DNA from: Acidimicrobiia bacterium
GTDB taxonomy: Bacteria > Actinomycetota > Acidimicrobiia > Spongiisociales > ZC4RG35
Reading direction: 5' to 3'
Assembly: GCA_015488325.1 (NCBI GenBank)
Contig: WFOA01000011.1
Coordinates: 1 to 40,117 of the forward strand
Length of the DNA: 40,117 nucleotides
Position numbers and translations under genes: made by a program. Positions 1 to 40,117 of the stretch are shown piece after piece (position 1 is the stretch's first letter; each line of letters begins with the position of its first letter). The notes under the pieces are model-generated. The model had not been told where the DNA came from, ran no database searches, and worked only from the letters and a program-made list of their open reading frames with translations.

Positions 1-1507
1 CTCCCCGCCAGCCCCGCCACGCCATCCATCCGAGCGCGGTGACGAGGGCCACGAGGAGAGCCGCCGCCCACAGCTTCGGCGTCCCCGAGTTGGAGAGACG
101 GCCGAGCCCCACCCAGAGGGCGTTCAGCACCCCGGTCTGATCCTTGCTGGGGGGACGGGCGATGTACATGAACCGCCAGATGATCCCCGCCCCGACGAAG
201 GAGATGGCCATCGGCATGAAGATGATCGACTTGGCCACCGACTCGTACCTGGCGCGGTCGGCGAGGACGGCGATCGCCAACCCGGCGGCGGTGGAGACGA
301 TGGTGACGGTGAACACCCACCACAGGTTGTTGAAGATGGTGCCGCGCAGGTAGGCGAAGATCGCCCAGACGAACAGGAAGACACCGACCGAGATCGGCGT
401 GATCGACCCTCCGGACGGCTCGAAGGTCCGTCCGGTCCTCCTCCCGAGGACCCGACCGATCACGATCCCGGCCAGGGTCAGCCCGACCCCCCAGTACAAC
501 AGGCTGGACGTGAAGATGCCCCGCCACTTGTCGAGCTTGACGATCTCGTCGTCGGTGAAGATGTCGACGTAGTTGGCGAGCCCGATGAACTCTTCGCCGC
601 GGGGGCCGAGGAACGACAGATACAGGGTGCGGATCGTCGGGATCACCAGGGTGGCGCCGACGAAGACGAGGGCCGGGGCGAGGAAGATCACCGCCCGAGA
701 GCGCTCCGCCACGATCCGCTGCCGTTCCGGCCCTGCCGGCGGCGCCAACGCCAGCCAGACCATGAAGCCGAGGACGAGGAAGGTGGTGCCGCTCATCGCC
801 TCGGCACGCGTCCCGGCTCCGAGGACGGGGATCAGCCACGCCCCCACCAGCCACCCCGAGGTGGCGCCGAGGACCGCCCTCCGGGCGACGTGGCGGCGGC
901 GTCGGGCCGAGAGCCCCCCGAGGATCGCCGCCCCCGCCGCCGGCCAGGCCAGCAGCGGCACGATCTTCATCGCCGGGAAGACGTCGGGTCGGATGAAGAC
1001 CCCGACCAGTGCTCCGTATGTCACCCCGAAGACCGCGGCCGTCACCAACCGTGCCCGGCGGCCCTCCATCCCGGTGAAGACGTGGCCGAACACGGCACCG
1101 GCGACGGTGGCGACGACGATGAGCCACGGGGTGAGGTCGAGGTCGGGGGTGGGTTTCCACGCCAGCACCCGGTTGCCGACGAGGACCGCCCCGACGGCGA
1201 GACCGACCACGGCCCCGGTGATGGCACCGAACCGGCGCCATCGACGCTCCGCCTGGTCGAACCACAGGTTGGCGCCGACGAACAGCACGCCGCTGACGAC
1301 GACCGCGACGGTCACCCCCGCTGCGGTTCCCCGCAGCTTCTCGTCGACGAGGGCACCCCACCCGAGGGCCACCGAGGTGCCGATGCCGGCGGCGGCGGCG
1401 ACCACTCTCCGGATGGTCCGGGTGGGATCCATCCGGTTGCGCACCCCGTAGAGGGTGAGGGCCACACCTCCCCCGGTGAGGAGGACCGCCCACAGCCAGT
1501 CGAGCAC
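1..1507 (-). CDS. aglF: AglF-like sugar ABC transporter permease with long N-terminal membrane extension (3' end cut by window)
   Basis: Inner-membrane permease of a binding-protein-dependent sugar importer. The part nearest the window edge matches what I know of AglF, with the segment IFMPMAISFVGAGIIWRF and a nearby RGTIFNNLWW motif. About 502 codons are visible, and the EAA loop and C-terminus lie beyond position 1. Residues 1 to about 255 are unusual: I count about eight hydrophobic stretches rich in Ala, Gly and Val before the canonical first helix (RAVIFLAPALVFVGATLVIP). Ordinary AglF proteins are about 330 residues, so this extension is extra. The GTG at 1507 is the usual-looking start, but its Shine-Dalgarno (GAGGGAGG, 1530-1523) is 15 bases away and sits better for a CTG at 1516; an in-frame stop just upstream (1522-1520) limits the choice. 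It follows the binding protein in the same operon. Confident it is a sugar permease, less so of alpha-glucoside specificity. Confidence 0.85.
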   Translation of the reverse strand, partial: MLDWLWAVLLTGGGVALTLYGVRNRMDPTRTIRRVVAAAAGIGTSVALGWGALVDEKLRGTAAGVTVAVVVSGVLFVGANLWFDQAERRWRRFGAITGAVVGLAVGAVLVGNRVLAWKPTPDLDLTPWLIVVATVAGAVFGHVFTGMEGRRARLVTAAVFGVTYGALVGVFIRPDVFPAMKIVPLLAWPAAGAAILGGLSARRRRHVARRAVLGATSGWLVGAWLIPVLGAGTRAEAMSGTTFLVLGFMVWLALAPPAGPERQRIVAERSRAVIFLAPALVFVGATLVIPTIRTLYLSFLGPRGEEFIGLANYVDIFTDDEIVKLDKWRGIFTSSLLYWGVGLTLAGIVIGRVLGRRTGRTFEPSGGSITPISVGVFLFVWAIFAYLRGTIFNNLWWVFTVTIVSTAAGLAIAVLADRARYESVAKSIIFMPMAISFVGAGIIWRFMYIARPPSKDQTGVLNALWVGLGRLSNSGTPKLWAAALLVALVTALGWMAWRGWRG

Positions 1508-1540
1508 CGCGCCCAGCGTCTACCTCCCTCCTCCGACGAC

Positions 1541-1574
1541 GGGTGGAGCGCCGACGCTACTCGGCGCTCCACCC
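1541..1574 (-). other. Intercistronic stem-loop between aglE and aglF
   Basis: A perfect 14-bp inverted repeat (arms 1541-1554 and 1561-1574) with a 6-base loop lies between the binding-protein stop codon and the permease start. No U-run follows on the minus strand, so it does not look like an intrinsic terminator. By analogy with the malE-malF gap it may protect the upstream mRNA or cause partial termination, giving more binding protein than permease; that role is inference. Confidence 0.7.
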
Positions 1575-1588
1575 GGATGCTCGTCAGG

Positions 1589-2989
1589 TCACGAAGGCCA
1601 CGACTCCTCGATGGCGTCGAGGGCCTCCTTCACCGTCTTCTCACCGTTGACGACACTGGTCGCCTCGGTCCAGAAGGTCCCGGCACCGACGGCGGCCGGC
1701 ATCAGGTCGGAACCGTCGAACCGCACCACGTCGGCGGTGAGCAGGATCTCGATGAAGCCCTGCTCCAGGGGCTGGTAGGCGCTCATGTCCTGGCCGTTCG
1801 CCGCGGACAAGAAGCCGCTCAGTCCCCCTCCCTTGCGGGCGGCCTGAGCCTTCTGGCGGTTGGTGGCGTACTCGGGGGTCGAGAAGTACTCCATGACCGC
1901 CCACACCTCGGGAGCGTCCCGGAAGGCCGCCACCAGGGTGCCGGCACCGAGCACCGGCTTGGTGTTCGGGTCCACCGCCGGGAAGTAGAAGGTGTTGATC
2001 TGACCGTCGGGGCCGGTGGTGGTCCCTTCGGGCAGGAAGGCGGCGAAGAACGACGCCTGACGGTGCATCATGCAGTCACCTTCGACGAGGGGGACGCCGT
2101 TGTCACCGAAGGGGGTGGCAGCGATCGACCCGCCGGCGGCGAAGACCGCACCCGGCGTGTTCCACAGGTCGAGGATCTCGGTCCAGATGGCCTCCATCTC
2201 GGGCGTGTTGAAGGGGATCTCGTGGGCGACCCACTGGTCGTAGAAGTCGGGACCCTGGAAGCGGAGGGTCAGGTCCTCCACCCAGTCGGTGAAGGGCCAT
2301 CCCGTCGCCGGACCCGACTCGATCCCCACGCACCAGGGGGTGACCCCGTCGGCGATCATCTGGTTGGTGAGGGCTTTGAGTTCGTCCCAGGTCTGGGGGA
2401 TCTCATAGCCGCCGTCGGCGAAGCCCTGGACGTTGTACCAGACGAGGGACTTCAGGTCGGCCTTGGTCGGGATCCCGTACTGGGTGCCGTCGACGTTCCC
2501 GAAGGCGTTCCACGCCGCGGGCCAGTTGGCCTGGACGGCGGCGTTGACGTCGTCGGGGAGCGGCAGGATCAGCCCCTGACGGGCGAAGTCGGCCAGCTTC
2601 CCGGGCTGGGGGAAGACGGCGATGTCCGGCGGGTTGCCGCCTGCCGCCTGGGCGTTGATCTGGTCCGAGAAGTCCCGAGCGCCGGTGTAGACGATCTCGA
2701 TGCCGGTCTCGGCGGCGAACACGTCCAGGGCGTCCTGGAGCGAGCCTGCTTCTTCGTCGGACGACTCGGGCCCGAACACCGTGACCTTCGTTCCGGCCAG
2801 GTCGGGTTCGCCTTCTTCTTCCGGCGCCGGCGCCGCCTCGGTGGTCCCGGGTTGCGCCTGCGTGGTCGACGTCGTCTCGTCGGCCGGCGCGGCGGTCGTT
2901 TCGGGGGCTCCGACGTCGCCCGAGCAGGCCGCCGCCACCAGTGCCAGGGCGGCCAGGAGGGCGAACAGGCCCCGTGAGCGTCTCATCAT
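1589..2989 (-). CDS. aglE: Alpha-glucoside-type ABC transporter substrate-binding lipoprotein (AglE-like)
   Basis: Extracellular solute-binding protein of 466 residues that would capture an alpha-glucoside or similar oligosaccharide and hand it to the downstream permease. It begins with a lipoprotein signal: basic MMRRSRG, a hydrophobic stretch and the lipobox VAAAC, with Cys22 as lipidation site. A Thr/Glu/Pro-rich linker (about 23-60) follows, typical of actinobacterial surface lipoproteins. The family 1 solute-binding fold then runs to the end, with motifs such as GNPPDIAVFPQPG, YGIPTKADLKSLVWYN and GWPFTDWVEDL that I associate with AglE proteins. The start is set by GGAGGAG a few bases upstream of tandem ATG codons. 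It is preceded by a LacI-type operator and a leader hairpin, so it is probably repressed in the absence of substrate. Substrate identity is inferred from family resemblance. Confidence 0.9.
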   Translation of the reverse strand: MMRRSRGLFALLAALALVAAACSGDVGAPETTAAPADETTSTTQAQPGTTEAAPAPEEEGEPDLAGTKVTVFGPESSDEEAGSLQDALDVFAAETGIEIVYTGARDFSDQINAQAAGGNPPDIAVFPQPGKLADFARQGLILPLPDDVNAAVQANWPAAWNAFGNVDGTQYGIPTKADLKSLVWYNVQGFADGGYEIPQTWDELKALTNQMIADGVTPWCVGIESGPATGWPFTDWVEDLTLRFQGPDFYDQWVAHEIPFNTPEMEAIWTEILDLWNTPGAVFAAGGSIAATPFGDNGVPLVEGDCMMHRQASFFAAFLPEGTTTGPDGQINTFYFPAVDPNTKPVLGAGTLVAAFRDAPEVWAVMEYFSTPEYATNRQKAQAARKGGGLSGFLSAANGQDMSAYQPLEQGFIEILLTADVVRFDGSDLMPAAVGAGTFWTEATSVVNGEKTVKEALDAIEESWPS

Positions 2990-3033
2990 TTCTCTCCTCC
3001 CTGTTGTCGTGAGGCCCTATGGGCCCTGACATC

Positions 3034-3051
3034 TCCCGACCGGAGTCGGGA
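3034..3051 (-). other. Leader hairpin upstream of aglE
   Basis: A perfect 7-bp inverted repeat (TCCCGAC / GTCGGGA) with a 4-base loop lies between the operator and the aglE start, probably in the untranslated leader. Function unknown. Confidence 0.4.
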
Positions 3052-3110
3052 TGCGATCCGTACGATGAAACCCATCCGGGATGAACGCATGTCGAAACGC
3101 ATCGTCGTGA

Positions 3111-3124
3111 TGAAAGCGTTTACA
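3111..3124 (-). promoter_or_regulatory. LacI-family operator upstream of aglE
   Basis: TGAAAGCGTTTACA fits the LacI-family palindrome TGNAANCGNTTNCA at every fixed position. It lies about 120 bases upstream of aglE and overlaps the stop codon of the regulator gene (3120-3122). The neighbouring LacI-family protein is the obvious ligand. Confidence 0.8.
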
Positions 3125-4169
3125 CCCCTTCCACCCTAGACTCCCCGGCCCCGCGATCCTCGGCCAGGTGCAAGGTCATCTTTCGCGGTCTCGGAGCCGT
3201 CGATTCCCGCGGCACGAGCTCGGTCGGCTCCTCCACCCGCCGGGGCGGGGTGGCGGGGTCTTCGAGCAGCTCGACGAGGAGGTGGGCCCCACCGGCCCCC
3301 AGGGCTTCGGGGTCCTGGCGGACGGTGGTGAGGCCCACCGTGAAGGCGATGGCGTGGTCGTCGAAGCCGATCAGCGACAGTTCGTCCGGGACGGAGACTC
3401 CGGCCTCGGCGGCCGCCCGCAACGCCCCGAACGCCATGTCGTCGGACATGGCGAACACCGCGGTGGGACGGTCGGGGCCGGCCAGCATCTCTGCCATCGC
3501 CTCGTAGCCGCCCACCACCGAGAAACCTCCGTCGCGGTCCCACCGGCGAGGAACCGACACCCCTCCCTGGACGAGGGCGTCGAGGAAACCGGTCCGCCGC
3601 AGGCCCTGGGTACTGGCGGGATCGACGTCGGGGTCCCCGCCGATGAGGCCGATCTCACGGTGCCCCAGCTCGAGCAGGTGCCGCGCCGCCATCGCACCCG
3701 CCGCCCGGTTGTCGATCACCGCGCAGGAGTGACCGTCGATCTCGGCGCCGACCGTGACCAGGGGGAAGTCCGTGGGGACGTCGGGGGCACAGTCGACCAT
3801 GATGAGGCCATCGACCCGCTTCCCGAGACGGTCGGGGCCCGCCAGCAGCCGGCGTCGGGACGCCGCGTCGGCCACGACGAAGAGCATGAGGTCGTAGCCC
3901 GAAGCCGAGAGCACCGCCTCGGCTCCTGCCACCACCTGACCGGAGTACCACAACGACGGAGAGGGGACGGCCATCGCCACGGTCCGGGTCTTGCCGGCGG
4001 CGAGGCGACTGGCGTTGGGATCGGGGTGGTAGTCGAGCTCGCGGGCGGCGGTGAGGACCCGCTCCCGGGTGTGCGGTGAGACGTTGGGGAGACCCCGCAG
4101 TGCCCTGCTCACCGTCGCCACCGAGACACGGGCACGCCGCGCCACGTCGTCGATCGTCACCCGGCCCAT
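3120..4169 (-). CDS. LacI-family transcriptional regulator of the sugar-uptake operon
   Basis: A 349-residue regulator of standard family length. Residues 2-25 form the LacI helix-turn-helix (VTIDDVARRARVSVATVSRA), followed by the hinge region (NASRLAAGKTRTVA, about 53-66) and a periplasmic-binding-protein-like effector domain to about residue 330 (GLIGGD, VFAMSDDMAFGAL, IGFDD). The start is supported by GGAGG upstream of the ATG. Two perfect family operators flank the gene, one in front of it (4192-4205) and one at its stop codon in front of aglE (3111-3124), which suggests autoregulation plus control of the transporter. The C-terminal tail after residue 330 is low-complexity and Arg/Glu-rich. 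The effector is probably the imported sugar or a phosphorylated derivative, which the sequence does not identify. Confidence 0.93.
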   Translation of the reverse strand: MGRVTIDDVARRARVSVATVSRALRGLPNVSPHTRERVLTAARELDYHPDPNASRLAAGKTRTVAMAVPSPSLWYSGQVVAGAEAVLSASGYDLMLFVVADAASRRRLLAGPDRLGKRVDGLIMVDCAPDVPTDFPLVTVGAEIDGHSCAVIDNRAAGAMAARHLLELGHREIGLIGGDPDVDPASTQGLRRTGFLDALVQGGVSVPRRWDRDGGFSVVGGYEAMAEMLAGPDRPTAVFAMSDDMAFGALRAAAEAGVSVPDELSLIGFDDHAIAFTVGLTTVRQDPEALGAGGAHLLVELLEDPATPPRRVEEPTELVPRESTAPRPRKMTLHLAEDRGAGESRVEGV

Positions 4170-4191
4170 GTCTCCACCTCCAGACGTCGAT

Positions 4192-4205
4192 TGAAAGCGC
4201 TTCCA
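4192..4205 (-). promoter_or_regulatory. LacI-family operator upstream of the regulator gene
   Basis: TGAAAGCGCTTCCA matches TGNAANCGNTTNCA fully and has the perfect core GAAGCGCTTC-like symmetry (AAGCGCTT). It lies 22 bases before the lacI-type start codon, fitting autorepression. Confidence 0.75.
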
Positions 4206-4409
4206 GCGCCGGTGTCAAACGCCGCGCCACCCCCGTCGGACCTGTGACGATTCGGCGACGTCGACGGAGAGCGTGAACGTCGGCTCCGAGAGAACACCGA
4301 CTCCCGGACACCGCACGACCCGACACCGGCGGACACCGCTCGCCGTCTTCCCCCTCCTCGTCGCCTCCGGCGGCGCCTCCCACTGCGACGAATTCTGGTT
4401 CTCCTGACA

Positions 4410-4455
4410 GGGCGTCTCCCCCGACGCCCCCGCCCGGGATGACCGAGGGGGCGTC
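4410..4455 (-). terminator. Competing stem-loops downstream of the nfuA operon
   Basis: Three complementary segments lie just past the last stop codon of the minus-strand operon: 4447-4455, 4423-4431 and 4410-4416. The middle one can pair with the first (9 bp, 15-base loop) or with the last (7 bp, 6-base loop). No U-tract follows, so if it stops transcription it is not a classical intrinsic terminator. In the rest of the gap (4206-4409) I see no gene or other signal. Confidence 0.3.
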
Positions 4456-4459
4456 CGGG

Positions 4460-4702
4460 TCAGCGGACCGCCAGGGTGACGGCCACCCAGACGAGGAAGA
4501 AGCCGACGGTGAGGGCGAGCACGGTGCCGGTCCTCCGCCAACGCCCCCACGCCGCCAACCCGACCCCGAGCCAGAGCACCCCGGCCGTGACCGTCCACCA
4601 CCCCGGCACCAGTCGAACCGCGCCGATCAGGAGGATCGCCGCCACCAGATGCACGCCGAGGGCGACGAGGGCGTAGAGGACCTGGTGGGGGCTGGTCTCC
4701 AC
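4460..4702 (-). CDS. Small three-helix membrane protein, unknown function
   Basis: An 80-residue protein, GTG start at 4702, three bases after the stop of the NIPSNAP-like gene. Three hydrophobic segments are visible, roughly residues 8-30, 33-52 and 60-79, separated by a short basic loop (WGRWRRTG), so it should be an integral membrane protein. I do not recognise the family. Tight spacing suggests cotranscription with the two genes upstream. No strong Shine-Dalgarno is present, so translation may depend on coupling. It could in principle be a spurious frame, but the clean helix-loop-helix pattern and operon position favour a real gene. Confidence 0.6.
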   Translation of the reverse strand: METSPHQVLYALVALGVHLVAAILLIGAVRLVPGWWTVTAGVLWLGVGLAAWGRWRRTGTVLALTVGFFLVWVAVTLAVR

Positions 4703-4705
4703 GCC

Positions 4706-4999
4706 TCAGTCGACCGGGACGAGCATCCGGGTCTCGACCCGGGTGAGGAACGATGCCGGGTCGGGGACGATCGCCTTGCGGGCGTCGCTCTCGTAGTACC
4801 GCCGCGAAGCCTCCTCGAAGGAGTCCGGCCCGTCGTAGCGTGCGATCCACACGAACTGGTCGCCCTCTTCGGTCACCCAGGCTCCCTCCACCGCGAACCC
4901 GAACCGGGCCCGTGCCTCGACCACCTGGGCGAACACCTCGACGAACTCGTCCATCTTGGAGGGGACGACGTCGTAGATCCGGAGTTGGAGGCGGCTCAC
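4706..4999 (-). CDS. NIPSNAP-like dimeric alpha/beta-barrel protein
   Basis: A 97-residue protein starting VSRLQLRIYDVVPSKMDEF and containing ARFGFAVEGAWV and FVWIARYDG, the pattern of NIPSNAP and related ferredoxin-fold small proteins (strand, helix, and a W/Y-rich second strand pair). The GTG start at 4999 overlaps the nfuA stop codon by four bases (GTGA), a sign of translational coupling. An alternative reading with a start much further upstream would run antisense-like through nfuA and is not credible. The biochemical role of bacterial NIPSNAP proteins is poorly defined; the link to an Fe-S carrier gene is contextual only. Confidence 0.75.
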   Translation of the reverse strand: MSRLQLRIYDVVPSKMDEFVEVFAQVVEARARFGFAVEGAWVTEEGDQFVWIARYDGPDSFEEASRRYYESDARKAIVPDPASFLTRVETRMLVPVD

Positions 5000-5610
5000 T
5001 TCTTCGAGGACTGATAGTACGGGTCGGTGCCCGCGGTGTGGTCGGTGACGTCCACCACCTCGGTGATCTCGGGGATGGCCTCCACCAGGATCCGCTCGAT
5101 CCCCTGTTTGAGGGTGACGGTGGCCAGACCACATCCGACACACCCCCCCTGCAGTCTCAGGTAGACGACCGTCCCGTCCACCGAGACCAGCTCCGCTCCC
5201 CCGCCGTGGGCGGCGATGGCCGGGTTCACCCTCGTGTCGATCACCGTCTGCACCCGCTCGGCCAGCGGGCCTTCGAGGTCGCCGGGGGGCGGGCCCATCT
5301 CCGGTGAGGAGGGAGTGTTGGGGTTGTTCATCGCCAGACCCTGATCGGTGAGCGTGAGGGAAGCCCCCTGGAGTTTGGGGATGTCGGATTCGGGGAACAT
5401 CACGGCGAGGTCGCCGTGACGTTCCAGGACCCAACCCTGTTTCAGGTCGGCGACCGGGACGAAGGCGAGCTCGTAGTTGAACTCCATCCCCCGCATCCCC
5501 GTCACTTCGATCGACAGGCCGTATTCGTCGTCCCCGGGCTCCTGGTCCCGGAGGGAGATGATCATGGAGAGGGCGTCTTCGGTGATGGTCAGGACGGGTG
5601 TATCGGTCAT
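4996..5610 (-). CDS. nfuA: NfuA-type iron-sulfur cluster carrier
   Basis: A 204-residue two-domain Fe-S carrier that would deliver [4Fe-4S] clusters to client enzymes. Residues about 5-95 resemble the HesB/IscA A-type fold but lack its cluster-binding cysteines, as in E. coli NfuA. Residues about 113-190 are a NifU C-terminal domain with the cluster ligand motif GCVGCG (Cys157 and Cys160). A Pro-rich linker joins them. An ATG 15 bases upstream (5625) is also in frame, but a good -10 box (TATGCT, 5626-5621) overlaps it, so I prefer the ATG at 5610 with a near-leaderless transcript. It heads a three-gene minus-strand operon and is divergent from the ATP-grasp gene. Confidence 0.9.
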   Translation of the reverse strand: MTDTPVLTITEDALSMIISLRDQEPGDDEYGLSIEVTGMRGMEFNYELAFVPVADLKQGWVLERHGDLAVMFPESDIPKLQGASLTLTDQGLAMNNPNTPSSPEMGPPPGDLEGPLAERVQTVIDTRVNPAIAAHGGGAELVSVDGTVVYLRLQGGCVGCGLATVTLKQGIERILVEAIPEITEVVDVTDHTAGTDPYYQSSKK

Positions 5611-5620
5611 CAGGGACCCG

Positions 5621-5626
5621 AGCATA
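5621..5626 (-). promoter_or_regulatory. Candidate -10 box of nfuA
   Basis: TATGCT on the minus strand, 10 bases before the preferred nfuA ATG, predicting a transcript starting within a few bases of the start codon. Confidence 0.45.
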
Positions 5627-5666
5627 CCGGACCGGGCCGCTTCACCGATAGCCGTCGGCCGGTGCC

Positions 5667-6890
5667 ATGATCGGGGCCGTGGCGCACGTGCTCCTCATCC
5701 TCCCGACGTCGACCTACCGGGCGGCCGATTTCCTCGAGGCGGCCGAGGCCCTCGGACTGGAGCTGTCGGTGGCGTCGGAAGAGGCGGTGCCGCTGGTCGA
5801 CTCGGACCGTTTCGTGGAGATCGACTGCGCCCATCCCGAGGAGTCGGCGGAGCGGGTCGCCGCCTTCGCGGTGTCACGGCCCATCGATGCCATCGTCCCC
5901 GTCGACGACCGGGGAGTACTCATCGCCGCCCTCGCCGCCCGCCGGCTCGGCCTCCCCCACAACCCTCCCGACGCGGCCGCCGCCACCCGCAACAAGGCGA
6001 TGCTCCGACGAGCCCTCGCCCGGGGGGAAGTGCCCCAGCCCCGTTTCGGACTCGCCGGGGTCGACGGCACGGTCGGGGTCGCCGACCAGGTCGGCTACCC
6101 GGTGGTGATCAAGCCGCTCTCCCTCTCCGCCAGCCAGGGGGTGATCCGCGCGGACGACGCCGCCGAAGCCGCCGCCGCCGAGGAACGGATCCGCCGGATC
6201 CTCGCCACCGCCGGTGTCGACCCCAACCAACCTCTGTTGGTCGAACGGTTCCAGCCGGGTCCGGAGATCGCGGTGGAGGGGATCCTGTACGGCGGGGAGC
6301 TCGACGTTCTCGCCGTCTTCGACAAACCCGAACCCCTCGACGGCCCCGCCTTCGAAGAGACGATCCTCATCACCCCGTCACGCCTGCATCCCGAGGTCCT
6401 CGACGAAGCCCTCGTGGTGGCCCGTCGGGCCGTCCGGACCCTCGGGCTCATGGAAGGCCCGGTCCACATCGAGCTGCGGGTGACCGACGCGAAGCCGTGG
6501 ATCGTCGAGGTGGCGGCCCGTTCGATCGGCGGCCTGTGCAGCCGGGCGCTCCGGTTCGGCCTCATGGGCACGACGCTGGAGGTCCTGCTGCTGCGCCACG
6601 CCGTCGGCCGACCCAAACCCGAGCTGCGTCGGGAGACCCGAGCGGCCGGGGCGATGATGCTGCCCGTTCCCCGGGCCGGTGTGTTCCGCCGCCTCGAAGG
6701 TCGCGAGCGGGCGCTGGCGACGAGCGGCGTCACCGACCTCCAGGTGACCGTCACCCCGGGGACCAGGATCGCCCCACCCCCCGAAGGGGACCGGTACCTC
6801 GGGTTCCTCTTCGCCCGGGCCGACGACCCGGCCACGGTGGAGCGGTCCCTCCGGGAGGCCGCCTCCCATCTGGTCGTCGAGATCGACTGA
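5667..6890 (+). CDS. ATP-grasp carboxylate-amine ligase (L-amino acid ligase-like)
   Basis: A 407-residue ATP-dependent ligase that should activate a carboxylate as acyl phosphate and join it to an amine or similar nucleophile. It has an N-terminal Rossmann-like domain (HVLLILPTSTYRAADFLEAA), the ATP-grasp core (NKAMLRRAL about 109-117; VVIKPLSLSASQGV with Lys149; VERFQPGPE; Mg-binding EVAAR at 281-285) and a C-terminal LAL_C2-like domain (GAMMLPVPRAGVF onwards). A GTG at 5679 would give the cleaner N-terminus VAHVLLILP and is a real alternative start. The gene stands alone between divergent and convergent neighbours, with no peptide or cofactor pathway genes beside it, so the substrate cannot be predicted. 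The family is sure; the L-amino acid ligase label is only a similarity. Confidence 0.85.
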   Translation: MIGAVAHVLLILPTSTYRAADFLEAAEALGLELSVASEEAVPLVDSDRFVEIDCAHPEESAERVAAFAVSRPIDAIVPVDDRGVLIAALAARRLGLPHNPPDAAAATRNKAMLRRALARGEVPQPRFGLAGVDGTVGVADQVGYPVVIKPLSLSASQGVIRADDAAEAAAAEERIRRILATAGVDPNQPLLVERFQPGPEIAVEGILYGGELDVLAVFDKPEPLDGPAFEETILITPSRLHPEVLDEALVVARRAVRTLGLMEGPVHIELRVTDAKPWIVEVAARSIGGLCSRALRFGLMGTTLEVLLLRHAVGRPKPELRRETRAAGAMMLPVPRAGVFRRLEGRERALATSGVTDLQVTVTPGTRIAPPPEGDRYLGFLFARADDPATVERSLREAASHLVVEID

Positions 6891-6895
6891 CCGAT

Positions 6896-7975
6896 TCAGC
6901 GACCCCAGCGGGAGAGTCGTGGCCGCGCGTGGTCGACCGCCGACCGGTCGGAGCTCCACGGTGCATACGGGGCGAGGGTGAGCTCGGCGAGCCGGAGCAG
7001 CACGGTGTCGTAGTTGACCCGCCACCCGACGAAGTCCTGCCAGGCCTGGTCCCGGTCGTCCCGGATGGGGATTCCGGCGTCGGCCATGTGATCGACCGCC
7101 ACGTCGAATTCGGCCCGGGCGATCGAGATCGGATGGTCGGGTCGGGGGTCGGGGTCGTAGGCGATCCCGAAGAAGTCGGCGATGCGCCTCAAAGCCACGT
7201 ACCCAGCCCGGATGCACAGTCCGGCCCGCGGATCTGGTGGATGGTCCACGGCCGCCAGCCACAGGGCGGCGGCGTCGAGGACCGTCCCCGCCGCCACCAC
7301 CCAGGACCGTTCCGGTTGCGGGGAGCGGAACCAGACCAGGGCGGGGTAGGTGGTGTGGGTCTCGTCGATGTCGACGAACCAGGTCTCCCACCGGGCCCAC
7401 TCCTCACCGAGGTCGGCGGTCCATCCGATCCGATGGAACCGCACCAGCCAGTTCGGAGCCGACGGCGGCGACCCCGCCCTCACCTCGAGGAGGGCCACGA
7501 GCTGCTCGCGCCGCGAGAACGCAGCGTACATGGCGGGGAGAAACGAGATCATCAACGCCACCAAGCCCAGGCCCAGCACCGCCTCGGTGAAGGCGACGAC
7601 CCGTGTCCCCGTCGTGGGCAGCTCGGCGGTCCCCAACGTCAAGAGCGACGACCCCGACGCCCAAAGCGCTTCGGCGGCCGATCCGCCGCCGTATCCGAGG
7701 GCCCAGAAGATGGCCGCATATCCGGCCAGGACGAGGGCCAACCAGGCGACGACGAGGCTGACCAGGGCCACCGGGGCGTAGAGCGCCATCACCCGATCCC
7801 GGACTTCGTATCCCCGCCGCTCCGAGGCGACGAGGGCGAAGACCCTCCTCCACGTACGGAACACGAACGCCCCGATGGCGGTCCGCTGGCTGCGGGGGAC
7901 GATGACGGTGCGGATCGCCGATACCACCACCGAGGCGACGACCGCGACGCCGCCGACGACCACCAGTACCCGCAT
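6896..7975 (-). CDS. Channel-like membrane protein (two-pore-helix type) with large cytosolic domain
   Basis: A 359-residue protein with three apparent membrane helices (about 4-26, 66-94 and 127-150) and a hydrophilic C-terminal half. Between helices two and three lies a pore-loop-like segment, ALWASGSSLLTLGTAELP (about 103-120), which resembles the P-loop of Ion_trans_2 proteins, but the K+ filter TVGYG is replaced by TLGTA. The C-terminal domain is alpha-helical, contains conserved-looking Trp and Asp-rich segments (WFVDIDETHTTYPALVWF) and is not recognised. The ATG at 7975 follows a TACCTT box by seven bases, suggesting a leaderless transcript separate from the upstream phosphofructokinase. 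Ion selectivity, or even channel function, is uncertain. Confidence 0.7.
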   Translation of the reverse strand: MRVLVVVGGVAVVASVVVSAIRTVIVPRSQRTAIGAFVFRTWRRVFALVASERRGYEVRDRVMALYAPVALVSLVVAWLALVLAGYAAIFWALGYGGGSAAEALWASGSSLLTLGTAELPTTGTRVVAFTEAVLGLGLVALMISFLPAMYAAFSRREQLVALLEVRAGSPPSAPNWLVRFHRIGWTADLGEEWARWETWFVDIDETHTTYPALVWFRSPQPERSWVVAAGTVLDAAALWLAAVDHPPDPRAGLCIRAGYVALRRIADFFGIAYDPDPRPDHPISIARAEFDVAVDHMADAGIPIRDDRDQAWQDFVGWRVNYDTVLLRLAELTLAPYAPWSSDRSAVDHARPRLSRWGR

Positions 7976-7982
7976 GGGCTGC

Positions 7983-7988
7983 AAGGTA
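7983..7988 (-). promoter_or_regulatory. Candidate -10 box of the channel-like gene
   Basis: TACCTT on the minus strand, seven bases before the ATG at 7975, the spacing expected for a leaderless mRNA. It lies in the short gap after the phosphofructokinase stop codon. Confidence 0.45.
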
Positions 7989-7992
7989 GCGC

Positions 7993-9084
7993 TCAGAGGG
8001 CGAGCACGCCCTGAATGGCCTCCATCCGCCGCACCCGGTCCATCGTCACCGCCGACGTCCCGTCCATGAGGGCCTCGGTCTCGACGAGGACGTCGTCCAG
8101 GGCGAAGAGCCGGATGAAGGGATCCGAGGTCGGGACTCCCCGTTCGCCCCCGTAGGTCCATCCGGCCATGACGTCGGTGGCGCCGCCGACCAGCCCCTCC
8201 ACCGCCGTCAGTCCGAACCGCCCGGCGAGCAGACGGTCCCGGAACGACGGGCTGCCCCCCCGGACGAGGTGGCCGAGGACGGTACCCCGCACCTCCACCT
8301 GGGGGAGGTCGGCGAGCTCCGCCGACACCTCGTTCACCAGGTGATGGGTGGGGATGTCGACGCCTTCGGCCTTGATGACCAGCACGCGGTTCTTGTCCCG
8401 CGCCGTGGCGAAGGAGGCGCGAATGGCGTCCGCCACCGCCGCGATCACCTCGTCGTAGGAGCGTCCCTGCTCGGGGAGGAGCACGGCGTCGGCGGCGGCG
8501 GCGACGGCGCTCGCCATCGCCAGATACCCCGAGTGGCGTCCCATCACCTCGACGATGAAGGCCCGGTGGTGGGAGCGGGCCGTGTCGGAGATCCGGTCGG
8601 TAGCCTCGATGATCGTGTTGAGGGCCGTGTCGACACCGAGGGCTTCCCGGGTCAACCCGATGTCGTTGTCGATGGAAGCCGGGATCCCGATCACCGGGAA
8701 CCCGGTGTCGACGGCGAAGGCGTGGGCACCCGCCATCGAACCGTTGCCTCCGATGACGACGAGACCTTCGGCCCCGGCGTCCCGGAGTCGCCGCGCCGCC
8801 TCGAGCCGCCCGTCGGAGGTGAGGAAGCGAGGACAACGGGTCGACCCCAGCACGGTGCCCCCCAGACTCCCCATCGTCTCGACGTCGGCGGTGGGGGCGA
8901 GACGCCCCCCACCGGGGAGCCGACGGGTGAGGGGCTGCACGTCGCCGTCGATGAGGCCGTCGTACCCGCGGCGGACACCCAGCACCTCGACTCCTCGGCT
9001 GGCTGCCACCTTGACGACCGCCCGGATGGCGGCGTTCATGCCGGGGGCGTCACCTCCCGAGGTCAACACGGCGATCCGTTCCAT
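7993..9084 (-). CDS. pfkA: 6-phosphofructokinase, PfkA family, with GGNGS variant
   Basis: Glycolytic enzyme phosphorylating fructose 6-phosphate to the 1,6-bisphosphate, 363 residues, somewhat longer than the bacterial 320. Seen motifs: SGGDAPGMN (9-17), GGNGS (112-116), PASIDND (135-141, catalytic Asp139), VEVMGR (178-183) and LGHLVRGGSPSFRDR (270-284). The Gly after position 114 is the residue normally found in ATP-dependent forms, whereas pyrophosphate-dependent forms carry Asp there. However, the preceding Asp of GGDGS, which in E. coli (Asp103) helps hold Mg-ATP, is Asn114 here; the codon is AAC. The PASIDND segment has Ala and Ser where E. coli has Gly and Thr. The start fits a leaderless transcript (TATCTT seven bases upstream). 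The donor (ATP or pyrophosphate) and activity therefore deserve caution. Confidence 0.9.
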   Translation of the reverse strand: MERIAVLTSGGDAPGMNAAIRAVVKVAASRGVEVLGVRRGYDGLIDGDVQPLTRRLPGGGRLAPTADVETMGSLGGTVLGSTRCPRFLTSDGRLEAARRLRDAGAEGLVVIGGNGSMAGAHAFAVDTGFPVIGIPASIDNDIGLTREALGVDTALNTIIEATDRISDTARSHHRAFIVEVMGRHSGYLAMASAVAAAADAVLLPEQGRSYDEVIAAVADAIRASFATARDKNRVLVIKAEGVDIPTHHLVNEVSAELADLPQVEVRGTVLGHLVRGGSPSFRDRLLAGRFGLTAVEGLVGGATDVMAGWTYGGERGVPTSDPFIRLFALDDVLVETEALMDGTSAVTMDRVRRMEAIQGVLAL

Positions 9085-9091
9085 CCCTCGG

Positions 9092-9145
9092 AAGATACCC
9101 CCGGACGGCGGCCGACGGACCGACCGCGGTGGGGGCTGATAGCGT
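9092..9145. promoter_or_regulatory. Divergent leaderless-type promoters for pfkA and the S9 peptidase
   Basis: Two -10-like boxes face outward in this 67-base gap: TATCTT on the minus strand (9097-9092), seven bases before the pfkA ATG, and TAGCGT on the plus strand (9140-9145), six bases before the peptidase GTG. No clear -35 hexamer is visible for either. Confidence 0.5.
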
Positions 9146-9151
9146 TGGGGC

Positions 9152-11095
9152 GTGCCAGTGCTCACCGCCGAACGTCTGTGGGGGATCCCCCGTGTCGGCG
9201 TCCCCGTGGCGGCCGGGGAACGCCTCGTCGTCCCGGTCACCACCTTCGACCTGGCCGACAACCGCGGCTGGACCCGGCTCCACCTGGTCGATCCCCGCAC
9301 CGGCGAGGGTCGACCCCTCACCGCCCCCCGGACCGACGCCACCCGTCCGACGGCCGACGCACGGGGACGGCGCGTCGCCTTCATCCGTGAGGTCGACGGC
9401 ACCCCCCAGCTCCACGTGCTGAGCCTCGACGGCGGGGAAGCCGAAGGCGTCACCGACCTGCCCCTCGGCGTCCTCGCCGCCCGTTGGATCCCCGACGGTT
9501 CCGGGATCGTGCTCGTCGCTCCGCTGCTGAAAGGCCACCTGACCCCCGATGCCACCCGCGAAGAACTGGAACGCCGCCGACGTTCGAAGGTCTCGGCCCA
9601 CGTCACCGAAGACGCCGTCTACCGCTACTGGGACCGCTGGCTCGACGGCGGGGAGGTGCCGCACCTGTTCCACCTCGACCTCGACTCGGGCACCCTCACC
9701 GATCTGACACCCGACGAGGAGCGGTGGTGGCGCTGGCCCGCCACCTCCGATCCCACCGCCGATTTCGACGTCTCCCCCGACGGCTCCGAGGTCGCCTTCG
9801 TCGCCGACCGCTCCGATCCGCCCCATCGGAAGCTCCGCTGGACCCTCTACCGCGTCCCCCTGGGAGGAGGCCGGCCCCGGGCGGTGACCCCGGACCTCGA
9901 CGGACACGCCCATCGCCCCCGGTACGCACCCGACGGCGAGACCCTGATCTACGGGATGCAGACGATCCCCGACTTCTACGCCGATCGGATCCGACTCGTC
10001 GCCTTCGACCTGCAGAGCGGCGAGCACCGAGTCCTCACCGAGAACTGGGATCGGTCGGCGGCCGAGTGGATCGTCGACGACACCGACATCTTCTTCGTCG
10101 CCGAAGATCGGGGACGCCGCCCGTTGTGGAGGCTGCCCCTCGCAGGGGGAGATCCGGAACGGATCGCCGAGGACGGGACGTTGGCCGGACCGACCCTCAC
10201 CGACGACGGCACCCTCTGCGCCCTGGGCCACGGCCTGTTACGACCCCCGGAGGTCGTCCGGATCGACGACGACGGCGTCGAGGCGGTCACCTCGTTCACC
10301 GCGGCGGCGATGGAGGACCTCGACCTCGGTCGCACCGAGGAGATCGAGGTGCGGGGCGCCGACGACGAGCCGGTCCAGGTCTTCTTGGTCCACCCCCCGG
10401 AGCCCCTGACGGAGCCACCGCCCCTCGTACACCTGATCCACGGCGGCCCCCACGGCTCGTTCGGTGACGCCTGGCACTGGCGTTGGGCCGCCCCCGCCTT
10501 CGCCGCTCCCGGCTACCTCGTCGCCATGGTGAACTTCCACGGTTCCACCGGGTTCGGCCAGGACTTCGCCGCCTCCATCCACGGGCGCTGGGGCGACCAG
10601 CCCCTGGTCGACGTGGAAGCGGCCACCGACCACCTCGTCGGAGCGGGGATGGTCGACCCCGAGCGGATGGCCGTCGCGGGAGGCTCCTACGGCGGATACC
10701 TGGTGGCCTGGATCACGGCCAACACCGACCGCTACGCCTGCGCCGTCGCCCACGCCGCCGTCACCGACCTCCCCGGCATGTACGCCTCCGATATCACCAT
10801 GGGTCGGGCCCGGAACTACGGGGCGGAGATATGGGAGGACGCCGCCCGGGTGGAGCGGTGGAGTCCCCACGCCCACGCCGCCGGGTATTCCACCCCGACG
10901 CTGGTGATCCACGGGGGTCGCGACTACCGGGTCCCCGACGGCCAGGGCCTGGAGCTGTACGGCGTCCTCAAGGCCAAGGGGGTCCCCGCCCGCCTCGTGT
11001 ACTACCCCGACGAACACCACTGGATCCTCACTCCTGCCAACTCGATCCACTGGTACGACGAGGTACTGGAATGGCTCAACCTCTACTTGAGCTAG
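9152..11095 (+). CDS. S9 family peptidase (acylaminoacyl-peptidase/dipeptidyl-peptidase type)
   Basis: A 647-residue serine peptidase of the prolyl oligopeptidase class, cleaving short peptides. The N-terminal 390 residues form a TolB/WD40-like beta-propeller with repeated D-G-T/R-x-V-A-F blades (DARGRRVAFIR, SPDGSEVAFVAD, APDGETLIYG). The C-terminal alpha/beta-hydrolase domain contains HGGPHGSFGDAW (oxyanion region), the nucleophile motif GGSYGGY with Ser512, Asp591 in GGRDYRVPDG and His623 in DEHHWI. No signal peptide is visible, so it should be cytosolic. The GTG start at 9152 is preceded by a -10-like box and has no Shine-Dalgarno. A terminator follows, so it is likely monocistronic. Confidence 0.92.
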   Translation: MPVLTAERLWGIPRVGVPVAAGERLVVPVTTFDLADNRGWTRLHLVDPRTGEGRPLTAPRTDATRPTADARGRRVAFIREVDGTPQLHVLSLDGGEAEGVTDLPLGVLAARWIPDGSGIVLVAPLLKGHLTPDATREELERRRRSKVSAHVTEDAVYRYWDRWLDGGEVPHLFHLDLDSGTLTDLTPDEERWWRWPATSDPTADFDVSPDGSEVAFVADRSDPPHRKLRWTLYRVPLGGGRPRAVTPDLDGHAHRPRYAPDGETLIYGMQTIPDFYADRIRLVAFDLQSGEHRVLTENWDRSAAEWIVDDTDIFFVAEDRGRRPLWRLPLAGGDPERIAEDGTLAGPTLTDDGTLCALGHGLLRPPEVVRIDDDGVEAVTSFTAAAMEDLDLGRTEEIEVRGADDEPVQVFLVHPPEPLTEPPPLVHLIHGGPHGSFGDAWHWRWAAPAFAAPGYLVAMVNFHGSTGFGQDFAASIHGRWGDQPLVDVEAATDHLVGAGMVDPERMAVAGGSYGGYLVAWITANTDRYACAVAHAAVTDLPGMYASDITMGRARNYGAEIWEDAARVERWSPHAHAAGYSTPTLVIHGGRDYRVPDGQGLELYGVLKAKGVPARLVYYPDEHHWILTPANSIHWYDEVLEWLNLYLS

Positions 11096-11108
11096 AGGGT
11101 CTTACGCG

Positions 11109-11132
11109 CCGTCTGGTCTCCAAGACGGTTTT
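11109..11132 (+). terminator. Intrinsic terminator after the S9 peptidase
   Basis: A 6-bp stem CCGTCT / AGACGG (11109-11114 and 11123-11128) with an 8-base loop is followed at once by TTTT. It lies 14 bases past the peptidase stop and 22 bases before the next gene. Confidence 0.65.
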
Positions 11133-11153
11133 GTCATTCGTCGAGGGGTCACC

Positions 11154-11792
11154 GTGAACACCGCCGTCGTCATCGCCGGGGGTGCCGCCCTCGACCCCGA
11201 CACCCTCGAGGAGCTCCCCGACTCGTCCCTCGTCATCGCCGCCGACTCGGGCCTGGACCGGGCGATGGAGCTGGGCCTCGCGGTCGACCTCGTCGTCGGA
11301 GACCTGGATTCGGTCTCTCCCCCGGCGTTGGCCGCGTACACCCACGTCCCCCGTGAGGAACACCCAAGGGACAAAGACGCCACCGACCTCGACCTCGCCC
11401 TGCAAGCCGCCGACCGGGCGGGCGCTCAGCGCATCGTGGTGGTCGGCGGGCATGGTGGCCGCCTCGACCACCTCCTCGCCAACGCAACGTTGCTCTCCTC
11501 CCCCCGCTTCGCCCACCTCGACATCGAATGGGTCGCCGGGCGGGCACGGGTCCGGGTGGTCCACGACGCCGTCGAGCTCCACGGGTCGGTCGGGGACGTC
11601 GTCTCCCTCGTCCCCTTCGGCGGCCCCGTCCGGGGGGTGAGCACCACCGGGCTGCGTTGGCACCTCGACGACGAAGACCTCCCCTACGGTTCGACCCGAG
11701 GTGTGAGCAACGAGTTCGTCCGGCCCGTCGCCAACGTCCGGATCCGGTCGGGCACCCTGCTGGCGATCAAACCCGCCGCCCTTCCGTCCTGA
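11154..11792 (+). CDS. Thiamin pyrophosphokinase
   Basis: A 212-residue enzyme transferring pyrophosphate from ATP to thiamin, giving thiamin diphosphate. The N-terminal catalytic domain shows VIAADSGLDRAMELG, the acidic metal site VVGDLDSV, KDATDLDLAL and GGHGGRLDHLLAN, all typical of the family. The C-terminal beta-sandwich thiamin-binding domain has the characteristic S-T-x-G-L-R-W and GVSNEF blocks. The GTG start has GAGGGG five bases upstream. No thiamin riboswitch is seen in the 58 bases before it. It is separated from the peptidase by a terminator. The MenD protein encoded in this window is one user of its product. Confidence 0.9.
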   Translation: MNTAVVIAGGAALDPDTLEELPDSSLVIAADSGLDRAMELGLAVDLVVGDLDSVSPPALAAYTHVPREEHPRDKDATDLDLALQAADRAGAQRIVVVGGHGGRLDHLLANATLLSSPRFAHLDIEWVAGRARVRVVHDAVELHGSVGDVVSLVPFGGPVRGVSTTGLRWHLDDEDLPYGSTRGVSNEFVRPVANVRIRSGTLLAIKPAALPS

Positions 11793-11805
11793 GGGGATCG
11801 CACCC

Positions 11806-12774
11806 TCAGGGATGCTCCACCTCCGGGTTGGCACAGTGCACGAGGGGCTCGCCCCGGAGCCCACGTTCCAGGTTGGCGACCGCCAACTCGGCCATCGCCC
11901 GACGGGTGCGTTCCGACGCCGAGCCGAGGTGGGGGATGATGAGACAGTTGGGGAGGCCCACCAGCGGATGGTCGCCGGGGATCGGCTCCGGTTCGGTCAC
12001 GTCGAGGGCGGCACGGCCGATCCACCCTTCGATGAGGGCCTCGTAGAGGGCCTCGTGATCGACGAGGCCGCCCCGGGCGACGTTGACCAGCGTGGCGTCG
12101 GGTCGCATGCGGCGGAGGGCGTCGCGCCCGATCAGATGGCGGGTCTCCGGCGTGAGCGGCGCGGTGAGCACGACGTGGTCGGATTCGGCCAACAGGTCGT
12201 CGAGTTCCCGATAGGTGACTCGGAGCCGGGCTTCGAGGTGGGGTTTGCGGCGGGGACCCGTATAGAGGACCCGCATGGAGAACCCGCGGGCACGCCTAGC
12301 GACCGCCGATCCGATCCTCCCCAGACCGACGATCCCCAGGGTCGTGTCCCACAGGTCTCCTCCCAGCAGCAGCCCCGGATCCCACGGGCCCCAGTGGCCA
12401 CCCCGGACGTGGTCGTGACCCTCCGGGATCCTCCTCGTCGCCGCCGCCAGCAGCGCCCATGCCGTGTCGGCGGTGGTCTCGGTGAGGACCCCGGGTGTGT
12501 GGCCCACGGGGATGCCGCGGGCGGTGCAGGCACCGAGGTCGACGTTGTCCACCCCGACGGCCATCTGGGAGACGACCCGGAGCCGTGGAGCGGCGGCCAA
12601 CAGCTCGGCGTCGATCCGGTCGGTGAGCATGCAGAGCAGCCCGTCGACGTCGGCGACCCGCTTCGTCAACTCCGAGCGGGGCATCGGTCCCTCCCCCTCC
12701 CAGACGTCCACCGCCCACCGCCGGAGGGGGTCGAGCACGCCCGGCAACAGCCTGCGGGTGACGAGGACGTTCAT
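11806..12774 (-). CDS. D-2-hydroxyacid dehydrogenase (glyoxylate/hydroxypyruvate reductase-like)
   Basis: A 322-residue NAD(P)-dependent dehydrogenase that should reduce a 2-keto acid such as glyoxylate or hydroxypyruvate to the D-2-hydroxy acid. The cofactor motif is GIVGLGRIGSAVARRARGF (about 147-165). Catalytic residues of the family are visible: Arg234 (NVARGGLVD), Glu261 (DVTEPEP) and His282 (PHLGSAS). The first 95 and last 35 residues make up the split substrate domain. It ends 13 bases from the convergent thiamin pyrophosphokinase gene. A TACCCT box lies ten bases before the ATG. Substrate preference cannot be read from sequence; a role in photorespiration-like glycolate or serine metabolism is one option. 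Confidence 0.9.
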   Translation of the reverse strand: MNVLVTRRLLPGVLDPLRRWAVDVWEGEGPMPRSELTKRVADVDGLLCMLTDRIDAELLAAAPRLRVVSQMAVGVDNVDLGACTARGIPVGHTPGVLTETTADTAWALLAAATRRIPEGHDHVRGGHWGPWDPGLLLGGDLWDTTLGIVGLGRIGSAVARRARGFSMRVLYTGPRRKPHLEARLRVTYRELDDLLAESDHVVLTAPLTPETRHLIGRDALRRMRPDATLVNVARGGLVDHEALYEALIEGWIGRAALDVTEPEPIPGDHPLVGLPNCLIIPHLGSASERTRRAMAELAVANLERGLRGEPLVHCANPEVEHP

Positions 12775-12834
12775 CGCGGGCCCGAGGGTATCGGACGGTC
12801 CACCGGGTCGACGTCCCGGGGACGCCCGGGGACG

Positions 12835-13488
12835 TCAGCCGTCACGGACCGCCACGATCGTCTCGAAGGCGATGGGGCCCCTCGGCCACAGCCGAACGAA
12901 ACGTCGTTCGTCGATGCTGCATCCCGCGGCGGCCAGGTCCGGCGCGAGGTCGAAGCGGGGCAGCCACGGGGTCAGCCCCTGGATGGCGCTGAACCCGTAG
13001 GCGAGACCGTGGTAGACGTACCAGAACGCCCGGGCCGGGACCGAGCCCCGCGGCTCGCCGGTGTCGGCGACGAGGAGGCGTCCGCCCGGACGGAGGAACC
13101 CGGCGACCTTGGCGACCGCAGCACCGCGGCGGTCGTCGGAGAAACATCCGAACAAGAAGTTGGCGGCGACCACGTCGAAGGGACGTTCGGGCTCGTAGTC
13201 GAACAGGTCGGACACCACGAACGCGCCGGAGAACCCCTCGGCTTCGAACCGCCGCCGCACCCCGTCGACCATCTTCGGGGACAGGTCGAGACAGGTGACG
13301 TCGGCTCCGAGGGCGGCGGCGGCGAGGGCGTCGTCGCCGGGGCCGACACCTACGTAGAGCACCCGTTCCTCCGCCCCCAGGTAGGCGAGCTGGCTCCGCT
13401 TCATCTGGCCGACCTTGCCCAGAGACCAGAAGTTGGCGAGACGCTCGTACACCGATGCGACCCGATCGAACGTCGGTTGCTCCGACAT
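12835..13488 (-). CDS. Class I SAM-dependent methyltransferase (UbiE-like)
   Basis: A 217-residue methyltransferase. The SAM-binding motif I is VLYVGVGPGDDALAAAALG, followed by the acidic loop TCLDLSPKMV and motif post-I. The segment FDVVAANFLFGCF and FLRPGGRLLVAD complete the Rossmann core, and the order and the FxRVASVYERLANF N-terminus resemble UbiE/COQ5-type enzymes. The start ATG at 13488 has GGAAGG nine bases upstream and is better than the in-frame GTG at 13497. The substrate is unknown. A demethylmenaquinone methyltransferase would fit a menaquinone organism, but the men genes are 18 kb away and the similarity is general, so I do not assign menG. Confidence 0.8.
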   Translation of the reverse strand: MSEQPTFDRVASVYERLANFWSLGKVGQMKRSQLAYLGAEERVLYVGVGPGDDALAAAALGADVTCLDLSPKMVDGVRRRFEAEGFSGAFVVSDLFDYEPERPFDVVAANFLFGCFSDDRRGAAVAKVAGFLRPGGRLLVADTGEPRGSVPARAFWYVYHGLAYGFSAIQGLTPWLPRFDLAPDLAAAGCSIDERRFVRLWPRGPIAFETIVAVRDG

Positions 13489-13538
13489 GGCCCACACCTT
13501 CCGCCGGACCGGGCAACCTTAGGCGAACCGGAAACGGC

Positions 13539-14744
13539 TCAGGCGAACGAACCCAGGGTGTTCTCGGTCCAGTCCAAGGCGTCGATGTAGGACATGGCGA
13601 TCGCCTTCGGTTCGACCCCCAGATCCGGCAGGTTCGCCCAGGCCGCCCGCTCGTAGGCGATGGCGGCGTCCAACACCTGGCCCTTGTGGCCCTGGCGCTC
13701 CACCAACGCCGCCTGGACGTCGTCGGCGAGGGGAAGGGTCCGGACCACGTCACGCAAGGGCTGATCGGTGAGCGCATCCAGCACCGAGAAGATGCCCACC
13801 GTGAAATAACTCGCCGGATCGGGCTTGCCCATGCGGGTGGCGAGGAGCTCACACATCCGCGCCCGGGTGAGGCCGATGCTGAGCAACTCCCGGGGCTTGT
13901 GGTCGAAGGCGGCGAGCACGAGGACCGAGACCAGCTCGACGATCCGGCGGGTACCCAACATCACCACCGCCTCCCGGATCGAGCTGATCTGCCGGGTCAG
14001 CCCGACGGACGCCGAGTTGAGGATCCGCAGCAGCTGGTAGCTGACGGTGGCGTGAGTCTCGATCTGTCGGGCGATCCTCTCCACCGTCGCCTTCTCACTG
14101 TGCAGCTCGGCCAGCAACGCCACGAGCTGGCTCCTCCCGGCGTCCAGCCGGCGGCCGGCGACCAGTTCGGGTCGAGCGAAGAAGTAGCCTTGGAACAGCT
14201 CGAAGCCCAGCGCCTCGCACAACTCGAACTCGTCCTGGGTCTCCACCTTCTCGGCGAGCAACGTCACCCCGCTCGCCCGCAGCTTGCGGACCGCCTGGCG
14301 GAGCTCGTGCGGGGTGAGGCCCATGATGTCGACCTTGACGACGTCCACAAACGGCAGGAAGGCGTCCCGGTCGTGGCCCGGTCGGTAGTCGTCGAGGGCG
14401 AGCTGGTAGCCGAGGTCCCGCAGCTCCTTCACCGCCGCCAGCACCTCGGGGTCGGCCTCGACGTCTTCGAGGATCTCGCCCCCCACCCGGTCGGGGGGGA
14501 AGGCGAGGAGCGCCCGCTCGACGATGAGATCCCGGGGAAGGTTCACCCATCCCGGAAGGCCCGCCAGGAGGTCGGGGAGCTCCACATCGACGAACGCACC
14601 GGCGAGGACCTGGGCGGTCGCCTCGGCGCCGTCGGTGAACCGCGCCTCGGTGGCGGGCCCGGCGCGGTACAGAACCTCGTAGGCACGGACCCGGCGGCGC
14701 CGATCCAGGATGGGTTGGCGTGCGAAGTAGGTGTCGATCAGCAC
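13539..14744 (-). CDS. EAL-HDOD signalling protein (YuxH-like)
   Basis: A 401-residue protein with an N-terminal EAL-like domain (1-200) and a C-terminal HDOD domain (about 205-395). EAL landmarks are EVLYR (23-27, in place of EAL), VNLPRDLI, LALDDYRPG (115-123, in place of DDFGTG), VVKVDIMG, EKVET (165-169) and FQGYFF. Several catalytic and metal-binding positions of active cyclic-di-GMP phosphodiesterases are altered, so it is more likely a binding or scaffold module than an enzyme. The HDOD part has SYQLLRILNSASVGL and EAVVMLGTRRI. The GTG start at 14744 is fixed by AGGAG seven bases upstream. This domain pairing is widespread and of poorly known function, often linked to motility or stress signalling. 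Confidence 0.88.
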   Translation of the reverse strand: MLIDTYFARQPILDRRRRVRAYEVLYRAGPATEARFTDGAEATAQVLAGAFVDVELPDLLAGLPGWVNLPRDLIVERALLAFPPDRVGGEILEDVEADPEVLAAVKELRDLGYQLALDDYRPGHDRDAFLPFVDVVKVDIMGLTPHELRQAVRKLRASGVTLLAEKVETQDEFELCEALGFELFQGYFFARPELVAGRRLDAGRSQLVALLAELHSEKATVERIARQIETHATVSYQLLRILNSASVGLTRQISSIREAVVMLGTRRIVELVSVLVLAAFDHKPRELLSIGLTRARMCELLATRMGKPDPASYFTVGIFSVLDALTDQPLRDVVRTLPLADDVQAALVERQGHKGQVLDAAIAYERAAWANLPDLGVEPKAIAMSYIDALDWTENTLGSFA

Positions 14745-14800
14745 GGTGACGCTCCTGGCTGTCCAGGTCGGCCGCCGTGCCGACGAGTTTCGTGACGCGG

Positions 14801-15655
14801 TCAGGTCTTCCAGATCGCGGCGTTGGTGATCACGGGTGCGCCCCGCTCCTCGGTCGACGCCTCCACGACCACCCGGTCTCCTTCGTCCCACACGCGGGTG
14901 ACCACCGTCTCCCCCGGGTAGACGATCCCGGCGAACCGCGCCCGGTACCGGGAAACGGCGGCCACGTCCCCGCCGAAGATCCCGTCCACCACCGCCTTGC
15001 ACACGACACCGTAGGTGCACAGTCCGTGCAGGATCGGTCGGTCGAACCCGCCGAGGGCTGCGAAGTTCGGATCGGCGTGGAGCGGGTTCTTGTCGCCGGA
15101 GAGGCGATACAGCAACGCCTGCTGGGGCAGGGTCGGGGAGCTGAACACCGCGTCGGGCTCCCGGTCGGGTGTCCCGTCCTCGGAAGCCGGTCCTGGGTCT
15201 CCTCCCCATCCACCTTCCCCGCGAACGAAGAGCGACGCCCGGTTGGTGAACAGCTCCCGCCCCGTCCCGGCGTCCCGGCTCGTGACCTCGACCACCACCA
15301 CCGCCGCCTTCTTCTTGTCGTAGATGGCGGCGATCTTGGCTTCGTTGGTCACCGTCGCCGCGGTGGGCATCGCTCCGGCGAGGGTCAGGTCCTGTTCCCC
15401 GTGGAGGACCATCGCCAGGTTGATGTCCAGCCCTTCGATGCCCCCTACGTTGATCATCGACGCGAAGGGAGGGATCGTGGCGAAGGACGGCAGCACCTTG
15501 AGATTCGCCTCGTAGCAGTACTCCAGCTCCCCCGGATCGGTCGGCGGGTCCCCCGCCCCGACCCCGAGGTGGTAGAGGATCACGCGGTCCTCGTCCCACG
15601 AGAACTCGGTGGTCGGCAGGGCGGCTCCGAGGGCACGCTCCACGTCGATGGGCAT
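14801..15655 (-). CDS. MaoC-family enoyl-CoA hydratase 2 (MFE-2 hydratase half)
   Basis: A 284-residue double-hotdog hydratase that adds water to trans-2-enoyl-CoA, giving the (R)-3-hydroxyacyl-CoA. The C-terminal hotdog carries the hydratase-2 motif YRLSGDKNPLHADP (183-196) with the catalytic pair Asp188 and His193, then FDRPILHGLC. The N-terminal hotdog (about 5-145) is catalytically silent, as in MFE-2. A Gly/Asp-rich insert (146-170) joins the halves. The ATG overlaps the stop of the upstream dehydrogenase by one base (TGATG), so the two are translationally coupled. Together they correspond to a split peroxisomal multifunctional enzyme type 2. Confidence 0.9.
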   Translation of the reverse strand: MPIDVERALGAALPTTEFSWDEDRVILYHLGVGAGDPPTDPGELEYCYEANLKVLPSFATIPPFASMINVGGIEGLDINLAMVLHGEQDLTLAGAMPTAATVTNEAKIAAIYDKKKAAVVVVEVTSRDAGTGRELFTNRASLFVRGEGGWGGDPGPASEDGTPDREPDAVFSSPTLPQQALLYRLSGDKNPLHADPNFAALGGFDRPILHGLCTYGVVCKAVVDGIFGGDVAAVSRYRARFAGIVYPGETVVTRVWDEGDRVVVEASTEERGAPVITNAAIWKT

Positions 15656-16566
15656 CAGGAGTCCCCCGCCAGGAGCGCGCCGAGCATCTGCAGCTCTTCG
15701 GTGGCGCTGCCGAGGACCTGATACTCGGAGATGTCACGGATCTCGTCGAGATGGTCCCGGACGTCCTCCACGCTCGGCCGCGACTTCGGACCGGCGAACC
15801 AGCCCCGGTTCACACCGACGAAGAACCGGGCGAAGCGTCCCCCACCCGCCGAGAAGATCTCATGGGTGTACGGGTTCTCCTCGGAGCACAGGTAGACGAC
15901 CATCGGCATCACCTGTTCGGGGTCGAGCATCTCGGCGAACGGGCCCAACAGGTCTTCGGTCATGCGGGTCCGGGCCACCGGGGCGATCACGTTCGACTTG
16001 ATCCCGTACTTGGCGCCTTCGATGGCGAGGACGTTGGAGAGCCCCACCAGACCCATCTTCGCCGCCCCGTAGTTGGTCTGGCCGAAATTCCCCAGGATCC
16101 CGGCGTTGGAGGCGGTGAAGACGAAGCGGCCATAGCCCTTCTCCTTCATCACCCGGTAAGCGGGCTGGGAGACGTAGAAGGCTCCGCGGAGATGCACGTC
16201 GAGCACGGCGTGGACCTCCTCCCAGGTCATGTTGGCGAAGCTGCGGTCCCGCAGGATCCCGGCGTTGTTCACCACGATGTCCACCGTCCCGAAGGCATCG
16301 AGGGCGGTCTGGACGATCCCGGCGCCGCCCTCGGGCGCAGAGACCGAGTCGTAGTTGGCGACCGCTTCACCGCCGGCTTCGCGGATCTCGTCGACCACCA
16401 CGTCGGCCGCCTTGGTCGAAGCCCCCGTCCCGTCGACGGTCGAGCCGAGGTCGTTGACGACGACCCGGGCACCCCGCCGAGCCAGCTCCAGGGCGTAGGC
16501 ACGCCCCAATCCACCGCCGGCACCGGTGACGATCGCCACCCGGCCGTCGAAGGTGATGTCGGACAT
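15655..16566 (-). CDS. (R)-3-hydroxyacyl-CoA dehydrogenase-like SDR (MFE-2 dehydrogenase half)
   Basis: A 303-residue short-chain dehydrogenase. The NAD-binding motif TGAGGGLGRAYALELARRG and VVVNDLGS are hallmarks of the HSD17B4 dehydrogenase domain, followed by NNAGILRD and the catalytic NYGAAKMG (Tyr and Lys). The length beyond 260 residues and the GGGRFARFFVGVNRGWF tail also fit that subgroup. It should oxidise (R)-3-hydroxyacyl-CoA made by the coupled MaoC hydratase, in beta-oxidation of branched or bulky acyl chains. A clear AGGAGG precedes the ATG. The neighbouring racemase and acyl-CoA synthetase genes 5-8 kb away point to the same kind of catabolism. Confidence 0.9.
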   Translation of the reverse strand: MSDITFDGRVAIVTGAGGGLGRAYALELARRGARVVVNDLGSTVDGTGASTKAADVVVDEIREAGGEAVANYDSVSAPEGGAGIVQTALDAFGTVDIVVNNAGILRDRSFANMTWEEVHAVLDVHLRGAFYVSQPAYRVMKEKGYGRFVFTASNAGILGNFGQTNYGAAKMGLVGLSNVLAIEGAKYGIKSNVIAPVARTRMTEDLLGPFAEMLDPEQVMPMVVYLCSEENPYTHEIFSAGGGRFARFFVGVNRGWFAGPKSRPSVEDVRDHLDEIRDISEYQVLGSATEELQMLGALLAGDS

Positions 16567-16623
16567 GGATCCTCCTTCGTCGGGTCTGAGACCGAGGGTA
16601 CCGTCCCGGTCGGCGGCCTCCGC

Positions 16624-17532
16624 TCACCCCTCCCGCTTCACGGCGTGGCCGCCGAACTGGTGGCGGAGGGCGGCGACGAGGCGGTCCGAGAACTCGAGCT
16701 CGTCACGGGACTCGATCCGCTGCATGAGGGAGAGGGCGATGACCGGTGCGGCGACGTCGAGCTCGATCGCCTCGAACACGGTCCATCGTCCCTCACCGGA
16801 ATCCGGGACGTAGGGCGCGATGCCCTCCATGTCGGGGTTCTCCTCCAATGCGAGCCGTGCGAGGTCGAGCAGCCAGGAGCGGATGACGCTCCCCCGCTGC
16901 CAGATCGCCGCCACCCCAGCGAGGTCGAGGTCGAACTCCTCTTTCGCCTCCAGGATCGCGAACCCTTCCGCGTAGGCCTGCATCAGTCCGTATTCGATCC
17001 CGTTGTGGACCATCTTCACGAAATGGCCCGAACCGGTCGGACCCGTACGCCCCCACCCTTCGTCGGGGCGGGGGGCGAGGGCCTCGAAGAGGGGACGCAG
17101 ACGTGCCACCACGTCCGCGTCGCCGCCGACCATGAGCGAATACCCTTCGGTGCGACCCCAGACGCCACCGGAGACGCCGACGTCGACCAGATGGCACCCG
17201 GCGGCGGCGCAGGCTTCGGATCGACGCAGGGTGTCCCGGTAGTTGGAGTTCCCTCCGTCCACGATCACATCGCCGGGGGCGAGGATGGGGAGGAGTTGAG
17301 ACATCAGGGAGTCGACGGGCTTCCCGGCGGGGACCATCAACCACACCACCCGGGGAGGCTCGAGGCGTGCCACCAGGTCGTCCACCGACGATGCACCTTC
17401 CACCCCGTCCGCTTCGGCCCGGACCACCGAGTCGGGGTCCAGGTCGAAGCCGACCACTTCGTGGCCGTGCTCCACCAGCCGGGCCGCCATGTTGGCTCCC
17501 ATCTTCCCGAGTCCGACCATTCCGATCCTCAT
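16624..17532 (-). CDS. gnd: 6-phosphogluconate dehydrogenase, short NAD-type form
   Basis: A 302-residue enzyme oxidising and decarboxylating 6-phosphogluconate to ribulose 5-phosphate. It has the N-terminal cofactor fold (MRIGMVGLGKMGANMAARL), DGGNSNYRDT, GVSGGVWGRTEG and the catalytic Lys region GHFVKMVHNGIEYG. It lacks the C-terminal extension of the classical 470-residue NADP enzyme, so it belongs to the short YqeC/GndA-like group, often NAD-dependent. GGAGG lies just before the ATG. The HAD gene ends ten bases upstream, so the two are probably cotranscribed. No glucose-6-phosphate dehydrogenase is in the window. Confidence 0.93.
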   Translation of the reverse strand: MRIGMVGLGKMGANMAARLVEHGHEVVGFDLDPDSVVRAEADGVEGASSVDDLVARLEPPRVVWLMVPAGKPVDSLMSQLLPILAPGDVIVDGGNSNYRDTLRRSEACAAAGCHLVDVGVSGGVWGRTEGYSLMVGGDADVVARLRPLFEALAPRPDEGWGRTGPTGSGHFVKMVHNGIEYGLMQAYAEGFAILEAKEEFDLDLAGVAAIWQRGSVIRSWLLDLARLALEENPDMEGIAPYVPDSGEGRWTVFEAIELDVAAPVIALSLMQRIESRDELEFSDRLVAALRHQFGGHAVKREG

Positions 17533-17542
17533 CCGTCCTCCT

Positions 17543-18157
17543 TCATCGAGTCACGACCCCCCGTGCCGCCAGTTCCCGCTCCAAGGCGACGACGTCGCCG
17601 TCGAACCGGACGGCCTGCATCCCCACCGCCTCGGCGCACTCGACGTTGATGGGGCGGTCGTCGACGAAGAGACAGTCGGCGGCGGACCGGTTCACGACGT
17701 CGACCGCGAGCCGGTAGATCTCCCGTTCGGGCTTGCGCAGCCCCACGTAACACGAGCTGACGAAGAGGAGGAACCGCGATCCGAGGCCGAACCGGGAGAT
17801 CCGGTACTCGTTCAGTTCTCGGGACTCGTTGTTGAGGGTGGCCAGCAGGTACCTTCCGGTCGAGGCGAGACGGTCGACGAGGGCGAGGCTGTCGGGGTAC
17901 GGCTCGGACCGGCTCCGCACGAAGGACCTGAACTCGTCCCGGGTGAACCCACGGTCCCTACAGAAGACCGTGCGATCCAGATACTCCTCGAAGGTCATCT
18001 TCCCGGTCTCCAGCTCGGCCACGACGCCGTCGTGGCGTTCGGCGAAATCCTCGGCGTCGAGCTCGAATCGGGCGACGGCCTCGGCCCGGGCGTGACGGTC
18101 CCAACCGTTCGTGCCAAGCACGCCGCCGACGTCGAAGAAGATCACGCTGACCGTCAC
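17543..18157 (-). CDS. HAD-superfamily hydrolase, subfamily IA
   Basis: A 204-residue phosphatase-like protein. Motif I is FFDVGGVLG near the N-terminus (nucleophile Asp), motif II is ATLNNESREL, motif III Lys lies in GLRKPEREIY, and motif IV is CLFVDDRPINVECA. The helical cap between motifs I and II is of the C1 type. The GTG at 18157 is set by AGGAG six bases upstream; a longer in-frame start at 18208 lacks such support. It precedes gnd by ten bases. The substrate is unknown; a sugar phosphate is only a guess from the neighbour. Confidence 0.85.
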   Translation of the reverse strand: MTVSVIFFDVGGVLGTNGWDRHARAEAVARFELDAEDFAERHDGVVAELETGKMTFEEYLDRTVFCRDRGFTRDEFRSFVRSRSEPYPDSLALVDRLASTGRYLLATLNNESRELNEYRISRFGLGSRFLLFVSSCYVGLRKPEREIYRLAVDVVNRSAADCLFVDDRPINVECAEAVGMQAVRFDGDVVALERELAARGVVTR

Positions 18158-18209
18158 CGGGAACTCCTCTCCACCGGCCCTCGGCACGTTACCGAGGTGC
18201 GGGGACAAC

Positions 18210-18225
18210 CCGCCGGATACGGCGG
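18210..18225 (+). other. Small perfect stem-loop in the kup upstream region
   Basis: CCGCCG / CGGCGG with a 4-base GATA loop, in the 98-base gap between the divergent HAD and kup genes. The gap is too short for a known K+-related riboswitch. Function unknown. Confidence 0.3.
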
Positions 18226-18255
18226 TCGCTCGTCGCCGCGCTTGAATCGGACGCC

Positions 18256-20151
18256 ATGTCGAACCACGGTGGCGAGCGGAGAGAGGCTCGGGGCGGGTAC
18301 CTGGCGTTGCTCACCTTGGGGGCCCTGGGGGTCGTCTACGGGGACATCGGCACGAGTCCCCTCTACGCCTTCCGGGAGTCGTTGAGCTCGGCCTACGGGA
18401 TCGTCGTGGACCGGGCGAACGTCCTCGGGGTCGTGTCGCTCATCTTCTGGTCGCTGATCGTCGTAATCACCGTCAAGTACCTCGTCTTCGTGATGCGGGC
18501 CGACGACCACGGCGAAGGGGGCATCCTCGCCCTCACCTCCCTCATCACTCCACGCGACCCCGACCGGCGATCCCGTCGATGGAAGCTCATCCTCGTCGGG
18601 CTGTTCGGCACGGCCCTCCTGTACGGGGACGGGATGATCACCCCCTCGATCTCGGTGCTGTCGGCCGTCGAAGGCCTCGAGATCGTCGCCCCCGACCTCC
18701 AACCCTTCGTCATCCCCGTCGCCATCCTCATCCTCGTCGCCCTGTTCACGATCCAACGTCGGGGGACCGCCACCGTCGGGTCGGTGTTCGGGCCGGTGAT
18801 GATCCTCTGGTTCGGCACCCTCGCCACCCTCGGCATCCTCCAGATCCTCCGCGAGCCGTCGGTGCTGGCCGCCGTGGACCCCCGATTCGCCGTGTCGTTC
18901 TTCACCCGTAACGCCGGCCGGGCGTTCCTCGCCCTCGGTTCGGTGTTCCTCGTCGTCACCGGAGCCGAAGCCCTCTACGCGGACATGGGCCACTTCGGTC
19001 GGCGGCCGATCAGGCTCGGCTGGCTCACCGTCGTGCTCCCCGGCCTCATGCTCAACTATTTCGGGCAGGGGGCCCTGCTGCTCGCGCAGCCGGAGGCGAT
19101 CGAGAGCCCCTTCTACCTGATGGCGCCCGCCTCGGTGCGGATCCCCCTCGTGGTTCTGGCGACGGCCGCGACGGTGATCGCCTCCCAGGCCCTCATCTCG
19201 GGAGTGTTCAGCCTGACCATGCAGGCGATCCAGCTCGGCTACCTGCCCCGCCTCCGGGTCGACCACACCTCGGAGCGGGAGTTCGGCCAGGTGTACGTCG
19301 GGGCGGCCAACTGGTCCCTGATGGTTGCCTGCGTCGGCCTCGTCCTCGGGTTCGGCTCGTCGTCCAACCTGGCGGCCGCCTACGGCGTGGCGGTGACCAC
19401 CACCATGGTGATCACGACCGTCCTCTTCTACTCCCTCACCCGGACCCGGTGGCGTTGGTCGCGTGCGAAGGCGATGGCGTTGGCGGCGGCGTTCCTCGTC
19501 GTCGACCTGGCGTTCTTCGGAGCCAACATCCTGAAGGTCCCCGCCGGTGGTTGGTTCCCCCTGGTGGTCGGGGTCGGCGTGTTCACGGTCATGACGACCT
19601 GGCGTCGCGGACGAGCGATCGTTCGTGCCAAGCTGAGTCGGGGACGCCTCGCCGCCGCCGACTTCGTGGCGCAGCTCGCCGACCGGGACATCGTGCGGGT
19701 ACCCGGGACCGGGGTGTTCATGTTCGCCTCCGCAGGAGCGACGCCGCCGACCCTCCTCGAGAACCTCCGCTTCAACCACGTCCTCCACGAAACCGTCGTC
19801 CTGCTCACCGTCGTCTACGAGCAGCGTCCCCGGGTCCTCCCGGCCGAACGGTACGACGTCGTCGACCTCGGGGAGGGGTTCTTTCAGCTCGTGCTCCACT
19901 TCGGCTACATGGACGAACCCGACGTCCCCCAGGCCTTGGCCGCGCTCGTCTCCCCCGGGCTCGGGTTCGACCCTCTGGACACGGCCTACTTCCTCGGTCG
20001 GGAGACCCTCATCGTGGTGAAAGAAGGGGAGATGGCCCCCTGGCGGGAGCATCTGTTCGCCTTCTTGTCCCGCAACGTGAGCCCGGCCGCCAGGTACTTC
20101 CGGCTCCCCCCGGACCGGGTGATCGAGATCGGCGCCCTCCTGGAGATCTGA
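18256..20151 (+). CDS. kup: Kup-type potassium uptake permease
   Basis: A 631-residue K+/H+ symporter of normal family length. The N-terminal signature LGVVYGDIGTSPLYAFRE is diagnostic, followed by DDHGEGGILALTSL, GDGMITPSISVLSAVEGLE and about twelve membrane helices to residue 440. The last 170 residues are the conserved cytosolic domain (VPGTGVFMF, RFNHVLHETVVLLTV, FGYMDEPDVPQAL). It is the first gene of a plus-strand operon with two fluoride channel genes and a DUF190 gene; the next ATG is only four bases after its stop. It is divergent from the HAD gene. No Shine-Dalgarno is obvious before the ATG. Confidence 0.95.
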   Translation: MSNHGGERREARGGYLALLTLGALGVVYGDIGTSPLYAFRESLSSAYGIVVDRANVLGVVSLIFWSLIVVITVKYLVFVMRADDHGEGGILALTSLITPRDPDRRSRRWKLILVGLFGTALLYGDGMITPSISVLSAVEGLEIVAPDLQPFVIPVAILILVALFTIQRRGTATVGSVFGPVMILWFGTLATLGILQILREPSVLAAVDPRFAVSFFTRNAGRAFLALGSVFLVVTGAEALYADMGHFGRRPIRLGWLTVVLPGLMLNYFGQGALLLAQPEAIESPFYLMAPASVRIPLVVLATAATVIASQALISGVFSLTMQAIQLGYLPRLRVDHTSEREFGQVYVGAANWSLMVACVGLVLGFGSSSNLAAAYGVAVTTTMVITTVLFYSLTRTRWRWSRAKAMALAAAFLVVDLAFFGANILKVPAGGWFPLVVGVGVFTVMTTWRRGRAIVRAKLSRGRLAAADFVAQLADRDIVRVPGTGVFMFASAGATPPTLLENLRFNHVLHETVVLLTVVYEQRPRVLPAERYDVVDLGEGFFQLVLHFGYMDEPDVPQALAALVSPGLGFDPLDTAYFLGRETLIVVKEGEMAPWREHLFAFLSRNVSPAARYFRLPPDRVIEIGALLEI

Positions 20152-20155
20152 GACG

Positions 20156-20533
20156 ATGTCCCTCGCCGCGAAACGAATCGCCGCCGTCGCCGTCGGTGGG
20201 CTCGTCGGCTCGGGCCTGCGGGCGGCCGTCGCCCTGTCGTGGCCCGTTGGCGGCACCTGGCCCTGGCCGACGTTCACCGTGAACGTGGCCGGGGCAGCGG
20301 CTCTGGGCTTCCTCGTCGCCCGCCTCCGCCAGACCGCCGCGCCCCCGTGGGCGGTGGAGCTGTGGGGCATCGGCCTCCTCGGCTCCTTCACCACCTTCAG
20401 CACCTTCGCCGTCGAAGTGTGGACTCTGGCGACGGCGGGACGTCCCCTGCTCGCCGGCACCTACGGCGTGGTGTCGGTGGGCGCCGGACTGGTGGCGGCG
20501 GTGGTGGGCACCCGGACGGGTGAAACACGATGA
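20156..20533 (+). CDS. crcB: Fluoride channel subunit FluC/CrcB (first of pair)
   Basis: A 125-residue membrane protein with four helices that exports fluoride. The family motifs are visible: TFTVNVAGAAALGFL (polar Asn in the pore region) and GIGLLGSFTTFSTFAVE, the G-x-x-T-T-F-S-T-F signature. It lies four bases after kup and overlaps the second crcB by four bases (ATGA). Two adjacent, diverged crcB genes usually make a heterodimeric channel, each subunit in opposite topology; that is family knowledge, not tested here. Confidence 0.92.
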   Translation: MSLAAKRIAAVAVGGLVGSGLRAAVALSWPVGGTWPWPTFTVNVAGAAALGFLVARLRQTAAPPWAVELWGIGLLGSFTTFSTFAVEVWTLATAGRPLLAGTYGVVSVGAGLVAAVVGTRTGETR

Positions 20534-20883
20534 CCTGGCTGATCCTCACCCTGGCAGGGGCCGTCGGCGCCGTGGCCCGCTACGCCCTGTCCGGATGGAT
20601 CCAGCGCCGCACCACCGCCACCGTCCCCACCGGCACCTTCGTCGTCAACCTCCTCGGAGCCTTCGCCCTCGGCTCGGTGGCCGCCCGGGGAGGCCAGGCC
20701 CTCGCCTCGACGGTCGCCGCCGGGTTCCTCGGCGGGTTCACCACGTTCAGCACCTGGATGGTGGAGTCGTGGGCCCTCGCCGGTGGCGGGACCCGGGGAC
20801 GACGCCTCGCCCTCGGGAACCTGGCGGCGACGTTGGCGCTCGGGGTGGTGGCGGCCGCGCTTGGATACGGGATGGCGACCTGA
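20530..20883 (+). CDS. crcB: Fluoride channel subunit FluC/CrcB (second of pair)
   Basis: A 117-residue partner of the upstream crcB, with GAVGAVARYALSGW at the N-terminus, TFVVNLLGAFALGS and GFLGGFTTFSTWMVES. It keeps the Arg (VARYAL) common in single-type FluC, whereas its partner has GSGLRAAV there. The start overlaps the previous stop codon. A DUF190 gene follows after an AGGAGG-like site. No fluoride riboswitch is apparent upstream. Confidence 0.92.
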   Translation: MTWLILTLAGAVGAVARYALSGWIQRRTTATVPTGTFVVNLLGAFALGSVAARGGQALASTVAAGFLGGFTTFSTWMVESWALAGGGTRGRRLALGNLAATLALGVVAAALGYGMAT

Positions 20884-20893
20884 GGAGGAGCCG

Positions 20894-21238
20894 ATGTTGG
20901 AGGAGTCGAGAGACGGCACGCTGATGCGCATCTTCGTCGGGGAGTCCGACGAGCACGACGGCAAACCCCTGTACCAGGCGATCGTCGAAGAGCTCCGGGC
21001 GGCCGGCCTCGCCGGGGCGACGGTGCTCCGGGGAATCGAAGGATTCGGCAAGTCGAGCGTGCTCCACACCGGTCACGTCCTTCGGCTCTCGTCCGACCTG
21101 CCCATCGTCATCGAATGCGTGGACCGCTCGGAGCGGATCGAGGAGATCCTTCCCCGCCTCGACACGATGATCGTCGACGGGTTGGTCACCCTCGAACGGG
21201 TCGACGTCCGGATCTACCGGGCCGGGGAGACGGCCTGA
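20894..21238 (+). CDS. DUF190 PII-like protein
   Basis: A 114-residue ferredoxin-fold protein of the DUF190 family, often encoded beside crcB. Seen motifs are MRIFVGESDEHDGKPLYQAIVEELRAAGLAGATVLRG, here split as MRIFVGESDEHDGKPLYQ and LRAAGLAGATVLRGIEGFG, and the C-terminal VTLERVDVRIY strand. The fold resembles PII proteins, so a sensor or regulator of the fluoride channel is plausible but unproven. GAGGAGG lies seven bases before the ATG. Its stop is one base from the convergent acyl-CoA synthetase stop, with no terminator between. Confidence 0.9.
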   Translation: MLEESRDGTLMRIFVGESDEHDGKPLYQAIVEELRAAGLAGATVLRGIEGFGKSSVLHTGHVLRLSSDLPIVIECVDRSERIEEILPRLDTMIVDGLVTLERVDVRIYRAGETA

Positions 21239-21239
21239 C

Positions 21240-23027
21240 TCAGGTCCCGTAGATCGAGGCGATGGCGTCGGCGTACCGGTCGGAGACGACCCGCCGTTTC
21301 ACCTTCAACGTCGGGGTCAGCTCCCCGCCCTCGATGGTGAAGTCCACGGGGAGGATCCGGAACGCCTTGACCGCCTCCGCCTTGGAGACGAGGGCGTTGG
21401 CGGCGTCGATCGCCTGTTGGATCTCGGCCTGGAGGTCGGGGTCGTCCACCAGTTCGGCGATCGTCCCCTCCTTTCCGTGCTGTTTCGCCCAGGCCTCGAA
21501 GAACTCAGGGTCGATCGTCACCAGGGCGGCGATGAAGGGACGCCCGTCCCCCACCACCATCGCCTGGCTGACCAGGGGATGGGCCCGGATGGCGTCCTCC
21601 AGCACGAGGGGTGCGACGTTCTTCCCGCCGGCGGTGACGATGATCTCCTTCTTGCGGCCGGTGATGCGCAGGAAACCGTCGTCGTCCAGCTCCCCGAGGT
21701 CTCCGGTGTGGAACCAGCCTTCGTCGTCGAGGACTTCGGCGGTGGCGTCGGGGTTCGCCCAGTAGCCCTGGAAGATGCCCGGGCCCTTGGCGAGGACCTC
21801 GCCGTCGTCGGCGATGCGGATCGTGTAGCCGGGGGCGGGCCGGCCCACCGTACCGATCTTGAGGGACCCGGGGGTGTTCACGGTCAGCACCGCGGTCGTC
21901 TCGGTCAGCCCGTAGCCCTCCAGCACGGTGAGCCCGATCCCGGAGAAGAAATGCCCGAGCCGTTCACCGAGGGCGGCTCCACCCGAGATGGCATACCGGA
22001 GGTGGCCGCCGAACACAGAACGGAGCTTTCCGTAGACGAGCTTGTCGAAGATGCCGTGGAGCACCTTCGTCTTCAACGACACACGGCCGGCCTGGCGCTG
22101 GCGGGAGAAGTCGATCGCCACGTCGGCGGCCAGGTCGAAGATCTTCGCCTTGCCGTCCTCCTCGGCCCGCTGACGGGCCGAGTTGTAGATCTTCTCGAAC
22201 ACCCGGGGGACGCTGAACACGAACCACGGGCGCACCATGGCCAGCTCCTCCACCAGGTTGGGGATCCCGGTCGAGTAGGCGATCCTCATCCCCCGTGCGA
22301 CGCATCCGACCTGGACGATACGGGCGAAGATGTGGGCGAGGGGGAGGAACATCAGGTTGCTCTCGCCCGGCTTCATCACGTCGCTCAGGGCGGCGATCAC
22401 CTGGTGCATGGTGTGGACGAAGTTCCCGTGGGTGATCACACAACCCTTGGGTCGTCCCGTCGTGCCGGACGTGTAGACGAGGGTGGCGAGATCGTCCTGG
22501 GTGACGGCCCGAGCCCGTTCCAATACCTGTTCGTCGGTGACCGACTCGCCGGCGGCGATGAGACGGTCGAGCCCTCCCCCATCCATGGTGAAGGCGTGTT
22601 TGCAGGAGCCCAGCTTGGCGGCCTGGGACTCGTATACCTTCAAGAGTTCGTCGGTGGCGCAGATGATGGCCGTCGCCTCCGAGTTGCCGACGATCCACTC
22701 CACCTGGTCGGGCGACGACGTCTCGTAGATGGTGACGGTGGCGCAGCCCGCCGCCCAGATGGCGTAGTCGAGGAGGGTGAACTCGACCCGCGTCGGCGAG
22801 AAGATGCAGATCCGGCTCCCCGGTTCGATTCCCAACCCGATGAACCCGGCGGCGAGCCGCCGCACCCTCTCGGCGAACTCGGCACTGGTGATGTCGACGA
22901 AGGTGTCGCCATCCCGGTAGGCGAGGGCCGCTCGCTGGGGGTGGAGACGCTCGTTCTCCCAGACTCGGGTCGTCAGATTCTCGCCCGGATCGACCTCGGC
23001 GAGGGACGGTGTGGTGAACTCCTGCAT
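21240..23027 (-). CDS. Long-chain acyl-CoA synthetase (FadD15-like)
   Basis: A 595-residue AMP-forming ligase activating fatty acids to acyl-CoA. Core motifs are LVYTSGTTGRPKGCVITH (P-loop), PLAHIFARIVQ, YAISGGAALGERLGHFF, LEGYGLTETTAV, WFHTGDLGELDDDGFL and GRKKEIIVTAGGKNVAP, the set seen in mycobacterial FadD15 and related enzymes. The C-terminal domain ends GGELTPTLKVKRRVV with the conserved Lys region. The ATG at 23027 is chosen because AGGAGCC precedes it, and a TATGTT box lies 31 bases upstream in the gap after the racemase gene. The racemase gene upstream is on the same strand, so they may be partly cotranscribed. Confidence 0.92.
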   Translation of the reverse strand: MQEFTTPSLAEVDPGENLTTRVWENERLHPQRAALAYRDGDTFVDITSAEFAERVRRLAAGFIGLGIEPGSRICIFSPTRVEFTLLDYAIWAAGCATVTIYETSSPDQVEWIVGNSEATAIICATDELLKVYESQAAKLGSCKHAFTMDGGGLDRLIAAGESVTDEQVLERARAVTQDDLATLVYTSGTTGRPKGCVITHGNFVHTMHQVIAALSDVMKPGESNLMFLPLAHIFARIVQVGCVARGMRIAYSTGIPNLVEELAMVRPWFVFSVPRVFEKIYNSARQRAEEDGKAKIFDLAADVAIDFSRQRQAGRVSLKTKVLHGIFDKLVYGKLRSVFGGHLRYAISGGAALGERLGHFFSGIGLTVLEGYGLTETTAVLTVNTPGSLKIGTVGRPAPGYTIRIADDGEVLAKGPGIFQGYWANPDATAEVLDDEGWFHTGDLGELDDDGFLRITGRKKEIIVTAGGKNVAPLVLEDAIRAHPLVSQAMVVGDGRPFIAALVTIDPEFFEAWAKQHGKEGTIAELVDDPDLQAEIQQAIDAANALVSKAEAVKAFRILPVDFTIEGGELTPTLKVKRRVVSDRYADAIASIYGT

Positions 23028-23057
23028 GGCTCCTGTCTCTCCCGGGATGACGGCTCC

Positions 23058-23063
23058 AACATA
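23058..23063 (-). promoter_or_regulatory. Candidate -10 box of the acyl-CoA synthetase gene
   Basis: TATGTT on the minus strand, just past the racemase stop codon and 30 bases before the ATG; this leaves room for a short leader with the AGGAG site. Confidence 0.4.
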
Positions 23064-23065
23064 CC

Positions 23066-24190
23066 TCAGGAGACGACCCCACGGGCCCGAAGATCCTCGA
23101 TCCCCTCCCGGTCCCATCCCAGCTCGGTGAGGAGGTCGTCGGTGTCGGCTCCGGGTTCGGGGCCTGGACGGGGGGCCCGGCCGTCGTCCCCGGAGAACCG
23201 GGGAGCCGGTCCGGGCTGGAGGACCCCCCCGACCTCGACGAAGGTCCCTCGGGCCCGGAGATGGGGATGTTTGGGAGCTTCGGCGAGGCTCAGCACCGGG
23301 GCGACGCAGGCGTCGGTCCCCGAGAACACCGACTCCCACTCGTCCCGGGTGCGGGAACGGAACACCTCCGCGAACCGTCGGCGCAGCGTCGGCCAACCGG
23401 CGACGTCGTATTGGGCGGGGAGCTCTTCGGCGGCCAGGCCGAGACCGTCGAGCAGCTCGGCGTAGAACTGGGGCTCCAACGCCCCCACCGCCACGTAGCC
23501 GCCGTCGGCGGTCTCGTAGGTGTCGTAGAAGGGTGCCCCACCGTCCAACAGGTTGGCTCCCCGGGCGTCCCGCCAGAATCCGAGGCCGAACAGTTCGTAG
23601 ATCGGTGTCATCAACAGCGACGCACCGTCCACCATCGCCGCGTCCACCACCCGACCACGGCCGGTGCGGGACACCTCCAACAGGGCGGCGACCATGCCGA
23701 ACGCGAGGAGCATGCCCCCGCCTCCGTAGTCGCCCACCAGGTTGAGGGGAGGAACCGGTCGTTCACGGCCGATGGCGCCGAGGGCGCCGGTGAGGGCGAC
23801 GTAGTCGATGTCGTGGCCCGCCGCCGACGCGAGGGGGCCCTCTTGGCCCCAGCCCGTCATCCGTCCATACACGAGGCGGGGATTGCGCTCCAGACAGACG
23901 TCGGGACCGACCCCGAGACGTTCGGCCACCCCGGGGCGAAAGCCTTCGATCAGCCCGTCGGCGGTGGCGACCAGGTCGAGGACGATGCCGATGCCTTCGG
24001 GCCGTTTCAGGTCGACCGCGATGGACCTGCGGCCGCGGGCGGTGAGACGGGGCATCGGCAGGGATCCCGGACCGGGCCGTTCCACCTGGATCACCTCGGC
24101 GCCGTGGTCGGCGAGGACCATCCCACAGAACGGCCCCGGCCCGATGCCGGCGAGCTCGACGATCCGGATACCGGAGAGAGGTCCTGACAT
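23066..24190 (-). CDS. mcr: Alpha-methylacyl-CoA racemase (family III CoA transferase fold)
   Basis: A 374-residue protein of the CaiB/BaiF fold. The N-terminus GIRIVELAGIGPGPFCGMVLADHGAEVIQVERPG is typical (quoted in parts: GIRIVELAGIGPGPFCGM and LADHGAEVIQVERPG). The two acid-base residues known from M. tuberculosis MCR are both recognisable: His126 in GHDIDY and Asp154 in GDYGGGGML, so I prefer racemase over CoA transferase. It would interconvert (2R)- and (2S)-methylacyl-CoA so that branched chains can enter beta-oxidation. A TACCCT box lies eight bases before the ATG, suggesting a leaderless transcript. The acyl-CoA synthetase follows downstream. Confidence 0.92.
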   Translation of the reverse strand: MSGPLSGIRIVELAGIGPGPFCGMVLADHGAEVIQVERPGPGSLPMPRLTARGRRSIAVDLKRPEGIGIVLDLVATADGLIEGFRPGVAERLGVGPDVCLERNPRLVYGRMTGWGQEGPLASAAGHDIDYVALTGALGAIGRERPVPPLNLVGDYGGGGMLLAFGMVAALLEVSRTGRGRVVDAAMVDGASLLMTPIYELFGLGFWRDARGANLLDGGAPFYDTYETADGGYVAVGALEPQFYAELLDGLGLAAEELPAQYDVAGWPTLRRRFAEVFRSRTRDEWESVFSGTDACVAPVLSLAEAPKHPHLRARGTFVEVGGVLQPGPAPRFSGDDGRAPRPGPEPGADTDDLLTELGWDREGIEDLRARGVVS

Positions 24191-24198
24191 CGGGCCGC

Positions 24199-24232
24199 AG
24201 GGTAGATCCTCCCCCGCCGGGATGACTACCGT
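24199..24232. promoter_or_regulatory. Divergent -10 boxes for mcr and the SDR-esterase operon
   Basis: TACCCT on the minus strand (24204-24199) is eight bases before the mcr ATG. TACCGT on the plus strand (24227-24232) is eight bases before the SDR ATG. Both spacings suit leaderless mRNAs; the plus-strand gene also has CGGAG close to its start. Confidence 0.45.
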
Positions 24233-24240
24233 CTCGGAGC

Positions 24241-24966
24241 ATGGGACGTCTCGACGGGAAGGCCGCCCTCGTCACCGGCTCCGCCAGCGGGATCGGGGCG
24301 GCGGCGGCGAGGGCTCTCGCCGCCGAAGGGGCGAAGGTGGTGGTGAACTCGGTGCACTCCGTCGCCGAAGGGATGGCCCTCGCCGACGAGGTGGGGGGCT
24401 ACTACATCCAGGCCGACGTCTCCCTCGAGGCGGACGCCCTCCGCCTCGTCAACGAAGCCGTCGAGTTCTGTGGGCGCCTCGACGTACTGGTGAACAACGC
24501 CGGCACCACCCGGGTGATCCCCTTCACCGACCTCGACGCCGTCACCGACGAGGACTGGGAACGGATCCTCGGGGTCAACCTCCTCGGCACCTGGTATGTG
24601 ACCCGCGCCGCCGTGCCCGCACTCCGGGCCCACCGGGGATGCGTGATCAACGTCACCTCGATCGCCGGGCTCCGAGCGCTCGGCTCGTCGATCCCCTATG
24701 GCGTCTCGAAAGCGGCGCTCAACCATCTGACCCGCCAACTCGCCCACGCGCTGGGGCCCGAGATCCGGGTGAACGCCGTCGCCCCCGGCCTCGTCGACAC
24801 CCCCTGGACCGCCGACTGGGACGAGGTCCGTGCCCAGGTGCGCGCCACCGCGCCTCTGCGTCGATCGGGGACCCCCGACGACATCGCCGCCGCGATCCTG
24901 GGCCTGGTCTTCGCCCCCTACACCACCGGCAGCATCGTCGTCGCCGACGGGGGCTTGACCCTATGA
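24241..24966 (+). CDS. Short-chain dehydrogenase/reductase, classical type
   Basis: A 241-residue NAD(P)-dependent oxidoreductase. It shows TGSASGIGAAAARAL, NNAGTTRVIPF, the catalytic Ser (NVTSIAGLRAL) and Tyr/Lys (YGVSKAALN), and ends VVADGGLTL. The acidic residue after the second strand that marks NAD preference is not present (VVNSVHS), which leans towards NADP, but this is weak. Its stop overlaps the start of the esterase gene by four bases (ATGA). The substrate is unknown; pairing with an esterase suggests sequential action on an ester and the released alcohol or keto group. Confidence 0.9.
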   Translation: MGRLDGKAALVTGSASGIGAAAARALAAEGAKVVVNSVHSVAEGMALADEVGGYYIQADVSLEADALRLVNEAVEFCGRLDVLVNNAGTTRVIPFTDLDAVTDEDWERILGVNLLGTWYVTRAAVPALRAHRGCVINVTSIAGLRALGSSIPYGVSKAALNHLTRQLAHALGPEIRVNAVAPGLVDTPWTADWDEVRAQVRATAPLRRSGTPDDIAAAILGLVFAPYTTGSIVVADGGLTL

Positions 24967-25922
24967 GCGACCTTCCCCGGGTCGACCCCCAGCTCTTCAC
25001 AGCCGCCGCCATCGACCCCGAGACCGCAGCGTTCAACGCCGAACTCGAGGACCTGCTCGCGTCGTTCCCTCCCCTGTGGGAGAGCGACCCGGCCGAGGCG
25101 CGGCGGGCACGGGAGGAAGGCCGGTCGGCCTTCGGCCCCCTCCAGCTCTCCGACCGGGCGACCGTCCGGACGATCCCGGGCCCCGGCGGCGCCCTCGGCC
25201 TCCGCATGTTCCTCCCTCCCGAACCCCGGGGGGTCTACCTCCACGTCCACGGCGGAGGATGGGTGCTGGGAGGGGCGCACCATCAGGACCCACGCCTGGA
25301 GCTGCTGGCGGACACCTGCGAGGTGGCGGTGGTTTCGGTCGACTACCGCCTCGCCCCCGAACATCCCTACCCGGCCGCGCCGGACGACTGCGAAGCCGCC
25401 GCCGTGTGGCTGGTCGAACACGCCGCAGACGAGTTCGGGACGGACACCCTCCTCATCGGCGGGGAGTCGGCAGGCGCCCACCTGGCGGCGGTCACCCTGC
25501 TGCGGCTCCGGGACCGCCACGGCGACGTTCCCTTCGTCGGCGCCAACCTCACCTACGGTGTCTACGACCTCCGGCTCACCCCGTCTGCCCGGCGGTGGGG
25601 CGACCGGCCCCTCGTGCTGAACACCCCGTCGATGCGGTGGTTCGTCGACCACTTCGTCCCGCCCGAACTGCGGGACGACCCCGACGTCTCCCCGCTGCTG
25701 GCCGACCTCACCGGCCTCCCGCCGGCCCTGTTCACCGTCGGGACCGAAGACCCCCTCCTGGACGACACCCTGTTCATGGCGGCCCGCTGGACCGCCGCCG
25801 GCAACCAGGCGGTGCTAGCCGTCTACCCGGGTGGAGCCCACGCCTTCGACGCCTTCCCCACCGACCTGGGACGTTCGGCTCTGCTCCGGATGCACGCCTT
25901 CGTCCGTACCCGGCTCGCCTGA
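24963..25922 (+). CDS. Alpha/beta-hydrolase, hormone-sensitive-lipase (family IV) esterase
   Basis: A 319-residue carboxylesterase. The HSL signature HGGGW (96-100) forms the oxyanion hole, followed by VDYRLAPEHPYPAAP, nucleophile motif GESAG (Ser169), Asp263 in GTEDPLLDD and His293 in GGAHAF. No signal peptide, so it is cytosolic. It is coupled to the upstream SDR by an ATGA overlap. The last 108 bases overlap the 3' end of the convergent AI-2E-type gene. Natural substrate unknown; short-chain acyl esters are typical for the family. Confidence 0.92.
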   Translation: MSDLPRVDPQLFTAAAIDPETAAFNAELEDLLASFPPLWESDPAEARRAREEGRSAFGPLQLSDRATVRTIPGPGGALGLRMFLPPEPRGVYLHVHGGGWVLGGAHHQDPRLELLADTCEVAVVSVDYRLAPEHPYPAAPDDCEAAAVWLVEHAADEFGTDTLLIGGESAGAHLAAVTLLRLRDRHGDVPFVGANLTYGVYDLRLTPSARRWGDRPLVLNTPSMRWFVDHFVPPELRDDPDVSPLLADLTGLPPALFTVGTEDPLLDDTLFMAARWTAAGNQAVLAVYPGGAHAFDAFPTDLGRSALLRMHAFVRTRLA

Positions 25923-26999
25923 AGGCGGTTCGCGAAGCTCGTCGACGAGCTCGTGGCGGTGCAGGGTCGTCGAGGCGAGGGCCTGGAGGATCGCCGCCAC
26001 CGGCAACGCCAACACGGCGCCGATGCCGCCGAGGATCGACGCCCCGGCGATCACCGCACCGACCGACACCGCCGGATGCAACGACATGGTCCGCTCGGTG
26101 ACCCGCGGCGCGATCAGGTAGTTCTCCACCTGCTGATAGGCGACGAGCGCCACGACGACCCACAGGGCCGTCCCCGGGCTCTGGACGAGGGCCACGAGGG
26201 CCGGGAGCACCAGAGCGATGTAGGTGCCGACGACGGGCACGAACTGGCTCAACACCCCCACCCACATCCCCAAGGCGATGGCGAACGGGACGTCGAGGAA
26301 GGTGAGCACGCCGGTGGTGAACACGGCGGCGACCGCCGCCAGAACCGCCCTCGAGTAGATGTAGCCGCCGGTCTTGTCCACCGAGATCTCCCAGATGCGG
26401 AGGGCGACCCGCTGGCGGGCGGGCGGCAGGAACGCCAGCAGGATCCGCCGCATCTTCGGACCTTCGGCGACCATGTAGAAGGAGAACAGTCCGATGGTGA
26501 CGAGACGGAACACCAATCCGAGGATGGTGTTCCCCACGGCGAAAACACCCCCGGCGACGTCCCCTCCGAGCCTCCCCACCAGGGAGCCGAGATCCTGGAA
26601 CTCCGAGACCGCCTCCGGGTTGACCAGCTCGACGTCGCCGAAGCGGTCGACGAGCTTCTGGAGGTTCTCCAGGTAGGAGGGGATGTTGGAGACGAGCTGG
26701 GAGGCCTGGTTGACGAAGAGGGGAACCAGCGCCGCCACGAAACCCACCCCCAACAGGAACGCGACCACGAACACGAGGCCCGTCGCCACCCCCCGTCTCC
26801 AGCCGCGCCGAGCGAGACGTTGCACGGCCGGCTCGAGGGCGACCGCGACGAACAGCGACACGAACAGCATGAACACCAGGGTCCGGATCCGGACGAGGAT
26901 CCACAGGAACGCACCCACTCCGAGGAGGACCCCGACGATCGAGAGCACGGCCCGCGGCAGCCAGGGTGGGGCTCGGTCAGGTGGCGACTGGGACGTCAC
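25815..26999 (-). CDS. AI-2E-family permease
   Basis: A 394-residue membrane protein with about eight helices. Features of the family: an N-terminal helix pair (VLSIVGVLLGVGAFLWIL), a long amphipathic central region (residues about 95-170), the segment SFYMVAEGPKMRRI, FVPVVGTYIALVLPALVAL and ENYLIAPRV. Such proteins have been linked to autoinducer-2 export or, in some bacteria, Na+/H+ exchange, so the cargo is open. The GTG at 26999 follows TACGCT by seven bases; a longer in-frame start would run into the divergent acyl-CoA synthetase gene. The hydrophilic C-terminus (41 residues) is encoded over the esterase 3' end and may be dispensable. Confidence 0.88.
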   Translation of the reverse strand: MTSQSPPDRAPPWLPRAVLSIVGVLLGVGAFLWILVRIRTLVFMLFVSLFVAVALEPAVQRLARRGWRRGVATGLVFVVAFLLGVGFVAALVPLFVNQASQLVSNIPSYLENLQKLVDRFGDVELVNPEAVSEFQDLGSLVGRLGGDVAGGVFAVGNTILGLVFRLVTIGLFSFYMVAEGPKMRRILLAFLPPARQRVALRIWEISVDKTGGYIYSRAVLAAVAAVFTTGVLTFLDVPFAIALGMWVGVLSQFVPVVGTYIALVLPALVALVQSPGTALWVVVALVAYQQVENYLIAPRVTERTMSLHPAVSVGAVIAGASILGGIGAVLALPVAAILQALASTTLHRHELVDELREPPSGEPGTDEGVHPEQSRTSQVGGEGVEGVGSTRVDG

Positions 27000-27006
27000 C
27001 TGTTCC

Positions 27007-27065
27007 AGCGTACCCGGCGGGATCCCCCGGATCGACCATCGCCGCCGCCGTCGACGGCGTATCCT
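27007..27065. promoter_or_regulatory. Divergent -10 boxes for the AI-2E-type and acyl-CoA synthetase-like genes
   Basis: TACGCT on the minus strand (27012-27007) is seven bases before the AI-2E-type GTG. TATCCT on the plus strand (27060-27065) is 26 bases before the GTG at 27092, leaving a short leader that carries GGGAGG. Confidence 0.5.
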
Positions 27066-27091
27066 CGGCTCCGCCGAGCATGGGAGGTTCC

Positions 27092-29023
27092 GTGGACGCC
27101 GTCGTGTGGACACCAGACGCAGAACGGAGGGCCAGGTCGAACACCCAGCGGTTCATGGAGATCCACGGGATCGCCACCTATCCGGAGCTGGTGGACCGCT
27201 CCATCGCCGACCCCGAATGGTTCTGGGACGCCGTCGTCGAGTTCCTCGGAATCCCCTTCCGTACGCCGTACACCCGCGTCGTCGATCTCTCCCGGGGCAA
27301 GCCCTGGGCCCGGTGGTTCGTCGACGGACACATCAACCTCTCCGAGGCGTGTGTGGACCGGTGGGCCGCCTCCGACCCCGACCGGGTGGCGCTGGTGGCC
27401 GAGCGGGAAGAGGGGGGCGAGCCGACACGGCTCTCCTTCGCGGAGTTGTCGGATCGGGTCTCCCGCTTGGCCGGCGCCCTCCGGAACCTGGGGGTCGCCC
27501 GCGGCGACGCCGTCGCCGTCTACCTCCCCATGTCGGCGGAGGCGGTGGTGTCGTTCCTGGCGATCGCCCGGCTGGGGGCGGTGTTCATCCCCATCTTCAG
27601 CGGGTACGGACACGAAGCCGTCGCCACCCGCCTCACCGACCCGAAACCCAAGGTGCTCATCACCGCCGACGGGTTCATGCGCCGGGGCCGGCGGGTCGAC
27701 ATGAAAGAGGTCGCCGACCGGGCCGCAGCCGAAGCCGGAGGGGTCGACCATCTCCTCGTGGTCGCCTATGCGGGACGGGACGACACCCCGTGGGTCGAGG
27801 GAAGGGACGTCGAATGGGAACAGGCCATCGCCGCCGCCGACCCGGTCGCCGCCGTCGCCACCGAGGCAGAAGATCCCGTCCTGATCGCCTACACGTCGGG
27901 GACGACGGGCCGTCCCAAAGGGGCTGTCCACGTCCATGGCGGCTTGACGGTGAAGCTGGCCCAGGAGGGGGCCTTCCAGTCGGATCTGCGTCCCGACGAC
28001 GTGCTCATGTGGACCACCGACATGGGATGGATCATGGGTCCGTGGATGGTGGTGGCGGGCCTCGCCAACGGGGCGGCGATCGTCACCTTCGACGGCGCGC
28101 CCGACCATCCCGGACCGGACCGGCTCTGGGAGCTGGTCGACAAGCTCGGCATCACGTTCCTGGGCATCTCCCCCACTCTCGTCCGTGCCCTCCAACCCCA
28201 CGGAGCCGAACTCGCCACCCGCCACGACCTGTCGACACTGCGGGGGTTCGGATCGACCGGGGAGCCCTGGAACCCGGATCCTTGGTGGTGGCTGTTCCGG
28301 GACGTCGGCCGTGAACGGATCCCGATCGTCAACATCTCCGGCGGCACCGAGATCGGAGCGTGCATCCTGTCGGTGAACCTGCTGCAGGGCATCAAGCCCA
28401 CATCCCTCGGCGGTCCGGCGCTGGGGATGGCCGCCGACGTGTTCGACGACTCGGGCAAACCCGTCCGCGGTACCGTCGGTGAGCTGGTGGTCACCGAGCC
28501 CTGGCCGGCGATGACCCGCGGCTTCTGGGGCGAGCCGGAGCGCTACCTCCGCACCTACTGGTCCCGGTGGCCGGACGTGTGGGTACACGGCGACTGGGCA
28601 TCCGTCGACGACGACGGGTTCTGGTATCTGCACGGGCGTTCCGACGACACCCTCAACATCGCCGGGAAGCGGATCGGGCCGGCCGAGATCGAATCCGCCG
28701 CCGTCGAGCTGGCGGAGATCACCGCCGCCGCCGCCGTCGGCGTTCCCGACGAGGTGAAAGGCGAGGTCGTGCTGCTGTTCTGCGTGCCGGCTCCCGGTGT
28801 CGTCGGCGACGACGAACTAGCCCGGAGGGTCTCCGACCGGGTAGCCGAGACCCTCGGAAAGGCGTTCCGACCGAAGCTGGTCCGGTTCGTCCCCGACCTT
28901 CCGCGGACCCGCTCCGCCAAGATCATGCGGCGGGTGGTGAGAGCGGTCGCCCTCGGCGAAGACCCCGGCGACCTGTCCAGTCTCGAGAACCCTCAGAGCC
29001 TCGACGCCCTGGCCGAGGCCTGA
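27092..29023 (+). CDS. Acetyl-CoA-synthetase-like AMP-forming acyl-CoA ligase
   Basis: A 643-residue ligase of the acetyl/propionyl/acetoacetyl-CoA synthetase group. Seen: N-terminal ACS domain (WFWDAVVEFLGI, KPWARWFVDGHINLSE), P-loop YTSGTTGRPKGAVHVHGG (about 266-283), MWTTDMGWIMGPW, FGSTGEPWNP, VHGDWASVDDDGFWYLHGRSD, GKRIGPAEIES and the C-terminal TRSAKIMRR with the regulatory lysine. In the classic enzymes the residue before that lysine is Gly; Ala here is a variant I associate with an actinobacterial subgroup. The GTG at 27092 is chosen over the ATG at 27080 because GGGAGG lies between them. The exact acyl substrate is unknown. A small membrane-anchored protein gene follows after three bases. 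Confidence 0.9.
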   Translation: MDAVVWTPDAERRARSNTQRFMEIHGIATYPELVDRSIADPEWFWDAVVEFLGIPFRTPYTRVVDLSRGKPWARWFVDGHINLSEACVDRWAASDPDRVALVAEREEGGEPTRLSFAELSDRVSRLAGALRNLGVARGDAVAVYLPMSAEAVVSFLAIARLGAVFIPIFSGYGHEAVATRLTDPKPKVLITADGFMRRGRRVDMKEVADRAAAEAGGVDHLLVVAYAGRDDTPWVEGRDVEWEQAIAAADPVAAVATEAEDPVLIAYTSGTTGRPKGAVHVHGGLTVKLAQEGAFQSDLRPDDVLMWTTDMGWIMGPWMVVAGLANGAAIVTFDGAPDHPGPDRLWELVDKLGITFLGISPTLVRALQPHGAELATRHDLSTLRGFGSTGEPWNPDPWWWLFRDVGRERIPIVNISGGTEIGACILSVNLLQGIKPTSLGGPALGMAADVFDDSGKPVRGTVGELVVTEPWPAMTRGFWGEPERYLRTYWSRWPDVWVHGDWASVDDDGFWYLHGRSDDTLNIAGKRIGPAEIESAAVELAEITAAAAVGVPDEVKGEVVLLFCVPAPGVVGDDELARRVSDRVAETLGKAFRPKLVRFVPDLPRTRSAKIMRRVVRAVALGEDPGDLSSLENPQSLDALAEA

Positions 29024-29026
29024 CCG

Positions 29027-29542
29027 ATGGGGACGATCCTCCTCGCCGCCCTGGTGGCCCTCCTCGCCGCCGACCCGGCGGTACCGCCCTTCGACCTCGG
29101 CATGTCGGCCCATCCCGTCGCCGGTCGGCCCGCCACCGTGGTGGTCGTCTTCGCCGAAGACGTCCCCGCGGACGACGTCGAGGAGGCCCTCGCCATCGTG
29201 TGGGCCGGCGACTACCGGGGACGCCCCCTCGACGAGGCGACACCGAGGCTCGGGATCGAATGGACCCGGGCGGGGGCCCGCCGTTTCGAAGGGGTCGTGA
29301 CGTTCCCGCGTCCGGGAGAGTGGCTGATCGTCGCCCTCCCCGACCGCGCCTCCACCCCTCCCCCGGTCTACGCCGACACGATCACCGTCACCGTCGGTTT
29401 GGACTCGACCTCCTCGAACTGGATGCTGGTGGCGATCGGGGCGGCCATCGCCGGTGTCGGCCTGGCCCTGCGTGGTACTCGCAGAGGGCGGCGCCCGGCG
29501 GTGTCTCCGCGGCCCCGGCGGCGGTCCCGCCACCGGTTCTGA
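29027..29542 (+). CDS. Membrane-anchored extracytoplasmic protein, unknown function
   Basis: A 171-residue protein that I do not recognise. It has an N-terminal hydrophobic signal (ILLAALVALLAADPAVPP), a beta-rich middle part (about 20-125) with V-x-V-x-F strands reminiscent of small Ig-like or YtkA/FixH-type domains, one membrane helix (about 131-149) and a strongly basic tail (RGTRRGRRPAVSPRPRRR). This predicts an outward-facing domain anchored by its C-terminus. It starts three bases after the acyl-CoA ligase stop, so it is probably cotranscribed, and ends eight bases from a convergent SDR gene. Confidence 0.7.
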   Translation: MGTILLAALVALLAADPAVPPFDLGMSAHPVAGRPATVVVVFAEDVPADDVEEALAIVWAGDYRGRPLDEATPRLGIEWTRAGARRFEGVVTFPRPGEWLIVALPDRASTPPPVYADTITVTVGLDSTSSNWMLVAIGAAIAGVGLALRGTRRGRRPAVSPRPRRRSRHRF

Positions 29543-29550
29543 ACTCGCCC

Positions 29551-30315
29551 CTACTTGGGTTGCATCCTGATCCCGCCGTCCATCCTGATGGTCTCGGCGT
29601 TCATGTAGTCGTGGGTGAGCAGCAGACAGGCGAGCTCCGCGTACTCGTCGGGACGGCCGAGACGGCGGGGGAACAGGACCTGGCCGCCCAGGGACTGGCG
29701 GGCAGGCTCGGGGAGGCCGGCGAGCAGCGGCGTGTCGATGATGCCTGGAGCGATCGTGTTCACCCGGATGCCCACCGAGGCGAGATCCCGGGCGATGGGC
29801 AGCGTCATCCCCACGATCCCGGCCTTCGACGCCGAGTAGGCCGCCTGGCCGATCTGGCCGTCGAACGCCGCCACCGAGGCGGTGTTGACGATCGCGCCCC
29901 GGCTGCCGTCGGGGTCGACGGGTTCGGTCTTCGCCATCTCCGCCGCCGCCAGCCGGATGCAGTTGAAGGTCCCGGTGAGGTTCACCCGGATGACGGTCTC
30001 GTAGTGGCCGAGGTCGTGGGGTGTCCCGTCCCGGGAGAGGGTCCGGGCCGGTGGGCCGATCCCGGCGCAGTTCACCAGGGCCCGCAGCGGTCCCATCTCG
30101 ACCGCCGCCGCCACCGCCACCGCGACCTGGTCGGCGTCGGTGACGTCGGCATGCACGTAGGCTCCGTCGACTTCGGCGGCGACCGCCTCGCCTTTGTCGT
30201 CCGCCAGATCCACGATCACCACCCGTGCGCCTTCGGCCGCGAGACGCCGGACGGTGGCCGCCCCCAACCCCGAGGCACCGCCGGTGACGATCGCCGAAAC
30301 ACCTGCCAGATCCAC
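29551..30315 (-). CDS. SDR, type II 3-hydroxyacyl-CoA dehydrogenase-like (HSD17B10-like)
   Basis: A 254-residue short-chain dehydrogenase. It starts [22 protein letters not shown] and shows [11 protein letters not shown] (Asp at the end of strand two, NAD preference), [37 protein letters not shown] (in two parts: [13 protein letters not shown] and [10 protein letters not shown]) and [10 protein letters not shown]. The GPP insert after NCAGI and the [14 protein letters not shown] stretch resemble the HSD17B10/type II HADH group, which oxidises (S)-3-hydroxyacyl-CoA and some steroids. The GTG at 30315 is set by AGGAGG seven bases upstream. It is divergent from murI. Its context among acyl-CoA enzymes agrees with beta-oxidation. 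Confidence 0.88.
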
Positions 30316-30356
30316 GTTTCTGCCTCCTCGATCCTGGTGTGGGCACGCTACCAGGC

Positions 30357-30362
30357 CATACT
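30357..30362 (+). promoter_or_regulatory. Candidate -10 box of murI
   Basis: CATACT seven bases before the murI ATG, consistent with a leaderless transcript; no Shine-Dalgarno is present. Confidence 0.4.
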
Positions 30363-30369
30363 GGGGCCG

Positions 30370-31179
30370 ATGATCGGCGTCTTCGACTCGGGAATCGGTG
30401 GTCTGTCGGTGCTCATGCCCGTCCGGCGACTCCTCGGCGACGCCGACATCCTGTACCTCGCCGACCGGGGCTGGGGACCGTACGGCGAGCGAAGCCTGGA
30501 GGATGTCCGGGCGCGGGTCGACCTGGTCGCCTCCCATCTCATCTCCCAGGGCGCCCGGATGGTCGTCGTGGCCTGTCACACCGCGTCGGCCGCCGCCTTG
30601 ACGACCCTCCGGGCCCGACATCCCGACGTCGCCTTCGTCGGGATGGAGCCGGCCCTCAAGCCTGCGGCGGCCGCCAGCCGGAAACGGCGGGTCGGCGTCC
30701 TGGCCACCGAAGCGACCTTTCAGAGCGAGCTGTTCGCCTCGGTGGTCGACCGTTTCGGGACGAACGTCGCGGTGATCGCCCGGGCATGCCGCGGCTGGGC
30801 GGCGGCGGTGGAAGAGGGACACCTCGACGGACCCGAGGTGGAGGCGATGGTCGGTGAGCACGTCGTCCCCCTCCTCGCCCACCGGGTCGACACGATCGTC
30901 CTCGGCTGCACCCACTACCCCTTCTTGGCGCCGGTGATCCGACGGATCGCCGGACCCGACATCGAGATCGTCGACCCGGCCGACGCCGTCGCCCGGCAGG
31001 TGGCCCGCGTCGCCGGCGGCCTCGGCCCCGAGGTGGGCCGCGGCCGCGCCCTCCGATTCCAGGTGACAGGCGCCCCGACCGGCGTCGCCGAACTGGTGGA
31101 GCGGCTCACCGGGTGGCGGATCGACGTCGAAGGGGTCCGGGTGGGACCCCCCCTGGGCCCGGTACCCTCCGACCCGTGA
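30370..31179 (+). CDS. murI: Glutamate racemase, variant active-site loop
   Basis: A 269-residue amino-acid racemase expected to make D-glutamate for peptidoglycan. It keeps [10 protein letters not shown] (5-14), PYGERS (37-42), the first catalytic cysteine (Cys69 in ACHTAS) and the second in GCTHYPFL (Cys180, His182). Two deviations are clear: the near-invariant Asn after the first cysteine (CNTAS) is His70, and the usual DTARVPYG loop reads DRGWGPYG. The codon for residue 70 is CAC. Substrate carboxylate contacts may therefore differ. The start ATG at 30370 follows a CATACT box. It overlaps the next gene by four bases (GTGA), forming a murI-merR-menF unit. Confidence 0.88.
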
Positions 31180-31694
31180 CCGACGACCGACCCCTCGACC
31201 CTTGGGACCGGGCGCTGCTCGACGCCCTCGACCAGCCCTTCGTCGACGACGACCGGCCCGGCGACCCTCTGACCTTGGACGAGCTGGCAGAACGTACCGG
31301 AATCTCCCCGGTGCTCCTCGAGATGCTCGCCCGGGAAGGGTTCCTCGTCGCCCGATCCCAGGATCCCGAACCGCGGTACGACCCCGCGGATGCCGACGCC
31401 GTCGCCGCCGGTTTCGAGCTCGTCGAAGCCGGGCTGCCCCTCGCCGAACTCCTCGACCTCGCCCGCCGCACCGACGAAGCCATGCGGCCCATCGCCGCCC
31501 AGGCGGTGGAGGTGTTCGCCCGGTTCGTCCGCGACTCGGTGGAGGCGACGGCCTCCTCGGAGGAGGAGGCGGCCCGTCGGCTCGTGGAGGCCTTCCGCCG
31601 GATGCTGCCGGCGACCGGCCGGCTGGTCGGCCACCATTTCCGTACGTTGCTGGTCGCCGAGGCCCACCGCCGCCTGGCGGGTGAGGAACGATGA
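31176..31694 (+). CDS. MerR-like helix-turn-helix protein
   Basis: A 172-residue protein. Residues about 25-70 read as a MerR-type winged helix ([20 protein letters not shown], then [20 protein letters not shown]), where the second part resembles the wing with R-Y before D-A-D. The remaining 100 residues are helical with a clear run of Ala and Glu, probably a dimerisation or ligand domain. I do not know a specific homologue. The GTG start overlaps the murI stop, and the stop overlaps the menF ATG (ATGA), so it is translationally coupled on both sides. It could regulate this operon, which is inference. Confidence 0.72.
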
Positions 31695-32905
31695 CGATCC
31701 TCCGAGTGGTGACCCGCCCCATCGACTGTCCCGTCCCCCTCCTCGACCACGTGCCGTCGGTCGTGTGGATGACCGAGGACCGAGCCATGGTGGGGTTCGG
31801 CGAGGCGCTCCGCATCGATCCGGGACGGGGCGACGACCGGTTCGACACGGCAGCCGACAGGTGGGACGAGGTCGTGGCCGCGGCCGACGTGGACGACCGT
31901 GTCGGCCTGGAGGGGACGGGGCTGGTGGCGTTCGGGAGCTTCAGCTTCGACCCGTCGTCGGGAGGGTCCAGCCTGCTCGTCCCCGAGGTGACCGTCGGCC
32001 GCCAGGGCGACCGATGGTGGGTCACCGAGATCGACGGCGTCCCGGCCGACCGCTACCTGCACCCTTCCCCCACGACGCCGCGGCCCCTCGACCGGCCCCG
32101 GTACGCCGGCTCTTCGATGCCGGATCTGCTCTGGATCGAGGCCGTGGCCGAAGCGATCGAGAGGATCGGAGCCGGGGAGGTGGAGAAGGTGGTCTTGGCT
32201 CGGGACCTGGCGGTCTGGTCGAAGGTCCCCTTCGATCCGCGCCTGCTCATCGAACGGCTCCACCGGCGTTTCCCGTCCTGTTTCACCTTTCTGGTCGACG
32301 GTCTGGTGGGGGCCAGCCCCGAGCTGCTGGTCCGTCGCCGCGGCCTGACCGTCGAATCGGTCCCCCTCGCCGGGTCGGCCCCGCGGGCCGACGACCCCGA
32401 CGCCGACGAGCTGCTCGGCAAGGAACTCATCGGCTCCGACAAGAACCGACGAGAACACGAAGCCGCCGCCGCCTCGGTCGGCCGGGTCCTGGGGGAGCTC
32501 TGCGCGACCCTGCATCGTGACGTCGAACCTTGGCTCCTGGAACTGGCGAACGTCCGTCATCTCGCCACCCGGTTCGAAGGCCGTCTCACCGGATGGATCT
32601 CCTCGCTGCGGATCGCCGGGCGCCTCCACCCCACCGCGGCCGTCGGTGGCACTCCCACCGACGTGGCCGTGGACCTGATCCGACGCCTGGAGGGAATGGA
32701 CCGAGGACGCTACGCCGGACCTGTCGGCTGGGTGGACGCCCACGGTGACGGAGAATGGGCGATCGCCCTCCGCTGCGCGGAGCTGTCCGGGGCGAGGGCC
32801 CGACTGTTCGCCGGCGCCGGGATCGTCGCCGGCTCCCTGCCCGAGTCCGAGCTGGAGGAGACCCGGCTCAAGCTTCGGGCGATGATGGGCGCCCTGGAGC
32901 CCTGA
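31691..32905 (+). CDS. menF: Isochorismate synthase
   Basis: A 404-residue chorismate-using enzyme that converts chorismate to isochorismate, the first step of menaquinone synthesis. The C-terminal chorismate-binding domain shows [54 protein letters not shown] and AIALRCAEL, with the acidic metal-binding Glu of [10 protein letters not shown]-x-PESELEE. The N-terminus is poorly conserved, as usual. The same fold is used by anthranilate and salicylate enzymes, but the facing menD and menC genes favour MenF. The last 38 bases overlap the 3' end of menD on the other strand. Confidence 0.93.
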
Positions 32906-34613
32906 GACGGTCCTCCAGCCACCGGTCCAACGCCTCCCGGGCCACCGCCTCGAGTTGGAGGTGGACCTCGACGTTGCTTCGACGGTCGGTGACCACCTCG
33001 ACGATCTGGGTCCCGCCTTCCGCGAAGGCGGCTTCCACCGCCTCGACGGTGGCTCCCGGGGCGTCGATTGAACGGTGGCCGAGCCCGTACAGGTGGGCCA
33101 GGACGCGGAAGGAGCGGCCGTGGGGCGTCCCGAACAGCTCCTCGAAATGCTCCGGGAAGCGGGCCTGTGGGAGGAACGAGAAGATCCCACCTCCGTCGTT
33201 GTTGACGACGACGAAGACGGCGGCCGGTCGGGGCTCGACGAGGAACCCGGAGGCGTCGTGGAGCATCGCCAGGTCACCGGCCAGCCCCACGGTGCGTCCC
33301 TCGTGAGCCGCGGCCACCCCCAACACGGTCGACACGAACCCGTCGATGCCCGAAGCACCCCGGTTGGCGTGGATCCGCACCGGGCCCGGCACCATGAACC
33401 GGTCGAGGTCCCGCACCGGCATCGACGACGCCACCACCAGCCGGTCCCCTCCCCCCAGGGAAGCGCCGACGTCGCGGGCGACCCGCGGTTCGGTCGGCCG
33501 GTCGAAGGTGTCCAAGGCGGCGTCGAGACTGCGGCGGACCACCCGCTCCGCCTCCAGCCAACTGCGCCGCCACCCACCCCGACGGGGAGGCACCGGGAGG
33601 GCCACCTCCGGGAGCCCGGTCACCATCCGGACGGCACGACGGCCGGGATCGGGCCATCCCCAAGGGTCGGCGACCACCACCTCACTCTGCGCCATCACCG
33701 CGGCGACATGCCGGTCGAGGACGGCCCGGCCGACGACCAGCACCGCCTCGGGCCGGTGAGTTTCGACGAAACCGGGGTGAGCGAGGAGATGGGACGCCGT
33801 CGTGATGGTCTGTGCCGGACGGGCCCCCAGGGTCGGTTCGGCGACGAGCGGCCAACCGAGGCGGGCGGCGACCTCGTCGACGACCGTCGCCGCTCCGGGG
33901 ACCGGACCGAGGTCGCCTACCACCACGAGGCCCCGGTCGACGGCGACGAACTCCCGAGGGAGGGCGACGACGGGGATCGGCGGCGACGCGTGGGCGGTCC
34001 AGGGCCGGCCGTCCGCCCTGCCCGCCGTCGGCGAAGAGAACACCTCGGCCACGGTCCGTCCGTCGTCGGTGAGCGGCACCAGAGGTTCCCGGAAGGCGAG
34101 GTCGAGGTGGACGGGGCCGGGAAGGGAGCCCGTCGTCTCGGCGACTGCCCTGCAGATGGCCGACCGCCACCAGGCGTTCGCTTCGGGCCGGTCCTCGGCC
34201 GGCCCGAGGACGGTGGACCACCGCACCGACCTCCCGAACAACCACCGCTGGTCGATCGTCTGATTCGCCCCCACGTCGTGGAGTTCGGGTGGGCGGTCGG
34301 CGGTCAACGCCACGAGCGGCACCCTGCCCGAATCGGCTTCGACGATCGCCGGATGCAGATTCACCGCCGCCGTCCCCGACGTGGTCAGAACCGCCGCCGG
34401 GCGGCCCGTCTCCCGGCCGATCCCGAGCGCGAAGAAGCCTGCCGACCGTTCGTCGACCTCGACGTGGAGTTCGGCGTCGGCGTGGGCGGCGACCGCCAAC
34501 GCCAGGGGCGCCGACCGTGACCCCGGCGCGACCACGAAACGGACGACACCGTTGCGAACCAGCTCGTCCACCACCACGGCGGCGAGGGCGGTGGAGGGGT
34601 TGGGGTGGCTCAT
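32868..34613 (-). CDS. menD: SEPHCHC synthase (MenD)
   Basis: A 581-residue thiamin-diphosphate enzyme joining isochorismate and 2-oxoglutarate-derived succinic semialdehyde. It has the N-terminal APGSRSAPLALA block, the ThDP-activating Glu in EVDERSAGFFALGIGR, TTSGTAAVNLHPA and GANQTIDQ, a Rossmann-like middle domain, and the ThDP/Mg region HANRGASGIDGFVST, LAGDLAMLHDASGF and VVVNNDGGGIFSFLPQ. It is coupled to menC by an ATGA overlap. The Gly/Ala-rich middle domain is longer than minimal forms but the length fits actinobacterial MenD. Confidence 0.95.
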   Translation of the reverse strand: MSHPNPSTALAAVVVDELVRNGVVRFVVAPGSRSAPLALAVAAHADAELHVEVDERSAGFFALGIGRETGRPAAVLTTSGTAAVNLHPAIVEADSGRVPLVALTADRPPELHDVGANQTIDQRWLFGRSVRWSTVLGPAEDRPEANAWWRSAICRAVAETTGSLPGPVHLDLAFREPLVPLTDDGRTVAEVFSSPTAGRADGRPWTAHASPPIPVVALPREFVAVDRGLVVVGDLGPVPGAATVVDEVAARLGWPLVAEPTLGARPAQTITTASHLLAHPGFVETHRPEAVLVVGRAVLDRHVAAVMAQSEVVVADPWGWPDPGRRAVRMVTGLPEVALPVPPRRGGWRRSWLEAERVVRRSLDAALDTFDRPTEPRVARDVGASLGGGDRLVVASSMPVRDLDRFMVPGPVRIHANRGASGIDGFVSTVLGVAAAHEGRTVGLAGDLAMLHDASGFLVEPRPAAVFVVVNNDGGGIFSFLPQARFPEHFEELFGTPHGRSFRVLAHLYGLGHRSIDAPGATVEAVEAAFAEGGTQIVEVVTDRRSNVEVHLQLEAVAREALDRWLEDRLRAPGRPSSPEA

Positions 34614-35569
34614 CGACGCTCCAGGACCGCCGCCGCCTCCCGGATCCGCCTCAGCAGCGCTTCGGCGACGTCGGAGGGGGGACGCAGCGCCGCGAGACGG
34701 TCGGGGTCGGGTTCTGGTCGTCGCAGCTCGATCATCCCCCCGGAGGGTAGGAGCGGGTCGGAGACCACGTCGACGGCCAGCAGCGACGCGGTGGCGAGCC
34801 CGCAGGCGAACCGAAGCTCGGGCATCGCCGCCGCCGCCGCCAACCCGGCGGCGAGTCCCACCGAGGTCTCGAGGGCGGAGGAGATCACCACCGGCACACC
34901 GGATTCGGCCGCCAGCTTCAACACCGAGGCGACCCCGCCCAGGGGCTGCACCTTCAGGACCAGGACGTCGGCGGCCGCCCTCGCCACCACCTCGGCGGGG
35001 TCGTCGGCGGTCCGGATGCTTTCGTCGACCGCCACCGGTACGGGGATGCGGGGTCGCAGCCGGGCGAGCTCGTCGAGGGTGGCGCAGGGCTGTTCGACGT
35101 ATTCGAGGTCGAACACCGTCAAGGCGTCGATGTTCTTCGTCGCCTCGTCCACCGTCCAGGCACCGTTGACGTCGATGCGGAGACGTCCGTCGGGGCCCAG
35201 CGCCTCACGGACCGCCGCCACCCGGGCCCGATCCTCTTCGAACGAACCGCCGGGTTCGGCCACCTTCACCTTGGCGGTGCCACAACCCGAGGCCCTGACG
35301 ATGTCGGCGGCCTGGTCGGGTCCCACGGCGGGGACGGTCACGTTCACCGGGACCGCCCGCCGCCGGGCGGGGGGCCACGGTCGGTGGGCCGCCTCCAGGG
35401 TCGCTTCGAGCCACCGGGCCGTCACCGTCGGTGGATACTCGGGGAACGGTGAGAACTCTCCCCAGCCTGCAGGGCCGCGGACCAGCACGACGTCGCGGTG
35501 ATCCACCTGGCGGAACCGCACCGTCATCGGCACCCGTACCGGATGGAGTTCGAGCCCGTCCAACGTCAT
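34610..35569 (-). CDS. menC: o-Succinylbenzoate synthase (MenC)
   Basis: A 319-residue enolase-superfamily dehydratase making o-succinylbenzoate. The catalytic KVKVAEPG motif (Lys100 and Lys102), metal ligands Asp133 (RIDVNGAW), Glu159 (VEQPC) and Asp182 (VDESI), and the base Lys206 (LKVQPLGG) are all present. The N-terminal capping domain opens with the PVRVPMTVRF-like stretch. The ATG overlaps the stop of a small cytochrome c gene, and the stop overlaps menD, so the order is cytochrome, menC, menD with four-base overlaps at both joints. menB, menE and menA are not in this window. Confidence 0.94.
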   Translation of the reverse strand: MTLDGLELHPVRVPMTVRFRQVDHRDVVLVRGPAGWGEFSPFPEYPPTVTARWLEATLEAAHRPWPPARRRAVPVNVTVPAVGPDQAADIVRASGCGTAKVKVAEPGGSFEEDRARVAAVREALGPDGRLRIDVNGAWTVDEATKNIDALTVFDLEYVEQPCATLDELARLRPRIPVPVAVDESIRTADDPAEVVARAAADVLVLKVQPLGGVASVLKLAAESGVPVVISSALETSVGLAAGLAAAAAMPELRFACGLATASLLAVDVVSDPLLPSGGMIELRRPEPDPDRLAALRPPSDVAEALLRRIREAAAVLERR

Positions 35570-35868
35570 TGCTGCTCCCGCAGGTAGGCGATGACTCGCT
35601 CGACCTGCTCGTCGCTCAGGACGCCACCGAACCCTGGCATCCGTCCCCGGCCTCGGGTGATGGCGAGACGGAGGAACGCGTCGGGCCGTTCGGCGGAGAC
35701 CGAACCCGGGCCGAGGGCTGGCCCCAGGCCTCCGGAGAGGTCGGGGGCGTGGCAGCGGGCGCAGAGCTGCAGGTAGATCTCTTCCCCGGTGGCGTCCTCC
35801 GCCGGTACGCCCGTGCAGGACGCGGCGAACAGGGAGAGGACGAGGAACAGAGCCAACCGGGCACGCAC
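35566..35868 (-). CDS. Small c-type cytochrome lipoprotein
   Basis: A 100-residue monohaem cytochrome c. It starts VRARLALFLVLSLFAASCTG, with a lipobox (AASC, Cys18), so it should be a lipid-anchored extracytoplasmic protein. The haem site is CARCH (36-40) and the distal ligand is most likely Met77 in GRMPGFG. The C-terminal helix DEQVERVIAYLREQQ is typical of class I domains. The GTG at 35868 has a TAGCAT box seven bases upstream. It is cotranscribed with menC and menD, which connects quinone synthesis with electron transfer. The partner oxidase or reductase is not visible here. Confidence 0.88.
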   Translation of the reverse strand: MRARLALFLVLSLFAASCTGVPAEDATGEEIYLQLCARCHAPDLSGGLGPALGPGSVSAERPDAFLRLAITRGRGRMPGFGGVLSDEQVERVIAYLREQQ

Positions 35869-35875
35869 CGGCGGG

Positions 35876-35906
35876 ATGCTAGGCGGCCCCTGCGAGACGA
35901 TACGAT
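35876..35906. promoter_or_regulatory. Divergent leaderless-type promoters: cytochrome/men operon and MDMPI-like gene
   Basis: TAGCAT on the minus strand (35881-35876) is seven bases before the cytochrome GTG. TACGAT on the plus strand (35901-35906) is six bases before the MDMPI-like ATG. Both leave essentially no 5' leader. Confidence 0.5.
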
Positions 35907-35912
35907 GGGCCG

Positions 35913-36704
35913 ATGGATCCCCTCGCACGAGCCCTCGACATCGCCCTCACCCGTGCCGTGGAGCTGGCCTCGGAGCTCGACGACCGTTCCTGGCAGCTTC
36001 CGAGTCCGTTGCCTGGCTGGACGGTCGGCGACGTGGTCGCCCACCTGGCACATCTGGAGGGATTGACCAACGGCTTCGACCAGCCGGAGCCGCCGCCGTC
36101 CGAGCCGGAGCATCCCGACCCGCTGCACCGTTTCACCGAGAGCGGTGTGGCGGCACGGCGTGCACTCGACCGTCACCAGGTCGTCGCCGAGCTACGGGCG
36201 GCGACCGAGGCGACACGGGGCCGCCTGGGCACGGTCGTCGGGGAGGAATGGGACCGGCCCACGACGACGCTGGTCGGACCGGGGACACTCCGGCTTTCGA
36301 CCCAGATGCGGGTCGGCGACGTGTACGTCCATCTCCTCGACCTGGCCCACGCCCTCGGTCTCGACCCGGAGAAGGTCCGTCATCCCGAGCCGGAGGCGGT
36401 CATCGTCGGCCGGGCCGTCGAACTGGTGGGTTGGGCGATGGTGAAACGGGCCCACCTCGACGAGGGGACCCGGCTGCACCTGGAGCTGAAAGGGCCCGGT
36501 GGCGTCACCGGCGACTGGGCCGTGGTGGACGGTCGGGGAACGCGGGTCGGACCCGGCGAGGAGCCGGATGGAACCATCGTCGGGTCGGGGCTGGCCTTCG
36601 TGCTCACCGCCGGCGGGAGGGCCTGGCCGCCGGCGCTGTGCGAGCTGTCAGTCGCCGGCGCCCCCGCCGAACGCCTCATGGGGCGTTTCGCCCTCTTCGG
36701 GTGA
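35913..36704 (+). CDS. Maleylpyruvate isomerase-like (MDMPI/DinB fold) protein
   Basis: A 263-residue protein of the actinobacterial MDMPI group. The N-terminal DinB-like helical bundle opens LDDRSWQLPSPLPGWTVGD and VVAHLAHLEGLTNG, the usual P-G-W-T-V-x-D-V-x-x-H-L motif with metal-binding His. A second His-containing segment is QMRVGDVYVHLLDLAHALG. The C-terminal part (about 170-260) is a beta-rich SCP2/MDMPI_C-like domain. Family members are mycothiol-dependent isomerases or thiol transferases, but most are uncharacterised. The start follows TACGAT at leaderless spacing. Its 3' end overlaps the convergent guanylyltransferase gene by 57 bases. Confidence 0.85.
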   Translation: MDPLARALDIALTRAVELASELDDRSWQLPSPLPGWTVGDVVAHLAHLEGLTNGFDQPEPPPSEPEHPDPLHRFTESGVAARRALDRHQVVAELRAATEATRGRLGTVVGEEWDRPTTTLVGPGTLRLSTQMRVGDVYVHLLDLAHALGLDPEKVRHPEPEAVIVGRAVELVGWAMVKRAHLDEGTRLHLELKGPGGVTGDWAVVDGRGTRVGPGEEPDGTIVGSGLAFVLTAGGRAWPPALCELSVAGAPAERLMGRFALFG

Positions 36705-37769
36705 GGCGGCGGGTGGCCGTTCCACTTCGGGGCGCCCTTCGTCACGCAGCCGTTCCACCACCATCCGGACGTCCTGGGCCGCCTCGCGGTCGAGCACCAG
36801 CACGGCGTCGGCGGTCTCCACGACGACGACGTCGGTGAGGCCCACCACGGCCACGAGCCGCGACTCCGCCCGAACGTAGGAACGTTCGACACCGTGGAGG
36901 ACGACGTCTCCACGGGCCACGTTGCCCTGCGGATCCCGCGTCTCGATCTCCCAGAGCGCGTTCCACGAGCCGACGTCGGACCATCCCACGTCCATCGGCA
37001 CGACCTTCGCCCGGTCGGTGCGTTCCATGACCGCATAGTCGATCGAGATGGAGGGGGCGTCGCCGAACCGGGGCCCGAGGGTCGTCACCGTCCCCCCGTC
37101 GCCGTCGAGGGCCGCCTCGACCGCTCCGACGATCTCGGGGGCCAGACGACGGGCTTCGTCGAGGAGGGCGTCGGCCTGAAAGACGAACATGCCGCTGTTC
37201 CACAGGTACCGTCCCGATGCGAGATACGCCGCTGCCGTCTCCGGGTCCGGTTTCTCCACGAACGCCTCCACCGCCGTCACCCCTTCGTCGGCGTGACCCG
37301 CCGCCCGGATGTATCCGTATCCGGTCTCGGGCCTGGTCGGTTTGATCCCGAAGGTCACCAGCGACCCGTCGGCGGCCGCCGACACCGCACGCTCCACGGC
37401 TCGGTGGAATCCTTCGACGTCGACGATCACATGGTCGGCGGGCAGGATCAGGAGCACGTCGTCGGGGTCGGCCACCAGGGCCGCGGCCACCACCGCCGGG
37501 GCGGTGTTGCGACCTTCTGGTTCGGCGAGCACCCGGGTGGGTTCGACGCCGATCTCGGCGAGTTGGGTGACGATGGGTTCGACGTGGGCGTGGTTGCAGA
37601 CGACGAGGGGGGGTCGCACGTCTCTGAGACCCTGCAGCCGGCGAATCGTGGCCTGCACCATCGTCTCGTCGCCGAGGAGTCGCTGCAGCTGTTTCGGCGC
37701 CGACGCCCGAGACAGCGGCCAGAGCCGGGTACCGGAGCCTCCGCTCAGGAGGACGGGAACGATCGCCAT
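36648..37769 (-). CDS. manC: Mannose-1-phosphate guanylyltransferase
   Basis: A 373-residue nucleotidyltransferase producing GDP-mannose for glycan or glycolipid synthesis. Motifs are VLLSGGSGTRLWPLSR (pyrophosphorylase signature), PKQLQRLLG, LAEPEGRNTAPAV, LPADHVI, EKPD and WNSGMFVF. It lacks the C-terminal isomerase (cupin) half of bifunctional ManC enzymes, so it is the monofunctional short form. The ATG at 37769 follows TACGCT by seven bases; an upstream in-frame GTG (37793) lies ahead of that box. The tail after residue about 340 is Pro/Glu-rich and encoded over the 3' end of the MDMPI-like gene. Confidence 0.92.
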   Translation of the reverse strand: MAIVPVLLSGGSGTRLWPLSRASAPKQLQRLLGDETMVQATIRRLQGLRDVRPPLVVCNHAHVEPIVTQLAEIGVEPTRVLAEPEGRNTAPAVVAAALVADPDDVLLILPADHVIVDVEGFHRAVERAVSAAADGSLVTFGIKPTRPETGYGYIRAAGHADEGVTAVEAFVEKPDPETAAAYLASGRYLWNSGMFVFQADALLDEARRLAPEIVGAVEAALDGDGGTVTTLGPRFGDAPSISIDYAVMERTDRAKVVPMDVGWSDVGSWNALWEIETRDPQGNVARGDVVLHGVERSYVRAESRLVAVVGLTDVVVVETADAVLVLDREAAQDVRMVVERLRDEGRPEVERPPAASPEEGETPHEAFGGGAGD

Positions 37770-37776
37770 GCCCGCA

Positions 37777-37782
37777 AGCGTA
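37777..37782 (-). promoter_or_regulatory. Candidate -10 box of manC
   Basis: TACGCT on the minus strand, seven bases before the manC ATG, located just beyond the carbonic anhydrase stop codon; suggests a separate leaderless transcript. Confidence 0.45.
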
Positions 37783-37789
37783 CCGGCCG

Positions 37790-38293
37790 TCACCAGGCCG
37801 CCCGGTAGGCGGCCGCCAGCTCCTGGTAGTCGCGTACACCCTGGCGCTGGCGTTCGATCTCTTCGGCGCTGAGTTCACGCAACGGCCTCGCCGGTATCCC
37901 GGCGGCGAGGGTCCACGGGGGGATCTCCCGCCCTTCGGGGACCACGGCCCCCGCCGCCACCCAGGCCCCTTCGCCCACCACGGCCCGGTTGAGCACCCGG
38001 GCTCCGATCCCGATCAGACAGTCGTCGCCGACGACGGCACCGTGGATGACGGCGGCGTGGCCGACGATCACGCGGTCGCCGACGACGCAGGGGATCCCTT
38101 CGTCGCAGTGGAGCACCACGTTGTCCTGCAGGTTGGTCTCGGCACCGACGTCGATCCGGTCGAACTCGGCCCGGGCCACGACCCCGAACATGACGACGGC
38201 TCGTGGACCGATGCTGACCCGGCCACGGAGCACGGCGGTGGGAGCGATGTAGGCGGTCGGGTCGACGGTGGGGTCGGGGAGGGTGATGGTCAT
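37790..38293 (-). CDS. Gamma-carbonic anhydrase-like hexapeptide-repeat protein
   Basis: A 167-residue left-handed beta-helix protein. The zinc ligands of the family are present: His62 (VVLHCDEG), His79 (VGHAAV) and His84 (IHGAVVG). The R-A-E-F-D-R-I-x-V-G-x-x-T-N-L-Q-D-N segment stands where archaeal Cam has R-G-D, so the salt-bridge Asp is Glu here. Hexapeptide turns (I/V-G-x) continue to residue 125, followed by a C-terminal helix. It may hydrate CO2 or be a non-catalytic relative such as the PaaY/CaiE group. A TACCCT box lies nine bases before the ATG. Confidence 0.88.
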   Translation of the reverse strand: MTITLPDPTVDPTAYIAPTAVLRGRVSIGPRAVVMFGVVARAEFDRIDVGAETNLQDNVVLHCDEGIPCVVGDRVIVGHAAVIHGAVVGDDCLIGIGARVLNRAVVGEGAWVAAGAVVPEGREIPPWTLAAGIPARPLRELSAEEIERQRQGVRDYQELAAAYRAAW

Positions 38294-38302
38294 GGGGGCC
38301 GG

Positions 38303-38308
38303 AGGGTA
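38303..38308 (-). promoter_or_regulatory. Candidate -10 box of the gamma-carbonic anhydrase gene
   Basis: TACCCT on the minus strand, nine bases before the ATG, in the 21-base gap after the upstream gene. Confidence 0.35.
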
Positions 38309-38314
38309 ACGCCC

Positions 38315-39268
38315 CTACCAGTCCCGGTACACCCGGTCGCTGTCGAAGGTCACATGCCCGCAGATCTCACAGACCCGGCGGGTGATCACGCCGGTCCGGT
38401 GGGCCTCGCCGTAGACGTGGGTGTGGTCGTCGGGTTTACGCCCGAGACGGTCGAGGAGGCGCCGGACGGACCCTGCCTGGCCGTTGGCGTCGGCGGCCTC
38501 ACCGAAGGGTTCGACGACGGGACCGGCTCCCTCGTCATGGTCGGCCTGTTCGGGCTGCGGTGCCGCCTCCGGCTCGGACACCGGCTCCTCAGGAAGCGGC
38601 GGCTCGGACACCGGCTCCTCAGGAAGCGGCGGCTCGGACACCGGCGGCTTGACCGGGGGACGGGCCGGAGCGGAGACGGAACCGGACGGATCGCCGGGGA
38701 GCTCACCGACGACCGTGGAGAGGGTGTCGACGAAGGTGACGGCCGGTGCCTCGACGACGACCGGGATCCCGTCGGCGACATCCGGCGGGCGAACCGGAGC
38801 GGAGGGCGGTTGCCCGGAGTCCCGGGCGGGAACGACCGGATCCGGAGACACCGGCTCCTCCGTGATCGGGGGGATCTCGGTGACCTCCGGTTCCAGGGGG
38901 TGAGCCTCCCCCGGGGACGCCGGTGCCGGTTCGGGCCCACCCTCGAGCAGCATCCGCAGCGCTTCGGCCTGCCCGGCGTCCCGGCGGCGTCGGCGACGCT
39001 TCACCTTGGTGCGGGTCGCCTCCACGTAGCCGAGGCCCTCGTAGGCGAACGAGAGGGCGTCGTCGGCGACGAAGACGAAGGCCTCTCCCTCCAAGGTCAG
39101 GTCGAAGACGTCGCCTGCGACCCGGGTGAGCTCGACCTCGTCCAGGCGCCACCGTCCCAGCTCCCCGTCACCGGAGCCGAGTTCCAAGAAGACGTCGGTG
39201 AGGCGCAACTCGACAGCGATACCTTCACCGGGACCGTCCGGCGTGTTGAGCCGTCCGCGGAATTCCAC
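38315..39268 (-). CDS. Unrecognised protein with Pro/Glu repeat linker and C-terminal CxxC/His motif
   Basis: A 317-residue protein of unknown function. Residues 1-85 form a compact beta-rich domain (MEFRGRLNTPDGPGEGIAVE, LGRWRLDEVELTRV, FVFVADDALSFAYEGLGY) followed by a very basic patch (KVKRRRRRR, about 88-96). Residues about 110-270 are a disordered-looking linker of Pro, Glu, Val and Ser with two exact copies of SEPPLPEEPV. The last 40 residues are conserved-looking and end with HTHVYGEAH and CEICGH (Cys300, Cys303, His305), a likely single zinc site. No signal peptide or membrane helix is seen. The GTG start has GAGGG five bases upstream. The layout suggests an adaptor joining a nucleic-acid- or membrane-binding region to a zinc module, which is inference. 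Confidence 0.75.
   Translation of the reverse strand: MEFRGRLNTPDGPGEGIAVELRLTDVFLELGSGDGELGRWRLDEVELTRVAGDVFDLTLEGEAFVFVADDALSFAYEGLGYVEATRTKVKRRRRRRDAGQAEALRMLLEGGPEPAPASPGEAHPLEPEVTEIPPITEEPVSPDPVVPARDSGQPPSAPVRPPDVADGIPVVVEAPAVTFVDTLSTVVGELPGDPSGSVSAPARPPVKPPVSEPPLPEEPVSEPPLPEEPVSEPEAAPQPEQADHDEGAGPVVEPFGEAADANGQAGSVRRLLDRLGRKPDDHTHVYGEAHRTGVITRRVCEICGHVTFDSDRVYRDW
38571..38644. repeat. 30-bp in-frame tandem repeat
   Basis: Two perfect 30-base copies (38571-38600 and 38601-38630) plus 14 bases of a third. The unit is a multiple of three and encodes the decapeptide SEPPLPEEPV on the minus strand, so copy number can vary without frameshift. Confidence 0.95.
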
Positions 39269-39370
39269 TCGTACCCTCGTAACCCTCGACGTTCGCGACC
39301 TTCCGACATCCGCGACCGGAGCGGACTGGTCGGATCGCCCCCCTCACGATCCCATCCGCCGACACCGGAG

Positions 39371-40117
39371 TCAAGACCCGGCGGCCGCCGCCGCGGCGTA
39401 CGACTCGACCGGCGGACAGGCGCACATCAGGTTGCGGTCGCCGTACGCCTCGTCGATCCGAGCCACCGGCGGCCAGTACTTGGCACCGCGGAGGGACGGG
39501 ACCGGGTAGGCCGCGACCTCCCGCGAATAGGGCCGATCCCAGCGATCCGCGACGACGTCCTCGGCGGTGTGGGGAGCCCGCCGGAGCGGGTTGTCGTCCG
39601 TCGGCCACTCGCCCGAGGCGACCTTGCCGATCTCCTCCCGGATCGCCAGCATCGCCTCGCAGAACCGGTCCAGCTCTGCTTTCGACTCGGACTCGGTGGG
39701 CTCCACCATGAGGGTCCCGGCCACCGGGAAACTCAGCGTCGGGGCGTGGAACCCGTAGTCGGCCAGCCGTTTCGCGACGTCGGTGGCGGAGATGCCCGTC
39801 CGGCGTTGATGGGGGCGCACGTCGAGGATGCATTCGTGGGCGACCCGCCCGTTCTGACCCGTGTAGAGGACCTCGAAGGCATCACCGAGACGGGCGGCGA
39901 CGTAGTTGGCGTTGAGGATCGCCACCTCGGTCGCCCGGCGCAGACCCTCTGCCCCCATCAACCGGATGTAGACCCAGGAGATGGCGAGGACGCCGGCGGA
40001 GCCCCAGGGGGCGGCCGCCACCGGCCCGATCCCCGTCGCCGGACCCGCCTCGGGGACGAGGGGATGGTTGGGGAGGAACGGGGCCAGGTGCGCCTTGACG
40101 CCCACCGGCCCCACCCC
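39371..40117 (-). CDS. gcvP: Glycine dehydrogenase (decarboxylating) P-protein, C-terminal part
   Basis: The last 248 codons of the glycine cleavage system P-protein; the pyridoxal-phosphate lysine and everything before lie outside the window. Visible family blocks are [38 protein letters not shown] (shown as [14 protein letters not shown] and YIRLMG), [49 protein letters not shown] and YCPP-like ACPPVESY near the end. The reading frame is open to the edge. With T- and H-proteins the enzyme would oxidise glycine to CO2, ammonia and methylene-tetrahydrofolate. The 102-base gap after its upstream neighbour's start (39269-39370) holds no further gene that I can see. Confidence 0.95.

Follow-up and report, generated by a model that had tools for sequence, protein, structure and literature searches.

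The window, a 40,117-nt stretch of contig WFOA01000011.1 from an Acidimicrobiia bacterium, carries a gene for a small c-type cytochrome followed on the same strand by menC and menD, with menF on the opposite strand running towards menD (Table 1). MenC, MenD and the isochorismate synthase all score above the cut-offs of their curated models. On the minus strand, the cytochrome stop and menC start overlap as ATGA, as do the menC stop and menD start, and the convergent 3' ends of menF and menD share 38 bp. The junction sequences confirm these overlaps, which an earlier note on this DNA had pointed out. That note also spoke of genes "fused into one overlapping operon"; the genes do overlap, but "fused" is too strong a word, as the proteins are separate.

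Table 1 Genes and features around the cytochrome gene, with positions in the window
Feature	Position	Strand	Basis or remark
SDR oxidoreductase	29551-30315	-	PF00106 164.7 bits
murI, glutamate racemase	30370-31179	+	TIGR00067 168.5 bits, cut-off 146.65
MerR-like gene before menF	31113-31694	+	PF13411 18.6 bits, under the cut-off of 21.6; synteny
menF, isochorismate synthase	31691-32905	+	TIGR00543 264.7 bits, cut-off 224.75
menD, SEPHCHC synthase	32868-34613	-	TIGR00173 391.6 bits, cut-off 244.2
menC, o-succinylbenzoate synthase	34610-35569	-	NF002782 405.7 bits, cut-off 288
Small class I cytochrome c lipoprotein, GTG start	35566-35868	-	Lipobox AASC, CARCH, Met77
-10-like TAGCAT hexamer, 7 nt ahead of the GTG of the cytochrome gene	35876-35881	-	May mark a leaderless start; shared by sister genome G001
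MDMPI-domain gene, divergent, lying between manC and cytochrome	35913-36704	+	TIGR03083 69.7 bits, cut-off 50
manC, mannose-1-phosphate guanylyltransferase	36648-37793	-	TIGR01479 429.3 bits, cut-off 372.95

The cytochrome gene encodes a lipoprotein-like monohaem protein of 100 amino acids. Its matches to PF13442 (58.2 bits, cut-off 27) and PF00034 (30.3 bits, cut-off 21.3) assign it to the class I small cytochromes c, and C36, C39, H40 and M77, which make up the CxxCH motif and the distal Met, are invariant among 30 aligned members from the family of the window genome (hereafter f1). The AlphaFold model (mean pLDDT 91.0) has a class I cytochrome fold, for which Foldseek returned B. pasteurii c-553 (PDB 1c75) as the nearest small solved fold, with an E value of 7.6e-5 and 31% identity, together with cytochrome domains of NirN and cd1 nitrite reductase. 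Against the NCBIfam model of cytochrome c551 (NF045774), the protein scores 43.7 bits, below the cut-off of 118. With a relaxed pattern and chosen start codons, a lipobox-like motif precedes the haem site in 32 of 32 f1 genomes; together with the CARCH and AASC motifs it agrees with the lipid-anchored monohaem cytochrome described earlier, the signal peptide and lipid anchor being predicted. That the cytochrome takes part in the biosynthetic chemistry of MenC or MenD was set aside on general grounds, because the MenC reaction is a dehydration and the MenD reaction a ThDP-dependent addition, neither of which is a redox step.

MenC was searched for in 33 further f1 genomes and is present in 31. 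Two genomes were left out as untestable: G004, which is 78% complete and in which neither menC nor menD was found, and G027, whose menD sits at one end of a 4,970-bp contig. In all 32 testable f1 genomes, the source genome included, the gene immediately preceding menC encodes a CxxCH motif and a lipobox-like motif, and a chance overlap of the genes is ruled out by this conservation. The 4-nt overlap between the cytochrome gene and menC is kept in 27 of these 32 genomes, while in five genomes, of genus g10, the two genes are 17 nt apart; menC and menD overlap by 4 nt in 27 of 31. Of 16 other f1 loci measured, 11 have overlapping menF and menD ends, and in the other five these ends are separated by 24 to 1,483 bp. 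On the far side, the distance from the end of manC to the cytochrome gene downstream of it is at most 51 bp in 29 of 32 f1 genomes. The cytochrome is therefore not always the first gene of the operon, which the earlier note had taken it to be, although in the window the MDMPI-domain gene does intervene. This separation was seen only in the source genome, and no homologue of the MDMPI gene was found in 23 f1 loci searched; two other genomes have manC-cytochrome gaps of 310 and 761 bp.

Outside f1, no CxxCH ORF was found in the 1.5 kb upstream of menC at any of 80 loci, a few of which end sooner. These comprised 20 loci from other families of the class and the 60 non-f1 loci among 80 public menC loci; the remaining 20 public loci belong to f1 and have the cytochrome. 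The arrangement is thus unusual, as the earlier note had suspected, and the finding it had named as refuting, a cytochrome gene missing before menC in every relative, was not borne out. The adjacency of menC and menD and the convergence of menF occur more widely than f1. In full-text literature searches, no description of a cytochrome gene before menC appeared in titles or abstract openings.

The cytochrome itself is more widespread than its men neighbours. A profile of the f1 cytochrome matches 54 of 60 relatives at E<=1e-12 and 74 of 296 genomes of the class at E<=1e-25, and at the latter threshold the only matches outside the order are in family f12 (14 genomes). Orthology was taken from the best-scoring match per genome together with synteny; the profile matched in 32 f1 genomes, 31 of which, the source among them, have a single match at E<=1e-12, and G001 has a weak second one. 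A tree of 84 columns does not resolve f1 as one group. At all four loci of family f3 and all five of f5, the cytochrome gene lies tail to tail with murI, with the SDR gene alongside. At the four f4 loci a PF06695 gene is nearby; two of them also have the SDR gene, and no murI was seen. In f6 it adjoins an acyl-CoA ligase and small ORFs, the sole ligase checked scoring below the AcsA cut-off. In f2 and f7 it precedes trpC, and the gene on its other side is that of a sensor kinase or a different one; model checks of trpC and trpB covered L194 only, the others being identified by eye, and in L192, L194-L196, L199-L203 and L210-L212 the cytochrome gene stands before trpC in an apparent trp operon. 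In f12, whose genomes are of about 1 Mb with 31-33% G+C in the loci, it lies between malQ and a gene for a PopT-like transporter (model-checked in L204). The sequence of the cytochrome is thus kept in six other families of the order (f2-f7) and in f12, and its men neighbours are not. Since the neighbours vary by family, trpC being one example, a position of the cytochrome before a biosynthetic gene is not peculiar to menaquinone. Family ZC4RG35 is placed in order UBA5794 in PMC12008989, the title of which gives UBA5794 as the sister order of Ca. Actinomarinales; the word "menaquinone" has 0 occurrences there. We infer that f1 belongs to UBA5794 and f12 to Actinomarinales.

The comparison of gene orders points to an insertion. 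The f1 order is SDR(-) murI(+) menF(+)><menD(-) menC(-) cytochrome(-) manC(-), with a merR(+) before menF that is not found in all loci, and this order minus merR-menF-menD-menC is the f3 order. SDR, murI and the cytochrome gene are contiguous in f3 and f5, and the f1 men block lies exactly between murI and the cytochrome gene, with the MerR-like gene forming part of the inserted block in several f1 genera. In f2-f8, menD, mostly convergent with menF, is found at another locus, with menB-, menA- and menH-like ORFs (by eye) nearby in most. The remaining pathway genes were examined in one f1 genome, the source, where menE(-), menB(+) and menA(+) all lie on contig C28, away from the cytochrome gene, menC and menD; they were model-checked, menE remaining under its cut-off. 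This locus resembles the men locus of the sister families without menD and menF.

Phylogenies, which were quick, single-matrix searches, differ in what they say for the three enzymes. In the MenD tree, f1 groups with L142 and L175, both titled Nitriliruptoraceae, and with L110 (Actinomycetota bacterium) at an SH-aLRT of 97, and a single MenD clade of f1 and f2-f8 is rejected (p-AU 0.0045, or 0.0015 without two aberrant f6 rows); the MenD phylogeny hence conflicts with the taxonomy in the manner expected of horizontal acquisition. For MenF, p-AU was 0.029 and f1 is split, with 7 of 15 rows by Nitriliruptoria and 8 not. The MenC tree, with a p-AU of 0.685 for f1 with other Acidimicrobiia, does not discriminate between origins. 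In tblastn searches with the source proteins, the best score of menD was 500 bits to L142 vs 290 in f2-f8, and that of menF was 413 bits in the Nitriliruptoria-like set vs 223 in f2-f8, whereas menA (330 bits) and menE (327 bits) scored best in f2-f8, with <=195 and <=176 bits elsewhere; the scores agree with a mosaic pathway because the two pairs find their best matches in different lineages. The menC gene gave 328 bits in the Nitriliruptoria-like set, 325 in Actinomycetes and no match in f2-f8, and the menB scores (507, 505 and 459 bits) do not place that gene.

Two known arrangements can be set beside the window. The Nitriliruptoria-like men clusters (L142, L113) share its menC-menD><menF order and are where its MenD, MenF and MenC score best; they have menB and menA before menC (by eye), in the place taken by the cytochrome gene in the window. 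The men clusters of f2-f8 share the menD><menF convergence in most cases, and the menE and menA of the source are closest to theirs, but they have neither cytochrome nor menC beside menD, and their MenD and MenF are of another lineage. In nearly all f2-f8 genomes (L039-L055), menD and menF are present and a strong MenC match is missing: at E<=1e-40 to NF002782, only G149 and G266 pass among the f2-f8 genomes listed, and the others give just weak enolase-superfamily matches. These families may use a divergent or unrelated o-succinylbenzoate synthase.

The explanation that we consider best is that a foreign menF-menD-menC block, with a Nitriliruptoria-like actinobacterium as its most likely donor, was probably inserted between murI and a cytochrome gene that was already resident. 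The start of menC would have landed on the stop codon of the cytochrome gene, so that menC and menD, neither of which has its own promoter-like motif, would be read from the promoter of the cytochrome gene or of manC; menE, menB and menA would have remained at the old men locus, giving a mosaic pathway. Together with a role of the cytochrome as a CccB-like shuttle, taken up below, we give this whole reading a probability of about 0.68. Against it, loss of the block from f3 and f5 would leave an identical junction. The f1 order could be ancestral, with f2-f8 having lost menF-menD-menC from between murI and the cytochrome gene and gained another menD><menF pair. That f2-f8 MenD is set apart from other Acidimicrobiia in the MenD tree, and that strong MenC matches are nearly absent from these families, would fit such a history; it nevertheless requires replacement in all sister families, leaves the best matches of the source menE and menA in those same families, with the same menE/menB-menA order, and has to accommodate a murI that meets the cytochrome gene in two of them. 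We regard it as unlikely.

The strict conservation of the adjacency might instead reflect selection for a joint operon, if the carrier of a menaquinol chain and the supply of menaquinone must match. The adjacency in 32 of 32 f1 genomes and the 4-nt overlap in most of them favour this idea, but unrelated neighbours are kept just as strictly. In a set of 23 loci, menC and the cytochrome gene stay together in 22 of the 22 loci holding both, and so do SDR and murI (13 of 13), murI and menF (14 of 14) and the cytochrome gene and manC (22 of 22). Adjacency alone therefore does not demonstrate functional coupling, since manC, murI and SDR are kept as strictly. The earlier note had seen in the neighbourhood a hint of a dedicated menaquinol-linked role; the context does not support this, given equally conserved unrelated neighbours and a cytochrome that does without men neighbours in f2-f7 and f12.

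The distribution of promoter-like motifs is the other observation that favours coupling, and it tells more than the adjacency does. A -10-like TANNNT hexamer close before a start codon is a motif of leaderless transcription, and it was sought 4-10 nt before candidate start codons, where about 0.005 occurrences per start are expected by chance; each cytochrome gene has 1 to 6 such starts. The hexamer was found before the cytochrome gene in 12 of 29 f1 genomes, among them that of the window, and in 15 of 17 f1 loci before manC, but before menC in only 1 of 32 and before menD in 0 of 31. Because promoter-like motifs are found there and hardly any at menC and menD, the latter two probably need a transcript that begins at the cytochrome gene or manC, and such a shared transcript would be a real coupling of expression. 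Even so, with the sister-family cytochrome beside trpC, murI or an acyl-CoA ligase, and with menE-menB-menA at another locus, selection for a matched operon seems rather doubtful. We give equally little credence to a lineage-wide operon that ties the dose of the shuttle to menaquinone synthesis, in which the cytochrome would be translationally coupled to menC and menD and the arrangement fixed after a foreign block had landed; if it were true, the levels of electron carrier and quinone would change together. Within the window, 18 gene starts were examined, and 8 of them have a TANNNT 6-10 nt upstream, which would fit frequent leaderless transcription in the lineage.

The source genome also encodes candidate partners for the cytochrome. 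On contig C12, a gene of the cytochrome b6 type is grouped with an ORF that looks Rieske-like by eye and with the gene of a two-haem protein; this places a candidate for the bc complex whose location the earlier note had asked for. Contig C91 has a caa3-type oxidase whose subunit II (CoxB) ORF contains a haem c motif near its end. The two-haem protein of the bc locus (L225:2476-4194, minus strand) has 572 aa; between its two CxxCH motifs runs a long segment whose DTDGDGLSD-like repeats resemble calcium-binding repeats, and it has no NCBIfam match at E<=1e-20. A further protein, L003:3-1073 (plus strand) on contig C85, contains two nearly identical tandem cytochrome c domains.

The small Bacillus cytochromes CccB/c551 and CccA/c550, together with c-553 (1c75), share with the window protein a class I fold, a haem domain of about 70-75 residues and a membrane anchor, which in CccB is a lipid, and they too operate in cells that use menaquinone and have both a bc complex and a caa3 oxidase. 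They differ from it in sequence, as the identity to 1c75 and the c551 score given above indicate, and in that the window gene sits with menC and menD. A Bacillus supercomplex provides a precedent for a cytochrome shuttle from bc to caa3, as presented in PMC9145763. Given the class I fold near c-553, a b6-type complex and a caa3-type oxidase in the genome, and this precedent, the cytochrome probably works in the manner of CccB/CccA, carrying electrons from a b6-type menaquinol:cytochrome c complex to the caa3-type oxidase. Electrons might instead go to a periplasmic reductase such as nitrous oxide reductase. An ORF resembling NosZ by eye does lie close to a different cytochrome c match of the source genome (L004, contig C150), and there are the Foldseek matches to NirN and cd1 nitrite reductase, but this route is very improbable in view of the presence of the cytochrome in 54 of 60 relatives and of the NosZ-like locus having its own cytochrome match.

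This case shows how a striking, strictly conserved operon can look functional when the landing site of a gene block explains it better, and it cautions against inferring a redox link from this neighbourhood of cytochrome and men genes. The small cytochrome family of one acidimicrobial order and f12 is, at the same time, a candidate for a Bacillus-like bc-to-caa3 shuttle in Actinobacteria.
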